DNA of 64,000 nt, taken from contig JAOABA010000024.1 in the NCBI GenBank assembly GCA_026418625.1, forward strand, positions 1 through 64,000. Reading direction: 5' to 3'. Source of the stretch: Candidatus Kapaibacterium sp. (GTDB lineage Bacteria; Bacteroidota; Ignavibacteria; Kapaibacteriales; UBA2268). The stretch's first letter is position 1. Every line of letters starts with the position of its first letter. The notes beneath the pieces were generated by a model. That model was not told the DNA's origin and did not search any database. It was given only the letters and a program-made list of their open reading frames with translations. The position numbers and the translations under genes are program-made. This document shows positions 1-64,000 of the stretch, piece by piece.

Positions 1-40
1 AAAATTTTTACAAATGTTTTAATAAATCGAGATAAAAATC

Positions 41-131
41 TTTGCGACCTTTGCGTAAGTCTCAGCGAACTCTGCGAGAAATAAAAAGAGTTTCACGCAG
101 AGAACGCAGAGGTAGAAAAGAGACCGCAGAG
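41..131. repeat. Dispersed intergenic palindromic repeat (CTTTGCG/CGCAGAG type)
   Basis: An imperfect inverted repeat built from CTTTGCG/CTCTGCG words on the left and CGCAGAG words on the right. The core is CTCTGCGAGAAA (70-81) facing TTTCACGCAGAG (91-102), eleven of twelve bases pairing across a 9-base loop. Outer arms (41-69 and 103-131) continue the same words less perfectly. It lies just beyond the 3' end of the minus-strand glycosyltransferase. I recall similar CGCAGAG-rich intergenic repeats in unrelated bacteria, but cannot confirm family membership here. Confidence 0.6.
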
Positions 132-182
132 CTTTAACTAAATTATTCTTAAATTCGAAATGAATAATTGAAGTTGTTTTAT

Positions 183-1307
183 TTAAGTTTTCTTGTTTGA
201 TAAGAGTTCAAGATAGTATTTAATGATATTATTAATCTCAATATCTCTATCAAATTTTTGTTCAACTGTGTAACGTGCTTTCTTACCGATTTTATCAAGC
301 AAATCTCTGTTCTGATAAAGCATATTTATTAAATCCGATAAGTCATTGCTATTTTTGGGTTCGAAAATATAACCGTTTTTTCCGGAATCAATAATTTCTG
401 GGACACCCCCACAATCTGTTCCGATGACTGCCAACGAGCAAGCCATTCCCTCTATTATCACCAAACCAAATGTCTCGCAATGGCTTGGAGCAACGAAAAT
501 ATCAAAGCAATTCATCAGCTCGGGAACTTTGTCAGTAAAAGGAAGAAAAATTACCTTATCCTCAATTTTGTTTTCAGTAATTGTATTATTGAGTTCTCTG
601 AAATATTCTTCATCATTAGAATCTCCGGCAAAAACGAGCTTGATATTTTCCTTGTTTTCCAATTCCATAAAAGCATTCAAAAGCACATCCTGACCTTTCT
701 GTCTGTCAATTCTGCCAATGCAACCAATTAAAAAATCTTCAGTGGGAAGATTGAAATTCTTTCTAAGTTCTATCTTCTTCTCTGGTATTGGTTTAAATTT
801 CTGGATATCAATTCCATAAGGTATTACTCTTACCTTGGTAGAATGAATTATAGTTGTTTTTAAAATATCTTCTTTCATTCTGTTATTAAGGACAACAGCA
901 CCGTCCAAATTCTTGAAAATCCAGTTATGGACTAAATCCTTCTTATTTAATCCTGATTGCATTTGCTGGTGGAAAACTATAATCGGTTTTTTCCGTGATA
1001 ACATCTTTGCAAGGATTGCAGTGCTTAAAAGTGAGGATTTCCCGACAATACTAATATCAGTTCCACTTTGATTAAAAATTTTGCTTAAATTATACGCAGC
1101 ATGAAAATTAAAATATGGCTGTTTCATTTTAATGTGTTTCACTTTTAAGTCTAATGTTTCAGCGAGCTTTTCCACTCTTGAATTGGGAAATGCAACCACA
1201 TCTACATTAAATGTCCGGTCTTGAAGTTCTTTGCCGAGCTTGGTTGTTGCAATCTCAAGACCGCCATATTCAAGCAAAGGATTAAAGATTGTGATATTAA
1301 TATTCAT
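183..1307 (-). CDS. Glycosyltransferase family 4 (group 1)
   Basis: A GT-B fold sugar transferase that probably moves a nucleotide-activated sugar onto a cell-surface glycan or lipid carrier in the cytoplasm. The N-terminal half has the acceptor-side motif (NPLLEYGGLEIAT). The C-terminal half has the donor-binding region GCIGRIDRQKGQDVLL and the E-x7-E element in ETFGLVIIEGMA. The ORF track starts at 1334, inside nth. I prefer the ATG at 1307 (MNINITIFN), six bases after the nth stop codon, because it removes the overlap and gives a normal GT4 N terminus; the length is then 374 residues. It is the last gene of a three-gene minus-strand cluster with nth and a GT2 gene. The acceptor sugar cannot be told from sequence. 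Confidence 0.85.
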   Translation of the reverse strand: MNINITIFNPLLEYGGLEIATTKLGKELQDRTFNVDVVAFPNSRVEKLAETLDLKVKHIKMKQPYFNFHAAYNLSKIFNQSGTDISIVGKSSLLSTAILAKMLSRKKPIIVFHQQMQSGLNKKDLVHNWIFKNLDGAVVLNNRMKEDILKTTIIHSTKVRVIPYGIDIQKFKPIPEKKIELRKNFNLPTEDFLIGCIGRIDRQKGQDVLLNAFMELENKENIKLVFAGDSNDEEYFRELNNTITENKIEDKVIFLPFTDKVPELMNCFDIFVAPSHCETFGLVIIEGMACSLAVIGTDCGGVPEIIDSGKNGYIFEPKNSNDLSDLINMLYQNRDLLDKIGKKARYTVEQKFDRDIEINNIIKYYLELLSNKKT

Positions 1308-1312
1308 ATTAT

Positions 1313-1981
1313 TTACAAAACTGCTGAAGGGCAATACTTATTTATTTTACAAATTCCACATTTTGGTTTTCTTGAAGTGCATACTTTTCTGCCTAAGTTA
1401 ATAAAATAGTGAGTGAAGATAACCCATTGATTTTTAGGAATTAATTCCATTAGTTCAAATTCAATTTTTTCTGCATTATTTGTCTGAACAAAACCAAGCC
1501 TTTGCGAAATTCGACTTACGTGTGTATCTACGACAATACCCGGGACATTAAAACAATGCCCAAGAATAACGTTTCCAGTTTTTCTACCAACACCGGGAAT
1601 TTTGAGTAAATCATCCATATTATCGGGGACTCTGCAATTAAATTCTTCCAAAATCATTTTTGAGGCAGCTTTTATGTGTCGGGCTTTAGCTTTATAATAT
1701 CCTGTTGAAAAAATCAGAGATTCCAACTCCTCATTTTCCAAATTTACGAAGTGTTCTGGCAGAAAATATTTTTTGAAAAGCTGTTCAGTAACAATATTAA
1801 CCCTTGCATCAGTGCATTGAGCCGATAGTATCGTAGCGATTAATAGTTCGAAGGGTGTTGAGAAATTAAGTTGTATTTTGACATCAGGATATTCCTTCTT
1901 CAAAATATCCAGAATTTTTTTCATTCTTTTCTTTTCTGCTTCTTTCTCAGATTTGTTTATCTTTTCTTCGCCTTTTTTCAT
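1313..1981 (-). CDS. nth: Endonuclease III (DNA glycosylase/AP lyase)
   Basis: Base-excision repair enzyme that removes oxidised pyrimidines and nicks the abasic site. The helix-hairpin-helix IPGVGRKTGNVIL carries the catalytic lysine, and VDTHVSRISQRLG carries the catalytic aspartate. The C terminus has the iron-sulfur cluster pattern C-x6-C-x2-C-x5-C (from CTSRKPKC to the final CPSAVL). All functional residues are therefore present. The 222-residue length includes about 19 extra, highly charged residues at the N terminus, so a start at Met20 (MKKILDILKK) is an alternative. The gene overlaps the upstream GT2 gene by four bases (ATGA), which indicates translational coupling with genes of unrelated function. 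Confidence 0.95.
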   Translation of the reverse strand: MKKGEEKINKSEKEAEKKRMKKILDILKKEYPDVKIQLNFSTPFELLIATILSAQCTDARVNIVTEQLFKKYFLPEHFVNLENEELESLIFSTGYYKAKARHIKAASKMILEEFNCRVPDNMDDLLKIPGVGRKTGNVILGHCFNVPGIVVDTHVSRISQRLGFVQTNNAEKIEFELMELIPKNQWVIFTHYFINLGRKVCTSRKPKCGICKINKYCPSAVL

Positions 1982-2613
1982 TTTAACTGTGATTTTAAAA
2001 AATTACACATTGAATTTGGTGTTTCTCTATGATAAATATAAGTTTTTATTTCAGTTTTCATAATTTTCAAGCCACAATTTTCAACTCTTTCGAAAAAATC
2101 TGTATCATCAGCATAATCAACATTTCTAAAATAACCGATTTTTTGAAATACATCCCTTTTTATAAAAAAAGTTCCTCCTATAATGCAATTATCTAAATGA
2201 ATTAATTTAGATGGGTTATTTTTATCAGGGACAAAGGGATCACCGAAAATTTCGAAGCCACCGTGGAGCAGATCAATTTGAGGATTTTCCTGCAAGATTA
2301 AATATCTCGTTGTAAGATGGTTGATTTTATATTCATCATCTGAATCAAGAAATGTTATATATTGTCCCCTTGATTGATAAACACCTGTATTTCTTGCAGT
2401 TGGTAAACCCTGATTTTTTTGGAAAATGTATTTGATATTACTGTAACTTAGGACAATTGGCTTAATTACCTCAAAAGTATTATCACTGCTTCCATCATCC
2501 ACAATAACTGCCTCCCAATCTGTGAAGTCCTGATTTATAAGCGATTTCAAAGCTCGTGTTATGAGCTTTTCTCTGTTAAAGGCAGTAATAATAATTGAGA
2601 AAAAAGGTCCCAA
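1978..2613 (-). CDS. Glycosyltransferase family 2
   Basis: A GT-A fold transferase of 211 residues. It begins with the typical first strand (FSIIITAFNREKLITRAL), followed by VIVDDGSSDNT and the metal- and nucleotide-binding FLDSDDEY (DxD-type). It has no membrane segments and is short for the family, ending soon after the acceptor region. It is the first gene of the minus-strand cluster and ends in a four-base overlap with nth. With the GT4 gene downstream it probably contributes to a surface polysaccharide or glycolipid, but no other glycan genes adjoin, so the product is unknown. Confidence 0.85.
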   Translation of the reverse strand: MGPFFSIIITAFNREKLITRALKSLINQDFTDWEAVIVDDGSSDNTFEVIKPIVLSYSNIKYIFQKNQGLPTARNTGVYQSRGQYITFLDSDDEYKINHLTTRYLILQENPQIDLLHGGFEIFGDPFVPDKNNPSKLIHLDNCIIGGTFFIKRDVFQKIGYFRNVDYADDTDFFERVENCGLKIMKTEIKTYIYHRETPNSMCNFLKSQLK

Positions 2614-2704
2614 ATTTTTTTAATTCCGCAAATAAAAGAAACTTAAACGATTAGTAATTAAAATTAGTCATTAGAGATTGATTTATTAATAGTTATAACT
2701 ATTT

Positions 2705-3367
2705 ATGGATTTTGTAAAATTTTGGACAGTATGCTCTCTTAATGGAATATTGTTAGATGAAGAGCAAATGGTTTTAATTGAGAGATATTCTAACGAATTG
2801 CTCTATTGGAACAAGAAGGTTAATCTCATTTCCAGAAAAGATGAAGAAAATCTTCTTGAAAGACATATCTTACATTCCCTGACACCATTAAAATACATTA
2901 GTTTTAAAGAAAAAGCATATTGCCTTGATGTTGGCACGGGCGGTGGTTTGCCGGGGATACCATTGAAAATTGCAAGACCTGATTTGAAATTTACCTTAAT
3001 TGATTCTATTTCTAAGAAAATAAAAATGACAGAAATGTTTGCAAAGCATACTGAATTGAAAGACATTAAGGCAATAGCAATCCGAGCCGAAGATTATGAA
3101 AAATCAAACAACAACATAAAAAGATTTGACTATATTTTTTCGAGAGCTGTGGCTAAAACTGACTTAGTAATAAGCTGGGTGAGGAATATAATAAAAAAGG
3201 ACGGGTTAATCGTCTTGTATAAAGGCGGAAATTTGGATGAAGAAATTGAAATAGCTAAGAGAAGGTTCAAAGATGTTGATATAAATGTTATCAGCATTAA
3301 TATGAATGGCAGTTCTTGGTTCAGCGATGAGGATAAAAAATTATTGGTTTGTAAATTTAATATTTAA
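2705..3367 (+). CDS. rsmG: 16S rRNA (guanine527-N7)-methyltransferase
   Basis: Methylates N7 of G527 in 16S rRNA using S-adenosylmethionine. The Rossmann SAM-binding motif is LDVGTGGGLPGIPLKIA, and the upstream LLYWNKKVNLIS and ERHILHSL are typical RsmG/GidB signatures. The 220-residue length is normal. The gene is divergent from the GT2 gene, with 91 bases between them. In many genomes rsmG sits beside mnmG near the origin; neither mnmG nor DnaA-box clusters were noticed here, so this locus gives no sign of oriC. Confidence 0.95.
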   Translation: MDFVKFWTVCSLNGILLDEEQMVLIERYSNELLYWNKKVNLISRKDEENLLERHILHSLTPLKYISFKEKAYCLDVGTGGGLPGIPLKIARPDLKFTLIDSISKKIKMTEMFAKHTELKDIKAIAIRAEDYEKSNNNIKRFDYIFSRAVAKTDLVISWVRNIIKKDGLIVLYKGGNLDEEIEIAKRRFKDVDINVISINMNGSSWFSDEDKKLLVCKFNI

Positions 3368-3401
3368 AACTATTTGAACTTTTTTGGATATATAAACTGA
3401 A

Positions 3402-4076
3402 ATGAGTAGGAAAGTATATATAATATTACTTCTGGCAATTTTCTTGTTATCATTCGATAATTTGATTTGCCAAAAGTCAGACAGCAAGATTAAACTGGCA
3501 CGTGTTAAATATTCAGGCGGTGGTGATTGGTATAATGACCCTTCGGCAGAGGTTAACTTGTTACGTTATGTTGCGAAAGCAACAAATATCCCCGTAGAGC
3601 CTGTTTATGAATATGTTGATCTTGCTTCAGACAATTTATTTCTTTATCCTTTACTTTTCCTGACAGGACACGGCAATGTTAATTTTACCGAAGAAGAAGT
3701 CAGAAAATTAAGGACTTACCTTCAAAATGGGGGTTTCCTTTATATTGATGATGATTATGGTTTAGATGAGTTCATTCGCAAAGAGATGAAAAAGGTTTTT
3801 CCCGATCAGGATTTTGTTGAACTACCTTTTTCTCACGGTATATATCACAGTCATTTCAAATTTCCAAATGGACTGCCAAAAATTCACGAACACGATAAAA
3901 AAGTCCCGCAAGGATTTGGTTTATTTTATCAAGGAAGATTGTGTGTATTTTATACTTATGAGGCTAATTTGGGTGACGGTTGGCCAGATCCTGAAATCCA
4001 TAACGATCCACCTGAAAAGCGTGAAGCTTCCCTTCAAATGGGAACAAACATTATTGTTTGGGCTTTGACTAACTAA
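3402..4076 (+). CDS. DUF4159 domain protein, exported
   Basis: A 224-residue protein with an N-terminal signal peptide (hydrophobic stretch VYIILLLAIFLLSF). The remainder matches DUF4159: KLARVKYSGGGDWYNDPSAE near the start, then FLTGHGNVNFTEEE, GGFLYIDDDYGLD and a C-terminal NIIVWALTN. The fold is thought to resemble a class I glutamine amidotransferase or ThuA-like domain, and no enzyme activity is established. It is 14 bases upstream of the DUF4175 gene; these two families are commonly neighbours in Bacteroidota alongside MoxR/DUF58/BatA-type genes. A role in an envelope complex is an inference from that context. Confidence 0.85.
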   Translation: MSRKVYIILLLAIFLLSFDNLICQKSDSKIKLARVKYSGGGDWYNDPSAEVNLLRYVAKATNIPVEPVYEYVDLASDNLFLYPLLFLTGHGNVNFTEEEVRKLRTYLQNGGFLYIDDDYGLDEFIRKEMKKVFPDQDFVELPFSHGIYHSHFKFPNGLPKIHEHDKKVPQGFGLFYQGRLCVFYTYEANLGDGWPDPEIHNDPPEKREASLQMGTNIIVWALTN

Positions 4077-4090
4077 TACAAAGGACAATT

Positions 4091-7000
4091 ATGCCTGAAT
4101 ATATAAATAAATATCAAGAAATTTTAAGTAGATTAAATTCAACAGCAAGAAAAGAATCCACTTTAATTTTACTCGAAGCTCTCATAAAAATTTTGACATT
4201 TGGAATGATAATTTCATTATCATTTTCTTTAGTAGAATTGATAATGAATGGTGATAAAAGCTTCAGGTTCATTTTATTCTTTCTATCATTATCAACTTTA
4301 TTCGTTTTATCAGTAAAATTCCTAATTCCTTTTTTCAGCAGGACTATTGGTTCGGCAAAACCAAATCCATATAGTATTGCTCTCAGAGTTGGTAATTATT
4401 ATCCTGAAATTAAGGACAGATTATGCAATACTTTGCAGCTTGTTGGAAATATAAATATAAGTGCCGGCACATCAGAATCCCTCACTCTTGCAGCTTTTGA
4501 AGAAGTATCAAAGGAAGTGAAGGGAAAAGACTTTAATGTAATCATCGAAAAAAGCAAATTGAAAAAAAGCCTGATATTTTTCCTCATAACTTTTATTATT
4601 ACTGTTTTATCATTTACAATTTTTCAAAATAGCCTTGGTTTTGCATTTTATCGGGTAGTAAATTATAATCAGTCATTTAATCCTCCGGCACCCTTCAAGC
4701 TTTATTTAGAACCTTTGAATAAAACTGTTCTTAGGGGTGAAAATGTTAAAATCACAGTTAAAACAAGCGGCAATCCACCGGAAAAGATAAATCTAATTAT
4801 TAAAGAAAATAATCAGGAAAATCCTGACAGTTACAATCTAAAATTAGATAAAAATAATAACTACGTTTTCGAAATTGCAACAATAAAAAATTCAATTGAA
4901 TATTATGCTGAAGCGGAGTGGCTCACAGACATAATTACTACTGACAAAGGAAAAATAAATGTAATAGATTTACCTTTGATCAAATCTCTGACAGGGAAGC
5001 TCATCTATCCATCTTATACAAATTTAGGCGCCAGAAATATTGACGAGCAAACGACTGAAATTTCTGCTTTGATTGGCTCGAGGCTCGATTTCTCATTATT
5101 ATCAAATAAAGATATAAAAGATGCCAAAATCTTTTTTGTTAAGAATAATTTTAATACTTCCAACAATGATTTAACAGGAGAAACTGCAAAAGAGCTAAAG
5201 AATGATACTGTTATCATAGGTTTGAAATCTGCGGGAAATAGGGCAAACGGCGGTTTTACAATCAATCAGTCAGGTGTATTCCATTTCGAGATAGCCGATA
5301 AAGACGGTCAAAAAAGCACAAATCCAATTAAATATAATGTTTTAGCTTTAACTGATGAATATCCAAGAATAGAGCTTATTGACCCAACAACTGATGTTCA
5401 AATCGGTGAATCAGCTTTACTGCCAGTCAGGTTAAGTGTTTCAGATGATTACGGTATAACAAGCTTAAAGCTTTATTACAAACTTCTCGAATCAAGATAT
5501 TCGCCACCTGATCCAAAATATTCAAATCTATCTATACCGTTGCTATCTAATGAAACATCAATGGAGGTTCCTTATCTTTGGGACTTAAAGAAAATTGATA
5601 TATCTCCCGGGGATATTTATGAGTTTTATTTTGAAGTTGCTGATAATGACAGAGTCAGGGGACCAAAAACAGCTCGGACTAAATCATTGCTTGTCAGACT
5701 TCCTTCGATAGAAGAGGCACTCAGAGCAGTTGATACAGACCAGAAAAAAATCGAAGAAGAACTGAAAAAAGTCCTTAAAGAATCCAATGAATTGAAAAAA
5801 CAGATGGATGAATTGGACAAAGAATTACTTAAAAATCAGTACAAACCCCAATTAGATTGGAAAGACAAGAAAAAAGCCGAAGATATTCTTAAAAAGAAAG
5901 AAGAAATTCAAAAGAAATTCGAACAAATTCAACAAAGTTTAGACCAACTTAATAAATCATTGCAGGATAATAATGTTCTGTCGCCAGAGACTGTCCAGAA
6001 ATTTTTGGAGTTGCAAAAATTGATGGAAGAAGTAGATTCACCAGAATTAAGAAAGATGCAGGAAGCAATGCAACAAGCAATGGATAAAATGTCTCCTGAA
6101 GATTTGAAGAAGGCAATGCAAAACTATAAATTCGATGAAGAACGATTTAGACAAAGCATAGAAAGAACACTAAAAATTTTAAAAAGACTTCAAGCTGAGC
6201 AAAAGGCTGACGCATTAAGCAAAATGGCTGAAGAATTAACCAAGAAACAGGAAGAGCTTAATAAACAGCTTAATAACACTAATCCTTCAGACAAGCAAAA
6301 ACGAGATGAATTAGCCAAACAGCAGGATAAGTTAAACGAGGATTTGAAAAATATCTCGGATAATCTGAAAAGCCTTGAGGACTTAATGAAGGAGATTGGC
6401 GACAATATGCCAATGAAAGAGCTTCAGGATGCGAAAGATGCACTTAATGAAAATGAAACATCAGATGCAATGCAGGAAGCAAGCAAGGATATGCAGTCGG
6501 GTGATTTTAACAAGGCTGACAGCAAACAAAAAAAGGCTTCATCGAACCTTAAGAAGTTTGCTGAAAATATGAATAAGCTAAAAAATGAGATGAACGACAG
6601 AGTTACTCAAGAAGCCATCAGAAAAATGCAAAAGGCTACTACTGATATGCTTAAACTGTCACAAATGCAGGAAGATCTAAGGAATCAAACCAAAAATTCG
6701 GATTATAATTCAACAAAGTTTAATGAATTAGCAGAAAATCAAGCACAAATATCATCTGCAATGAGCAATTTGGTAAATTCTATGATGGATCTTGCCAATA
6801 AGACTTTCGCAGTAACACCAGAAATGGCAAAAGATTTGGGAGATGCCCTTCAGAAAATGCAACAAGCTATGCAAAGTCTTGCTAACAGGCAGACAAGTAA
6901 TGCATCGAGAGCTCAGCAAGACGCAATGTCTTCAATGAATCAGGCAGCTATGCAAATGCAACAAATGCTTTCAATGATGCAAAATCAGGGAAGTGGAGCT

Positions 7001-7603
7001 TGTGAAAATCCCGGTGGTTCGGGTCCCGGCAAAAAACCCGGGCAACAACCCGGAATGGGCTTTATGGAAAGGTTGCAACAATTAGCTGCTCAACAGCAAA
7101 TGATTAACCAATCATTGCAAAAACTTTCGGGGCAGGGTGGTGGTTTATCGGATCAGCAGAGAAATGAATTAGGTCGTATTGCCGGTGATCAAGGAAAAGC
7201 TCAAAAGACACTGGAAGAATTAGCCAAAGAGCAGAAACAATTCTCAGGGGAAAGACTTGCTTTAGGGGACTTGGAAAAAATTGCTAAAGAGATGAAGGAA
7301 GTAATGACTGATTTGCAAAGTGGTAATATAACTCCCGAAACACTCAAAAGACAGGAAAGAATTCTTTCTCGATTACTTGATGCAACCAAATCTATAAACG
7401 AAAGAGATTACGAGAAAAAAAGAGAATCCCGCACTGGAATTGATGTTATTCGAAAAAGTCCTGATGCTCTCAAATTAATGACTGATGAAGACCGAAAACG
7501 AACATTGCAGGATATTCTTAGAAACTTAAAAGAAGGCTATTCAACTGATTATGAAAATATAATAAAAAAATATTTTGAGCAGCTACAGCAATTCCCTCAG
7601 TAA
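4091..7603 (+). CDS. DUF4175 family large membrane protein
   Basis: An 1170-residue inner-membrane protein. Two hydrophobic segments lie in the first 90 residues (around FGMIISLSFSLVELIM and FILFFLSLSTLFVLSVKFLI) and another near residues 158-175 (IFFLITFIITVLSF). A beta-rich periplasmic-type region of roughly residues 200-540 follows. The second half is a long predicted coiled coil, rich in Lys, Gln, Glu and Met, with a short Gly/Pro-rich linker (GGSGPGKKPGQQPG) near residue 980. This architecture matches DUF4175, whose function is unknown. The adjacent DUF4159 gene, also exported, suggests a shared membrane complex. The GGACAATT just before the ATG is a modest ribosome-binding site. Confidence 0.8.
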   Translation: MPEYINKYQEILSRLNSTARKESTLILLEALIKILTFGMIISLSFSLVELIMNGDKSFRFILFFLSLSTLFVLSVKFLIPFFSRTIGSAKPNPYSIALRVGNYYPEIKDRLCNTLQLVGNINISAGTSESLTLAAFEEVSKEVKGKDFNVIIEKSKLKKSLIFFLITFIITVLSFTIFQNSLGFAFYRVVNYNQSFNPPAPFKLYLEPLNKTVLRGENVKITVKTSGNPPEKINLIIKENNQENPDSYNLKLDKNNNYVFEIATIKNSIEYYAEAEWLTDIITTDKGKINVIDLPLIKSLTGKLIYPSYTNLGARNIDEQTTEISALIGSRLDFSLLSNKDIKDAKIFFVKNNFNTSNNDLTGETAKELKNDTVIIGLKSAGNRANGGFTINQSGVFHFEIADKDGQKSTNPIKYNVLALTDEYPRIELIDPTTDVQIGESALLPVRLSVSDDYGITSLKLYYKLLESRYSPPDPKYSNLSIPLLSNETSMEVPYLWDLKKIDISPGDIYEFYFEVADNDRVRGPKTARTKSLLVRLPSIEEALRAVDTDQKKIEEELKKVLKESNELKKQMDELDKELLKNQYKPQLDWKDKKKAEDILKKKEEIQKKFEQIQQSLDQLNKSLQDNNVLSPETVQKFLELQKLMEEVDSPELRKMQEAMQQAMDKMSPEDLKKAMQNYKFDEERFRQSIERTLKILKRLQAEQKADALSKMAEELTKKQEELNKQLNNTNPSDKQKRDELAKQQDKLNEDLKNISDNLKSLEDLMKEIGDNMPMKELQDAKDALNENETSDAMQEASKDMQSGDFNKADSKQKKASSNLKKFAENMNKLKNEMNDRVTQEAIRKMQKATTDMLKLSQMQEDLRNQTKNSDYNSTKFNELAENQAQISSAMSNLVNSMMDLANKTFAVTPEMAKDLGDALQKMQQAMQSLANRQTSNASRAQQDAMSSMNQAAMQMQQMLSMMQNQGSGACENPGGSGPGKKPGQQPGMGFMERLQQLAAQQQMINQSLQKLSGQGGGLSDQQRNELGRIAGDQGKAQKTLEELAKEQKQFSGERLALGDLEKIAKEMKEVMTDLQSGNITPETLKRQERILSRLLDATKSINERDYEKKRESRTGIDVIRKSPDALKLMTDEDRKRTLQDILRNLKEGYSTDYENIIKKYFEQLQQFPQ

Positions 7604-7729
7604 ATTGAGCTAAAAACCTTTTTTTTTGAAAGTGAGAATTTATCAAACACTTATATTACTGGAAAAAAATTTGGTATTTATGCGGTCTAAAGCATTGATA
7701 AATATATCTACAAATTTTTTTTATTTTTT

Positions 7730-7758
7730 TTTGTTAATTGAAAGTTAAGTTACTTTCT
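7730..7758 (+). promoter_or_regulatory. Candidate Bacteroidota-type promoter for the hybrid kinase
   Basis: TTTG (7730-7733) followed after 17 bases by TACTTTCT (7751-7758) approximates the Bacteroidota -33/-7 consensus (TTTG, about 19 bases, TAnnTTTG), 34 bases before the kinase ATG. The -7 element has mismatches at the end. The same TTAAGTTACTTT string occurs at 36635-36646, upstream of the RCC1-repeat gene. Confidence 0.3.
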
Positions 7759-7792
7759 TAGCAAAATAATTTTTATTTATTAAATTAACGGG

Positions 7793-10700
7793 ATGCATAA
7801 GTTTATTAACAGATTAATTAATTTCTTTGATTTATTCAATAAGGTAACAAACATCCCTTTAAATTTACTTAATAAGAAAGGAGAAGTTCTTTTTTCTTCT
7901 TATGAATACTGGCGAGAAAGGAATTTTAGTAGAGAAAATTATGACTTAATTGATTCAATTTATAACGAACTGGCAGTTAGCAAACTTAAATCATATCAAT
8001 CCAAACCTGATTTGTTAAATATCGAGGCTAAACTTTTAATAACTAATAATTTTTTATATTCATTTCATTTACCGTTAAAAAGTTATTCTGACAATTTTTG
8101 CTTGGTAATTGGAAATTTTTTTCTTGGAGAAAAGATTTTAGATTTAAAACTTATAAATAAAATTGCTGAGAAGGTTGGCTGTGATGTTTTTTTAGTCGAG
8201 GAAGTAATTGATAAAATACCTGTCTTAACACAGGAAAAACTTAATTCAGTTCAAACATTTATTGAAAATTTCATACAGAATTTTCTAAAAACTGAGTCTG
8301 ATATTATTCCTGAGGAGGAAACACAAAAGCAAGAGGGGAAGATTGCTTCAGCTATAAATCTGAATAATATCAATATAGACTTTTTGGATTTTCTTGAACA
8401 TAATTCAAGAACTATTAAACTTCTGATAGATGAGAAATTCAATTTTCTCTCAATTAATCAATATTTTGAAGAATTATTTGGTGTTAAAAAGGATGAAATA
8501 ATTGGGAAAAATATATTGGATTTTATTTCCAAATCATCCAGATCGAGACTAAGGCTTTATCTTGAAAAACTTGAAATTGATGAAATATCAGTGCCTATTT
8601 CCATAGAAATGACAAGTAAAAGCCAGCAGCCTTTAACTTTTATACTAAACTTTGAAAGAATAAGGCAAAATGAAGAAGGGAACCGTATTTATTTTGCTTA
8701 TGGTTTTAATATAACCTCTTCATCTCACGAAATACAGTCGTTAAGAGAAAATGAAGAAAAATATCGGAATATAGTTGAACAATCATCGGATGGAATATTT
8801 ATTACGGACCAGAACGGCAGAATTATTGAATGGAATAAGGCTTTGGAAAATATTACTGGATTGAAAAAAGAAGAAGTAATTGGCAAATATAGTTGGGATA
8901 TTAAAGAACCATTTGACCTCGACTCACTCAGTTATTATGAGCTTAATTATATTGTCAGTGAATTCGAAAATTATGGCTATGTTAATGAAAATTATGAATT
9001 AATCAATAAGCTAAGCGAGCAAAGAATATTAAACAAATTCGGAGAAAATAAGATAGTTCAATCAATAGTATTTCCTATAAAAACAAGCAAAGGGAATTTG
9101 ATTGGCTCAATAATCAGAGACATAACTAACAAGAAAAATCTCGAAGCAGAATTAATCAAAGCTAAAGAAGATGCAGAATCAGCTAATAAAGCAAAAAGTG
9201 AATTTCTGGCTATGATGAGCCACGAGATAAGAACTCCAATGAATGGAATATTGGGGATGGTGGAATTAGCTCTTACTACCGAATTAACACCAGAACAAAG
9301 AGAATATCTTGAAGCAGTTGAGCATTCTGCAGAGTCTCTCTTAAATATAATCAATCAGATATTGGACTTTTCAAAAATTGAAGCTGGAAAACTTGAAATT
9401 GAAATTACAGAATTTAATCTTAGGGATTTAGTTGAGAAAATAGCCAATATTTTGTCAATAAAGGCATTTGAGAAAAATCTTGAATTAATCTTAGATTATG
9501 ATTTTAACTTACCTGATATTTTTTATGGGGATTCGGTCAGAATAAGACAAATTTTAATAAATTTATTGATTAATGCTATTAAATTCACAGATTACGGAGA
9601 TATTGTTTTTTCAGTTAAGGGTAATAATGTTGAAGGAAATTACTATGAGTTGGAATTTTCGATTACAGACACTGGAATTGGAATAGCCGAAGATAAATTG
9701 GATAAATTATTTACTGAATTCACTCAGTTAAGCGACAGTGCAACACGAAATTATGGAGGGACAGGATTAGGACTTGCTATATCAAAACAGTTAGCGACCC
9801 TGATGGGAGGCGAGGTAAACGTAAAAAGCAAATTAAATAAAGGAAGCACTTTCACATTCAAGATAAAGTTAGAAGCGGGCGAGATAAAACAGCTCCCTGC
9901 AGTATCTAATGAAATATCCTATACTGATAAAAATATTTTGGTAATTGATGATAACCAAAAATCATTGAATTTAATATCGAAAATCCTGACCTATTTAGGA
10001 ATGAATGTTCAGACAGTTTCAAATCTCAGTGATATTTTTATAAAATTAAAAGAAGCTGAATTAGAAAAGCTGACTTATGATGCAATCCTCCTTGATATTC
10101 AATTGCAACATTTGGATGGAATTTCGATAATGAACCAGATAAGAACTGAATTAAGCACCAAAGATTTACCATTTATTGTAATGCTGACACCTCAGGATTT
10201 AACAACTCATTTAAAAAAGTTAAAAGCCAATGAAGTTGAAAATTATCTAATTAAGCCTATTAAATTTAACGAGTTAATAAATGTCATAAATTCTTTATTC
10301 ACAAAAGGAAAAAATAAGCAAATAAAGATTGATTTTAGTGAAAATAAAGAAGATATAAAAGAGGCAGAGAGAAACCAAAACAATTTAAAAATTTTAGTTG
10401 CTGAAGATAATATTATCAGTAGTCAGTTAACTGTATCTATTCTTAAAAAAAGAGGTTACGAAGTTGTTACAGCCGCGAATGGTGAGGAAGCTGTTGAACT
10501 TTATAAAAACAATCACTTTGATTTAATTTTGATGGATGTTTTAATGCCAAATCTCGATGGTTTTGCCGCTACAAGAAAAATCAGGGAATTAGAGAAAGCG
10601 ATGAATAGACATACGCCTATAATAGCTTTAACAGCTCACGCTATTGAAGGTTTCAAAAAACAATGTCTCGAAAGCGGTATGAATGGATATCTTTCAAAAC

Positions 10701-11167
10701 CTGTGCGTATGAATGAAATCTATGAATTAATTAATGATATACAGCAGAAAGAGAAAGAACTTGATGATGATAATGATGTCAATCAAATTACTGATTCAAC
10801 TGATTCAACTGAAACAAATAGAACTATAATAGATTTTGAAAAATTAACTGAAAGAGTCGAAGGTGACACGCAGTTAATTTCGATAATAACAAATTATTTT
10901 ATTGAAAATTATCCAAAATTTCTTCAGGACATCAAAGACTCAGTTTTGCAAAATAACAGGTCTGATTTAAAATTAAAGGCACACACACTGAATGGAATGC
11001 TTCTAAACCTTGAGATACTAACTTCAAGGAACGAAATTTCATTTTTAGAGAATGAAGCTGAAAAAATTTCTCAAGATGAAGCACTAAAAATTCTTAATAA
11101 AATAGAAAGCGGATTGAAACAAGCCGAGAATTACCTCAAAAATCTTATAAGCTATAACAATAATTAA
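7793..11167 (+). CDS. Hybrid sensor histidine kinase (PAS-PAS-HisKA-HATPase-REC-REC-HPt)
   Basis: An 1124-residue cytoplasmic phosphorelay protein with no clear membrane segment. The N-terminal 170 residues may be a PocR-like ligand-binding domain (NKVTNIPLNLLNKKGEVL), but this is weak. Two PAS domains follow (about 205-300 and 320-440). The dimerisation helix has the phospho-accepting His in MMSHEIRTPMNG (around residue 477). The ATPase has the N box INLLINAIKF, DTGIGIAED and GGTGLGLAISKQL. Receiver 1 (from about 714) has VIDDN, LLDIQL, MLTPQ and IKP; receiver 2 (from about 866) has VAEDN, LMDVLMPNLDG, LTAHA and SKP. A terminal HPt domain has its His in KAHTLNGM (around residue 1063). All relay sites are intact, so the protein could carry out a multistep relay and pass phosphate to the adjacent receiver. 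The signal is unknown. Confidence 0.9.
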   Translation: MHKFINRLINFFDLFNKVTNIPLNLLNKKGEVLFSSYEYWRERNFSRENYDLIDSIYNELAVSKLKSYQSKPDLLNIEAKLLITNNFLYSFHLPLKSYSDNFCLVIGNFFLGEKILDLKLINKIAEKVGCDVFLVEEVIDKIPVLTQEKLNSVQTFIENFIQNFLKTESDIIPEEETQKQEGKIASAINLNNINIDFLDFLEHNSRTIKLLIDEKFNFLSINQYFEELFGVKKDEIIGKNILDFISKSSRSRLRLYLEKLEIDEISVPISIEMTSKSQQPLTFILNFERIRQNEEGNRIYFAYGFNITSSSHEIQSLRENEEKYRNIVEQSSDGIFITDQNGRIIEWNKALENITGLKKEEVIGKYSWDIKEPFDLDSLSYYELNYIVSEFENYGYVNENYELINKLSEQRILNKFGENKIVQSIVFPIKTSKGNLIGSIIRDITNKKNLEAELIKAKEDAESANKAKSEFLAMMSHEIRTPMNGILGMVELALTTELTPEQREYLEAVEHSAESLLNIINQILDFSKIEAGKLEIEITEFNLRDLVEKIANILSIKAFEKNLELILDYDFNLPDIFYGDSVRIRQILINLLINAIKFTDYGDIVFSVKGNNVEGNYYELEFSITDTGIGIAEDKLDKLFTEFTQLSDSATRNYGGTGLGLAISKQLATLMGGEVNVKSKLNKGSTFTFKIKLEAGEIKQLPAVSNEISYTDKNILVIDDNQKSLNLISKILTYLGMNVQTVSNLSDIFIKLKEAELEKLTYDAILLDIQLQHLDGISIMNQIRTELSTKDLPFIVMLTPQDLTTHLKKLKANEVENYLIKPIKFNELINVINSLFTKGKNKQIKIDFSENKEDIKEAERNQNNLKILVAEDNIISSQLTVSILKKRGYEVVTAANGEEAVELYKNNHFDLILMDVLMPNLDGFAATRKIRELEKAMNRHTPIIALTAHAIEGFKKQCLESGMNGYLSKPVRMNEIYELINDIQQKEKELDDDNDVNQITDSTDSTETNRTIIDFEKLTERVEGDTQLISIITNYFIENYPKFLQDIKDSVLQNNRSDLKLKAHTLNGMLLNLEILTSRNEISFLENEAEKISQDEALKILNKIESGLKQAENYLKNLISYNNN

Positions 11168-11268
11168 ATAACTTATTAATAAAATTTGTTTTAAATTTAT
11201 AAAATTCTTAATATTGCTGATTATAATTTACTTTCTGTAAATGTTAATTTTAATTTATTGTTTTAAAA

Positions 11269-11673
11269 ATGGAAAATGAAAATCAAACAATTTTGATTAT
11301 TGATGATGATTTCTTTTTTGCCCGATATCTGGCAAGAATAATTCAGGAAAATATACAAATTAAGGTTGAAATCAAAGTTGATCCACACGAAGCAATTAAG
11401 TATTTGAATGACAATATACCAGCCTTGATAATTCTCGATATGATGCTGCCTAAAATGGATGGACTGACATTTCTCAGAAATTTAAGAAGTAATGATGCAA
11501 CACAAAATGTTCCAGTAATTGTTTGTTCAGCTCTCGGGAACCAACAAACAGTAGGAGAATCGGTAAAGCTTAATATAGCCGGCTATATTGTAAAACCTAC
11601 CAATCAAACAATTGTTATCGACAAAGTTACCAATGCATTAAGTATGTTATCAAAAGAAAATCCGAGTGAATAA
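11269..11673 (+). CDS. Single-domain response regulator
   Basis: A stand-alone receiver domain of 134 residues with no output domain. It has the acidic pair in LIIDDDFF, the phospho-accepting Asp in LIILDMMLPKMDG, a Ser at the conserved Thr/Ser position (VIVCSALG) and the conserved Lys in YIVKPTN. It lies 101 bases downstream of the hybrid kinase and is its likely phosphate partner, acting by protein-protein contact. The following holA gene starts five bases after the stop, so the two are probably co-transcribed despite unrelated roles. Confidence 0.88.
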   Translation: MENENQTILIIDDDFFFARYLARIIQENIQIKVEIKVDPHEAIKYLNDNIPALIILDMMLPKMDGLTFLRNLRSNDATQNVPVIVCSALGNQQTVGESVKLNIAGYIVKPTNQTIVIDKVTNALSMLSKENPSE

Positions 11674-11678
11674 TTTTT

Positions 11679-12755
11679 ATGATAAATATTATTGATGAAT
11701 TAATTAAAAACGAGAAATACCCACCTGTTCTGCTTGTTTTCGGTGAAGAAGAATTTTTAATAGAAGAAACATTGAATAGAATCAAGACAAAATTTCAAAT
11801 TAATGATGAAAATTCTTTTGATTTCGAAGTTCTTGATGGTGAAAAAACAAGTTACAAGGAAATAGTTGAAAAATGTCTTACTTTCCCATTTGTTTCAAAA
11901 ACAAGAACTGTAGTAGTAAATAATTTTGAATCATTAACAGAAATATCAAAATCAAAAAAGGAGAAGATAAACATTCCTTTCAAAAATTATTTGGAAAATC
12001 CACAAAATTCAACTTTCTTGGTTTTAATTTCAAAGGACAGTTCTATAAATAATAAAAGCTCTGCGAAAAATTCACAAAAGGCGCCAAAAAAAGGGAAGAG
12101 TCAATCAACGCTAAAGTTTCCTTATGATTTAATTTTCGAGAGACATAAAACTATCGAATTTAAGAAGTTTAAAGATAATGATTATATTAGCTGGATTCAA
12201 AAAAAAGTGGAGGCAAATAACAAGAAAATCAGTCCAGTAGCGGCGCAGATTTTTTTTACTTCTTTGAATCCAAATTTGAGAGACATTGATAATGAACTTG
12301 ATAAACTTTTATTATTTGAAAAAAATAAGAATATAATTGATGAAGAAGACATAACTCAATTGATAGGACAATCCAGAAAATTCAATGTTTTTGAGCTTCA
12401 AAAAGCCATTGGGAATAGGGACATTAATTTATCATTGGAAATCTTAACCAATCTGCTTAAGAACGAACGTCAGGAAATGCTCATAATGACTATTATCGCT
12501 AAATATTTTATTACATTATGGAAACTCTATGACCTAAAACACTCGAACTTAACGAGTGCCGAAATTGGAGCAATGGTTGGTGTAAATCCCTATTTCATAA
12601 AGGAGTATCAAAATGCACTAAATAAATATCAAATTGAAGAGATTGAAAGAGCAATAGTATTATTTAATGAAATAGATGAAAAATTGAAATCAACTTCTAT
12701 AGATTCACTTTATCTAATGCAAAGCCTTCTGATAAGAATAATGGAAAAAAATTGA
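11679..12755 (+). CDS. holA: DNA polymerase III subunit delta
   Basis: Clamp-loader delta subunit, which opens the beta sliding clamp. The N-terminal pseudo-AAA+ domain begins PVLLVFGEEEFLIEETLNRI, the typical HolA start. The C-terminal helical domain is recognisable in FNVFELQKAIGNRDINLSL and EIGAMVGVNPYFIKEY. The length (358 residues) is close to the family norm. A lysine/serine-rich insertion around residues 124-147 (SAKNSQKAPKKGKSQS) is longer than usual. The closely spaced upstream gene is the response regulator; proS follows after 56 bases. Confidence 0.88.
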   Translation: MINIIDELIKNEKYPPVLLVFGEEEFLIEETLNRIKTKFQINDENSFDFEVLDGEKTSYKEIVEKCLTFPFVSKTRTVVVNNFESLTEISKSKKEKINIPFKNYLENPQNSTFLVLISKDSSINNKSSAKNSQKAPKKGKSQSTLKFPYDLIFERHKTIEFKKFKDNDYISWIQKKVEANNKKISPVAAQIFFTSLNPNLRDIDNELDKLLLFEKNKNIIDEEDITQLIGQSRKFNVFELQKAIGNRDINLSLEILTNLLKNERQEMLIMTIIAKYFITLWKLYDLKHSNLTSAEIGAMVGVNPYFIKEYQNALNKYQIEEIERAIVLFNEIDEKLKSTSIDSLYLMQSLLIRIMEKN

Positions 12756-12811
12756 AACTTTCAAATTAAAAATAAATAATACGTCTTTGGAATTTTATTT
12801 TTTTGAAAACT

Positions 12812-14503
12812 ATGAGACAGAGTCAATATTTTATACCAACATTAAGAGAAGCACCAGCAGATGCCCAAATTCCATCTCATCAACTTATGTTAAGAGCGGG
12901 CTTAGTTAGGCAGGTCGCTTCTGGAGTTTTCACTTGGTTGCCGCTTGGATATAAGATTTTAAAAAAAATTATAGAAATTCTGCGAGAAGAGATGGATGCC
13001 ATCGGTGGGCAGGAATTTTTGATGCCTGCTCTTAATCCTATTGAAATATGGGAACAAACTGGCAGGGTCGAAGCTATGGGAGATGTTATGTTCCACATAA
13101 AGAATAGAGATGGACTGGTGTTAGCTCCAACACACGAAGAAATTATTACCTATCACGCACGACAACACATTCAATCATATAAGGATTTGCCACAAATTTG
13201 GTATCAGATTCAAAATAAATTCAGAAATGAACCCCGACCCAAATCAGGTGTGTTGCGTGGCAGACAATTTTTGATGAAAGATGCTTATTCACTTGATTCA
13301 TCTTGGGAGGGATTAGATGAGAGTTACAGAAAGCATTATGAAGCTTATAAAAAAATCTTCACTCGCTGCGGGATAAAATTTTTTATAGTTGGAGCATCAA
13401 GCGGTGCAATGGGTGGAAAACAATCCGAAGAGTTTATGATTGAGTCAGATGCCGGAGAGGATGTTTGCGCTATTTCAGATTCAGGCTATGCTGCAAATCT
13501 CGAAGTTGCAACATCAGCTATTGAACCAGTTGGGCGAATTTCAGAGAATTTAAATTTAGAAGAATTCCCTACACCAAATGCAAAAACAATTAATGATCTT
13601 ATTGAACAATTTGGACTTCCTGAGGATAGACTTGCCAAATCTGTAGTTTATATTATTGATTCAAAACCTGTTTTAATCCTGATGCGGGGTAATGATGAGT
13701 TAAATGAAACAAAACTTCAATCTGCATTCAAAACAAATACGTTCAGGCCAGCAGAACCTGAGGAATTACTTCAGATAACCGGTGCAAATACTGGTTCAAT
13801 AGGACCTGTAAATCTAAAAACAAGTATAAAAATAGTTGCTGATAATTTATTAAAAGACGCTAATGGTTTGACAAGTGGAGCGAATAAAGACGGTTTTCAT
13901 TTAAAAAATATAGATTTAACTCGGGATTGCAAAATTGATGAATATTTAGATTTAAGGACAGTCAGAGAAGGCGAACCCTGCATCAAAAACGGTTCACCAC
14001 TGAGAATTGTTAAAGCAATCGAATTAGGTCATATTTTTAAATTAGGGACGAAGTATTCTGAAGCACTCGGAGCAAGATTTTTGGATTCTGAGGGCAAAGA
14101 ACACCCCATTATTATGGGAAGCTACGGTATTGGGGTTGAACGAATAATGGCATCCTATATAGAGCAAAATTACGATGAATCAGGAATTATATGGAATAAA
14201 GCTTTAACACCATTTGATCTTCATCTTATTGGACTTGGTTTAAGCAAGACACCTGAAGTAAAAAAAGCTTGTGAGAAAATTTACAGTGACTTAACTGGAT
14301 TAAATCTCGAGGTTCTGTTTGATGATAGGGATGAAAACCCCGGTGTTAAATTTAACGATGCTGATTTAATTGGAATTCCATATCAGATTATAGTTGGCAA
14401 AAAAAATCTTGACAATGGGAAAGTTGAAATAAAGGATAGAAAAACTGGCGAGAGGAAATTAATTGATTTAAATATTTTAAAAGAAGCAGTTCTAAACTTA
14501 TAA
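12812..14503 (+). CDS. proS: Prolyl-tRNA synthetase
   Basis: Class II aminoacyl-tRNA synthetase charging tRNA-Pro. It shows motif 1-region sequence (GLVRQVASGVFTWLPLG), motif 2 (RNEPRPKSGVLRGRQFLMKD) and motif 3 (GSYGIGVERIMASYIEQ). The 563-residue length and a central insertion between motifs 2 and 3 (about 220-380) indicate the bacterial form with an INS-type editing domain. The track starts at a TTG (12803); I choose the ATG at 12812 (MRQSQYFIPT), which matches the family N terminus. No intrinsic terminator was recognised after the stop, although a 0.5-kb gene-free stretch follows. Confidence 0.95.
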   Translation: MRQSQYFIPTLREAPADAQIPSHQLMLRAGLVRQVASGVFTWLPLGYKILKKIIEILREEMDAIGGQEFLMPALNPIEIWEQTGRVEAMGDVMFHIKNRDGLVLAPTHEEIITYHARQHIQSYKDLPQIWYQIQNKFRNEPRPKSGVLRGRQFLMKDAYSLDSSWEGLDESYRKHYEAYKKIFTRCGIKFFIVGASSGAMGGKQSEEFMIESDAGEDVCAISDSGYAANLEVATSAIEPVGRISENLNLEEFPTPNAKTINDLIEQFGLPEDRLAKSVVYIIDSKPVLILMRGNDELNETKLQSAFKTNTFRPAEPEELLQITGANTGSIGPVNLKTSIKIVADNLLKDANGLTSGANKDGFHLKNIDLTRDCKIDEYLDLRTVREGEPCIKNGSPLRIVKAIELGHIFKLGTKYSEALGARFLDSEGKEHPIIMGSYGIGVERIMASYIEQNYDESGIIWNKALTPFDLHLIGLGLSKTPEVKKACEKIYSDLTGLNLEVLFDDRDENPGVKFNDADLIGIPYQIIVGKKNLDNGKVEIKDRKTGERKLIDLNILKEAVLNL

Positions 14504-14865
14504 ATATTTTAGCAGGGAAGACAATTTTATATTAGTGGTAAATTATTTTGATAAATTGATGTCCAATCATCAAAAAATAAACCTCTTTAAAAAGTGTGAA
14601 AATTTTTTACTTATCTGTCAGAAAATTTGTCAATAAAAATAATTCAAGAAAAATTTAAGCCATTAGAGTTTTTTTTATTAATTTTATAATTTGTTAAAAA
14701 GCATTATAAAGAAAATAAAAATAAGGTTTATTAAAATGTTTGTGTGAAAGTTTTTAAACAGTGTAAGGAAACACACACAAGAAAAGTTATAAAATTTTGA
14801 AAGTCGCATAATGGACGGAGAAAAGTTATCAGTAAAAATTGGAATTTCTTTAATACTCTTTTATA

Positions 14866-14889
14866 TTTGTAAGTTGATTTGTAAGTTGA
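14866..14889. repeat. Tandem 12-bp direct repeat
   Basis: TTTGTAAGTTGA occurs twice with no spacer. It could be a paired binding site or a simple slippage duplication. Confidence 0.6.
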
Positions 14890-14905
14890 ATAATAGTGAA
14901 ATTAG

Positions 14906-14957
14906 TTGACCTTAACGAAAATTTTCATACCATAGGGTTGAAAAGGGGTAAGGTCAA
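14906..14957. repeat. 9-bp inverted repeat upstream of the T9SS operon
   Basis: TTGACCTTA and TAAGGTCAA are exact reverse complements separated by 34 bases. They end 45 bases before the first ATG of the operon. This could be an operator pair or the closing stem of a leader RNA. Confidence 0.5.
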
Positions 14958-15002
14958 TTTTATAGTATTTAAGCTAAAATTTTAGGGAAAAAATAGGAAC
15001 AA

Positions 15003-15743
15003 ATGAAACAAAAAGAAGATAAGAATAAAGAAGATATTATTAAAAAGTTTGAAACTTCATCAGAAGATAAAGGTAATATTGTATTAAAAGTTCAAAATTT
15101 TGTTGAAGAGAATAGGAAATTAGTAATTGGGATATCATTAGGCGTTTTAGTTCTTGCAGTATTAATTTTCTTTATTAAAGGAAGAATAGAGGAAGGTAAT
15201 CGAGAAGATTCCATAAACGCATCGGTATCAATATCAAGAATAATGCAATATTACCAAGATGGCAACTACCTAACAGCCCTCAATGGAGATAGTGTTAAAA
15301 AAGTTCAGGGTGAAAAAGTCATTGGATTAATAGAGATAGTAAATAGATACGAAGGAACAGACCAAGGCAAATATGCAGCATTATATGCTGCAAGCGCTCT
15401 GCTTAATTTAAATAGGTATCAAGAAGCAAAAAAGTATTTTGAAATTGCACTAAAATCCCCATCTCAAATAGTTCAAGAAGGTGCAAACGCTGGATTGGCT
15501 ACAATTTACGAAATGGAAGGAAAATACATAGAAGCTGCAGATTATTACGAACAGGCAGCCCTAATTGCAGTTGAGTTAGGACTCAAAAACCGATATCAAT
15601 TTTTTCAAGCATTATGTTTAGAAAAAGCTGGGGATAAAGAAAAAGCAGAAAAACTATATAGAGAAGTAATAGGAGATAATAGATCGGATTATGTTAACTC
15701 TGCAAAGGCAGGGTTAATTCGTCTTGGCACGATAATTGAGTGA
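15003..15743 (+). CDS. Single-pass membrane TPR protein (YfgM-like)
   Basis: A 246-residue protein with a charged cytoplasmic N terminus, one membrane helix (about residues 38-58, LVIGISLGVLVLAVLIFFI) and a periplasmic tail of tetratricopeptide repeats (for example KYAALYAASALLNLNRYQEA, then YIEAADYYEQAAL and AGDKEKAEKLYREV). The layout resembles YfgM-type proteins that work with periplasmic chaperones near the Sec translocon; that likeness is structural only. The gene precedes the giant T9SS protein by 102 bases on the same strand, so a role in handling exported proteins is plausible but is an inference. It has a weak AGGA ribosome-binding site. Confidence 0.75.
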   Translation: MKQKEDKNKEDIIKKFETSSEDKGNIVLKVQNFVEENRKLVIGISLGVLVLAVLIFFIKGRIEEGNREDSINASVSISRIMQYYQDGNYLTALNGDSVKKVQGEKVIGLIEIVNRYEGTDQGKYAALYAASALLNLNRYQEAKKYFEIALKSPSQIVQEGANAGLATIYEMEGKYIEAADYYEQAALIAVELGLKNRYQFFQALCLEKAGDKEKAEKLYREVIGDNRSDYVNSAKAGLIRLGTIIE

Positions 15744-15836
15744 TAGAAATATTTGATATAAAATATCAAAATAGTGTGGAATTAATTTAATAATGAGAAA
15801 TAAATTTAATTTGTTGTTTATAATAGCAATTTTTTT

Positions 15837-15841
15837 GGAGG
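15837..15841 (+). promoter_or_regulatory. Strong Shine-Dalgarno of the giant T9SS gene
   Basis: GGAGG lies four bases before the ATG at 15846. Most genes here have weak sites, so this points to efficient translation of the giant protein. Confidence 0.6.
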
Positions 15842-15845
15842 TAAT

Positions 15846-18800
15846 ATGCGTCGATTGTTTCGTTTAAGTTTACTAATGGTGATATTGTGCTTGCTGTCTT
15901 TCGCAGAGAGCTTTGCACAGAACCAGGTTTACGTATCAGGACGAATTGCTCCAGGCCACGTGCGAGTCTTTTTGAAGGACTCTATCTACATTATTAACAG
16001 GGACTTAGTCATAGGTGGAACCCTGATAATAGAGCCCGGAACAACAGTTCTATTTTATCCACAGGGTCGAATTATTGACTCGGTTGGTGGAAGAATCATT
16101 GCAGATGGTTTAGCATCAGCAACTTACACCGCCAATCCCGGTGGATTAGATCCAATTGCAACCCCCGGTTCAGCTCAGAACCCGACGGGTTATTCAGGTT
16201 ATGCAGATCTAAACTATTTTTTCCATGCTGGTGTAATTAACAGGACTACAACTAATGAGCCAACTGTTAATACTAGTAAGAGAGATTATATTTATAACGT
16301 TGTATTAAACACTGCAACACGAAGACTAGAAAATCTAAGAACAGAGGAAATAGGATTGCCATTAGGTGCAAACCGTGTTAAAATTACAGCTGAACAAGCT
16401 ATGATGTTCATAGCAGCAAGGTTAGAAATCGATCCAATGAATGATATTAATTTGAATATTAGACCTTGGAGAAGAGTTGGAGATAGAGCAGTTAACATTA
16501 CAACAGGAAGAATTAGATTTATTGGACAACCAGACAATAACTTTTCAAGAGAATGGGGTCATATAGTCGTTCTTCCCGGTGCCAGAGCAGCATTTTTCAG
16601 AAATGTTACATTCGAAGGCTTCAGAAAAGATACAACTATTGATAGATATCCTTATTATGCTGAAAATCAGGCAGATGCAGATTGGGCTGCAATTAATGCT
16701 ACTATGAAAAAATTAACTAATGGAAGCGGTGGTGTTCTTACAACATTCTCCAGCAGAACTTGGTTAATTAATTGCGAATTTAATAATAATATGGCAAGAA
16801 ACCGTGGTGGTGCATTGCAATTTTTACAAGCTCCAGATGGTTTCCCCAAAAATGTAAATATAACTCAATTTTATCCAGTCGACAAAAACCCGAATTTGAC
16901 TGAACGTGACGGTTCAATCTCTCAAATTGTTCAAAATCATCCAATTCCAATGATTGATAGAATTGATGAACCGGGAAATGTCGAGCCAATAGGAGATTAT
17001 GACAGACAAGCTTATGACGACGGACGTCTGGCTGTATATCTTGGTAGAGTAAGAAATCTCAAATTAAGCGGTAATAAAGTTCTATTAACTAATTTTGGTG
17101 AAAGATACATTGGAACTCCACCAGTTAGAGTAGTGATGGATTTAACTGATGAACCAGCTAATTTCCCACAAGTAACAGGTAATTTTGCTTACGGTGGTGC
17201 TATTTATATAGCTGGTAAAGATGGGCAACCCGGTATGGATTCCCAAATTGAAATTGGTTTAGGTGTTAATAATTCAATTAGGCTACAGGGTGGAACAGAA
17301 ATTGTATTTCCGAATGAAGATACATTTGAAGCAGTTGGTAATAGTGCAAATAACTACCAGAATTCAGGAAATACTCTCGGTTCACGAGGTGGTGCAATTT
17401 ACCTTGGACGATATACCTCTTTAATCGTAGCTGGTAAATTTAATGCTAATGAAACCTACACAAAGTATCTACAAGATTCACTCACAGGAACAAATATTGG
17501 TTGGTATTCCAGAGGTGGTGCTATCTATACTGAAAACACTTTTGGAAGATTACAGGTTAGAGGTGGTCCAAGAAGAGATGCTATCAATAACCCAACCGAA
17601 TTTACAAGGAACAAATCAGGTGCTGGTGGTGCTATATTTAATGATGGTAATACCGATCCTCAAATGTCTCCAATCATTGGTGGTTCGGATGTTGTCGTCA
17701 GAACTAGAGATTATGGTTATAATATTAAATTTGCCGAAAACCAAGCTTTAACTTATGGTGGCGCCATCTATACATTAAGAAACTTCACAATTTATGGTTC
17801 TGGTGGTGTCGAAGCTAATGCTATTATTGGTTACGGCGGTAAATATCCAGTTCTATTCGAGAATAATACAGCTGGTTATGCTGGTGGTGCTATAGACGTT
17901 AGAATTCCTAGTAGTTCAACAATGCCACCAATCAACCAGAGAGCTGTTCAGATTGTCAGAGCCGAATTCAGAAAGAATACGGTTGGACAGGGTATAGCAG
18001 AAATGAATAAGCAACACATCAGAGGTGGTGGAGCTATTTATTCATTGAATGCAGACATAAATGTTGTCAAAGGTGTTGAATTCACAGGAAACAAAGTTTA
18101 TAATGGTAATGGTGGTGCATTAGCCATTATCAATCCTTGGATTGCAACAAAACGATTCTATGTGTCGGACCTTGACAAAGTTGATATTCAATCAAATATG
18201 TTAGCCACAGGATTTACATCAGTTGACGAAGTTATGACTTATCAATCTGATGCTTATCCACCTGATGCAAGAATGCTTACAAGATTTCTTGATAATGAAA
18301 TTGAAGTTGACGAAGATATTTTAACATCGCAAAGTGGAACAGGTACAACCCAGATAGGTCATGGATTACAAGGAACTTCAGCAAAACTTCTTGCAACATC
18401 ATTTATTGATCAGAATAATGGTTTCGCAGTTGGTATGAACGGAACCATAGTCAGAATTACACAAGGCGGTGCTAAATGGGAATACAAAAACTATAATATA
18501 CCATATAGATTTAATGACGTTACCTTTATCGGTGGTGGTGTTGGATTTATCGTTGGAGATAGAGGAATCATTCTCAAGACAGTTAACAACGGCGGAGACT
18601 GGAGAGTCGTAAGAGATCCATTAGATAATTTCTCATTAAATTCAGTATTTTTCGTAGGAACTGATATTGGTTATGCTGTTGGTGGTAGAGGTAAAATATT
18701 CAAGACTACCGATGGTGGTGAAACTTGGTTCGATCCAGTAATTTCAACACAATCACTAAACAACCTCAATGCAGTTTACTTTACTGGTGTAAATACAGGT

Positions 18801-21800
18801 TATGCTGTTGGTGATAGAGGAGCTATTCTTGTTACAACTAATGGCGGTGCAAACTGGAATATTCAAAATGCAAATACAATAAGTGATCTTAAAGATGTTT
18901 ATTTCTCAGATGCAAGCACTGGTTATATCGTTGGAAATTACGGAGTTATATTTAAAACAACAAATTCAGGTGGTAATTGGTCAAGAATTTATGACGACCC
19001 AGCTGTAAACTTTAACTCAGTATTTTTCACAACACAAACAACTGGTTATGCAACTGGTGATTTTGGTGTTCTTCTTAAAACTACAAACGCAGGAACAAAC
19101 TGGACTGCATTGACACCAAATACATCATACAGTTTAAGTGACATTTTCTTTGCATCGAGTGCAGTAGGTTATGCAGTTGGTGATTATGGTTTGATGATTG
19201 GAACACGAGATGCTGGTGCAACTTGGAAAGATATCATCCCAGCAGACATAAGTATTGTTGATGTTAAAAGATGGCATCCCGATGCAATGCTTCCAGAAAA
19301 TGGAGTTGGTCTTGGTGGAGCAATTTACATTCTTGATAGTGCAAATTATGTAAATCCCGGAAGACAAGACTCAATATCCTTTAATAGAGTAAGAATTCAA
19401 AATAACAAAGCTTATACAGGATCAGCAATTTACTCAGATAATTATGATCTTAAGTTAATCTTCTCAAGATCATTAATCACTGGTAATGAAGCATATAGTG
19501 ACATCGGTTACGAACAAAATGTTATTACAGGACCTGCTAAGAGCCAAAATCAACAAATTATAGAGAACAAGGCTTCCAGTGATTTAGCTGGTGCAACACT
19601 TTATGGTGAAATAATTGGTCCACTACCATCAACAAATTCCTCGTGGGCAGCCAACTCAATATATAATAACAAAGCAAGATTCTTAATTAGGTTACCCGAT
19701 GGTCCAAATACCAAAGGTGTTCTTGCCGGTAAAGGTGTTGGACTTGGTGGAACAGATACATTAAGAGGAAACTACTGGGGTAGAACCGAAGCCAACGTTA
19801 CTATGCAGGTTCAAATTAACAAATGGAATTCAAATGCAAATACCGAAACATTCTTCGTTGAATCTCATTTCAATCCGATGAATGAAACTTATATTCCATT
19901 TGTATTTTCAACAAATCCTGCTTCATTAGCAGATCCAACACATCAAGGTCCATTTGAATCTCCTGCAAGATTTAATTATAGACCAATTCCATTAAAGAAT
20001 GGTGCTAATGAAAATACAGTTGGAGATCAAACTATACCCGAAAAGATGCTAATGTCTGGATTAGTTTATGATCTTTATGATAAGGGAACTGATATTAAAG
20101 TTGCTGATTATTCCAATAGAAGAATGAGTCCAATTGAAGACTTTGCTGTTGGAATTCCACCAGTAATTAGAAGATATACAGAACAAGCTTATCAGGATAA
20201 ACCATCATTTGGCAAATATGTCAGACGTTGGTTAAGAGATCCATTTATTGCAGAGCTAAGAGATAATAATGGTAACTTAGTTTATCCAGAATTCGCACAA
20301 TTACAAGATGAATTCAGACCTGATAAATATGGTAATTATTATCATCCAATAGGTTATCCATTGTTCCTCGAAGCAAGAGTAAACTATGATGGATTAGCCG
20401 AAAGAAGCAACCACGATACAAGATTATTAAATGAAAGTGTGTTCTTTGTTATAAATGAAAACACTGGAGACTTTATCAGAGTAAATATGCGACAGGTTTC
20501 TGAAAACGCTCCATTCAGAGAAGTTTTCAGAGCAAGAGTAGAACTTGTTCCAGATTCATCAAATAGAAATCCCAATACAACAATTAGAAGAACTATTGAA
20601 GGTTTGTATAACCTTGGAACAGGTGATTATTTACTCAGAAACTTAATACATCAGCCATATAACGAAGATAGAGCAGCTTTACCCGGAAGAAAATACCACG
20701 CTTCAACTGGTTCTTTCGGAAGAGTTCCAAATCTATTCTCAAACCGTCATTTGAATAACCCTGTTCCTTATATGGCACCATCAAATGCCGGAACAGCTAC
20801 ATTCTTTGCTGGTGAAAGATATACTGCACTTCCAGTTGACACTGGTGATGTAGTAAGAATAGTATCAAGGACTGTTCTTTGGAAAGAAGGAGTAATACCA
20901 GCTTATGATGATGGTATTTCGTTCAAGATTGTTTCCTCGACAATGCCACCGGTATTTACAGGAAACGTTGTCAAGTTGCAATCTGACACAATAGTAAAAA
21001 TTCAACCTTCTGAATATCCTTGGAAGAGATCAGCAGGTATAATGGATACTCTCAAAATAACCGAATTCTTACATAGAATATTTGTTACTGAAGATAGAGA
21101 ATATCCAGTTGCTCCCGGAACATATAGTGGCTTAACAGTTGATGAAGGACAAGGAAGAGATTCAATCCTTACAGTTACAGCTATTGATACTAATAAATTC
21201 TTTGATCCAAGGTCACTTTACTATCCAGATGATTATGCAAGATTGACATATTCTTGGTATGTTTACTCAGAATCTGGTCTTGCAAGATGGTTAATGGTTG
21301 ATACTATTCCTGCTGGCGATAACTCAGTCCAAAATCCAAGAGATGGAGCATTGGGTTATATTATGTTCAGAGGTCGTCCGATTAATCCATACGTTGTTCC
21401 CGGTGGTGAATTTGTTGAAGTTTCTGCTGCAAACTATCCACCACATATGAGAACAATTGATTCACTAAAATCTTTACCTGTTAGCAAGCGTTTACCTGAT
21501 GATGTTATAGCTAAATATATAGGATTGTTCAGACCATATATGTCAAATGCAAAATATGATCTATTGGAAGAACAAACAAGGGCAAGATATCTACAACAGG
21601 ATACTATAAACTATGGACCGAATTACAAGATAAACTACCTATTCAAAATATTTGTTGTGGATTCACAACCAAGATTCTTGAATTGGGTTGCAACACGAGA
21701 AGAATCAGATAATCAGGCTGATACATTAAGAAGAAGAATTAATCGCAATGGTGATGAAGAAGTATATGTAGTATATAAACCATCAGTTTATACCTGCGGT

Positions 21801-23984
21801 ATGACTCAAGATAATGAATTGAAAGCCAACTTGACAGATAAATTAAGATTCCAAGTTGACTTCAATACTGATGATGAAATGGAAGATGAATGGGCAAAGA
21901 ACTGGGACTTCAGATTTGGTAAGACAGCTTATGGATTTATGAACATAGCCATTAGAAATAATGATGGGTGGTCTGGCAGAGGATCAGATACTGTCGTTAT
22001 TGACACAACCACTTATGACGCTGATATGGATGGAAGAGAAAATGATATGGTTATCACTCAATCCAGACCGACTTGGATGTCTAACAAATATTTATTCCAA
22101 TACGGTGAAGAGGATACTACATATAAAGATCCATTCGGTATTCACGTCACAAGCTTTGGTCAAATCAACGTAAGAATTGACGCAAACGAAGCTTATCAGT
22201 TACTAAAACCAAGAGATCAATATAACGGTGCTTATAATACTGACACAGTATTTACCATTGTTGTTAATGATGGACACGGTGGATTGAACTTTATGCCAAT
22301 GAAAGTCTTCGTAAACATTAAGCCGACAATTATTACTGAGTCATTGCCTAATGCTAAAGAAGATATTGACTACAATCCACAGTTACTTGATTCGGCAAAG
22401 ATGATCAAGATTTATGATCCAAACTTCCATCAGAATCATAGATTTGAATTAATTTATGAAGATGATCCAAGAGATTTCATCGACAAAGATCCTTGCTTCC
22501 CCGAAGCAGGTCAATGGGATATTAGAAATCTTAAGACTACACCAAGATGGCTCAAGATTAATCCAGTAAGTGGTCTCCTTTATGGAACACCCGGAATTGA
22601 AGATGCTTTGAGAAATGAACAAGTTACAGTAGCTGTTTGGGACTTGGTTGATGGAGAAATTCAGCTATCAGATGTTAAGACATTAAGTCTATTTGTAGAT
22701 AGCACAAACCATAAACCAAGACTACTTGCAGCTCCACTCGTTAAATGCGTTGACAAAGGAAGACCTTACTCTGATACATTAATTGTAACAGATTATGATC
22801 TGAAGAGATTGGTCAAAAATCCTGGTGATATAATTGAAACATTGACTTTAAGAGTTATTAGACCAGCAAGTGGCTTTACAATTGAGCCAGCTACAATTAC
22901 TGGTAAAGGTGGCGGCAAAAATGATCCAGATTCAATCAAAGTTGTCATCAAGACAACTAGCTTTGATGCACCAATCGATCCAGACGGCAAAGTAACAATA
23001 GAAGTAGAAGTTCAAGATGCAGCTGGTGCTACACACAGATTAATTTACAGATTGAAAGTATCTGATCCTGTTGATTTCATCTGTCCGATTGTTATCGAGA
23101 ACACATATCCAATAGCTGGAAATGTTCCCGGTGATATGAAGAGTGCATATCAAATTCTTGAATTTGGTGTTGCCGAAGGTGCAACTACTGGTGATGGATT
23201 AGATGGAGAGGTTGTTGGTAAACTCGACAATCAATTCTGCGAATGGGAAATTCCACCGAGACCAACAAATGATATCTTTGACGCAAGATGGACAGTGCCA
23301 CAAACAAATGGAACACATAGAAATATATTCCCAAGAGCAAGAGTCAATGCAGGTGTTACAGTCGAAGACGTGAGAATATATAAAGGTATATTCCAAGCTG
23401 GAGCTGAAGCTGGTAATACATCAATTTACTATCCTGTTTCAATTAGCTGGAATAGAAATGATGTTCCTGCAAAAGATGACGCAGTAAGGAATCCAAGACG
23501 TTCACAATGGTTCATTAGAGATGCCTACTCCAATGGTAACATATTTAACTATAATATGAGAACTGGTGAAGGCTCTCCATTGACAGGTGAAATCTCCATA
23601 AAAACTGAAGGTGATAGGTTCAGAATTCAAATAAATCGTGATGTAGTTGACGCTTTCATTATATTACACGATTGGGCAAGTGATGCACCAATAAGTGGAT
23701 TACCAAATGAAACAGGTATAATATCTGTCAATCCAAATCCATTATCAAAATACACACAAGTCCAATTTGGTTTGATAAACAATGGCAGAGTGAAACTTGA
23801 TGTAATTGACGCTCTTGGTAATGTTGTTGCAGTGATTGCTGATGCAGACTATGAAGCCGGACAATACACTGTAAATTGGAATGCTGTTGATAGAAGTGGC
23901 AACGACTTACCCAATGGCGCATATACTTGCAGAATGACTGTTGGAACCACAACTTCAATTTACAAAATGGTTATTGTAAAATAA
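15846..23984 (+). CDS. Giant T9SS-exported protein: Pmp-like beta-helix interrupted by a Ycf48-like propeller
   Basis: A 2712-residue surface or secreted protein. A signal peptide (LFRLSLLMVILCLLSFAES) opens it. Residues of about 300-840 carry repeated GGAIY/GGAL motifs paired with F-x-x-N motifs (FENNTAGYAGGAI, FTGNKVYNGNGGAL), the pattern of chlamydial polymorphic outer-membrane proteins and other right-handed beta-helices. Residues of about 850-1130 hold seven Ycf48/BNR-like repeats, typified by GYAVGDRGAIL and KTTNSGGNW. GGAIY-type sequence then resumes (about 1155). The long remainder is beta-rich, with Ig- or cadherin-like stretches near 2150-2450. The last 85 residues are a T9SS type A sorting domain (VNPNPLSKYTQVQFG to the final KMVIVK). 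Start choice is fixed by GGAGG and the signal peptide. The ligand is unknown; adhesion or structural roles are inferences. Confidence 0.8.
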   Translation: MRRLFRLSLLMVILCLLSFAESFAQNQVYVSGRIAPGHVRVFLKDSIYIINRDLVIGGTLIIEPGTTVLFYPQGRIIDSVGGRIIADGLASATYTANPGGLDPIATPGSAQNPTGYSGYADLNYFFHAGVINRTTTNEPTVNTSKRDYIYNVVLNTATRRLENLRTEEIGLPLGANRVKITAEQAMMFIAARLEIDPMNDINLNIRPWRRVGDRAVNITTGRIRFIGQPDNNFSREWGHIVVLPGARAAFFRNVTFEGFRKDTTIDRYPYYAENQADADWAAINATMKKLTNGSGGVLTTFSSRTWLINCEFNNNMARNRGGALQFLQAPDGFPKNVNITQFYPVDKNPNLTERDGSISQIVQNHPIPMIDRIDEPGNVEPIGDYDRQAYDDGRLAVYLGRVRNLKLSGNKVLLTNFGERYIGTPPVRVVMDLTDEPANFPQVTGNFAYGGAIYIAGKDGQPGMDSQIEIGLGVNNSIRLQGGTEIVFPNEDTFEAVGNSANNYQNSGNTLGSRGGAIYLGRYTSLIVAGKFNANETYTKYLQDSLTGTNIGWYSRGGAIYTENTFGRLQVRGGPRRDAINNPTEFTRNKSGAGGAIFNDGNTDPQMSPIIGGSDVVVRTRDYGYNIKFAENQALTYGGAIYTLRNFTIYGSGGVEANAIIGYGGKYPVLFENNTAGYAGGAIDVRIPSSSTMPPINQRAVQIVRAEFRKNTVGQGIAEMNKQHIRGGGAIYSLNADINVVKGVEFTGNKVYNGNGGALAIINPWIATKRFYVSDLDKVDIQSNMLATGFTSVDEVMTYQSDAYPPDARMLTRFLDNEIEVDEDILTSQSGTGTTQIGHGLQGTSAKLLATSFIDQNNGFAVGMNGTIVRITQGGAKWEYKNYNIPYRFNDVTFIGGGVGFIVGDRGIILKTVNNGGDWRVVRDPLDNFSLNSVFFVGTDIGYAVGGRGKIFKTTDGGETWFDPVISTQSLNNLNAVYFTGVNTGYAVGDRGAILVTTNGGANWNIQNANTISDLKDVYFSDASTGYIVGNYGVIFKTTNSGGNWSRIYDDPAVNFNSVFFTTQTTGYATGDFGVLLKTTNAGTNWTALTPNTSYSLSDIFFASSAVGYAVGDYGLMIGTRDAGATWKDIIPADISIVDVKRWHPDAMLPENGVGLGGAIYILDSANYVNPGRQDSISFNRVRIQNNKAYTGSAIYSDNYDLKLIFSRSLITGNEAYSDIGYEQNVITGPAKSQNQQIIENKASSDLAGATLYGEIIGPLPSTNSSWAANSIYNNKARFLIRLPDGPNTKGVLAGKGVGLGGTDTLRGNYWGRTEANVTMQVQINKWNSNANTETFFVESHFNPMNETYIPFVFSTNPASLADPTHQGPFESPARFNYRPIPLKNGANENTVGDQTIPEKMLMSGLVYDLYDKGTDIKVADYSNRRMSPIEDFAVGIPPVIRRYTEQAYQDKPSFGKYVRRWLRDPFIAELRDNNGNLVYPEFAQLQDEFRPDKYGNYYHPIGYPLFLEARVNYDGLAERSNHDTRLLNESVFFVINENTGDFIRVNMRQVSENAPFREVFRARVELVPDSSNRNPNTTIRRTIEGLYNLGTGDYLLRNLIHQPYNEDRAALPGRKYHASTGSFGRVPNLFSNRHLNNPVPYMAPSNAGTATFFAGERYTALPVDTGDVVRIVSRTVLWKEGVIPAYDDGISFKIVSSTMPPVFTGNVVKLQSDTIVKIQPSEYPWKRSAGIMDTLKITEFLHRIFVTEDREYPVAPGTYSGLTVDEGQGRDSILTVTAIDTNKFFDPRSLYYPDDYARLTYSWYVYSESGLARWLMVDTIPAGDNSVQNPRDGALGYIMFRGRPINPYVVPGGEFVEVSAANYPPHMRTIDSLKSLPVSKRLPDDVIAKYIGLFRPYMSNAKYDLLEEQTRARYLQQDTINYGPNYKINYLFKIFVVDSQPRFLNWVATREESDNQADTLRRRINRNGDEEVYVVYKPSVYTCGMTQDNELKANLTDKLRFQVDFNTDDEMEDEWAKNWDFRFGKTAYGFMNIAIRNNDGWSGRGSDTVVIDTTTYDADMDGRENDMVITQSRPTWMSNKYLFQYGEEDTTYKDPFGIHVTSFGQINVRIDANEAYQLLKPRDQYNGAYNTDTVFTIVVNDGHGGLNFMPMKVFVNIKPTIITESLPNAKEDIDYNPQLLDSAKMIKIYDPNFHQNHRFELIYEDDPRDFIDKDPCFPEAGQWDIRNLKTTPRWLKINPVSGLLYGTPGIEDALRNEQVTVAVWDLVDGEIQLSDVKTLSLFVDSTNHKPRLLAAPLVKCVDKGRPYSDTLIVTDYDLKRLVKNPGDIIETLTLRVIRPASGFTIEPATITGKGGGKNDPDSIKVVIKTTSFDAPIDPDGKVTIEVEVQDAAGATHRLIYRLKVSDPVDFICPIVIENTYPIAGNVPGDMKSAYQILEFGVAEGATTGDGLDGEVVGKLDNQFCEWEIPPRPTNDIFDARWTVPQTNGTHRNIFPRARVNAGVTVEDVRIYKGIFQAGAEAGNTSIYYPVSISWNRNDVPAKDDAVRNPRRSQWFIRDAYSNGNIFNYNMRTGEGSPLTGEISIKTEGDRFRIQINRDVVDAFIILHDWASDAPISGLPNETGIISVNPNPLSKYTQVQFGLINNGRVKLDVIDALGNVVAVIADADYEAGQYTVNWNAVDRSGNDLPNGAYTCRMTVGTTTSIYKMVIVK

Positions 23985-23995
23985 ACTAAATTAAA

Positions 23996-24023
23996 CCTGT
24001 TCGCATCTACGGATGCGAACAGG
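23996..24023 (+). promoter_or_regulatory. Perfect 12-bp hairpin with TACG loop between two T9SS genes
   Basis: CCTGTTCGCATC and GATGCGAACAGG pair perfectly around TACG. As RNA this is a C(UACG)G loop of the unusually stable UNCG class. No U-tract follows, so it is probably not a classical terminator. It lies 12 bases after the giant gene's stop and 48 bases before the next start. It could protect the upstream mRNA 3' end, mark a processing site or partly attenuate transcription. Confidence 0.7.
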
Positions 24024-24071
24024 ATAATAATAGGTATGAAAAAAAATTCAATAATAAATATGGAGATAAAA

Positions 24072-25949
24072 ATGAAAAGATTTCTAAGAATTGCTGTGGG
24101 TTTGATGGTTATGCTGGGTATAACATTAAGCTTACAGCCATTGAAAGCACAAGTTTATGGTGAGTTCGACACCATCAGAATAAAAAGTGGTGTTCCTTAT
24201 CAGGAGCTTGGAGACGACAGAGTCGTCATTCCACCTGCTACATTTGGCTTACCACCAATGTGGAATCCTGATCTTGACGATGGTTATTCATCACCAACCG
24301 GTATTCCAATCGGTTTTCCATTTGAGTTTAATGGTGAGGTTTATACAAGATTATGGATCTGCGTTAATGGATTCGTAACATTTACACCTCCTCCATTCGT
24401 TCCCTCAAAGCAACCGAATGGATTGTTTATCGATGCTGTCTCATATCCAAAAAATGTTATCGCACCATTTTGGGGTGATCACGTATTTAGACAGCAAAGT
24501 GAAAGATTTAATGGATATATGCCATCTGAAATTTCCGTTTTAAGAACAGATAGTGTATTTGTCGTTCAATGGAAAAATTTAAATATTAACGACGGAACTG
24601 TAAAATCGAGTGTTGGCAACTTCCAATTAAGACTTTATAAATCAAAAGATCCACTGTCGTTCCAAGGTGACATAGAATTTTGCTATGGACCTGTAGCTGG
24701 AAATATTTACGATCCCGGAACTATTGTTGTAACAAAGGGTGCCTCAGTTGGTTTAAAGGGTGAATTCAATGTTCAAGGCGGGTTCAGTGATTTCTTAAAT
24801 GGATTATATTACAACAAATCACCAGAAGAAGCAAGAACAAAAACAGATCTAACAAATCTTTGGCCCCCCTCAGAAGGTGCAACTGATAAGAGAATTTGGT
24901 TTAAAGCATTGTCGAGATTTAATGTTGATGAATGGTGGGGTGATGGTGATGTTGATTTTTCAAAAGCTAATCCAAATAGACATTTAGGAATGGATCAAAG
25001 CAGATGGGTTACAGTTAATGATGCAAGAATCATTATGAGATCAATAGCAACAAATATTCCACTTGATAGTGTTAGAAGAAGGCAAGCATATCACGGAGAC
25101 GTAAACCATAATGGTCGTTACTACTATGACAATAATAATGTGAGAACTGATATTCCTTGGAGAGATAAATATTATGGAGATAATTTACCAGCAGAAGTCA
25201 GTTCTATTAAGAGAATTTTCTTCCAATGCAATGAATATGATGCTGCCTTGATTTTACACTATATTAGTGCAAGATTACCCGAATTACCTTGGCTTCTCGA
25301 CACTGTTCCACAATATGGAAAAATTGGAGCAGATGAAATAGCAAATGGATTCAAATTTGGAAATGCAAATGTCATATCAGAGAATACTTATAGAATTCCA
25401 GTCTATCTAAATGGCTATATGAAAGGTGCTATCGGTGGTAAATTTAAAGTAAATGGCGAATTGTTAGATGCAGCAAGCTCAGGCAACTTATTAGTTGATT
25501 ATTTCGGTAACAATGTAGTTATCGCAGGATCTGACGAATTTGATGCTCAAACACCTGTTTGCTATCTGACAGTTAAGAGTGAAAAACCTGAAATTTCAAT
25601 CACCGATATACGATTTAATGATGTTAAAGTTGATGACTATAAAGCCACTTTATTAACTGTTGAAGATGCAAATAACTCAGTATTAGTGAGTAATTATCCA
25701 AATCCATTTAGTCATAAAACATCATTCAATTTGAATTTACCAAAATCTGGTAATTACAAGTTGGTTATTGTTGATGCTTTAGGAAATACTGTTAAAACAT
25801 TGTTAGACGGTTATGCTGATTCAGGAAATTCCGTAGTTGATTGGGACGGAACAAACCAAATTGGTAATAAAGTTGAATCAGGTATGTATTTATTCAAATT
25901 AACCGGCGATAATGTTTCGGTTTCTGGCAAATTGGTTATTACAAGGTAA
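24072..25949 (+). CDS. T9SS-exported protein with dockerin-like and cohesin-like segments
   Basis: A 625-residue exported protein. I place the start at the ATG at 24072 (MKRFLRIAVGLMVML) rather than 24036, because GGAGA lies six bases upstream and the signal peptide then begins normally. A beta-sandwich of about 30-260 is unassigned (IGFPFEFNGEVYTRLWICVN). Residues of about 285-365 contain two aspartate-rich repeats resembling a dockerin: GDGDVDFSKAN with VNDARIIMRSI, and HGDVNHNGRYYYD. A cohesin-like beta-domain follows (YRIPVYLNGYMKGAIGGKF to DIRFNDVKV). A T9SS sorting domain ends the protein (NYPNPFSHKTSFNLN to KLVITR). It is second of four cargo genes in the operon. The dockerin and cohesin readings are by eye and moderately sure. 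Confidence 0.7.
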   Translation: MKRFLRIAVGLMVMLGITLSLQPLKAQVYGEFDTIRIKSGVPYQELGDDRVVIPPATFGLPPMWNPDLDDGYSSPTGIPIGFPFEFNGEVYTRLWICVNGFVTFTPPPFVPSKQPNGLFIDAVSYPKNVIAPFWGDHVFRQQSERFNGYMPSEISVLRTDSVFVVQWKNLNINDGTVKSSVGNFQLRLYKSKDPLSFQGDIEFCYGPVAGNIYDPGTIVVTKGASVGLKGEFNVQGGFSDFLNGLYYNKSPEEARTKTDLTNLWPPSEGATDKRIWFKALSRFNVDEWWGDGDVDFSKANPNRHLGMDQSRWVTVNDARIIMRSIATNIPLDSVRRRQAYHGDVNHNGRYYYDNNNVRTDIPWRDKYYGDNLPAEVSSIKRIFFQCNEYDAALILHYISARLPELPWLLDTVPQYGKIGADEIANGFKFGNANVISENTYRIPVYLNGYMKGAIGGKFKVNGELLDAASSGNLLVDYFGNNVVIAGSDEFDAQTPVCYLTVKSEKPEISITDIRFNDVKVDDYKATLLTVEDANNSVLVSNYPNPFSHKTSFNLNLPKSGNYKLVIVDALGNTVKTLLDGYADSGNSVVDWDGTNQIGNKVESGMYLFKLTGDNVSVSGKLVITR

Positions 25950-27132
25950 GATATTTCTGCTAATAACTGTCTGGCTGCTTATTTTAAGCAACCAGACAGC
26001 CAAAGCAGACACAGTTGATGTAGTTCTTTCTCAAGTTGGATCAATTGATGTTTGTGGAGATAAATCCGATAAAGATATAATAATATTAATATCAATCGGA
26101 AGAGTGCTTCAAAGCGATTCGTTATTTGGATTTAATTTTGAAATAAGTTATGACTCGGTGAAGTTTAAATTTCATTCACCAGTATATTTGAATACATTAG
26201 CAGAGTTCTTTGACATTAAAGATGTAAACTTTGGAAAAAAAGGTTTAGTAAGAGGTTATGCTTCAGTTGGTCTCTTAGGGAGTCAGATTTCAGGAAATAG
26301 GCCACTCATAGGAATTTACGGTGACTATCTTGGCAGCTGTGCTGACTCATCAGAGATTAAATTAAATTATATTGAATTTACTGATGAATTCAAAAAAGTG
26401 ATAAGATCGTATAAACCAACTATGGTTCAAGCTGTTGAGGTAGATAAACCTAACAGATATCTAAAAACTGATTTTGAATTAAATTCAATATCTGATTTAA
26501 GAAAAGATACGATCATTGATATTAAAATAAATCTTGAAATGGGAACGCAAATTAAACTCGACACAGCAACTATAGTGATAAAGGCTGATAATAAGAAATT
26601 AATTGCATTTGAAGATTTCGAATTAAGTAAAGATTTGGAATTTATATCAAACGAATATATTGATAGTAGTTTTTTAAACATAAAATTTAAATTCAATAAT
26701 AATATTAATCAGTTTATTAATTTAAAAGCAAGGGTTAATGAAAATAAAACAGATAGCTCAGTTATAAAAGTAAACCCGATTTACACAAATTACTGTTCGT
26801 GTGTTAAAAGATTTTTTGGAGACTCAATAATAGTAAGAAGTAAAGAAAAAATTGACACACCAACAGTGGTTTCTGAAGAAAATAATCGGATTGAAAATAA
26901 AGCTATAATTAGTTATTATGATAATAATACAGATTCATTCATTTTAAATTTTAAGGAAAATATTTCAGGAGTTCTAAAATTATATAATTTATGTGGATTA
27001 TTAATAAATGAACAAAAAATTGACTGGAGCAACAAAATCTATTTAGAAGGAAACTATTTAAATAATGGAATATATTTAGGAATCATAAACACAAATTTGA
27101 AAAATTATAAAATAATATTGATAAAAAATTAA
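25912..27132 (+). CDS. T9SS-exported protein, cohesin-like N-terminal domain
   Basis: A 406-residue exported protein. The only ATG lies inside the preceding gene (38-base overlap), giving MFRFLANWLLQGKIFLLITV and a signal peptide ending near SNQTAKA. No in-frame ATG, GTG or TTG gives a better start. Residues of about 35-145 look cohesin-like (LFGFNFEISYDSVKFKF; hydrophobic strands then SSEIKLNYIEFTD). The middle resembles a second beta-domain. The C terminus (GVLKLYNLCGLLINEQ, GIYLGIINTN, final IILIKN) is a divergent T9SS sorting domain. A strong hairpin lies within its signal-peptide codons. Composition is more Lys/Asn/Ile-rich than its two neighbours. Confidence 0.65.
   Translation: MFRFLANWLLQGKIFLLITVWLLILSNQTAKADTVDVVLSQVGSIDVCGDKSDKDIIILISIGRVLQSDSLFGFNFEISYDSVKFKFHSPVYLNTLAEFFDIKDVNFGKKGLVRGYASVGLLGSQISGNRPLIGIYGDYLGSCADSSEIKLNYIEFTDEFKKVIRSYKPTMVQAVEVDKPNRYLKTDFELNSISDLRKDTIIDIKINLEMGTQIKLDTATIVIKADNKKLIAFEDFELSKDLEFISNEYIDSSFLNIKFKFNNNINQFINLKARVNENKTDSSVIKVNPIYTNYCSCVKRFFGDSIIVRSKEKIDTPTVVSEENNRIENKAIISYYDNNTDSFILNFKENISGVLKLYNLCGLLINEQKIDWSNKIYLEGNYLNNGIYLGIINTNLKNYKIILIKN
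25967..25999 (+). promoter_or_regulatory. Hairpin at the junction of two overlapping T9SS genes
   Basis: CTGTCTGG-c-TGCTTA, loop TTT, TAAGCA-a-CCAGACAG: a 14-bp stem with one internal mismatch. It starts 17 bases after the upstream stop codon and lies within the signal-peptide codons of the downstream gene. No T-run follows. It may be an intra-operon 3' stabiliser or may limit translation of the downstream gene. Confidence 0.6.
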
Positions 27133-27165
27133 ATTAATCGTTTACCAAAATATTAGGGGGTATTC

Positions 27166-30100
27166 ATGAAAATTAAATTATTACAACGCAAGGATTTCAG
27201 GATTCTGCTCGGTTTGTTTATCGTGGTTTTGGCTACAACATTTACAAACGTAAATCTTTTTAGCCAAATCCGACCGAACATTCCTGTATTATCCTTAACA
27301 GGCGCCAATAATAACTGGGACGAATCCTGGTATCCTGATGGCAGAATCTGGATGCCAGCATCCTTGAATGAGCCAAGAGAATTTCTTATGCCGGTCTTTA
27401 TTGATAATAGATGGCACATCTATGAAGAAACTGCCAATATTTATCAACCAGACCCAATTAAGAGCTTTCAATTTACAATTATGTATGACTCATCAGCTTT
27501 GAGAGTAGTTGGCGTCCAAAAATTTGGTCCTCGAGATGAGCAGCTTGGCTATGAGCCATTAGCAAAAACCTTTAACATTTCTTGGATGGATGTAAAAGAT
27601 TTTTCATACAGAAAATATTTGAACCCATTTACACCTGAACAGGATGCTAAAAAAGGTCGAGCAATAAGAATTGTCGGAACTTCTACACAACCACTACCTG
27701 TTACAAATTTAGGCGGTGAAGAATTTAAGGTATTGCTTTATATAAGATTTAAGATTATACCAAAGGATGGAGAACCATTTGGAACATCCGGAAATACACC
27801 GATTTATATAAAGAACGATACAATTAAATATAATGATCTCAATGTTTGCAAACAGGCACCATTTGAAAAATTAAGACCATACTATCCTTGGGTCATAAGC
27901 GACTACCCCGATCCGAACCCATATACCGGTTTGGCAGGTGTTAAAAACGGAGATCCATATGATGCTTCTCAAAACACTGCAAAATGGCCTGTTGAACCAA
28001 TGCTACCCGGAACAATCTATCTAAGATTAAGTGATAGGATTCCAGTTATTGCTTATACTCTTGACAGAGCTATTGGAACTCAGCCACCAATATCTGAATT
28101 AGGTCCAGATCTTTGGAACTTATCGGATCCAATAACAATAGACTCAGGTTCATTTACACCCATTTATGGTAGAAGAGTATTTCAACTCAGAAACGGTATT
28201 ACAACCTCGAGGCTTTTGGATGTAACATTAGAATCAGACAAACCTTGGTTAAAATTCAGAGCTTTAAACTTAGGTCCAACATCAAAAGTTCCGCCGGGCT
28301 TTGGTGGTCCAATTGATAAAGGAACTATTAATTGGTTAGATAATGGTATTTTAGGAAATGATCAAATTGGAACTCCGATCGCTGGTAGATTAACGAGACC
28401 TGATGGAGATGTTTGGATTGAAATACGGTGCGATCCACAAGGCTTACAACCTCAAGAAGGTGAAATGGCTGGTATTTATGTTGGTTATATTACAATTAAA
28501 TCTCATACAGCTTATATTTCTCCAGTTAAGTTGAGAGTAACATTTATCTATTTCAGAGTTCCATACGAACCAGAATTATATAACCCGACAGGTAATCATA
28601 GTGGTATTAGATTGACAGTTAGAAACTCATCAGGTGCTACTGGCTTCGAGTCACATTTGATTTTTGGAACTGGTCACAGAGCAACAATTGGAATTGATTC
28701 ATTATTTGGTGAATATGCTTATGAGTTTGGTTTCACGCCGGGTAAATTCGAAGCAAGATTCTTCCCACCAGATGAAGCACCAGATGAAATTAAATTACAA
28801 ATATCAAATGGTTATGGTGATTTTGCACCAGACGATGATAATAATGATGGTTCACCAAAACGTTCTAATTCAAGAGATATCAGAAACATCTATGATACTT
28901 TAACATCGCTTGTTTATAAAGTAAGAATTAATGAAGATACTGCTGCTAACTATCCAATTATTATTGAATGGGATCTTAATGACTTTCCAGAGGGTGCCCA
29001 ATTATTCTTAAGAGACACTCTTAATGGTGCGCTATTCCCAAGCATTGATATGAGAAAGGCAACAGTCATAGGAACGACAAAGAGAGCTTATGCTATTCAA
29101 GACCCACGAGTTAAATCCTTCTTAATTGAATATACATTACCTAAAGTTATCAACTATGTTGATGAATATGGTAACCCAATTATTAAGAAAGGATGGAACT
29201 TGTTATCATTACCAGTTAGACCTATTAACTCAAAATGGGATGTATTTTATCCAAATGCTATTAACATTCCATACTTCTTCTCGCAAAATCAATATCAGCA
29301 ACCTGATGCAGGTATTCTAAAAGTTGGTATTGGATACTATATTAAATATGATGCACAGGTTGATAGACAGTTTGCAGGAACATTTATCAGTGAAATTTCA
29401 AATCCGAGAGATCCAGTTCGTGTTTATCCCGGATGGAATACAATTGGAGCTGGCTCTGCAGCTGTTAATGTTCGTGAAATTTCATTCACAAACTTTAATC
29501 TTGAGCTACCAACTGTAAACTATACAAGAACCTTCGGTATTTGGGGTTACAGAACTGATAGAGGATTTTATGAAGCCTCTGAATTAAAACCGGGTCTCGG
29601 ATATTGGATTAAAGTTAATGCAAACGGATACTATAGGCTTCTAATTCCGAGAGCAAAAGCTCTTGACATAGAAGCTGATGTTAATCCGAAACAAGATATA
29701 CTGAAAACATCAGATATGCTTGTCATTAGAGATAATGAGCAAAGCCAAAGCCAAGTTTACTTCACAAGTAATGCTGATGTTGATGTTAATGTTTTTGAAT
29801 TACCACCAGCACCACCATCAAATCTATTCGATTTAAGGTTTGCCGATGGTAAATATCTTAGCAATCAAAACGAGTCTGTTGTTCAATTGCAAGGTGTTAC
29901 TTATCCATTAACACTTTCAATTAACAATCCTTCAGCCAGATATACATTCTACGATGCAGCAACCGGAGAATATCTCGGAACAATATATGAAGGTTCCAAT
30001 GGTAGCATCGAAATTAAGAGTGAAAGATCTAATGCTATTAAGGTTTTGAGATCAGTTGTTGCAACTGAAGGTTTCTCAGCATTGGCTTATCCTAATCCAA

Positions 30101-30327
30101 TCGCTGACAAAGGCACTGTTGCATATAACTTACCAGAAAATGGAAATGTTCAAATTAGCTTATTTGATGTTCTTGGCAATGAAATTATGAATCTATTCAA
30201 TGGATTTGCTACAGCTGGATATCATACTGTTGACATTAATGCAGCTAATTTAGCATCAGGTAGATACATACTCAAAGTAACAGCTGGTGGACAAACCTTA
30301 ATCCAAACAGTTACAATTGTTAAATAA
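27166..30327 (+). CDS. T9SS-exported protein, cohesin-like, with GWN modules
   Basis: A 1053-residue exported protein with signal peptide (FRILLGLFIVVLATTFT) and a GGGGG ribosome-binding site six bases before the ATG. Residues of about 55-235 look like a cohesin domain (IKSFQFTIMYDSSALRVVGV, ending in FKVLLYIRFKIIPKDGEPFG). The region of about 660-850 has paired modules (GWNLLSLPV with GYYIKYDA, then GWNTIGAGS with GYWIKVNANGYYRL), which recur in T9SS proteins of this lineage. The C-terminal sorting domain runs from AYPNPIADKGTVAYNLP to TVTIVK. It is the last gene of the operon and is followed by a clear terminator. Confidence 0.75.
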   Translation: MKIKLLQRKDFRILLGLFIVVLATTFTNVNLFSQIRPNIPVLSLTGANNNWDESWYPDGRIWMPASLNEPREFLMPVFIDNRWHIYEETANIYQPDPIKSFQFTIMYDSSALRVVGVQKFGPRDEQLGYEPLAKTFNISWMDVKDFSYRKYLNPFTPEQDAKKGRAIRIVGTSTQPLPVTNLGGEEFKVLLYIRFKIIPKDGEPFGTSGNTPIYIKNDTIKYNDLNVCKQAPFEKLRPYYPWVISDYPDPNPYTGLAGVKNGDPYDASQNTAKWPVEPMLPGTIYLRLSDRIPVIAYTLDRAIGTQPPISELGPDLWNLSDPITIDSGSFTPIYGRRVFQLRNGITTSRLLDVTLESDKPWLKFRALNLGPTSKVPPGFGGPIDKGTINWLDNGILGNDQIGTPIAGRLTRPDGDVWIEIRCDPQGLQPQEGEMAGIYVGYITIKSHTAYISPVKLRVTFIYFRVPYEPELYNPTGNHSGIRLTVRNSSGATGFESHLIFGTGHRATIGIDSLFGEYAYEFGFTPGKFEARFFPPDEAPDEIKLQISNGYGDFAPDDDNNDGSPKRSNSRDIRNIYDTLTSLVYKVRINEDTAANYPIIIEWDLNDFPEGAQLFLRDTLNGALFPSIDMRKATVIGTTKRAYAIQDPRVKSFLIEYTLPKVINYVDEYGNPIIKKGWNLLSLPVRPINSKWDVFYPNAINIPYFFSQNQYQQPDAGILKVGIGYYIKYDAQVDRQFAGTFISEISNPRDPVRVYPGWNTIGAGSAAVNVREISFTNFNLELPTVNYTRTFGIWGYRTDRGFYEASELKPGLGYWIKVNANGYYRLLIPRAKALDIEADVNPKQDILKTSDMLVIRDNEQSQSQVYFTSNADVDVNVFELPPAPPSNLFDLRFADGKYLSNQNESVVQLQGVTYPLTLSINNPSARYTFYDAATGEYLGTIYEGSNGSIEIKSERSNAIKVLRSVVATEGFSALAYPNPIADKGTVAYNLPENGNVQISLFDVLGNEIMNLFNGFATAGYHTVDINAANLASGRYILKVTAGGQTLIQTVTIVK

Positions 30328-30350
30328 CAAAATTTAGCAATAGAATATCA

Positions 30351-30385
30351 AATGGGCAACGTCAATGATGTTGCCCATTTTTATT
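30351..30385 (+). terminator. Intrinsic terminator of the T9SS-cargo operon
   Basis: AATGGGCAAC and GTTGCCCATT form a 10-bp stem around a 9-base loop, followed by TTTTATT. It begins 23 bases after the stop codon and closes the run of genes starting at 15003. Confidence 0.88.
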
Positions 30386-30461
30386 AATTAAAGATTTAAT
30401 AATTTTAAGCTTTCATTGTAACAAAAACTGATTTTTTTTGTTAAAGTAGATTTTAAGCATT

Positions 30462-31229
30462 ATGAAAAAATTTCTAATAATAATATTGTTATTTACAATT
30501 CCCTTTATGTTATTAGGGGACTATAAGAACACAAGAGTTCGTCTTTTTCTAAAAACTAAACTTGGAGAAGAATTTAATACTCTAGTTTTTGGAATAGATA
30601 AAGATGCAACAGATTATCTTGATAAAAATATCGGTGAGCAGGAATTATTTCCCGGTCATCCCCCATCTGGATTACACGCTGTTTTTATTATTTATGATTC
30701 TATTCAAAAGGAAAATGTCTGGTCTTATCTTGATTTGAAAGCTTTCCCTGATCTTGACACTGGATATAAATATTACAGAATGGACGTTCAGTATCACGCC
30801 GGTGACAATTTGATTTTTGAATGGAGACCATTTGGAGATGAAATAAGAGAAGCTTGGATTAATGATATAATAACTGGGGATTTAGTAAAAATAAATATGA
30901 AGGATTCCTCCCGTGCATTTATCGAAAATCAATTTATTAAAAAATTTGATTTGAAGGTTAAATATGAGTCTAATACAAATGTTGATGAAGTTCCTAAAGA
31001 TGATATCTTGATTTATAATAATCCAATCAATGATAATATTCAAATTATCAGCTCTGAACAGATTAAAGATTTTACTCTGTTTAATTTGTTTGGTAAGGAA
31101 ATGATAAGTGAAAATATAAATGATAAAAAAGCTAACATTGATATTAGTTTTTTATCCTCAGGTCTGTATTTCGTTAAACTAAAATTCTTTAATGATAAAA
31201 CCATTATCAAAAAAATCATTAAAAACTAA
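30462..31229 (+). CDS. Small T9SS-exported protein
   Basis: A 255-residue exported protein with a signal peptide (FLIIILLFTIPFMLL). The N-terminal domain (TLVFGIDKDATDYLDKNIGE, LHAVFIIYD, LDLKAFPD) resembles a beta-rich module that I associate with T9SS proteins of Ignavibacteria-type genomes; it has no assigned function. The last 75 residues are a sorting-domain-like tail (YNNPINDNIQIIS, FTLFNLFGKEM, SGLYFVKLKF, final IIKKIIKN). It follows the operon terminator and so has its own transcription. Confidence 0.65.
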   Translation: MKKFLIIILLFTIPFMLLGDYKNTRVRLFLKTKLGEEFNTLVFGIDKDATDYLDKNIGEQELFPGHPPSGLHAVFIIYDSIQKENVWSYLDLKAFPDLDTGYKYYRMDVQYHAGDNLIFEWRPFGDEIREAWINDIITGDLVKINMKDSSRAFIENQFIKKFDLKVKYESNTNVDEVPKDDILIYNNPINDNIQIISSEQIKDFTLFNLFGKEMISENINDKKANIDISFLSSGLYFVKLKFFNDKTIIKKIIKN

Positions 31230-31300
31230 TTATAAACTGATTTTATTATAATGATTATAATGAAAATTACTTTAGCACGTTACTATTTTTCTTAATACTT

Positions 31301-31306
31301 GGAGAG
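31301..31306 (+). promoter_or_regulatory. Ribosome-binding site pointing to a TTG start at 31311
   Basis: GGAGAG lies four bases before TTG at 31311. It overlaps the codons after the track's TTG at 31299, so the downstream TTG is the more likely start. Confidence 0.5.
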
Positions 31307-31310
31307 ATTA

Positions 31311-32492
31311 TTGGTAAATGATAATAAAGACAAAGATTTGCAAGAAGTAAATCAGGCTAATAATACATTTGATAAAGCAGGTAAAACTTCAAATCAGGCG
31401 ACTAACAATAAGGAGAGTTCAAACCGCTCAGATACTCATTCTAGTGCTAAGAAACAAACAATTATTAAAAAACAAAGCTCATCAACTTCTAAAACGAATG
31501 TCAGTAGCAACCAAAAACAATCAAACCAGCAAAAAGATTTAGAAAAGAATTCAAAACAAAATGATACATTAGTATCAGTTGTTGTTCCTCTTCTTAATGA
31601 AGAAGAGTCATTACCAGAGTTAGTGCTTCATTTAGAACAAGTCCTTGGCAAAATAGCTGGTAAAAGATATGAGATTATTTTTATTGATGATGGGTCAACA
31701 GATAATTCGTTCGCAGTCATAAAACAAATAAGAGCGAGGAATCAAAGAGTAAGGGCATTCCGTTTCAGAAGAAATTACGGAAAGTCTGCGGCTCTTTCAG
31801 TTGGTTTTCAAAATGCCAAAGGACGAATTGTTATAACTATGGACGCCGATTTACAGGATGACCCTGATGAGATACCAAATCTTATAAATAAAATTCGCGA
31901 GGGATATGACCTTGTATCAGGTTGGAAGAAAAAGAGATATGATCCAATTACAAAGACTATTCCATCTAAGTTTTTCAATTTTGTAACATCGGTATTCAGT
32001 GGGGTTAAGTTACACGATTTTAACTGTGGTCTAAAGGCATACAGACAAGAACTTGTTAAAGACCTACAGGTTTATGGTGAAATGCATAGATACATACCTG
32101 CTTTGGCTCACTGGGAAGGATATAAGGTTACTGAAATTCCTGTTCAACATCACCCAAGAAAATATGGAAAGACAAAATTTGGAATTTCCCGCTTCCTGAA
32201 AGGATTTCTTGATTTACTGACAGTTATGTTTACCACAAGATTTTTAAAGAGACCATTACATTTTTTTGGAACACTCGGTGGAATATTTGCATTTGCAGGA
32301 TTTGTCATTGATTTATACTTATTGATTGATTGGATAATAGGTAAAACATACCTTAGCAATCGCCCTCTTGCATTATTCGGTATTGCATTGATTATTGTCG
32401 GTGTTCAGTTGATTTCTCTTGGCTTACTGGGGGAATTGATAGCCAAAAATATGTTTGAAAAAGTAAATTATAAGATAAAAGAAAAATTATAA
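31311..32492 (+). CDS. Polyprenyl-phosphate glycosyltransferase (GT2, DPM1/GtrB-like)
   Basis: A 393-residue membrane-bound transferase that probably links a sugar to a polyprenyl-phosphate carrier. After an unusual, disordered, Ser/Asn/Lys/Gln-rich N terminus of about 85 residues, the GT2 domain begins SVVVPLLNEEESLPELV and continues with IFIDDGSTDNS, RNYGKSAALSVGFQNAKG and the catalytic MDADLQDDPDEIP. Two C-terminal helices (HFFGTLGGIFAFAGFVIDL and FGIALIIVGVQLISLGLLG) match the GtrB/ArnC-type membrane anchor. The TTG start is chosen from the GGAGAG site. The low-complexity leader is absent from typical members; its role is unknown. Confidence 0.85.
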   Translation: MVNDNKDKDLQEVNQANNTFDKAGKTSNQATNNKESSNRSDTHSSAKKQTIIKKQSSSTSKTNVSSNQKQSNQQKDLEKNSKQNDTLVSVVVPLLNEEESLPELVLHLEQVLGKIAGKRYEIIFIDDGSTDNSFAVIKQIRARNQRVRAFRFRRNYGKSAALSVGFQNAKGRIVITMDADLQDDPDEIPNLINKIREGYDLVSGWKKKRYDPITKTIPSKFFNFVTSVFSGVKLHDFNCGLKAYRQELVKDLQVYGEMHRYIPALAHWEGYKVTEIPVQHHPRKYGKTKFGISRFLKGFLDLLTVMFTTRFLKRPLHFFGTLGGIFAFAGFVIDLYLLIDWIIGKTYLSNRPLALFGIALIIVGVQLISLGLLGELIAKNMFEKVNYKIKEKL

Positions 32493-32508
32493 ATTCATAC
32501 GGATTGTT

Positions 32509-33252
32509 ATGATTAAAATATTAAAATTTACGATATTGATTTTTGCTGTGTTTTTTATCAATTATACCTTGTTTTCTCAATTTAAGAATATTAATATAAC
32601 CTCAGGAGTTTCTACGATTAGCATTCTTGGAAATAATCCGGGTGCTAAGTCAATTATTGAGAGGGATACTACCAAGGAACCAATTTATGGAGGAAGCTTT
32701 AAAACACCACAAACGTGTTTTACTTTTCAGGTTAACGTTGGTTTAGATGATCAGAATAAATTTATTATCCCAGTTGGTTTTGAGTATGTTTATTTTTATG
32801 CCCTCGAAAGAATACCTGCAGCAACCCAATTGACAGTTTATTTAAGGCATTCCATATCAGTTCCTACTTTTTACACAGGCTTTATGTATCAGTTTATGAA
32901 GTTTCCTTTAGCGAATGTCAAAGCTTATGCCGGTATTGAAGCCCGTGCTTCATTTGTCCAAGAGGGAGTCTTTTATCGAAGATTCTATTATCACGCTCTT
33001 GATTCTTCCTTTATTTATGAATCAAAAACCAAAGATGCCGCTACTCGTTTAGGGGCTGTTGTCAGGTTTGGATTTCAAGGGGAGGTAATTGATCCTTGGT
33101 ATGTCAATTTTAGTGCTGCTTACGGCATTATGAATTTGATTGGGAGAGATGATAAACGAGGCGAACTTTTAACACCACTGACAAACTTTGAAACAAAGGA
33201 ATCATTAGTCTATAATTTACATTTTGCTTTGTTGATTCAATACAGACTTTGA
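32509..33252 (+). CDS. Exported, probable outer-membrane beta-barrel protein
   Basis: A 247-residue protein with a signal peptide (KFTILIFAVFFINYTLFSQ). The remainder is rich in alternating hydrophobic/aromatic strands (FIIPVGFEYVYFYALER, LTVYLRHSISV, FYTGFMYQFMKF, LGAVVRFGFQGE), and the protein ends in NLHFALLIQYRL, which resembles the terminal strand of an outer-membrane barrel. No family is recognised. It lies between two glycosyltransferase genes with gaps of 16 and 7 bases, so it is probably co-transcribed with them. Confidence 0.55.
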   Translation: MIKILKFTILIFAVFFINYTLFSQFKNINITSGVSTISILGNNPGAKSIIERDTTKEPIYGGSFKTPQTCFTFQVNVGLDDQNKFIIPVGFEYVYFYALERIPAATQLTVYLRHSISVPTFYTGFMYQFMKFPLANVKAYAGIEARASFVQEGVFYRRFYYHALDSSFIYESKTKDAATRLGAVVRFGFQGEVIDPWYVNFSAAYGIMNLIGRDDKRGELLTPLTNFETKESLVYNLHFALLIQYRL

Positions 33253-33259
33253 TTAACTG

Positions 33260-34348
33260 ATGCAAGTGGACAAAGATTTGATCTACAAGAGCGACTGTTC
33301 GTATTTTAAGGGTTATATTCCCTGCAAACCCCATAAGGAAAAAGGGGTTCATTGCAAAGATTGTGAATATTACGACCCAAAAGATAAAATAATCCTGATT
33401 ATCAAACTTGCTGCCATTGGTGATGTTATCAGGACAACACCTTTGATTCACAAAATCAAAAAAGAACATCCTGATTCGCTTATCTGGTGGCTTACTTATA
33501 CCCCTGACATTCTCCCCTCGGTTGTTGATGCAAAATTTAAATATGATGCTGAATCCATTACAATTTTTCAGGCAACTGATTTCTTCAAAATTATTAATCT
33601 TGACAAGGACCCACAAGCCGGAGCCTTAACTTCTTTATTAAAAGCCAAAGAAAAATATGGATTTACTTTTTTGAATGGTAAACCAGCTCCATTGAATGAG
33701 CTTGCCGAGCATAAATTCTTGACCGGGCTTTTTGATGATGTCAGCCAGATGAATAAAAAGTCCTATCTTGAAGAGATTTTCGAAATTTGCGGTTGGAAGT
33801 TCGAGGGCGAAGAATACATCCTTGATTGTGATGAAAATGAAAAATGGGATATTCCAAATGAGGGGAAGAAAATAGTAGGTCTTAATACCGGCTGCGGCGA
33901 AAGATGGGTTTCGAGGCTTTGGAAAAACGAAAATTGGATTGAATTGATAAATTTGCTTAAAGATAAAGGATATTTTCCATTACTTCTTGGTGGCTCTCAG
34001 GAAGACAGCAATAATAAATACCTTTCAGAAAAAACAGGAGCTAATTATCCCGGGCATTTTTCATTGAAAAGATTTATTTCGCTTGTCAATCAGTGTGATG
34101 TTGTAGTTTCAGCCGTAACAATGGCGATGCATATAGCAATAGGATTGAAAAAGCCATTAGTTCTGATGAACAACATCTTCAATCCGTATGAATTTGAACT
34201 TTACGGAAGGGGTGAAATAATTCAGCCCGAAAAAGAATGCAAATGTTATTTCAGTCCTAAATGCAAGAATCCTGATTATTTCTGTATGGATTATATTAAA
34301 CCGGTTACTATATTCAATTCAATTGATAAAATACTTCAAAATCAATAA
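33260..34348 (+). CDS. Glycosyltransferase family 9 (heptosyltransferase-like) with Cys-rich termini
   Basis: A 362-residue GT-B enzyme related to LPS heptosyltransferases. The GT9 signature is LIIKLAAIGDVIRTTPLIHKI, and the donor half has VGLNTGCGERWVSRLW and YFPLLLGGSQED. Before the domain, residues 8-35 contain a Cys/His cluster (C-x8-C-x-x-H, then C-x2-C in GVHCKDCEYYD). The C terminus has another (KCKCYFSPKC, DYFC). These look like metal sites and are not part of the classic WaaC/WaaF fold. It probably acts in LPS or glycolipid synthesis with the nearby GT2 gene; the sugar is unknown. Confidence 0.8.
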   Translation: MQVDKDLIYKSDCSYFKGYIPCKPHKEKGVHCKDCEYYDPKDKIILIIKLAAIGDVIRTTPLIHKIKKEHPDSLIWWLTYTPDILPSVVDAKFKYDAESITIFQATDFFKIINLDKDPQAGALTSLLKAKEKYGFTFLNGKPAPLNELAEHKFLTGLFDDVSQMNKKSYLEEIFEICGWKFEGEEYILDCDENEKWDIPNEGKKIVGLNTGCGERWVSRLWKNENWIELINLLKDKGYFPLLLGGSQEDSNNKYLSEKTGANYPGHFSLKRFISLVNQCDVVVSAVTMAMHIAIGLKKPLVLMNNIFNPYEFELYGRGEIIQPEKECKCYFSPKCKNPDYFCMDYIKPVTIFNSIDKILQNQ

Positions 34349-34369
34349 TTATAAAACCATCTTTTCAAA

Positions 34370-35815
34370 ATGTCCCGAACTTCCGAAATAAAGTTTGTTG
34401 AACTGGAAATCGAATCGGCAGCTTTCACTGGTGTAGGCGTAGCAAGGCTGGATAATCTGGTTTATTTTGTTAAAGGAGCAGTTCCGGGGGACATTGTTAA
34501 AGCAAGAATTATAAAGAAAAAGAAAAAACATTGCGAAGCCGTTATTGAAGAAATCATTGTTCCTTCGGCACACAGGATAGAGCCTATTTGCAGCCATTTC
34601 GGTATTTGCGGAGGTTGTTCTTGGCAAAATTTGGATTATAGTCAGCAAATTTTCTGGAAAAGGCAGCACGTTATAGACTCTTTCCAAAGAATAGCAGGAC
34701 TAAATGTTGAAACTTATAATGAGACAGTTCCTTCCGAAAGGCAATTCTTTTTTAGGAACAAGATGGAATTTTCGTTTGGGGATTCAAGATGGCTGACTGA
34801 CGAAGAAATTCAATCGGAGAGTGAAATTCATAATAAAAACTTTGCCCTTGGGCTTCACATTGCGGGACGTTTCGACAAAATACTCGATATTCAAGAGTGC
34901 TATATTCAACCTGAATTTGGTAATAAAATTCTGAATTTAATTCGAAATAAAGCACTTGAATTTGATGTTAAAGCATATAATTTAAAATCTCATAATGGTT
35001 TTTTGAGGAATCTGATAATTCGTTCATCGCTTTATTCCTCAGAAATGATGATAATCCTGCTGACAGACGAAATCAAGGAAGAATCTGACAAGAAATTTCT
35101 GAACTGGTATTACGAGGAATTCAGTAAGGAAATGCCTGAAAATATTTCAGTTTTACATTCCTTCCATACTGGTTTTTCACCCGTTTATTTTGGTGATTAT
35201 ATAATCATAAAGGGCAAGGATTATTTGATTGAAGAAATTGACGGAATAAAGTTCAGAATTTCACCTTTTTCTTTTTTTCAGACAAACAGTTATCAACTGA
35301 ATAAATTCATTAAATATATAGTCAATTCTGCGGATATCACAAGCGACAGCATAGTTTGGGATTTATATTGCGGAGCCGGCTCAATTACTCTACCTGCATC
35401 CAAGAGGGCAAAAGAGATTTTTGGCTTCGAGATTTCCGAAAGCAGCATTAAAGATGCAAATACAAATAAGGAAATGAATAATATAGAAAACGCTAATTTT
35501 TACTCCATTGATTTGCATTCAAAGGAAATTTCTTCGAAGCTGAAAGAATTTCCTGAACCTGTCAGAATAATTATTGACCCTCCGAGAGCGGGTATGCATA
35601 AAAATCTGATACAAGTTATTAAGGAGATAGCACCCCCGAAAATTGTTTATGTCAGTTGCAATCCAACGACACAGGCAAGGGATTGTGCCGAACTTTCCGA
35701 AATTTTTGAAGTAAAATCAGTTACTCCATTCGATATGTTTCCTCAAACTTATCATATCGAATCAATTGCTGTCCTTGAAAGAAAGCTACGACAAAGCTAT
35801 GACAAAAACCTTTAA
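34370..35815 (+). CDS. rlmD: 23S rRNA (uracil-5-)-methyltransferase RlmD/RumA family
   Basis: SAM-dependent enzyme making 5-methyluridine in 23S rRNA (U1939-type). An N-terminal TRAM domain (IESAAFTGVGVARLDNLVYF) precedes the iron-sulfur cysteines C-x5-C-x2-C (CSHFGICGGC), with a fourth Cys in DIQECYIQPE. The SAM motif is WDLYCGAGSITLPAS; IIDPPRAGMHKN and the nucleophile motif VYVSCNPTT complete the active site. Length (481) is typical. RlmD and RlmC cannot be separated safely by sequence alone. It overlaps queE by 17 bases. Confidence 0.88.
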   Translation: MSRTSEIKFVELEIESAAFTGVGVARLDNLVYFVKGAVPGDIVKARIIKKKKKHCEAVIEEIIVPSAHRIEPICSHFGICGGCSWQNLDYSQQIFWKRQHVIDSFQRIAGLNVETYNETVPSERQFFFRNKMEFSFGDSRWLTDEEIQSESEIHNKNFALGLHIAGRFDKILDIQECYIQPEFGNKILNLIRNKALEFDVKAYNLKSHNGFLRNLIIRSSLYSSEMMIILLTDEIKEESDKKFLNWYYEEFSKEMPENISVLHSFHTGFSPVYFGDYIIIKGKDYLIEEIDGIKFRISPFSFFQTNSYQLNKFIKYIVNSADITSDSIVWDLYCGAGSITLPASKRAKEIFGFEISESSIKDANTNKEMNNIENANFYSIDLHSKEISSKLKEFPEPVRIIIDPPRAGMHKNLIQVIKEIAPPKIVYVSCNPTTQARDCAELSEIFEVKSVTPFDMFPQTYHIESIAVLERKLRQSYDKNL

Positions 35816-36464
35816 ATATAACATATCTGAAATTTTCTACTCAATTCAGGGTGAGGGAACAAGGGTAGGTCGTCCCTGTGTATTTGTAAGATTTCAGGGG
35901 TGTGAGCTTCGCTGTGATTGGTGCGATACCCCTTACGCCCTTGAAATCAAACAGAAAGAGCAGTTGATGAACCTCGAGGAAATAACCCAAGAAGTTGAAA
36001 AGTATGAATGCAAATTTGTTATGCTGACCGGCGGAGAGCCTCTTTACCACAAAGGAGTGAAAGACTTAATAAATTGGTTCTGTGATAATAATTTTGAAGT
36101 AGTTATCGAGACCAACGGTCATCAATCAATTGCAGAGATTGACAAAAGGGCAAATTTTGTTGTGGACATAAAATGCCCGGGTTCGAAGATGGAAAAATTT
36201 AATAATTATGAGAATTTTAAGCATCTGAAAAAGAATGACGAAGTTAAATTTGTAATCCTTAATCGTGAGGATTTTGATTTTGCTATTAACATTATCAGAA
36301 AATATGAATTAAATAATATAGTTGATAATATTTTATTTTCACCTGTTTTTGCAGTTCTTGAACCTGTAACGCTCGCCGAATGGATATTAAAAGAAAAAAT
36401 AAACGTCCGACTCCAATTACAAATCCATAAATTCATCTGGCATCCGGGAAAACGGGGAGTGTAA
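35799..36464 (+). CDS. queE: 7-carboxy-7-deazaguanine synthase
   Basis: Radical SAM enzyme of queuosine/7-deazaguanine synthesis. The cluster-binding motif is C-x3-C-x2-C in CELRCDWCDTPYA, which in QueE replaces the usual CxxxCxxC spacing with the same loop length seen in short forms. The substrate-side EIFYSIQGEGTRVGRPCVFV and MLTGGEPLYHKG are diagnostic. I take the ATG at 35799 (MTKTFKYNISEIFYS), giving 221 residues, rather than the track's 35766, because QueE proteins begin just before the EIFxSIQGEG motif. No other queuosine genes occur in the window. Confidence 0.92.
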   Translation: MTKTFKYNISEIFYSIQGEGTRVGRPCVFVRFQGCELRCDWCDTPYALEIKQKEQLMNLEEITQEVEKYECKFVMLTGGEPLYHKGVKDLINWFCDNNFEVVIETNGHQSIAEIDKRANFVVDIKCPGSKMEKFNNYENFKHLKKNDEVKFVILNREDFDFAINIIRKYELNNIVDNILFSPVFAVLEPVTLAEWILKEKINVRLQLQIHKFIWHPGKRGV

Positions 36465-36480
36465 AATTTTAAAGATAAAA

Positions 36481-36513
36481 TCCTATTATTTTTTAAATAT
36501 CATAGGACATTTT
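36481..36513 (+). terminator. Candidate intrinsic terminator after queE
   Basis: TCCTAT (36481-36486) pairs with ATAGGA (36502-36507) with further AT pairing inside, followed by CATTTTTT. The stem is AT-rich and weaker than the other terminators in the window. Confidence 0.45.
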
Positions 36514-36559
36514 TTAATAGCCTTTCTAATTCTAATTAATTCAATCACTTACATTCTTC

Positions 36560-36614
36560 TACGTGTTTTTTGGTATTTTTTAAAAATTTCAAAAAATACG
36601 TGTTTTTTGGTATT
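36560..36614. repeat. Pair of 18-bp direct repeats
   Basis: TACGTGTTTTTTGGTATT occurs at 36560-36577 and 36597-36614, 37 bases start to start. The intervening TTTTTAAAAATTTCAAAAAA is itself partly palindromic. It could be a paired regulator site for the downstream T9SS gene. Confidence 0.6.
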
Positions 36615-36823
36615 GCTTTAACATTTTTAATCAATTAAGTTACTTTTCGGGAAAGTGTTTTTTTTTGTGGAAAAATGGGTCATCACAAAAACAATTGTAA
36701 TGCTGTAAATCACTGAAATAAAGAGAAAATGTGAGGGACCACAAAAAAATAAGAAATTTCAAATATGTTGTTCTTTTGATGGAATATAATTCAATTTTGA
36801 TAAATAATAAGAAAGGTGCATCG

Positions 36824-39800
36824 ATGAAGAAATTTTTATTGCTTTTATTTGCTTTGCAATTATTGCTAAATGTTAATCTGAAATCTCAGGAAATATATTC
36901 CTGGGGAAGTAATGGTAGTGGTCAACTTGGCTTGGTGGCTTGGTCTCCCGGACAAATAGGCACTGAAACAACTTGGAAGGTTATTGCTTGCGGTTATACA
37001 CACACAGTAGCAATCAAGGAAGACGGGACACTATGGGCTTGGGGTAGTAATGTTTTTGGTCAATTAGGAGACGGGACGACTCAAGATAAATCGACGCCCA
37101 CACAAATAGGGACAGCAACCAACTGGCAGTCAGTCGCCTGTGGTAATAGACATACAATAGCAATCAAAGGAGACGGGACATTATGGGCTTGGGGGTCTAA
37201 TATTGCTGGCAAATTAGGGTTAGGAGATTACAAAGACAGATCGGTACCAGTTCAAATAGGGACAGAAAGCAACTGGAAAGAAGTCGCCTGTGACATGCAT
37301 CATTCAATAGCAATCAAAGGAGACGGGACATTATGGGCTTGGGGGAGTAATGATTATGGTCAATTAGGGTTAGGAGATTACAATCACAGATCGGTACCAG
37401 TTCGAATAGGGACAGCAACCAACTGGCAATCTGTCGCTTGTGGTTATTATCACACGCTCGCAATCAAGGAAGACGGGACATTATGGGCTTGGGGGTATAA
37501 TTATTATGGACAATTAGGAGACGGGACGACTGAAGATGAAATGATACCAACACGAATAGGGACAGCAACCAACTGGAAGTCAATAGCCTGTGCTAGCAGT
37601 CATACTATAGCAATCAAGGATGACGGGACACTATGGGCTTGGGGGTATAATTACGGTCAATTAGGAGACGGGACGGTAAGTTATATGAGAACCAGCCCGG
37701 CTCAAATAGGGACAGCAAACAACTGGAAGAATGTCGCTTGTGGTTATGAACACACAGTTGCAATCAAGGGCAATGGGACATTATGGGCTTGGGGTAGAAA
37801 TGTTTTTGGTCAATTAGGAGACGGGACGTCAACACAAAGAAACACCCCAGTTAGAATAGGGGACGCAACCAACTGGCAGTCAGTCGTCTGTGGTGATTAT
37901 CATACAGTAGCAATCAAGGGCGATGGGACACTATGGGCTTGGGGAAGGAATGAATATTATGGCCAATTAGGAGACGGGACGACAACAAATAGAACGATAC
38001 CAATACAAATAGGGGCAGCAACAAACTGGGAGTCAGTCGCCTGCGGTTATTATCATACAATAGCAATCAAGGGCGATGGGACATTATGGGCTTGGGGGAA
38101 TAATCAATATGGTCAATTAGGAGACGGGACGACAACAACGAGGACAAGCCCAGTTCAAATAGGGGCAGCAACAAACTGGGAGTCAGTCGCCTGCGGAGGT
38201 TCTCACACAATAGCAATCAAGGGAGATGGGACATTATGGGCTTGGGGTGAAAATTATTCTGGTCAATTAGGAGACGGGACGACAACAACGAGGACCAGCC
38301 CGGTTCAAATAGGAAACGAAACAAACTGGGTGTCAGTCGCCTGCGGTGGTTCTCACACAATAGCAATCAAGGATGACGGGACGATATGGGCTTGGGGAAG
38401 GAATGATTATGGTCAATTAGGAGACGGGACGACAACAACGAGGACCAGCCCTGTTCAAATAGGGACAGCAACAAACTGGCAGTTAGTCGCCTGTGGTTAT
38501 GAGCATACATTGGCACTTAAGTCTGTTTTAGCAAATATTGCAACAAAAGAAATAAGTAATATAACAACGAACACTGCAGAAAGCGGTGGTGAGATTAGCA
38601 CAGATGGCGGTGCTGAGGTTACGGCAAGAGGTGTTTGCTGGAATACTGCAGGAAGTCCTGACCTTACTAATAAACTCGGATTTACTGAAGATGGCTCAGG
38701 TATCGGTTCATTTACAAGCAATATAAGCGGTTTGTCACCAAATACGAAATATTATGTAAGAGCTTATGCCACTAACAGCGTTGGAACTTCTTATGGCCAA
38801 GAAATTGAGTTTACAACTGCTGTTCAGACAAATACCCAACCCCCACTCGGTAATCTTGTATTATGGTTAAACGGAAATGACATTGACGCAAACGGCGAAG
38901 CTGACCCAATCGCACAGCCTAAGCCAACACCACCAGACAAATGGTATGTAGAAAGTTTCTTTGATATTTGGAATGATGTTCAGCTGCCAAAGGATTATGC
39001 AACTGCTCCGACTAGCGAAAAGAAACCCAAAAAGACTCAGAAGGCAACAAATATCAACCGAAATACAGTATTTTTCGAGAGTGATTACGATGCAAACAGC
39101 TACGGAAAATCTGATATGATGACAATAGATTATAGCAGTGAAATCACAACAAGCAACGATAATAAATGGAGTCCGGACGGCTCGCCGAAATCTGTTTTTA
39201 TCGGATTTACCCCCGGTGATGTGAATCAAAACGGCAACCCTCATCCTTATTGGTCAGACGGGACAAAGTGCATTTTTGAAGCAGGTGGACCGCTTTCCGG
39301 CTATAATTTTTATATTAAAAATGGTTTTCTTATCATTGGTGCTTGGAACAGATATCAGAGCGTGTATTTCAAAACACAGATGCCGATTTCTACTAACACT
39401 GACTACATTGCACGCCTTGAATTTAAACAGGGAAAAGTAAGGGCAGTTCTAAATTCTTGGAATGGGACGGTAAACAATACAAGCTGCACATCTTGGGAGC
39501 CGTTTGACGGTTTCACCAAAGATGCTACGGACAAAAGCGGACTTGGTGGTGCCGCAAGAACACGTTATTACGATTACACAATTGGCTCAACTTATTCGGA
39601 TGAATACGAGGGTTGTATTGATGAAGTTCTTATTTATAATAAGGAATTGACAGCAGAAGAAATAAGTGATATTTACGGATACTTTTCAAATGGACTCGTT
39701 GGAAGATGGAAATTTGACGATGGCGTTGGAGGATGCTATAACCCATCAAACAGCAACCCACCAATACCAAAAGTTGGGGAATGGTCAGTCTTGGAAAATA

Positions 39801-40081
39801 ATAATTATATTGATGTAGATGAGGGAAACTATATCAAGATATTGCCAAATCCTTTTAATTCATCTGCAAAATTGGAAATATATCTGAACAAAGAAACTAA
39901 TGCAGAGATTGAGTTGATTGATATGACAGGAAGGGCAATTCAAGCTATTCACAAAGGGAATCTTCAAAAAGGATTTTCAGCTTTTAATATAAATGGGAAC
40001 TTGCTGCCATCAGGGACATATTTCGTAAAAATCTTAGGTGACGGTATTTCTTATTATGAAAAAGTTGTATTGATTAAGTAA
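36824..40081 (+). CDS. T9SS-exported protein with eleven RCC1 repeats, FN3-like and LamG-like domains
   Basis: A 1085-residue surface protein. I start at 36824 ([16 protein letters not shown]), where AAGAAAGG precedes the ATG and a signal peptide begins; the track's 36731 start adds a poor leader. Residues of about 25-565 hold eleven copies of an RCC1-type repeat of about 52 residues ([16 protein letters not shown], then [16 protein letters not shown]). A fibronectin-like domain follows (about 568-665, [18 protein letters not shown]), then a LamG/concanavalin-like domain (about 675-960, [19 protein letters not shown]). The T9SS sorting domain ([16 protein letters not shown] to YEKVVLIK) ends it. 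The repeats are nearly identical at DNA level, which suggests recent expansion. Confidence 0.82.
36896..38520 (+). repeat. Coding tandem repeat array (RCC1, about 156-bp units)
   Basis: Eleven in-frame units of about 150-160 bp. Strings such as GACGGGACATTATGGGCTTGG and GGAGACGGGACGACAACAAC recur almost unchanged, most strongly in the last four units (about 37950-38500). This degree of DNA identity allows copy number to change by recombination or slippage. Confidence 0.85.
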
Positions 40082-40100
40082 AATAGAGGTAAAAAAAATT

Positions 40101-40175
40101 GGGGCTGTCTCAAAACGAATATATTGAAAAATAGTTAAGAGTTAGAATTAATAATTTTGAGACAGTCCCTTTTTT
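40101..40175. terminator. Bidirectional intrinsic terminator between convergent genes
   Basis: GGGGCTGTCTCAAAA (40101-40115) pairs with TTTTGAGACAGTCCC (40155-40169) with one G-T wobble, around a 39-base AT-rich loop. An A-tract precedes it and a T-tract follows, so it can act for the plus-strand RCC1 gene and the minus-strand TPR gene. The arms also resemble insertion-sequence end sequences, but no transposase lies between them. Confidence 0.7.
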
Positions 40176-40176
40176 C

Positions 40177-40917
40177 TTACCACTTTTTCTGCAAGTTTCG
40201 GTTGCCTTGGGGAACTAAGAGCTTGCGGACGTCCTTTTGGACTTTTTTCTCATCATTTCTGATTGCATTGAGCATTCTTTGAGCGTCTTCTTTGGAAATT
40301 TTTGGCTCTTGTTGATTTTTCTGATTTTTGTCCTGTTTTTGCTCCTGATTATTAGCTTGTGATTGCTGATTATCTTTATTCTTATCTTTATTGTCTTTGT
40401 TTTTATCCTGATTATTCTGGTTCTGCTTTTGGTCTTGTTTATCTTTGTTTTGTTGATTCTTTTGATTTTGTTGCTTTTGTTGTTGCTCCTGAATTAGCAT
40501 CTTCCTTGCATACTCAAGATTGTATTTTGTATCAACATCATCGGGCTTCAATCGGAGCGATCTTTTATAAGCATCAATACTTTCAGAGTATTTCTTTGCC
40601 TTGAGTAAAGAGTTGCCCAAGTTATGATAGGCTTTTGCAAGGACATCCTTATCAATATTTTGACTTGCGAGGTTTTGGTAAATGCTGCCTGACTCGTCGA
40701 ATCTGCCCTGCTTATAAAGGGAATTGCCAAGATTGAAATTAGCCTTAAGAGAGTTACTGTCAGCTTCGAGGGCTTTTTTGTATTGAACTTCAGCATCAAT
40801 GAATTTTCCATCCTTGTAGTTCTTATTACCTTCCCGTATAAATTTTTTTGGGGATTCTGAAAATCCGAGATTATGAATCAGAGCTAAAGACAAAATTATT
40901 GAGATAAAAAATTTCAT
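40177..40917 (-). CDS. BatC-like TPR protein
   Basis: A 246-residue exported protein: signal peptide (FFISIILSLALIHNLGF), then four or so tetratricopeptide repeats (NKNYKDGKFIDAEVQYKKAL, AYHNLGNSLLKAKKYSESID), then a strongly Gln/Asn/Lys/Asp-rich disordered stretch of about 65 residues and a short charged tail. This layout matches BatC/BatE-type proteins of Bacteroidota aerotolerance (bat) operons. It follows the VWA gene by five bases on the minus strand. The low-complexity stretch is longer than the ordered linker expected. Confidence 0.75.
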   Translation of the reverse strand: MKFFISIILSLALIHNLGFSESPKKFIREGNKNYKDGKFIDAEVQYKKALEADSNSLKANFNLGNSLYKQGRFDESGSIYQNLASQNIDKDVLAKAYHNLGNSLLKAKKYSESIDAYKRSLRLKPDDVDTKYNLEYARKMLIQEQQQKQQNQKNQQNKDKQDQKQNQNNQDKNKDNKDKNKDNQQSQANNQEQKQDKNQKNQQEPKISKEDAQRMLNAIRNDEKKVQKDVRKLLVPQGNRNLQKKW

Positions 40918-40922
40918 TCCGT

Positions 40923-41963
40923 TTAAGTCCTTTTTGTTTCAAATAGTTTTAAGGATGTAATGAGTTTATTCCTACGCTCTGAAAAGAGCAGCTCAAGAAA
41001 GAGAAAGAAGAACGCCAAACCGAAAAAGTATTGGTATCTATCTTCATAATCAGTGAAAAGTTTGGTTTCGAACTCTTTTTTGTCCAGACCAGCCACTTTG
41101 GAGAGAATATTATTTAATTCAGGTTCACTATCGCCGGTTGGGAAGAATTGTCCTTTTCCGGCAGCGGCAATTTGTTGGAGCATAGTTGGATCGTATTTTG
41201 TTATAACAACATTGCCGTCACGGTCTTTCAAATATCCGGTTAATGAGCCATTATTATAAATTGGGACGGGTGCACCGGTAGTTGTTCCCATACCGATAGT
41301 ATAAACGACAAAGTTTTTTTCTGCGGCACGGGAGGCTTCGGAGACAGCGTCATCTTCGTGATTTTCTCCGTCAGAGATAATTATCAGGGCTTTCCTGCGA
41401 TTATCATTTTCTTTGAATTGTTCGCTTGCCAATTCTATTGCACGACCGATTGCTGTTCCTTGAGTAGGAATTAGCTCAGGCTCAGTGAAACCAAGGAAGA
41501 GCTTGGCAGCAGAATAATCAGTTGTTAAGGGAAGCTGGACGAATGCTTCACCAGCGAATGCTACCAACCCAATTCTGTCGTTTTCGAGCTTATCAATCAG
41601 TTTATTAATCATTTGTTTTGCACGTTCCAAGCGGTTTGGTTTGATGTCTTCAGCTCTCATACTGTTTGAAATATCGAGAGCGATAATAACATCCACGCCC
41701 TCACGCTTTGCTTCGGAAATTTTAGTTCCAATCTGCGGGTTTGCAATTCCTAAAATGACACTTGCAACAGCAAGAAGAATCAAAGTAATTTTGATATAGC
41801 TTTTGTAAGGAGAGGTTTCAGGATTTAATGTGCTCAGAAGCCGGGGGTCTCCGAATTTTTTGAGTGATGAATTTCTCAAATTTCGATTAATAATAAAAAC
41901 CAGCAAAATCACCGGGATGATGATTAGAGCATATAAAACTTCAGTATTTTCGAACCTGAACAT
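40923..41963 (-). CDS. BatB-like von Willebrand factor A membrane protein
   Basis: A 346-residue inner-membrane protein. It has N-terminal helices (YALIIIPVILLVFIINR and ITLILLAVASVILGI), a VWA domain with the metal-ion-dependent adhesion motif DISNS (VDVIIALDISNSMRAED) and downstream TQGTAIGRA, and a C-terminal helix (YFFGLAFFFLFLELLFS). It fits BatA/BatB; the TPR partner immediately downstream favours BatB. The usual upstream neighbours (moxR, a DUF58 gene, batA) are absent; instead the repeat-rich island begins about 100 bases upstream. Its role in envelope stress is known only loosely. Confidence 0.85.
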   Translation of the reverse strand: MFRFENTEVLYALIIIPVILLVFIINRNLRNSSLKKFGDPRLLSTLNPETSPYKSYIKITLILLAVASVILGIANPQIGTKISEAKREGVDVIIALDISNSMRAEDIKPNRLERAKQMINKLIDKLENDRIGLVAFAGEAFVQLPLTTDYSAAKLFLGFTEPELIPTQGTAIGRAIELASEQFKENDNRRKALIIISDGENHEDDAVSEASRAAEKNFVVYTIGMGTTTGAPVPIYNNGSLTGYLKDRDGNVVITKYDPTMLQQIAAAGKGQFFPTGDSEPELNNILSKVAGLDKKEFETKLFTDYEDRYQYFFGLAFFFLFLELLFSERRNKLITSLKLFETKRT

Positions 41964-42060
41964 AAGTCTTTTAGCGATTTAATTTGAACAACAAAAGACG
42001 AAAGGAAAAATTAGTTAGTATTTTTAAGGTGGTATGATAATAAGATGATTTGTTCCTTTT

Positions 42061-42173
42061 AAATAATGATTTTAATCATTTCTTTTATTCTTTATTTTTT
42101 TTACTATAGCCCACGAATAAATTCGTGGGATGATTTGATTTTTTTGTTATAAAATAATGATTTTAATCATTTC
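42061..42173. repeat. 22-bp direct repeat bracketing a palindrome
   Basis: AAATAATGATTTTAATCATTTC occurs at 42061-42082 and 42152-42173. Each contains the small palindrome AATGATTTTAATCATT. The second copy covers the stop codon of the IS200-like pseudogene. The CCCACGAAT palindrome (42110-42129) lies between them. The pair may mark the right end of the element or a duplication made by its movement. Confidence 0.6.
42110..42129. repeat. CCCACGAAT palindrome, copy 1
   Basis: CCCACGAAT-AA-ATTCGTGGG: perfect 9-bp arms around AA. Located 33 bases beyond the 3' end of the IS200-like pseudogene. Identical cores occur at 42659, 44248 and 44372. Confidence 0.8.
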
Positions 42174-42608
42174 CAATAATCCGATTTTCATTCATTTTTT
42201 CGTGAATCATAACAAATTTGTCAAATTCTTCTTGAAAAGTTAATTTTCGATGATGTTCTTTCTGATTTTTGATATATTCAAACACTTTATTAACAATTGA
42301 TTCGCTGACAGAATATACAGCGCAACCACTCTGCCAAGAAAATTTTCCTGGGAAAAAATTATTCTGATTAATGAAATGTGAAGAACTTCCTTTTATTTGT
42401 TTGATAATATCTGTCATTGCTATTTTCGGATTTTGCAAGAATAGGCAATGAACGTGATCTGGCATTCCGTTTATTATTCTTACCGGGCAAAGAATATCTA
42501 TGAATTGTTCCCGAATATAATTGTAAATTTGTTCTTCAAAACGAGGTAAAATGAGCTTTTGTCTGTCTTTGACAGCCCAAATTGCGTGTTATAATATGAT
42601 TGTGACAT
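42163..42608 (-). pseudogene. tnpA: IS200-like (Y1/HUH) transposase, frameshifted
   Basis: The track shows only a 100-residue fragment starting at MPDHVHCLF, but homology-like sequence continues upstream in the same frame: IWAVKDRQKLILPRFEEQ and REQFIDILCPVRIING directly precede it. The natural start, ATG at 42608 (MSQSYYN), is in another frame, and the frame of the body meets a TAA just before HAIWAV. A small deletion near codon 7 therefore breaks the gene. The body keeps the HUH motif (DHVH) and the catalytic-tyrosine helix (EYIKNQKEHH), both typical of IS200/IS605 TnpA. Palindromes lie at both ends. It is probably inactive unless frameshifting restores it. Confidence 0.75.
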
Positions 42609-42616
42609 ATTTTTAT

Positions 42617-42634
42617 AAACCATTAAAATGGTTT
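42617..42634. repeat. AAACCATT palindrome, copy 1
   Basis: AAACCATT-AA-AATGGTTT, perfect 8-bp arms. It lies eight bases upstream of the original start of the IS200-like transposase, where the left-end hairpin of such elements would be. Identical copies occur at 44329 and 44461. Confidence 0.75.
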
Positions 42635-42658
42635 TATAATTTTTTATGATTTCTTTCA

Positions 42659-42678
42659 CCCACGAATAAATTCGTGGG
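42659..42678. repeat. CCCACGAAT palindrome, copy 2
   Basis: Perfect 9-bp arms around AA, upstream of the IS200-like pseudogene and part of the 110-base repeated end. Confidence 0.8.
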
Positions 42679-42779
42679 CTATGTTTTCAATAATTTTTTT
42701 ATTTTCAATTATCCTCTGACTTTTTGCTTTTTCTAATGTTCATATTATAGTCAGATAATATAAATTTTACAGAAGGGTT

Positions 42780-42968
42780 TTAAAAAGGGCTTTTTATTTC
42801 TAATTGCTTGCAGATAATTTTACAAGTTATATTCACTATTTCATTATGGCGAGGGACACTTGATTGTTTATCATTTTTAGTATTTTGCCATATAGAATGA
42901 TTGCTACCTTCACGAATTTTAATGCAGCCCATTCGTTTTAAATATCTTTCGAAATCAATTCTTTTCAT
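42780..42968 (-). CDS. hicA: HicA-type mRNA interferase toxin
   Basis: A 62-residue protein of the HicA/YcfA double-stranded-RNA-binding-like family, which cleaves mRNA when free of its antitoxin. It shows DFERYLKRMGCIKIREGSNH with the catalytic-type His after GSN, and SVPRHNEI, the usual second signature. Its ATG overlaps the hicB stop by four bases. Size is normal for HicA. It sits in the mobile island between the IS200-like pseudogene and the DUF262 stub, a usual setting for such modules. Whether it is active is unknown. Confidence 0.82.
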   Translation of the reverse strand: MKRIDFERYLKRMGCIKIREGSNHSIWQNTKNDKQSSVPRHNEIVNITCKIICKQLEIKSPF

Positions 42969-43195
42969 TTAGCAAAAATCATCTTTCTCTTTAGGACTTT
43001 TTGCTCTTTATAATCATTCATTAATTTCATTTTTTGGGTTTCAAGCAAAAGATTTAATGCATCTCTTAAATTTTCTTTTAATTCTTCGATGGTTCTTCCT
43101 TGGGAAATTGCTGCGGGGAATTCTTCAATTTGACCTGCAAACCATCCACTCTCCGGGTCTTTTTGAATTAATATTGTCAATTCTGCGTTTTTCAT
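42965..43195 (-). CDS. hicB: HicB-type antitoxin
   Basis: A 76-residue HicB/UPF0150 protein expected to neutralise HicA. The core is LTILIQKDPESGWFAGQIEE followed by GRTIEELKENLRDALNLLL. I take the ATG at 43195 (MKNAELTILIQ), because HicB proteins begin at this strand; the track's start at 43249 adds 18 unrelated residues. It lacks a C-terminal DNA-binding domain, so it is the short form. It precedes hicA, the reverse of the classic hicA-hicB order, with a four-base overlap. Confidence 0.82.
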   Translation of the reverse strand: MKNAELTILIQKDPESGWFAGQIEEFPAAISQGRTIEELKENLRDALNLLLETQKMKLMNDYKEQKVLKRKMIFAK

Positions 43196-43299
43196 TATCA
43201 ATAACTTATTAAATCTTATATTTAAATTTGACGAATAATAATTTATCAAATTATTATTATTGTTTAAAAAATTCTTTTCCTAATCACATATTGTTTTCT

Positions 43300-43545
43300 T
43301 TAACCTTCCAAAGGTATGAAATTTTCGGAAGGTTCCCTAAAATGCCAATACATCAAATTTAGCGGGAAATTACTCTTTATAGTATTAATTACTGCAACTC
43401 GTTGCTTATCTTTATAAATAAATTCTCTTTGATAGGGAGGGCGAATATCCAATTTTCCACCATAACCAACAACGCTTTCTTCGGCATTATCTTTATAGCC
43501 ATTAGCTATTTCCTTGACTGTTTCTTCTTTTAGCTCGATTTTCAT
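43300..43545 (-). pseudogene. DUF262 (GmrSD-type) N-terminal stub
   Basis: An 81-residue ORF carrying only the start of a DUF262/ParB-like nuclease domain: RPPYQREFIYKDKQRVAVIN followed by SNFPLNLMYWHF. Full DUF262 proteins, including GmrSD type IV restriction enzymes, usually exceed 350 residues and continue into a DGQQR motif, which here would fall just where the ORF stops (FIPLEG). It is probably the remnant of a larger defence-type gene cut down within the mobile island. A small free-standing gene is possible but less likely. Confidence 0.6.
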
Positions 43546-43562
43546 TGCTTTCTCTTTTTTTT

Positions 43563-43595
43563 ATTCATCCGATGACTTAGAGTCATAGGATGAAT
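43563..43595. repeat. 33-bp palindrome, copy A (downstream of RAYT)
   Basis: ATTCATCCGATGACT-TAG-AGTCATAGGATGAAT: 15-bp arms with one mismatch (A for C in the right arm). Fifteen bases beyond the stop codon of the RAYT gene. Confidence 0.85.
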
Positions 43596-43610
43596 TTGAA
43601 CGAATAAATT

Positions 43611-44183
43611 TTATATTACAATTAATTTTCTTTCAGTTAATTCTTTCAATTCATTTGTCTTAATTATACCCAAAATTAATTCTTTGCTTGGCAGAGTTCC
43701 ATTCCTTAAATCAATATAATCCTGATAACTTGAAAAAAGCCAATCTTCAGCTTTTTCCACTAATCCAGAGCGAATTGGATTTTGATGAATATATGTTAAC
43801 AGGGTTATTAAATAAGAATCTAAGGGAATGAGCTTTGCTTTAGTTTTTTGATTAAAAAGATTACCGTGCCGATTCCACATTTTGTTAAATGAACGAGTAT
43901 ATGACCTCAAAAGTATTGCTATTTGGCTTGAGATTTTTTTAGAATAACCATATTGATATTCATCCGATGACTTAGAGTCATCGGATGAATTACTTCTTTT
44001 CACTTTTACCAAAAAATGAAAATGTGTCGGCATTAAACAATAGCCGATAGTTTCAAAGTAATCATCTAAATAATACCGATATTTTTTAAGAAAATACAGA
44101 TAATTTTCCTCAGAGCGAAAGAGAGCCTCCTCGTTATTCGTTCTATTGTAAATGTGGTAATATGTATTTTCGTAAAATTGCAT
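43611..44183 (-). CDS. REP-associated tyrosine transposase (RAYT/Y1 family), intact
   Basis: A 190-residue single-stranded-DNA HUH transposase of the RAYT branch. It begins YENTYYHIYNRTNNEEALF, has the HUH motif in MPTHFHFLVKVK and ends with the branch-typical YIHQNPIRSGLVEKAEDWLF followed by SSYQDY. RAYT enzymes cut and move REP-like palindromes. Here a 33-bp palindrome lies on each side of the gene, and a third copy is inserted in frame just after the HUH motif, adding residues SSDDSKSSDE. The insertion falls in a loop that is variable in relatives, so the enzyme may still fold. Confidence 0.85.
   Translation of the reverse strand: MQFYENTYYHIYNRTNNEEALFRSEENYLYFLKKYRYYLDDYFETIGYCLMPTHFHFLVKVKRSNSSDDSKSSDEYQYGYSKKISSQIAILLRSYTRSFNKMWNRHGNLFNQKTKAKLIPLDSYLITLLTYIHQNPIRSGLVEKAEDWLFSSYQDYIDLRNGTLPSKELILGIIKTNELKELTERKLIVI
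43958..43990. repeat. 33-bp palindrome, copy B (inside the RAYT gene)
   Basis: ATTCATCCGATGACT-TAG-AGTCATCGGATGAAT: perfect 15-bp arms. The length is eleven codons, and in the coding orientation it has no stop, so the reading frame of the transposase is kept. Confidence 0.9.
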
Positions 44184-44196
44184 TTTTTCCTTTTTT

Positions 44197-44229
44197 ATTC
44201 ATCCGATGACTTAGAGTCATCGGATGAAT
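44197..44229. repeat. 33-bp palindrome, copy C (upstream of RAYT)
   Basis: Perfect 15-bp arms with TAG centre, identical to copy B, 13 bases upstream of the RAYT start codon. Confidence 0.88.
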
Positions 44230-44247
44230 TTTTAAATCATACCAAAT

Positions 44248-44480
44248 CCCACGAATAAATTCGTGGGCTATGTTTTAATTTTTTTTCAATCATTCTCTAA
44301 CTTTTTGCAAAAATAATGAGATTATTTTAAACCATTAAAATGGTTTTATTATTCCTTTATGATTTCTTACACCCACGAATAAATTCGTGGGCTATGTTTT
44401 CAATAATTTTTTTATTTTCAATCATCCCATAACTTTTTGCAAAAATAATGAGATTATTTCAAACCATTAAAATGGTTTTA
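44248..44480. repeat. Two tandem composite palindrome units
   Basis: Each unit reads CCCACGAAT palindrome (44248-44267; 44372-44391), AT-rich spacer, AACTTTTTGCAAAAATAATG, then AAACCATT palindrome (44329-44346; 44461-44478). The period is about 124-132 bases. The same sequence forms the transposase-proximal end of the IS200-like pseudogene, so these look like non-autonomous relatives (palindrome-associated elements) of that element. Confidence 0.7.
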
Positions 44481-44714
44481 TTATTCAAATTTCTTTCTCT
44501 AAATATTAATTCGGGCTTCTTCGTTAATATTTTTGTGATGTAGTTTTGAAAGGTGTCGGGTTGGAATTGTTGGAAACAGTCTTAGCATCTGGCTCGAAGC
44601 CGATTATAAATCAGTTTGGTTAATATTTAAATGATGTTTATTTTCACAGCTAAACTTAATTGATTGAAGAAAAATAATTAAAAAATTTGAAAAAATAGTT
44701 AATTTGCTTTTGAT

Positions 44715-45677
44715 GTGGGTCTGAATAAAAATAATATTGGATTGATTTTGAACTATTTTCTGGTAGTGTTGGCTTTTTTGTTTTTTACGGTGTATAAAAT
44801 TTCGTTTTCATCATCGCAGGACAAAATCTATCAATCGAAAATTAAGTTCTTCAGACCTGTAATTACCGAACTAACCAAAAGGGGAGCAGACACTAACTTT
44901 ATTTATTCTCTTTTGGCAGATTCGAAGACTCAGTTCAATGAAAGGTTCGTTAAAATAAACGTAACGGGCTACCTTACCAAGACAGACTATTCGCATAATT
45001 ATAACCGTGCTTCGGTGAAATCATCGAACGAGTTTTTGCAGGAATATATGGATATTCTTACGAAGTGCGAGGAAATATATAAAGTGCCTAAAGAAATCAT
45101 TTCTGCGATTATCTGGATTGAAACAAAAAACGGGAAGTTCTTGGGAAATAATCACGTTCCCAGCGTTTTTTTAAGCACCGCCCTTGCCGAAGAGCAGTAT
45201 TTTATTGACTTGAATATTAAAGCAATGAAAGAGACATTCAAAGGTGATGATGAGGAGCGATACCAATTGGAGCAGAAAATCATTAAACGTGCAGGGACGA
45301 AATCGAATTGGGCAATGAATGAACTTTTGGCACTCGAAAAAATGAGCAAGATATCACCTATACCCGTGAATGATTTAATGGGTTCTTGGGCTGGAGCATT
45401 TGGCATACCGCAGTTTTTGCCCTCAAGTTATATCAAGTGGGCTGTTGATGGGAATGGAGATGGAGTTGTGAATTTATTCACTTTCGAGGATGCGATTTAT
45501 AGTGTTGCGAACTATTTAAGGGAAAACGGTTGGGGACGATCACGGGAATCCCAGAGAGCTTCGGTTTTCCTTTACAATAATAGCACAGATTATGTTGATG
45601 CCGTCTTTAGATTAGCACATAAACTAAGACAGTTGAATCAAGTGGAGTCTGACTCCACAAATGTTATCCAGCAATAA
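44715..45677 (+). CDS. Lytic murein transglycosylase (MltB/SLT_2 family)
   Basis: A 320-residue envelope enzyme that cleaves peptidoglycan glycan strands with 1,6-anhydro end formation. An N-terminal hydrophobic segment (LILNYFLVVLAFLFFTVY) is a signal peptide or anchor; no lipobox is seen. The catalytic Glu lies in AIIWIETKNGKFLGN, and SWAGAFGIPQFLPSSYIKWA with VDGNGDGVVNLFTFEDAI are MltB signatures. The start is GTG at 44715; the overlapping ATG at 44713 stops after three codons. The C terminus is only two bases from the convergent lon gene. Confidence 0.85.
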   Translation: MGLNKNNIGLILNYFLVVLAFLFFTVYKISFSSSQDKIYQSKIKFFRPVITELTKRGADTNFIYSLLADSKTQFNERFVKINVTGYLTKTDYSHNYNRASVKSSNEFLQEYMDILTKCEEIYKVPKEIISAIIWIETKNGKFLGNNHVPSVFLSTALAEEQYFIDLNIKAMKETFKGDDEERYQLEQKIIKRAGTKSNWAMNELLALEKMSKISPIPVNDLMGSWAGAFGIPQFLPSSYIKWAVDGNGDGVVNLFTFEDAIYSVANYLRENGWGRSRESQRASVFLYNNSTDYVDAVFRLAHKLRQLNQVESDSTNVIQQ

Positions 45678-45678
45678 T

Positions 45679-48186
45679 TTATTTTGTTATATTGTTCTTT
45701 GCTTTTTTTGATTCTTTCACCTCTCCATTACGGAAGATGAAAGGAATTGCCTCGCTAATATGGCTGACAGGAATGATATTCATATCCTTTTTCACGAGTT
45801 CATTAATATCGTCAATATCACGTTCATTGTCCTTTGGTATAATGACAGTCATAATGCCAACGCGTCTTGCAGCTAAGAGTTTTTCGTTAAGTCCGCCAAT
45901 AGGAAGGATATTTCCTCGAAGAGTTATTTCACCGGTCATAGCAACATCTCCTCGAACTTTCCTACCGGAAGCGGCAGAAATAAGTGCAACAGTTATTGTA
46001 ATACCAGCCGAGGGACCATCTTTGGGGATTGCACCTTCGGGAACGTGAATATGAATTTCCTTTTTACGATAGAAATCTTCGGGAACACCAAGAAATTCAG
46101 CATTTGAGCGAACATAGGAAAGGGCAGCCCTTGCTGATTCCTTCATAACTTCGCCAAGTTTTCCCGTCAATGTAAGTCGTTCTTGACCGGGCATAATGGT
46201 TACTTCAATTGGAAGGATATCACCACCTACAGATGTCCAAGCCAAACCAGTTGCAACACCGACTTTATCCTGCAAATCTTCTTTCTTGTCTTTGAATTTT
46301 GGTGCCTTGAGTAGTTCTTCGACTTTGGCTTCATCAATAACAAATGATTTTTTCTTGATGGATTTTTTAAAATCGGGATTGTCTTTCAGGATTTCACGGA
46401 TAGAATCACTTTCGCCGTTTGATTTGCTTTTTCGATGTTTATCATAATCCTGAACAATATTTTTTGCTACTTTTCGCAAAAGGGATGACAATTCACGTTC
46501 GAGATTGCGGACCCCCGATTCACGTGTATATTGCCTAATAACCTTGTTGATTGCCTCGTCAGTAATTTTGATCTTTATACCATCAAGACCAAATTCAGCT
46601 AAAAGTTTTGGAAGGATATGTCTTTTTGCAATTTCAAGCTTTTCGGGTTCAAGGTAGCTATTGAGTTCAATTATTTCCATCCTGTCCTGAAGCGGTAGAG
46701 GAATTTCATAGCGAACATTAGCAGTAGTGATGAACAAAACATTAGACAAATCATAATCAACCTCAATGTAGTGATCATTGAAGGCTATATTTTGTTCAGG
46801 GTCAAGGACTTCGAGCAAAGCCGCAGATGGATCGCCACGGAAATCCATAGACATTTTATCTACTTCATCGAGAAGGATAACAGGGTTGATAGTTCCGGCT
46901 TTTTTCATAGCTTGGATGATTTTGCCGGGCATTGCACCAATATAAGTTCTTCGATGACCACGAATTTCAGCTTCATCACGAACTCCACCAAGAGAAAATC
47001 GAACAAATTTGCGACCTAAAGCTCTTGCGATAGAGCGTCCAAGCGAAGTTTTGCCAACTCCCGGAGGACCGACAAAACAGAGAATTTGTCTCTTTAATGA
47101 TCCCGCAAGATTAAGGACAGCAATAAATTCAAGAATCCTTTCTTTTGGTTTTTCGAGGTCATAATGGTCTTCGTCGAGAATTTTTCTGACGTGTTCTATG
47201 TCGAGATTGTCGTCAGTCTTGGTTTTCCAAGGCAATGAAGTAAGGATTTCGAGATATGTTCTATTCACGGAAAACTCCGGTGACATAGTGGGTGTTTTCT
47301 TCAATCGTTCAAATTCTTCATAAGCTTTGTTCTTAGCGTGTTCGGGCATATCAGCTTTTTCGATAGCTTCCTTCAAAGCAGCCAATTCAGGAATGGCTTC
47401 TTCTTCTTCACCAAGCTCTTTTTGCAAGGCTCTGATTTGTTCTTGTATGTAGAATTTTTTTTGAGTTTTATGAATAGTGTCCTGAACCTTAGAGTCTATT
47501 TCATCTTCAAGTTTTAATAATTCCAATTCTGAAGACAAAATTTTTGCTAATTCAAAGTATTGCTCCTTTAAGTTAGTTTTTTCGAGAATGACTTGTTTTA
47601 CTTCGACCTTTTGCTGGACATTAGCAGCAGCGAAGAAGAGTTTTCGAACCGGATCGTTAATATTTTCATACGCACCGATAATGTCAGGAGGTAAATTGCG
47701 ATTTTCCTTGACATATTGAATGAAAAGCTCGGAGGTATGTCTCATTGTAGCTTCGAATTCTTTATCACCTTCAATATAATGAATAGGAAGTTGAGTGATT
47801 TCAGCCGATAGATAATCGGTGCTTTTTTTTGGTTTTTTTATTTTTGCCTGAAAAATTCCTTCAACTAACACTTTAACCAAATTGTTCGGAAGCCTTAACA
47901 ATTGAATTATTCTTGCAGTTGTCCCGTATTGATATATGTCATCAAATGTTGGTTCTTCTATAGCAGGATTCTTTTGTGCAGTTACAAATATAAATTTTTC
48001 TCTATCAACAGCCTCTGCAACGGCTCTCAGAGATGAAGCCCTTCCGATAAGAACCGGAAAAATCATATAAGGAAAAATAATGATATCTCTTAATGGCAAT
48101 ATATTAAGAACTTTTGGTATTGTTATATTTAGTTTATTTGCTATATCCAGCTTCAAAAGTGATTCATCAAAATTATCCATATCCAT
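45679..48186 (-). CDS. lon: ATP-dependent protease Lon
   Basis: An 835-residue cytosolic AAA+ protease for damaged and regulatory proteins. The N-terminal substrate domain (LPLRDIIIFPYMIFPVLIGR) is followed by a coiled coil, the AAA+ module with Walker A GPPGVGKTSLGRSIA (around residue 370) and Walker B NPVILLDEVDKM, and the C-terminal protease domain with the catalytic Ser in PKDGPSAGITI (around 724) and Lys in GGLNEKLLAARR. The linker between AAA+ and protease domains has a Lys/Asp-rich insertion (DKHRKSKSNGESDSIREILK) longer than in E. coli Lon. No heat-shock element was recognised upstream. Confidence 0.97.
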   Translation of the reverse strand: MDMDNFDESLLKLDIANKLNITIPKVLNILPLRDIIIFPYMIFPVLIGRASSLRAVAEAVDREKFIFVTAQKNPAIEEPTFDDIYQYGTTARIIQLLRLPNNLVKVLVEGIFQAKIKKPKKSTDYLSAEITQLPIHYIEGDKEFEATMRHTSELFIQYVKENRNLPPDIIGAYENINDPVRKLFFAAANVQQKVEVKQVILEKTNLKEQYFELAKILSSELELLKLEDEIDSKVQDTIHKTQKKFYIQEQIRALQKELGEEEEAIPELAALKEAIEKADMPEHAKNKAYEEFERLKKTPTMSPEFSVNRTYLEILTSLPWKTKTDDNLDIEHVRKILDEDHYDLEKPKERILEFIAVLNLAGSLKRQILCFVGPPGVGKTSLGRSIARALGRKFVRFSLGGVRDEAEIRGHRRTYIGAMPGKIIQAMKKAGTINPVILLDEVDKMSMDFRGDPSAALLEVLDPEQNIAFNDHYIEVDYDLSNVLFITTANVRYEIPLPLQDRMEIIELNSYLEPEKLEIAKRHILPKLLAEFGLDGIKIKITDEAINKVIRQYTRESGVRNLERELSSLLRKVAKNIVQDYDKHRKSKSNGESDSIREILKDNPDFKKSIKKKSFVIDEAKVEELLKAPKFKDKKEDLQDKVGVATGLAWTSVGGDILPIEVTIMPGQERLTLTGKLGEVMKESARAALSYVRSNAEFLGVPEDFYRKKEIHIHVPEGAIPKDGPSAGITITVALISAASGRKVRGDVAMTGEITLRGNILPIGGLNEKLLAARRVGIMTVIIPKDNERDIDDINELVKKDMNIIPVSHISEAIPFIFRNGEVKESKKAKNNITK

Positions 48187-48270
48187 TACTGACCAATTAA
48201 TTAATAAAATTATGCATAATATAAATTACACGTTAATATAATTATATTGTTTTATAAGAGATTAATTAAA

Positions 48271-48306
48271 AAATAAAAAACCATCGGTTGTAAAAAAACC
48301 GATGGT
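48271..48306 (-). terminator. Intrinsic terminator for the small exported-protein gene
   Basis: On the minus strand, ACCATCGGTT and AACCGATGGT form a 10-bp stem around a 7-base loop, followed by TTTTTTATTT. It lies 24 bases past the stop of the gene ending at 48331 and separates it from lon. Confidence 0.85.
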
Positions 48307-48330
48307 CTTGAAAAAAAATCTAGCTTAAAA

Positions 48331-48762
48331 TTAGATTTCGTCAACTATCAGAACAGTAATTCCGCCAGAAGTTCTTACTCTTCCAACGAGAGTAATTTCC
48401 GAACCGGCTTTATCGGCTAATTTTTTTGAAGTGTTTTTGCCATCAGCATAAACAACGATGTAAACTTTATTCTTAGCTCTAAAAGCAAGGAGTTCCCCCC
48501 TTTCATACATAGCTTTTGCTTCATCTTTAGTTAGATTTGGTGCTTTATTATTTGTTACAACTGACAGTAAATTAACAACATAACCCTTAACAGATGTAAA
48601 ACCTTTTGGAAGTTTTGCTGGTGGGGTTTTTGTATCACCTTTTACAACAGTAGCCGATGGATCGGGTTGAATTATTTTACCTTTCTTTTCAATTGGTGCT
48701 TGTGCATAGGTAAGAGACATAGCCAGCAAGAAAGCAGTTGCAAATAAAAGTATTCTTTTCAT
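48331..48762 (-). CDS. Small exported protein of unknown function
   Basis: A 143-residue protein with a signal peptide (ILLFATAFLLAMSLTYAQA). The mature part has a short basic, Pro/Lys-rich leader and a compact beta-rich domain (TSVKGYVVNLLSVV, NKVYIVVYADGKN, SEITLVGRVRTSGGITVLIV) that could be a small OB-like fold; no family is recognised. AAAGGGAAAA before the ATG is a fair ribosome-binding site. It has its own terminator and lies 45 bases after the lipoprotein gene upstream, so the two may be co-transcribed. Confidence 0.6.
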   Translation of the reverse strand: MKRILLFATAFLLAMSLTYAQAPIEKKGKIIQPDPSATVVKGDTKTPPAKLPKGFTSVKGYVVNLLSVVTNNKAPNLTKDEAKAMYERGELLAFRAKNKVYIVVYADGKNTSKKLADKAGSEITLVGRVRTSGGITVLIVDEI

Positions 48763-48807
48763 TATTTTTCCCTTTAATTGTTAATAAAATCTATTAATCA
48801 AATCAAA

Positions 48808-49761
48808 TTATCTGACTTCAGCATTTAAATTTTTCCTTATGACTGGTGCAGGATTGTTATTTTTATTTGTCAAAGCATAAGGTAAACCGGGTGTTTTCTG
48901 ATATGAAACTTCAAGTTCAACATATCTATCAGGAGCAGTTCCTTGAAGAATAACACCATTGTTTGCTTTAACGAAAACTTTTGCAAAATTGCCTGCTGGA
49001 TTTCCCGGTGGATAAGACTTAACGAACAAAACAAAACCTTTTGTTTTATTTGTGAAATCAACCATTCTTTGCAATGGATTTGGATTTTTGTCAATACCTT
49101 GAGAATCAAAAACATCACTCAATTTATCAACATTATCAACAACTTTGTAAATATCTAAATTTCTTGCTGGTTGACCATTATTATTGTAGTTACCTTTGTC
49201 ATCGGTATAGTCACTTGCTTTTGGCGAACCGATTTCATAAACATTATTTCTTGTATCAAGGCAGATATCCCATTTTACATTACTTGCTGCAGTCAAAGTT
49301 CTTGGTTGACCGTCATCGTCTTGGAAAACAAGACCGCTACCACGTGAGGAAGCATATTCATAAACTCTTATGCTAAAGCTGTATCTGTGAGCTGGAGCCC
49401 ATTTTACTGAAACAGGAACACTTGCTTTACCATTAGAAAATACTGCTTTAATCGAGAAAGTGTATTCTTTAATTTCAGGTAAACCTGAGATATTGGCTAT
49501 TGTTGTTCCCTTAGGAATAACGATGGGATTGAATGTTCCGGGTGTAATTTCAACGACGTATTCTTTGAAAAGAGCTTCTACTTCCGATGGAGATGCGTCG
49601 AATTTTAGAGAAACAGTAGCACTGTCAATTGACGTTGCCATTAAGTTGCTAATGGGTTTCGGGACAGGGTCTTCAGTGGCAGTTGTTTCGTCACAAGATA
49701 TAAAAAGCAATGCAGAAAGGGTGGTTAATAAGATTAAACCTAAAATTTTCTTATAAAGCAT
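48808..49761 (-). CDS. Lipoprotein with a fibronectin type III-like domain
   Basis: A 317-residue lipoprotein. The signal peptide ends in a lipobox (TLSALLFISC). A fibronectin-III-like domain of about residues 35-125 (PKPISNLMATSIDSATVSLK to YTFSIKAVFSNGKASVPVSV) precedes a beta-rich domain without recognised family (YSFSIRVYEYASSRG, then NNVYEIGSPKASDYTDD and RYVELEVSYQKTPG). The strong GGAGG five bases before the ATG supports the start. It probably sits on the outer membrane. Confidence 0.65.
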   Translation of the reverse strand: MLYKKILGLILLTTLSALLFISCDETTATEDPVPKPISNLMATSIDSATVSLKFDASPSEVEALFKEYVVEITPGTFNPIVIPKGTTIANISGLPEIKEYTFSIKAVFSNGKASVPVSVKWAPAHRYSFSIRVYEYASSRGSGLVFQDDDGQPRTLTAASNVKWDICLDTRNNVYEIGSPKASDYTDDKGNYNNNGQPARNLDIYKVVDNVDKLSDVFDSQGIDKNPNPLQRMVDFTNKTKGFVLFVKSYPPGNPAGNFAKVFVKANNGVILQGTAPDRYVELEVSYQKTPGLPYALTNKNNNPAPVIRKNLNAEVR

Positions 49762-49941
49762 ATTTCCTCCAATAAACTGAAAAATGTGAAAAAAATTACG
49801 TTTTTAATTCAAAATTATTATTATTGAACGTAATTTGTGCTTAATTTAAATTTAACTATAATTAACAAATGCAAAATGCAAACAATAAATTAACAAAACA
49901 AGTTCAAATATCCATATAAATTTAAAATGTTTCAAAAAAAA

Positions 49942-51120
49942 TTACAAAAGAGGAATTATTTTATTTTGAATTTCTCCTGCAACTTCAACTTGACCGAGAT
50001 TTGTTATGATAACATCAATCTCAGTTCTAAAGCCATTAAAACCTTTTAAATAAATACCCGGTTCAATTGAGAAACAAGAGCCTTTGATAATATTTCTTTC
50101 ATCTTTTGTTTCCAAGTTATCCATATGCACCCCCGGACCGTGAACTTCCTCACCTATATTATGACCTGTCCTGTGGAAGAAATTGTTTTCAAATCCTGCC
50201 TGATTAATTATTGAACGGCAGGCATCATCAACTTCCCAGCCTTGAACTGATAAAGAGTTATTAAATCTTGCTTTAAGTAAAGAAAGTGCTGCATCTCTTG
50301 CTTTGCAGGTTATTTGAAATATGTTTTCCAAGTTTTCAGGAACATTATCACCAACATAAGCCATCCAAGTAATATCAGCATAGATTGAACCGGGCTGATT
50401 TTTCTTTGCCCATAAATCTATCATCACTGTATCTCCAAGCTTGATTTCTGAATAAATTTCTGGGGTTGGTATATAATGTGGGTCTGCATTATTTGCGTTA
50501 ACTGAAACGATTGGTCCCATATCCCAAATCATATTATTTTCTCTGAATTTGTCCTGCATCAATTGTTGAATAATGAATTCATTGCAGCTTTCATTGTTCT
50601 TAATTCGCTTCGAAATTTCAGAAAAAGCAAAATCTTTCACCTGATAAAGAACTGAGACAGCTTGTTTGTGGCTTTCAATATCTTCATCTGTCAAATGTGA
50701 CTCAAAGAGGCTTACAAGTTCCCCGCTTGAGGCAACCTCAATACCAAAGCTCCTTATTAACTCGAGCGTTCCCCCATCTACAACACAAATATAGGGTATC
50801 ATATTATTTTTTGAATATTGCATTGCAATTTTTTTGGAATCCCCTAAAATTTCTTTTAACAGATTATGTAGTTTCTGCCAAGCAAGGTAAACGAATTTTT
50901 CTCCGGGAAGATGGTCGAGATTATAAGGTTCGATACTATGAACAAGTTTTTTGGGGATTCCATCAGAAGGAATGAAATAAAACCATCGTCGTGTAAAGAT
51001 TTTATTGCTATCAATGGAGAGAATTTTTTGAGCGATGGGGTCACGACGGTGAAAATCATAAAATAGCCACCCATCGAGCTTCAATTCTTTAAGTGCTTTT
51101 TGAATTTCTTCAATTTTCAT
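49942..51120 (-). CDS. M24 family metallopeptidase (Xaa-Pro aminopeptidase-like)
   Basis: A 392-residue cytosolic peptidase with the two-domain creatinase/prolidase layout. The catalytic domain has all five metal ligands: Asp in VMIDLWAKK, Asp in IYADITWMAY, His in HRTGHNIGEEVHG, Glu in FSIEPGIYLKG and Glu in FRTEIDVIIT. It probably removes N-terminal residues before proline or splits X-Pro dipeptides. It is the last gene of the six-gene minus-strand cluster that begins with the ClpB-like gene. Confidence 0.88.
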   Translation of the reverse strand: MKIEEIQKALKELKLDGWLFYDFHRRDPIAQKILSIDSNKIFTRRWFYFIPSDGIPKKLVHSIEPYNLDHLPGEKFVYLAWQKLHNLLKEILGDSKKIAMQYSKNNMIPYICVVDGGTLELIRSFGIEVASSGELVSLFESHLTDEDIESHKQAVSVLYQVKDFAFSEISKRIKNNESCNEFIIQQLMQDKFRENNMIWDMGPIVSVNANNADPHYIPTPEIYSEIKLGDTVMIDLWAKKNQPGSIYADITWMAYVGDNVPENLENIFQITCKARDAALSLLKARFNNSLSVQGWEVDDACRSIINQAGFENNFFHRTGHNIGEEVHGPGVHMDNLETKDERNIIKGSCFSIEPGIYLKGFNGFRTEIDVIITNLGQVEVAGEIQNKIIPLL

Positions 51121-51138
51121 TTGATTAATCCTATAATT

Positions 51139-52044
51139 CTATAAATCTTTTAGATATTTACACAGTTTTGGTCCAATATAATTCGCTAAAGGTAATGGAA
51201 TTTTTTTCCAAATACTTGATGCGATTTTGTATTTATTATAAATGTCAGAATTTTTGTTAGTTAGAACTTCTATTTTTATCGGGACTGCTCCCCATCTTCT
51301 TTTGAATTCATAATTACTGCTTAAATAAGCTGACCGTCCAAAGTCAAAAAATTTGTCATTTGATTCATAAGATGATTTTATGATGTTGTAATAAAGAAAA
51401 TGTCCAGCTAAATGATTTTGAACTTGATTGAGTGTTCCAGACCAAGGTATCCAACAAAAATCATTATCTTTCAAAATACAAGCAGCAGAAATAATTTTAT
51501 TTTGTTTTTTTGATGTAAGAATAAAATAGTTGGCTTGAAAGTAATGACGAAGTAAAAAAAATAGCTTTTTGGGCAAAGAGGGTGTTCCGTGAGTATGCAT
51601 TATTTTTTGAAAAATCGAATAAAATGTTTCGATTATCCTGTCGGAATCACCAATTTCAATTTTAAAATCTGAAAAATCTGAATTATTAAGATATCTTTTT
51701 AATCTGCTTGAAAAAGAGTTCTTGACTTCATCAAAACTAAGGTTTTCGAAATTTATGCGGAGTGTAACTGGGGACCCAGATGTAATGTTTTTTTCATCAA
51801 AATTCAAGGCTCTAATCTGGTAATTTTTATTCTTTAATTCTTCGGTAAGGTTTTTAGCTGAATTAAGAGTTAGGTCAGTATAACTCAAAATTGGTAAATA
51901 AGAATAAATCTTAGAACCAAGAAATCCTTTTACTATTGCATAACCATTTTCAAATTTATAGTTGTAGAGTTCTTTTAATAAGTCTGACCAACGAAGACAG
52001 AAGTTCTTAGAAAAAAGGGTGCTATGTAGAGATAGCTCTGTCAA
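51139..52044 (-). CDS. FemAB/GNAT-like acyltransferase
   Basis: A 301-residue protein with the GNAT-type core seen in FemAB-like and CelD-like proteins: [20 protein letters not shown], then [20 protein letters not shown] and [20 protein letters not shown], the usual C-terminal signature (FGRS and a following aromatic/Lys motif). It may transfer an aminoacyl or acyl group in envelope synthesis; the donor and acceptor are unknown. It overlaps the patatin gene by four bases. Relatives occur beside exosortase loci, but none is present here. Confidence 0.65.
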
Positions 52045-54539
52045 AGTTTAGCACCGATACTGAAGTAGAACATAACAGGACCCCAAATGGCTTTGTCTGG
52101 ATTTTGTTTTAAGTAAAATGACCTGCCTATGCTAAATTTAGTTGGTCCAAATGGTGTATCGATGGAAATGCTACCACCCAGACCGTGTCTGAATTTTAAG
52201 AATTTTATTTCTTCGGGCAATTCCCAAACAGACCCTAAATCATATCTAAAACTAATGTAGGTATCGAAGACTAAAGTAATGGGAGATAAAAACCTGTATT
52301 CAATTGAACCGAGAGCAATTTGTCGCCCTTTGAACTCATCTTCACGCATCCCAAAGAAGGATTCTTCGCCACCAAGCATAAAGCTTTCTGTTATGGGCAA
52401 GGATGCATCTGCTAGTCCAAAAAATAGCTTAGGTTTTATAGTATGTGAGCCAATAGATATATTACTATGGTAATAAAAAATTAATTTAGAAAATCCTTTA
52501 TTATCGGGAGTTTGCAAAAGAGAAGATTCAAGAGATAATAAAAGTAACCTGCCTTTAGCAGGAAAATAAGTTTTATCTTCTGTATCAAATGTGGCACCTG
52601 CCTTAAAAGTGTGAACGGCAAAATATGGTAATTTATCTTCGATATTTATATCATTAACTCGCTGCCTTTCAAATCTCAATTCGAGATAAAGCAGACCTTT
52701 TTTCTCGAATTGCCATCCAAAAGTAGTTTTTAAGCCAAATCGTTCATAAACAGACTCATCCTTTATTATATTTTCATATTTATTTTCAGATAATATTTCT
52801 GATTCAGTAAAGTTATAGACATTTTTTTTATCGTAATAAAAACTCGCTTTGCTTGTCAGGAAGGTAGATAATATGCGGGGGTAAGAAAAATTAAGATGAG
52901 TATAAATGTTTCTGCTTCCACCTAAGAATCTTAAGTTTAATTTTGAACCAGAAGTTAGAAAATTATCATATAAAACATCTATGTTCCCTCTGAAATTTCT
53001 TTCGTTATCAACACGAGCACCTAAGTTTACTAATTGAGTGCCGATTTCCCGAACTTCAACAGTAACAATTGAAGCGTCATCTTCATCGGGTTTATCGTAA
53101 GAAATTAATACATCGGAAAAATAACCCGTTGAAATTAGATTTTCCCAGGATTTGTTGAGTTTGTTAATGTTAAGATTTTCATACTTTTTGAATTCTAATT
53201 CACGCCTTATAATAAAATCACTGACAGAGTTGTTGCCTTTAATTTTTATATCTTTAATTTTAATTTTTCTGACATCAATTTCGAGAACTTTTGTAAGATG
53301 ATTGAAAAAGTAACTTTTAACATAGATTAACTCTGGTGAATTGCGAGTGAATTTTAGAAGACTATCAAGAATCACATGGTTTAAATCAAAGTCATATTCA
53401 GCGCTTTTGAATAATTTTATAAGATAATCATAAAGTTTATCATTATTATCATAATTTCCAGTTAGTTTAATATCTTCTAATATAGAGGTCTGAATTGGGT
53501 TAATTTTTAAGTGATTTGATGATAAATTGTTGATTGAGTCAGTGAATTGAATAATTTTTGACTGGATTTTTTCAATATATTTGGATGCAGCAAAAGAGCC
53601 GGCTTCAATAAGAAAAGGAATATTAGTAAAATCTGAATTGCTATGTCTATTTAGTTCCGGCGTAATCAAAAAGTCCGTTAAAAAGCTAGATTTATCGCTG
53701 AATTTTTTCATTAATACTGAAAGAACTTGATCTGCAACATTTAAAACGTTATCTAGATCTTCGGTTTGTTGAAGACCAGAGATTGTATTAATGGCAATGA
53801 TTATGTCTGGGTTATATTCCATTGCTGCTTCTACTGGTATATTCTGAAATATCCCACCATCGACAAAGATCATTGAATCAATTTTTATTGGTTTATTAAC
53901 AAGTGGAATAGTAGATGAAGCTTTTATAGCGAGAAGCAGATTCCCCTTTGAAAAGGTTATTGGTTCACCACTTACTAAATCTGTTGCAACAGCTCTAAAT
54001 GGATATTTTAAATTGTCGAAGTCGCCATAAGCCTGATAGGGAGCTTTATATAATAACTCTTGAAGGAATTGATGATACTTAAGCTGCGAGCTTAGCCCTT
54101 CGGGAACGACAAATTTAAAATCATTAAATCGAAATGTCAGAAAATTTCTATCATTGATTTCCTTTTGGTCAAGAAAATAAAAGCTACGAAGATGTTCATC
54201 TGTTAAAGATAAAATTTCATTCCAATTTGCATTTAGAACAATTGACTCAAGCTCAGAAGCTGTATAACCACTTGCGTAAAGGGCACCTATAATAGCTCCA
54301 ATACTTGTTCCAACGATATAGTCAAATTTGATACCTGCTTTTTCCAATTCCTTTAAGGCACCAATTTGAGCCAGACCTCTTGCTCCGCCCCCACTAAGAA
54401 CAAGAGCTATTTTTGGAGAACGAATATTTTGTTTAGTGAAAGAATGTTGAGGGTAGAGATTTGAATAATTTAAAAAGAGAATTATTACAAGAATTATTGG
54501 ATAAATATAACTATTTGATTTTTTATAAGACATAAACAT
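52041..54539 (-). CDS. Patatin-like phospholipase fused to an Omp85-type outer-membrane barrel (PlpD-like)
   Basis: An 832-residue exported protein. After a signal peptide ([18 protein letters not shown]), the patatin domain has the oxyanion-hole GGGARG (residues 50-55), nucleophile Ser79 in GTSIG and the Asp of [14 protein letters not shown], so the catalytic dyad is intact. A POTRA-like segment (about 425-505, [20 protein letters not shown]) and a barrel ([15 protein letters not shown] to the last strand FYFSIGAKL) follow. This is the PlpD/type Vd layout, which can release or display a lipase at the surface. It overlaps acyP by one base. Confidence 0.88.
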
Positions 54540-54817
54540 TAACGGATTTCGAAGCTGTCGTAAATCCCTTGATAGGTTAGAATTTTCTGGCTGACAGATT
54601 TTACGTAAGCTCGCATCGGTCCAATTTTTAATCTTTCGTATAATTCTTCGACAAGGTCTTTTCTGCCTTCGACCACAGTCAGGACATTCCCATTGTTCAA
54701 ATTTTTAACATATCCGTTCAATCCAAGTGCAGTGGCATTTCGGTAAACGAAATACCGAAATCCAACTCCTTGGACTAAACCAGACACTATAAATTCCGCT
54801 GAAATAAGATCATCCAT
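54539..54817 (-). CDS. acyP: Acylphosphatase
   Basis: A 92-residue small enzyme that hydrolyses the acyl-phosphate bond. The catalytic Arg is in [14 protein letters not shown] and the catalytic Asn in [13 protein letters not shown], both intact. Length is typical. It directly abuts the DJ-1 gene (no gap) and overlaps the patatin gene by one base, so it is clearly co-transcribed. The ferredoxin-like fold is not otherwise modified. Confidence 0.92.
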
Positions 54818-55375
54818 TTAAGTAATATTATATACTATGTCATTAGAAATTTTAAGTGATGTTTCTCGATTTATCAGGCGATTGATTATTGCTAAAGCAA
54901 AATCAAAAGCAGTTCCAGCGCCTCTGCTTGTAATAATATTTTTATCTTCGACAACAATATCATCTTTGTAATTATAGCTATCGAGTTGAGACTTAACTGA
55001 TGGATGACTTGTTATCATTGTATCAGTTGAGATTAGTTTATGCTCAGAGAGTAGAGTTGGAGCAGCACAAATTGCACCGATTAATTTGCCTTTTGAATTA
55101 TGCAAGGCAATTATTTTTCTTAAATGCTCATTTTCTATTAACCTTTGGGTTCCTACTGCTCCGCCGGGAATAACAATAGCATCAAACTCATCGTCAACTT
55201 CAATGTCTTCAATTAATAAATCAGAAAGAATTTTAACACCCCTTGAACAGGTAATAATATCATTTTCACCTGCTACTTTTACTGAAATTCCAGCACGACG
55301 AAGCATATCAATCACAATTACTGCTTCCATTTCTTCGCTTCCGTGCGCCAAAGGAACTAAGACTTTTATATCCAT
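54818..55375 (-). CDS. DJ-1/PfpI family protein
   Basis: A 185-residue protein of the DJ-1/ThiJ class. The nucleophile-elbow Cys is in GAICAAPTLLSEHKL, and the conserved Glu is in VPLAHGSEEMEAV. It has strands and length typical of the DJ-1 branch, which is linked to protein and nucleotide deglycation or oxidative-stress defence; the exact activity of this branch is debated. It lies seven bases after the ClpB-like gene, a stress-related neighbour. Confidence 0.88.
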   Translation of the reverse strand: MDIKVLVPLAHGSEEMEAVIVIDMLRRAGISVKVAGENDIITCSRGVKILSDLLIEDIEVDDEFDAIVIPGGAVGTQRLIENEHLRKIIALHNSKGKLIGAICAAPTLLSEHKLISTDTMITSHPSVKSQLDSYNYKDDIVVEDKNIITSRGAGTAFDFALAIINRLINRETSLKISNDIVYNIT

Positions 55376-55382
55376 ATTACTA

Positions 55383-56714
55383 CTAATTTTGTTTCAAGAA
55401 TTTAAAATTGCCATTATCATCAACATCAATCATAACAGTATCACCAGATATGAAGCTACTTTCGAGTATTGCCAAGCTCAATGGGTCTGCTATATGTTTT
55501 TGAACAGCTCTTTTCAAGGGTCTTGCTCCGTATTGTGCATCGTATCCAAGTTTGGAAATCCAGTTAAGTGCTTCATCGCTGATTTTTAATTCAATACCGT
55601 TATTTTTAAGCTTTGCAGCCAATAATTTAATTTGAAGCTTTGCTATTTGAATTATTTCATTTTTAGTTAATGGTTTGAATAAAATTATTTCATCGATTCG
55701 GTTCAATAGCTCAGGGCGAAGCCTTCTTTTTAACATTTCGGTAATACTTACTTTTAGTCCAGATAAAATACTATCCCTATTGAATTCATCAATATCAGTC
55801 AGTCTTTCCTGAATTAATTCTGTGCCTAAATTAGAAGTCATAATGATGATTGTATTTTTAAAATTAACAACTCTTCCTTTGCTATCAGTCAGTCTGCCAT
55901 CATCAAGAACCTGAAGAAGAATATTAAAAACATCAGAATGAGCTTTTTCGATTTCATCAAGAAGCACAATAGAATAGGGTTTTCTTCTGACAGCTTCAGT
56001 TAGTTGACCTCCTTCTTCGTATCCTACGTATCCGGGAGGAGCACCAATAAGACGTGATACTGAGAATTTTTCCATATACTCGCTCATATCAATTCTTACG
56101 AGAGCGTTTTCGTCGTCGAATAGAAATTCCGCTAAAGCTCTTGCCATTTCAGTTTTGCCAACACCGGTAGTTCCGATAAAAATAAAAGAACCTACCGGGC
56201 GGTTGGGATCTTGCAAACCAGCTCTTGATCGGCGAATAGCATTAGCAATTGATGATACTGCTTCTTCCTGATCAACTAGTCTTTGGTGAATTCGTTCTTC
56301 CATTTTCAGGAGTTTTGTTCTTTCGGATTCGAGCATTCTCCTAACAGGTATCCCAGTCCATTTTGCAACTATTTCCGCAATATCCTCTGCATCAACTTCT
56401 TCTTTAAGTAATTTGCCTTCTCTTTGGATTTCTTCGAGCTTTTGATATGAATTTCTTAATTTTTTTTCAAGCTCAAGAAGCACTCCATACCTTATTTCAG
56501 CTACTTTAGCAAGATTGCCCTGACGTTCGTAATCATCTGCAATAAGTTTGTTGTTTTCGATTTGAGCTTTGATGTTTCTAATTTCCTGAATAATGCTTTT
56601 TTCTTTTTCCCATCTTGCACGTAGCTCCATTTCCTGAGCTTTCAGATTGCTTATTTCTTTCTCGATTTCTTCTAATCTTAACTTTGTTTTTTCTCTTGTA
56701 TTATCTTCTATCAT
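55383..56714 (-). CDS. ClpB-like disaggregase lacking the N domain and first ATPase domain
   Basis: A 443-residue protein equal to only the second half of ClpB. Residues 1-100 are a coiled coil matching much of the ClpB middle domain. VAKWTGIPVRRMLESE (about 117-132) introduces the second AAA+ module with Walker A GTTGVGKT (181-188), the pore loop GYVGYEEGG, Walker B SIVLLDEIEKAH and the sensor region TSNLGTELIQ. The C-terminal D2 domain is complete. A TAG lies four codons before the ATG, and the 235 bases to the next gene cannot hold the missing first 400 residues. It is either a 5'-truncated clpB or a genuine short paralogue; it heads the operon. Confidence 0.8.
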   Translation of the reverse strand: MIEDNTREKTKLRLEEIEKEISNLKAQEMELRARWEKEKSIIQEIRNIKAQIENNKLIADDYERQGNLAKVAEIRYGVLLELEKKLRNSYQKLEEIQREGKLLKEEVDAEDIAEIVAKWTGIPVRRMLESERTKLLKMEERIHQRLVDQEEAVSSIANAIRRSRAGLQDPNRPVGSFIFIGTTGVGKTEMARALAEFLFDDENALVRIDMSEYMEKFSVSRLIGAPPGYVGYEEGGQLTEAVRRKPYSIVLLDEIEKAHSDVFNILLQVLDDGRLTDSKGRVVNFKNTIIIMTSNLGTELIQERLTDIDEFNRDSILSGLKVSITEMLKRRLRPELLNRIDEIILFKPLTKNEIIQIAKLQIKLLAAKLKNNGIELKISDEALNWISKLGYDAQYGARPLKRAVQKHIADPLSLAILESSFISGDTVMIDVDDNGNFKFLKQN

Positions 56715-56916
56715 ATTTTTAGCCTAAAATTTATTAAACAAATTTAAGAAAAAACATTATAATAGTTTCTTCCTAAAAAAAATTTCCGATAATAAAAAAA
56801 GTGGCTAACAAAATTTTATTTTATGTGTTATTACTATTGAAAGTGAATTGAAATAAGAAATAAAAAATTTTAGAGGTTTAAACCTTGAAAAATTATTTAG
56901 AGTCAAATATATTAGT

Positions 56917-56924
56917 TAATTTTG
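56917..56924 (+). promoter_or_regulatory. Candidate Bacteroidota -7 element
   Basis: TAATTTTG fits TAnnTTTG exactly, 25 bases before the ATG of the lipoprotein gene at 56950. A clear TTTG at the -33 position is missing (TTTA is nearest). Confidence 0.35.
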
Positions 56925-56949
56925 TTAAACTTTTTTTAGGAGAAAAAAT

Positions 56950-57606
56950 ATGAAATTACTCAAAGCAAGCTTTCTGGCAACATTGGTATTGTTGCTTGTA
57001 GTAGGACTAAGCTCCTGCAATACTGACAGTTCAACAGTCGCCCCTACAAATAATTCAACTGATCTTATGATGATTGATAATTCAGCTACACCAAGCGAAG
57101 TAGTTGATGCAACACTCGACCAGCCAATGCAAATGAGACCACCACTCGATGATAGAGGTGGCAGAGATATGGGTGAGAGAAAGATGTTCAATCCGATGTT
57201 CAGAGTTATTCAGGAAATGAAACTCACACCTGAACAGATGGAACAATTCAGAGCTTTACTAAAACAAAGAAATGACTGCATCACCGAAGCTTTGAAGATA
57301 TTGAGAGAATCCGAGAAAGCTATTTTGGAACAATATAAGGCTCAGTATCAGGCATTATATGAAAAAGTAAAAGCCGGTGAAATAACCAGAGAAGAATTCC
57401 GTGCTCAAATTAGAGAATTAAATCAACAAGTTAGAACCGCTTTTCAAGAAAATCCAGTAAGGGAGAGAGTTATGGCGATGATTAAAAATTGTGATGAAGC
57501 ATTCAATACTTCAGTTGAATCCTTACTCGATGAAACCCAATTAGCAATCTGGAAAAAATTCTGGGAAACTTTCAAAAATAGAGTTGGAACTGGTCCAATA
57601 AAATAA
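56950..57606 (+). CDS. LTxxQ/Spy-like lipoprotein
   Basis: A 218-residue lipoprotein: signal peptide with lipobox (LVVGLSSC), a short acidic Ser/Thr-rich linker, then a largely helical domain with MKLTPEQMEQFRALLKQRND and a long amphipathic stretch (LEQYKAQYQALYEKVKAGEI, EEFRAQIRELNQQV, LDETQLAIWKKFWETF). The LTPEQ and DETQ motifs resemble the LTxxQ repeats of Spy/CpxP periplasmic chaperones, although the lipid anchor is not typical of these. AGGAG eight bases before the ATG supports the start. It is divergent from the ClpB-like gene and has its own terminator. Confidence 0.65.
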   Translation: MKLLKASFLATLVLLLVVGLSSCNTDSSTVAPTNNSTDLMMIDNSATPSEVVDATLDQPMQMRPPLDDRGGRDMGERKMFNPMFRVIQEMKLTPEQMEQFRALLKQRNDCITEALKILRESEKAILEQYKAQYQALYEKVKAGEITREEFRAQIRELNQQVRTAFQENPVRERVMAMIKNCDEAFNTSVESLLDETQLAIWKKFWETFKNRVGTGPIK

Positions 57607-57630
57607 AAAAGTTAAATTAGCAACACTTAT

Positions 57631-57666
57631 GAAGCTGTTTGGTTAACCAGACAGCTTCTTTTTTTT
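57631..57666 (+). terminator. Intrinsic terminator after the LTxxQ-like lipoprotein
   Basis: GAAGCTGT-t-TGG, loop TTAA, CCA-g-ACAGCTTC: an 8+3-bp stem with one mismatch, followed directly by eight T. It starts 25 bases after the stop codon. Confidence 0.9.
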
Positions 57667-57732
57667 GTTAAACATTTTATTTATTCTGCCGAATATTTCA
57701 TTATTAAATGGATATATATTTAATAATGGAAT

Positions 57733-58215
57733 ATGGAAAAAAATGCTGAATATTTAAACGGGGAAAAGACAATACTTATCATTGATGATAAGCAAATTAA
57801 TATTGATTTTCTAAGTAGTTCGCTTAAAAGAGAGGGTTTCAGGGTTATTTCCTCAAAAGATGCTTCAAATGCTTTGAATTTAGCAAAAACAAAACTTCCT
57901 GATTTGATTCTCTTAGATGCTCATATGCCCGAAAAAAATGGTTTTGAGATTTGCGTTGAGTTTAAAAAAATTGATGAAATAGCTAGTATTCCCATTATTT
58001 TTATGATTGCTAAAAATGACAGTAAATATTATAATCAATGTTTTTCTTCAGGCGGTTCAGATTTTGTTTGTAAGCCACTAAATATTCAGGTTCTTGTGCA
58101 TAGAATTAAAACGCATATTGAATTGCGAGAGTTAAAAGAAAAATTACTCCCACCATCGAAAAGACGAAAACAGCAAAAACCACTTAGTGAATTAATAAAG
58201 ATGGTTTCTTTTTAA
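57733..58215 (+). CDS. Orphan response regulator receiver protein
   Basis: A 160-residue receiver with no output domain. It has the acidic pair (LIIDDKQ), the phospho-accepting Asp (LILLDAHMPEKNG) and the conserved Lys (FVCKPLN). The conserved Thr/Ser position appears to hold Ile (IIFMIAKND), which could alter signal transmission. The last 30 residues are a basic tail (PPSKRRKQQKP) that might bind a partner or nucleic acid. No histidine kinase is adjacent. Confidence 0.85.
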   Translation: MEKNAEYLNGEKTILIIDDKQINIDFLSSSLKREGFRVISSKDASNALNLAKTKLPDLILLDAHMPEKNGFEICVEFKKIDEIASIPIIFMIAKNDSKYYNQCFSSGGSDFVCKPLNIQVLVHRIKTHIELRELKEKLLPPSKRRKQQKPLSELIKMVSF

Positions 58216-58291
58216 TTTTTATAAAAAAGTTCTGAATACAAATTTATACCTTACATTTTCGTTTTAATCTTTTGTTTATATTGAATTAAAA

Positions 58292-58507
58292 ATGACAAAG
58301 ATTTTAATTTTTTTTCTTGTTGCAATACTTATAATTATCATAGTTATAGGCTTAGTAGTAAAGTCATTTAGGAATTATTTAAATAATTTTTTTAAAGGCT
58401 TTGAGATGCCATCAAAAAATAATACAGAGCAATCAAAAAACAAAGTCATATATGAAAAGAATGGAATAGTTGTTATGAAGGGCGAATCTAAGCCAAAGAA
58501 AGATTAA
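58292..58507 (+). CDS. Small single-pass membrane protein
   Basis: A 71-residue protein: one membrane helix (ILIFFLVAILIIIIVIGLVV), then a polar tail ending VIYEKNGIVVMKGESK. The layout recalls DUF4834-type small proteins of Bacteroidota, but the match is weak. It lies between an orphan receiver and the Ppx/GppA gene with gaps of 76 and 124 bases. Function unknown. Confidence 0.6.
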   Translation: MTKILIFFLVAILIIIIVIGLVVKSFRNYLNNFFKGFEMPSKNNTEQSKNKVIYEKNGIVVMKGESKPKKD

Positions 58508-58631
58508 TTCTTAAAAACAAATCATAAATCATCAAGAGAAAATTACCTCAAAATGTTCATAAACAAGAAAATTCGCATTGATAATTTTTTTAATTTAATT
58601 TTTTTTTGAAGGAAAAATCTAAATAAGTCAA

Positions 58632-60194
58632 ATGGTTTCAAAAGCTCCGGTTTATGCTGCGATTGACGTAGGGACAAATTCATTTCATTTAATCATAGCA
58701 AGTGTTAATAACAGAGGAATGCTTCACGTTTTCCTTAGGGAGAAGGAGATGGTAAGGCTTGGTAGTGGTAGTGGCGATATGAAATATATTCAGAAAGATG
58801 CCATAGAAAGAGGAGTAAAAGCCTTGCAGAATTTTGCCGAGCTCGCTCGTAGCAAGAATGCAGAAATTAGAGCGGTTGCAACAAGTGCCGTTCGTGAGGC
58901 TCTAAATCAGGACGAATTTTTAAATATTGTCAAGGAAAAAACAGGAATAGAAATCGAAGTAGTTTCTGGGACTGAAGAAGGGAGATTGATTTATATCGGA
59001 GCTATTCACGCTTTGCCAATTTATAATCAAAAGGTTTTTATTCTTGATATAGGTGGTGGAAGCACCGAAACTATTATTGGTCAGGATGGAGAAATTCGTT
59101 ATGTCCATAGTGAAAAAATTGGTTCAATCAGGTTGACAAATCGCTTTGGTCTTGATGGAAATATTACAAATGAGCAAATTAAAGAATGTAGGGATTATAT
59201 AAGGGGTTGTTGGACTCCGATTTTGAAAAGAATTTATTCAATTGGTTTCGAGACTGTTGTTTGCACATCAGGCACTATTTTGAATATAGCAGCTATGTCA
59301 CTCACAATGAATAAGGAAACTGTGCCAGATATTCTCAATGGTTTGACCGTAACAAAAAGCAGAATGCTGGATGTAATTGATAGAATTTTAGATAGTAAAA
59401 GTTTGTCTGCAAGGCAAAATTTACCGGGAATGGATCCGAAAAGAGCTGATATTATAGTTGCGGGTGCTTTAATTCTTGAGCAGGCTTTGATTCAACTTAA
59501 TATTGAAAAAATTCTTATTTCTTCTTTTGCTCTTAGAGAGGGAATTGTATTCGATACCGTCCAAAAAAAAGAGGCTTTACAAAAATTTCACCATCTGAGT
59601 CGTTTAAGATTTGAAACAATTTATAGTATTTGTCAGGAATATAAGGTTAATTTAACGCATTCGGAACACGTAAAAAATATTTCGTTGAAATTATTCGACG
59701 ACCTTCAATCATTGCATAGGCTTGGCTACGCTGAACGGGAATTATTAGAAGCAGCAGCTTTACTTCACGATATTGGTTATCATATTTCTCACGACCAGCA
59801 TCATAAACATAGTTACTATATTATTAGTCATTGTATAATGCCCGGTTTCACGAATCCTGAGTCTGAAATCATTGCAAATATTGCAAGGTATCATAGAAAG
59901 AGCCATCCAAAGAAAAAGCACGAAAATTTTGAAGTTCTTCCTGATAGTAAGAAACAAATTGTTAGAATATTAGCCGGAATACTTCGTATTGCTGAGGGTA
60001 TTGACAGGCGTCAAATGCAGGTAATTAAAGATGTTAAAGCAGAAATCAAAGACAATGAAATTAATATTTTCCTTTATCCTGATGAAAATGAGCAAAACCC
60101 TGACATAGAACTATGGGGTGCCAATAGAAGAAAACTGTTATTACAGGAAACTTTTAATCTTCCCGTTAATATTAGTTTAGCAGACAAAGCATAA
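58632..60194 (+). CDS. Ppx/GppA phosphatase with HD-type C-terminal domain
   Basis: A 520-residue enzyme that removes phosphate from polyphosphate or from pppGpp. The ASKHA-type phosphate-binding motifs are VYAAIDVGTNSFHLIIA, LDIGGGSTETIIG and TVVCTSGTILNIAAM. The C-terminal third is an HD-like domain with LEAAALLHDIGYHISHDQHH and HSYYIISH, as in long Ppx proteins. Ppx and GppA cannot be separated from sequence alone. It stands alone, with tldD 46 bases downstream. Confidence 0.88.
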   Translation: MVSKAPVYAAIDVGTNSFHLIIASVNNRGMLHVFLREKEMVRLGSGSGDMKYIQKDAIERGVKALQNFAELARSKNAEIRAVATSAVREALNQDEFLNIVKEKTGIEIEVVSGTEEGRLIYIGAIHALPIYNQKVFILDIGGGSTETIIGQDGEIRYVHSEKIGSIRLTNRFGLDGNITNEQIKECRDYIRGCWTPILKRIYSIGFETVVCTSGTILNIAAMSLTMNKETVPDILNGLTVTKSRMLDVIDRILDSKSLSARQNLPGMDPKRADIIVAGALILEQALIQLNIEKILISSFALREGIVFDTVQKKEALQKFHHLSRLRFETIYSICQEYKVNLTHSEHVKNISLKLFDDLQSLHRLGYAERELLEAAALLHDIGYHISHDQHHKHSYYIISHCIMPGFTNPESEIIANIARYHRKSHPKKKHENFEVLPDSKKQIVRILAGILRIAEGIDRRQMQVIKDVKAEIKDNEINIFLYPDENEQNPDIELWGANRRKLLLQETFNLPVNISLADKA

Positions 60195-60240
60195 AAAGTG
60201 AAAATACATTAATTTTAATTTTTAATTTTTGATAAAAATA

Positions 60241-61665
60241 ATGGTTAAAATAGAAGAAAAATATTTTTTTGATAAAATAAGATTAAGCAAAGAAGAGCTG
60301 ACTAAGCTACTATCAATTGCATTGGAAAAAGGTGGTGATTTTTCCGAAATTTTTATTGAGTATAGATTTAACAATTCTGTTACAATAGAAGAAGACATAG
60401 TTAAAAGCTCATCACGAAACATTTCAATAGGTGCTGGAATTAGAGTATTAAATGGAGAGCAGACCGGTTATGCTTTCACAAATGATTTATCTTATGACAA
60501 GCTAAAAAAAGTAGCTATTACCGCTGGTTCCATAGCAAATTCGATTAAAACTAATTCTGCAGTAAATTTAAATGAACAAAGCTCAAAAAATCAATTTTAT
60601 TCCACTCATAACTTGGTTACTGAGCTTGATTTAAATAAGAAAATTAATTTAGTTCGCTCTGCCTATGATGCTGCTTTAAATTATGACAAAAGGATAGTTA
60701 AGGTTAGTTCAACTTTGGCAGATGAAGTTCAATTTGCTTTGATTTGTAATAGTAATGGAATATTTATTACAGACATTAGACCACAAACAAGATTAATGGT
60801 GGTTTCAACTGCAGAAGAAAACAAAATAAGAGATACTGGATTTGAAAATGCAGGTGGAAGAGTTGGAGTTGATTTCTTTGAAACTGATAAAAGACCTGAA
60901 GAGATTGGTAGATTAGCCTCGGAAGAAGCAATAAATCTACTTTCGGCTGGAGATTCTCCCGCTGGAGAAATGACCGTTGTTCTGGGAGGTGGACAATCTG
61001 GTGTGTTAATTCACGAAGCAGTTGGTCATCCACTCGAAGCAGATGGTGCTTGGAAAAAAACTTCCATTATGTCAGGTAAACTTGGTGAAATGGTTGCAAA
61101 TCCCTTAATTACTATTTATGATGATGCAACAATTCCTTCTTATCGAGGAAGCCTTAATGTTGACGATGAAGGAACAGAAACCGAACCTGTTTTATTGATT
61201 GAAAAAGGAAAATTAGTTGCTTATATGAATGATTTACTATCCTCAAGAATAATGAAACATAAACCTAATGGTCACGGCAGAAGGGAATCATACAGATTTT
61301 CGCCTATTCCAAGAATGAATAATACTGTTTTAGAAAAAGGGGATAACACAGCCGAAGAAATCATTAAAAGCGTTAAAAAAGGATTTTACGCAAAATCTTT
61401 TCAAGGTGGGATGGTGAATTCGACTGGTAAATTCACATTTTCAGTGAACCTTGGATATTTAATTGAGAACGGTCAGTTAGCCAAACCTGTGAAAAATGCA
61501 ACACTTATTGGTTCAAATTTTGAAATATTACAAAATATTGATATGATTGGAAATGATACGGGATTCTTTCTCGGAACCTGTGGTAAAGATGGTCAATCAG
61601 TTCCTGTAACTTGTGGCACTCCAACAGTGAGAATTAGCAAAATGACAGTTGGAGGCAAATTATGA
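60241..61665 (+). CDS. tldD: Metalloprotease TldD
   Basis: Catalytic subunit of the TldD/TldE heterodimer, which degrades unfolded peptides and, in some bacteria, matures peptide products such as microcin B17. The zinc site is HEAVGHPLEAD (HExxxH). SYRGSLNVDDEGTETEP and the C-terminal GNDTGFFLGTCGKDGQSVPV are family signatures. I start at the ATG at 60241 (MVKIEEKYFF), giving 474 residues, rather than the track's TTG. It overlaps tldE by four bases. Confidence 0.92.
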   Translation: MVKIEEKYFFDKIRLSKEELTKLLSIALEKGGDFSEIFIEYRFNNSVTIEEDIVKSSSRNISIGAGIRVLNGEQTGYAFTNDLSYDKLKKVAITAGSIANSIKTNSAVNLNEQSSKNQFYSTHNLVTELDLNKKINLVRSAYDAALNYDKRIVKVSSTLADEVQFALICNSNGIFITDIRPQTRLMVVSTAEENKIRDTGFENAGGRVGVDFFETDKRPEEIGRLASEEAINLLSAGDSPAGEMTVVLGGGQSGVLIHEAVGHPLEADGAWKKTSIMSGKLGEMVANPLITIYDDATIPSYRGSLNVDDEGTETEPVLLIEKGKLVAYMNDLLSSRIMKHKPNGHGRRESYRFSPIPRMNNTVLEKGDNTAEEIIKSVKKGFYAKSFQGGMVNSTGKFTFSVNLGYLIENGQLAKPVKNATLIGSNFEILQNIDMIGNDTGFFLGTCGKDGQSVPVTCGTPTVRISKMTVGGKL

Positions 61666-62987
61666 GTAAAGATATGAATTTGCTGAGCTTAGCCGAAAAT
61701 TTGGTAAATTATAGTAAATCCAAAAATGTTGATGAAATTCAAGTTTCAATAGCAAATGAAGATGAATTTACTGTTGAAGTTAGAAATGGAGAGATAGAGA
61801 GATTAACAGAATCTGTTTCAAAAGGAGTATCAATAAAAGTCATTTTGGATAAAAGGGTTGCTACTGCATCAACATCGGATTTCGACGATGAAACACTTAA
61901 ATTTTTAGTGGATGATGCTATTGAAAGAGCAAAACTATCAAGTCAAGATGAATTTGCAGGATTACCTGACGAATTTTTTGATAAAAGTCAAGAAATTGAT
62001 TTAGAAATTTATGACCCACTTCTCGAAGAAATTCAGCCAGAAATAAAAATTAACATTGCAAAAGAAATTGAGCAAATTTGCTTAGCTGATAAAAGAATTA
62101 AACTTTCTGAAGGGTCTTTTTTTCAATCAGGTTTTGGCGAAGTTTTTATCGCTAATTCAAAGGGATTTTCGGGTTCATTTAAATCTACTTCTTGTTCATC
62201 TGGGGTTTATTTACATTCAGCCGATGAGAATAATTCATACGAAGAAGGTTGGTGGTCCAATTCAGTTAATTTTAACGGATTGATGAAGCCGGAAGAAATT
62301 GCAAAAATTGCAATTAATAGAGTTACACGTTTGATTGGAGCAAAAAAAATTGAAACTCAAAAAGTCCCGGTAATTTTCGAAAGACCAATGACTTCAATGC
62401 TATTAGGTTTTTTAGCAAGTTGTTTGAATGGTCATTCTATTTATATGAACCAATCTTTTCTTGTTGACAAATTAGGTCAGAAAATTGCGGGTGAAAATAT
62501 AAATATTATTGATGATGGATTAATCAAAGGTGCTATAGGTTCCAGACTTTTCGATAGAGAAGGTGTTCCAACAAGAAAACTGTCTTTGATTGAGAATGGA
62601 ACTCTCAATTCTTATATTCTTGATACATATAGTGGAAGAAAATTAGGTTTGAAATCAACCGGTCACGCTTCGGGTGTAACTAATTTTTACTTGGATAAAG
62701 GTAACACCAATCCAGATGAAATAATAAAATCAACCGATAAAGGACTTTTGCTAACAAGAACTATAGGGCAGGGAACAAATCCCACAACTGGCGATTTATC
62801 ACGAGGTGCTTTTGGTTTGTGGATTGAGAAGGGCGAAATTGCTTTTCCTGTTGCTGAAATAACTATTTCAGGAAACTTAAAAGATTTACTTAATAGTATT
62901 GAAATACTCGGTGATGATTTGATTTTCGACCGCTCAATCACAGGTCCGACAATAAAAGTTGCTGAGATGACTGTTGCCGGTATTTAA
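61662..62987 (+). CDS. pmbA: TldE/PmbA, partner of TldD
   Basis: The non-catalytic partner of TldD, 441 residues. It shares the family fold (ALEIDEIQVSIANEDEF-type start, YIDTYSGRKLGLKSTGH region, TGDLSRGAFGLWIEKGEIA, final TIKVAEMTVAGI) but has no HExxxH zinc site, as expected for TldE. The ATGA overlap with tldD shows translational coupling. No RiPP precursor or modification gene is apparent beside the pair, so a general peptide-degradation role is the simpler reading. Confidence 0.9.
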   Translation: MSKDMNLLSLAENLVNYSKSKNVDEIQVSIANEDEFTVEVRNGEIERLTESVSKGVSIKVILDKRVATASTSDFDDETLKFLVDDAIERAKLSSQDEFAGLPDEFFDKSQEIDLEIYDPLLEEIQPEIKINIAKEIEQICLADKRIKLSEGSFFQSGFGEVFIANSKGFSGSFKSTSCSSGVYLHSADENNSYEEGWWSNSVNFNGLMKPEEIAKIAINRVTRLIGAKKIETQKVPVIFERPMTSMLLGFLASCLNGHSIYMNQSFLVDKLGQKIAGENINIIDDGLIKGAIGSRLFDREGVPTRKLSLIENGTLNSYILDTYSGRKLGLKSTGHASGVTNFYLDKGNTNPDEIIKSTDKGLLLTRTIGQGTNPTTGDLSRGAFGLWIEKGEIAFPVAEITISGNLKDLLNSIEILGDDLIFDRSITGPTIKVAEMTVAGI

Positions 62988-63008
62988 AAATTCGAGCTTT
63001 AAAGTAAT

Positions 63009-63953
63009 TTACCAAGGTAAGTGGTCTAAATCAACATTTCCACCTGAGAGAATTAAACCGATTCTTTGGTTTTTGAGGTCAATTTTCTTTTCTAAGAGTA
63101 ATCCAAGTGTTATGGCTGATGAGGGTTCCACAATTATCTTCATTCTCTCCCAAATAAGACGCATAGCCTTGATAATAGCTTCATCACTAACAGTGATAAT
63201 ATCATAAACATAATTCTTTATTATTTCAAAAGTTATTGTTCCCAATGAAGTTAACAAACCATCGGCAATTGTTTTGGGATTAATTGATGGAACGATTGCC
63301 CCGGTCTGAAGGGATTTTTTTGCATCATCAGCGCCTTCAGGTTCTGCTCCTATAACTTTTGTATTCTTCGAAAGAGTATTAATCGTTAAAAGAGTTCCAC
63401 TAAGTAGCCCCCCACCACCAACTGGAGTAATTATATAATCAAGTTGCTCTATTTGATTAATAAGTTCGAGTGCGGCTGTTCCTTGCCCAGATATGACAAA
63501 AGGGTTATTATAAGGGTGAATAAAAACTGCGTTAGTTTCTTCCACAACTTTTTCTAAGGTTTCTTCTCTTGATGCAAGTGTTGGCTCGCAGAAAATTATT
63601 TTAGCACCATAACTCTGAACTGCATCAATTTTGACTTTCTTTGAATTATTGGGCATAACTACATAAGAAGGAATTCCTCTTAATTTTGCTGCTAATGCCA
63701 GAGCTTGAGCGTGATTTCCAGAGGAATGTGTTGCAACTCCTCTTTCAGCCTCTTCCGAAGACAGGGCAAAAACAGCGTTAGATGCTCCACGAAACTTAAA
63801 AGCGCCAGCTCGCTGGAAATTTTCGCATTTAAAGAACAAAGAGCAACCTGTTATCTCGTTAATAATATTTGAGGTATGAACCGTTGTATGATGAATTAAT
63901 GGCTCTATCCTTATTTTTGCTTCCAGAACATTGTTGAAATTTGGCACTTGCAT
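63009..63953 (-). CDS. PLP-dependent threonine/serine dehydratase (or racemase) family
   Basis: A 314-residue fold-type II PLP enzyme. The PLP-binding Lys is in FQRAGAFKFRGASNA, the substrate loop is SSGNHAQALALAAK, and the phosphate-binding Gly loop is PVGGGGLLSGTL. There is no C-terminal ACT domain, so it is of the short catabolic (TdcB, serine racemase, threo-3-hydroxyaspartate dehydratase) class rather than biosynthetic IlvA. These activities cannot be told apart here. It is convergent with pmbA, with 21 bases between. Confidence 0.85.
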   Translation of the reverse strand: MQVPNFNNVLEAKIRIEPLIHHTTVHTSNIINEITGCSLFFKCENFQRAGAFKFRGASNAVFALSSEEAERGVATHSSGNHAQALALAAKLRGIPSYVVMPNNSKKVKIDAVQSYGAKIIFCEPTLASREETLEKVVEETNAVFIHPYNNPFVISGQGTAALELINQIEQLDYIITPVGGGGLLSGTLLTINTLSKNTKVIGAEPEGADDAKKSLQTGAIVPSINPKTIADGLLTSLGTITFEIIKNYVYDIITVSDEAIIKAMRLIWERMKIIVEPSSAITLGLLLEKKIDLKNQRIGLILSGGNVDLDHLPW

Positions 63954-64000
63954 TTTTTAATTTTTTTATTCAACTATAAATTTAAAGTTAAAGAATTAAA

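Follow-up and report, generated by a model that had tools for sequence, protein, structure and literature searches.

The window analysed here, a stretch of 64,000 nucleotides from a Candidatus Kapaibacterium sp. genome (G000 in the following), encodes a RAYT or TnpAREP-like HUH-Y1 transposase of 190 aa on its minus strand (43611..44183). Three copies of a near-perfect 33-bp palindrome, with 15-nt arms on both sides of a variable 3-nt centre, accompany this gene on the same strand. An identical copy lies 13 bp ahead of the start codon (44197..44229), an internal copy is placed in frame inside the coding sequence (43958..43990), and a copy with one mismatch follows 15 bp past the stop codon (43563..43595). 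Positions and gaps agree with the first-pass annotation of this DNA. All three copies share one orientation and one central TAG, and 100 dinucleotide shuffles give an expectation of zero copies. As a single strand, the 33-mer is predicted to fold into a hairpin (-15.2 kcal/mol, z -8.6) whose stem has 15 bp and whose loop has 3 nt. In the coding orientation, two of its three reading frames are open, compared to one of three in the opposite orientation. A 5' GT[AG]G guide at the foot of the hairpin is a canonical feature of REPs and is required by the E. coli TnpAREP. No GTAG or GTGG adjoins the three window copies, and the guide is not consistently present beside the palindromes of the related genome G016 either. 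Rfam had no match between window positions 42500 and 45000. Two copies of a 116-nt repeat (84% identical; 42612-42727 and 44325-44440), with CCATTAAAATGG and CCCACGAATAAATTCGTGGG as palindromes inside the repeat, enclose the RAYT together with a HicA-like toxin, a UPF0150-like partner and an 81-aa ORF weakly matching GmrSD_N.

The gene product carries the hallmarks of a class 2 Y1 HUH RAYT. Neither Pfam nor PHROGs provided a family name, and the match to the NF047646 REP_Tyr_transpos profile (3e-15) remains under the curated cut-off. A sequence search of the PDB was uninformative, hence a fold search was needed. Using an AlphaFold model of the enzyme (pLDDT 78), the best PDB match was the E. 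coli TnpAREP 4er8 (E 7.6e-8, TM 0.54/0.61). The HUH motif is formed by H54-F55-H56 and the candidate catalytic tyrosine is Y131 in YIHQNP, with H54, H56, Y131, N135 and P136 invariant across seven homologues. The enzyme combines an HUH motif, a downstream tyrosine in Y-x-x-(N/Q)NP and a predicted TnpAREP fold with flanking palindromes that have further genome copies, although those elsewhere in its own genome are variants only. Judged from profile, motifs and modelled fold, the gene is a RAYT (TnpAREP) with a predicted capacity to cut single-stranded REP DNA, and the annotation as a RAYT with cognate palindromes is well supported. Named relatives of the protein occur in Ignavibacteria, Melioribacteraceae and Kapaibacterium and point to Ignavibacteria as the probable class of the organism. 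No second RAYT of this kind is present in the 3.3-Mb genome. Purifying selection acts on the gene outside the loop discussed below (dN about 0.2, with dS saturated above 1.6).

The internal palindrome is an insertion relative to homologous enzymes. It supplies codons 65-75, starts at codon position 2 and encodes SSDDSKSSDE, beginning 8 residues beyond the second H of the HUH motif and hence indeed just after it. In the AlphaFold model, residues 65-75 lie in and at the end of the loop between beta-3 (54-61), which closes the HUH region, and alpha-C, a long helix (73-102). Seven close RAYTs (64-73% identity), from genomes of the same taxonomic family or one level beyond it, form one tree group with moderate support. 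The expectation that some relative might lack exactly eleven residues was borne out by G004 (L023), which has no palindrome and a loop shorter by precisely this length (HUH-Y distance 62 vs 73 in G000). Close members without a palindrome have HUH-Y distances of 56-62. The objection that homologues might encode the same residues by unrelated DNA fails, as the nearest homologue with almost identical residues, G016 (SSDDFQSSDD), encodes them by the same palindrome family.

The same loop holds different palindromes in different relatives. Palindromes are intact in G000, G016 and G014, decayed in G033, G011 and G334, and absent in G004, G025 and G010. The loop contains AGTCATCCGATGACT-TCC-... in G016, two copies of AGATGTGCCACACCT-... 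in G014, decayed AGATGGAC... in G033, decayed AACCTTCGGAAGGTT... in G011 and AGATGTGCCACGGCT-... in G334. By type, G000 and G016 carry TCATCCGATGACT, G014 and G334 carry AGATGTGCCAC, G033 carries AGATGGAC and G011 carries AACCTTCCGAAGGTT. Flanks and loop are of one type in G000, G016, G014 and G033, and by eye in G011. The codon phase of loop palindromes is 2 or 3 depending on the lineage, which argues for more than one event. The RAYT tree requires at least seven changes between palindrome and none. Parsimony inside the seven-member clade is ambiguous and offers no tree-based proof of independent gains; it also allows a single ancestral internal copy whose sequence later changed together with the flanks. 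Among the strains examined, no two were found to differ by a filled versus an empty loop while being nearly identical in the rest of their DNA, and the sole genome of the same genus, G001, lacks both the palindrome and any RAYT of this kind.

In G014:C261 (L028, L052), the two loop REPs are separated by a 21-nt spacer resembling the spacers between the REPs that flank the gene, which suggests the copying of a REP-spacer-REP unit. The genome of G334 belongs to another family of the same class. Palindromes of the AGATGTGCCAC type occur once in this genome, as the internal copy of the RAYT, and those of the TCATCCGATGACT type once, as its 5' flank. Most simply, the RAYT, its flank and an older loop insert may have arrived together, the insert probably being a relic of an earlier specificity. 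In a second RAYT of G016 (C93; L048, L092), this loop is occupied by palindromic AGATGTCCAACATCATCAGGAAAA units in tandem. This gene has a frameshift and is likely broken, so that the frame is not kept in every case. A palindrome copy additionally forms the C-terminus in G016 (ESHPMTPSHRMT).

Enrichment of palindromes in this loop extends beyond the clade. Among 103 distinct RAYT ORFs, 12 palindromes with a score of at least 12 fell into the 5.7 kb of HUH/alpha-C loop compared to 4 in the remaining 49.5 kb, a roughly 25-fold higher density in the loop. The four others all lie ahead of HUH (18.7 kb) and none in the middle and C-terminal parts (30.7 kb). Other ORF-like frames of the same loci contain 0.04 per kb. 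Loop palindromes were also found in Bacteroidota enzymes with YIHNNP or YIHFNP motifs (L177, L181, L182, L185 and L187) and in an Anaerolineae bin (L091). Flanking palindromes of the relatives often measure 33 bp, each arm having 15 nt. A flank partner of the loop palindrome exists at L163, L177 and L187, and weakly at L091. Cognate flanks of L096, L181, L182 and L185 were not found within the fetched loci, which indicates that cognate pairing is not universal.

The palindrome belongs to a larger family that is also found in unrelated genes. A count of the 33-mer across the 3.3 Mb of G000, as proposed in the first-pass annotation, located the exact sequence at the RAYT only, with about 18 related palindromes elsewhere. 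The concern that the palindrome might be absent from the rest of the genome is thereby removed for the family, though not for the exact 33-mer. G016 contains 44 family copies, in which arm positions 2/32 pair as GC in 17, CG in 13, TA in 9 and AT in 1, and the three central bases are hypervariable and nearly free. Such compensatory arm changes indicate that pairing is kept at the DNA level. The commonest variant in G000, ATTCATCCGATAACTCTGAGTTATCGGATGAAT, lies in frame within T9SS type A sorting domains, which are themselves duplicated. The palindromes are embedded there in a longer conserved stretch and thus spread by duplication. G033 has the ATTCATCCGATGACT type in the same loop of sorting domains. 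In G016, a hybrid histidine kinase has two in-frame copies close together in its ATPase domain (HATPase_c), and a guanylate/adenylate cyclase domain also contains the palindrome in frame. These in-frame REPs of the kinase and cyclase are at loci L227 and L233. Two lines of support for mobility were considered and rejected. Intergenic copies in G000 are no proof of transposition, most variants being inside duplicated T9SS sorting-domain modules, and strict co-occurrence of RAYT and REP fails as proof of mobilisation, with G005 and G019 carrying TCATCCGATGA-type palindromes without a close RAYT.

We consider it probable that the gene encodes a RAYT with cognate REPs and that one REP entered the beta-3/alpha-C loop of the enzyme's own gene, where it was kept as a passenger peptide. 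The palindrome would form a hairpin on single-stranded DNA, and the RAYT would cut and paste it. The internal copy would stem from such a transposition, or from gene conversion or recombination with a flanking copy, and would owe its origin to insertion rather than to selection building a regulatory role. A RAYT gene, adjoining its own REPs, is a likely insertion target, and the enzyme itself may have inserted the internal copy. The identical centre and orientation of the G000 copies rather favour recent copying of one from another. Retention of the passenger can be explained by a length of 33 nt equalling 11 codons, by two of three frames being open and by a loop tolerant of insertions. A mobile palindrome with a length divisible by three, and with two of three frames open in most copies, should often survive in tolerant loops. 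The first-pass annotation proposed that such an internal copy would be direct evidence of mobility and of selection to keep the reading frame. The insertion relative to homologues stands, but the shared TAG and orientation would fit gene conversion or recombination with a flanking copy as well as transposition. Similarly, purifying selection acts on the gene outside the loop, but retention of the frame demands little selection with 11 codons and two of three frames open. In a more elaborate scenario, which we hold to be unlikely, the loop of this RAYT clade would serve permanently for landing or control, the enzyme's current cognate REP being replaced there time and again. The gene would then record how the DNA specificity of the enzyme changed, and it might contain a built-in hairpin by which it limits itself.

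Two further explanations compete with the entry of a REP as a passenger. The internal palindrome might be a maintained cis-acting site, where the enzyme would bind a hairpin of its own gene or mRNA and thereby limit its expression or transposition, with the palindrome sequence tracking the changing specificity of the enzyme. Recurrence of the same loop in lineage upon lineage would fit, as would internal copies cognate to the flanks in G000, G016, G014, L163, L177 and L187, and the changes on both arms between G000 and G016 (ATTC..GAAT vs AGTC..GACT). However, internal copies are decayed in G033, G011 and G334 and missing from G004, G025 and G010, the internal copy of G334 is unrelated to its flank, and autoregulation provides no explanation for the same palindromes in frame in unrelated genes. 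We find this function unlikely. Recombination, gene conversion or replication template switching might alternatively have produced the internal copy from a flank without any RAYT action. The window copies share orientation and TAG centre, whereas centres vary freely in G016, the internal pair of G014 repeats a REP-21 nt-REP layout also found upstream of the gene, and the sorting-domain copies of G000 spread by duplication in a longer conserved stretch. The arrival of the first loop copy is left unexplained, however, as are the histidine kinase and cyclase copies of G016. We consider an origin entirely without the enzyme quite unlikely. A chance palindrome or an artefact of metagenome-bin assembly, conceivable for a draft in 58 contigs, has practically no probability and is refuted by the shuffling expectation of zero and by the recurrence of the same arrangement with different palindromes in other assembled genomes.

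The window RAYT is not the first with an in-frame REP inside its gene. Genes of TnpAREP subclass 2.4 contain in-frame REPs between HuH and Y in addition to flanking REPs, with the insert region being variable and predicted to be peripheral (Quentin et al. 2018, PMC6006769). The window RAYT shares flanking REPs and an in-frame REP between HuH and Y with this subclass, but differs in its motifs (PTHFH, LFNQ and YIHQNP vs NH[IFV]H, WQ and YIxNNP). The window enzyme also has a serine extension (FSSYQDY) after the Y motif, while subclass 2.4 lacks a conserved-serine extension after the core (PMC6006769), and the window palindromes lack a GT[AG]G foot. Assessed by motif only, the window RAYT is outside subclass 2.4. 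Subclass 2.6 of Bacteroidetes has atypical secondary structures, YIH[QN]NP, a serine extension, NH[LIV]H as HUH and a median HUH-Y distance of 82 (PMC6006769). The YIHQNP motif, the FSSYQDY extension and atypical palindromes found by eye resemble this subclass. However, the HUH motif of the window enzyme is THFH rather than NH[LIV]H, the HUH-Y distance without insert is 56-62, an alpha-C/beta-4 insertion is missing, and REPs within the gene are unreported for subclass 2.6. In-gene REPs were given as "unique to 2.4" (PMC6006769) and are spread wider than this. Short palindromes in frame in unrelated protein genes, as seen here, resemble intragenic REPs (Di Nocera et al. 2013, PMC3733652) and Rickettsia palindromic elements (RPE; work cited in PMC3733652). 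Those cases concern other genes, whereas the host here is the enzyme's own gene. A pattern of recurrence and relics at one loop was not found described in the literature searched.

Genes holding present and past REPs in one tolerant loop are natural test material for the switching of specificity. To our knowledge, there is little direct evidence for REP mobility by RAYTs. The set comprises current REPs in G000, G016 and G014, decayed ones in G033 and G011, and one unrelated to its flank in G334. These genes also supply, for each enzyme, the exact 33-mer to be used as a substrate. The presence of the same 33-mers in T9SS sorting domains demonstrates that REPs contribute peptide to secreted proteins. 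In G000, about 15 T9SS type A sorting-domain modules contain the palindrome family in frame (KIHPITLSYRMN), with sorting-domain modules at loci L005, L006, L010, L012, L016-L018 and L189-L202. Some of the modules are solo, without a long upstream ORF. Other modules of G000 have an unrelated palindrome, GTAGAGACACAGCATGCTGTGTCTCTAC, at the same loop, encoding VETQHAVSLQ, and L207, L210, L212 and L215 are similar.
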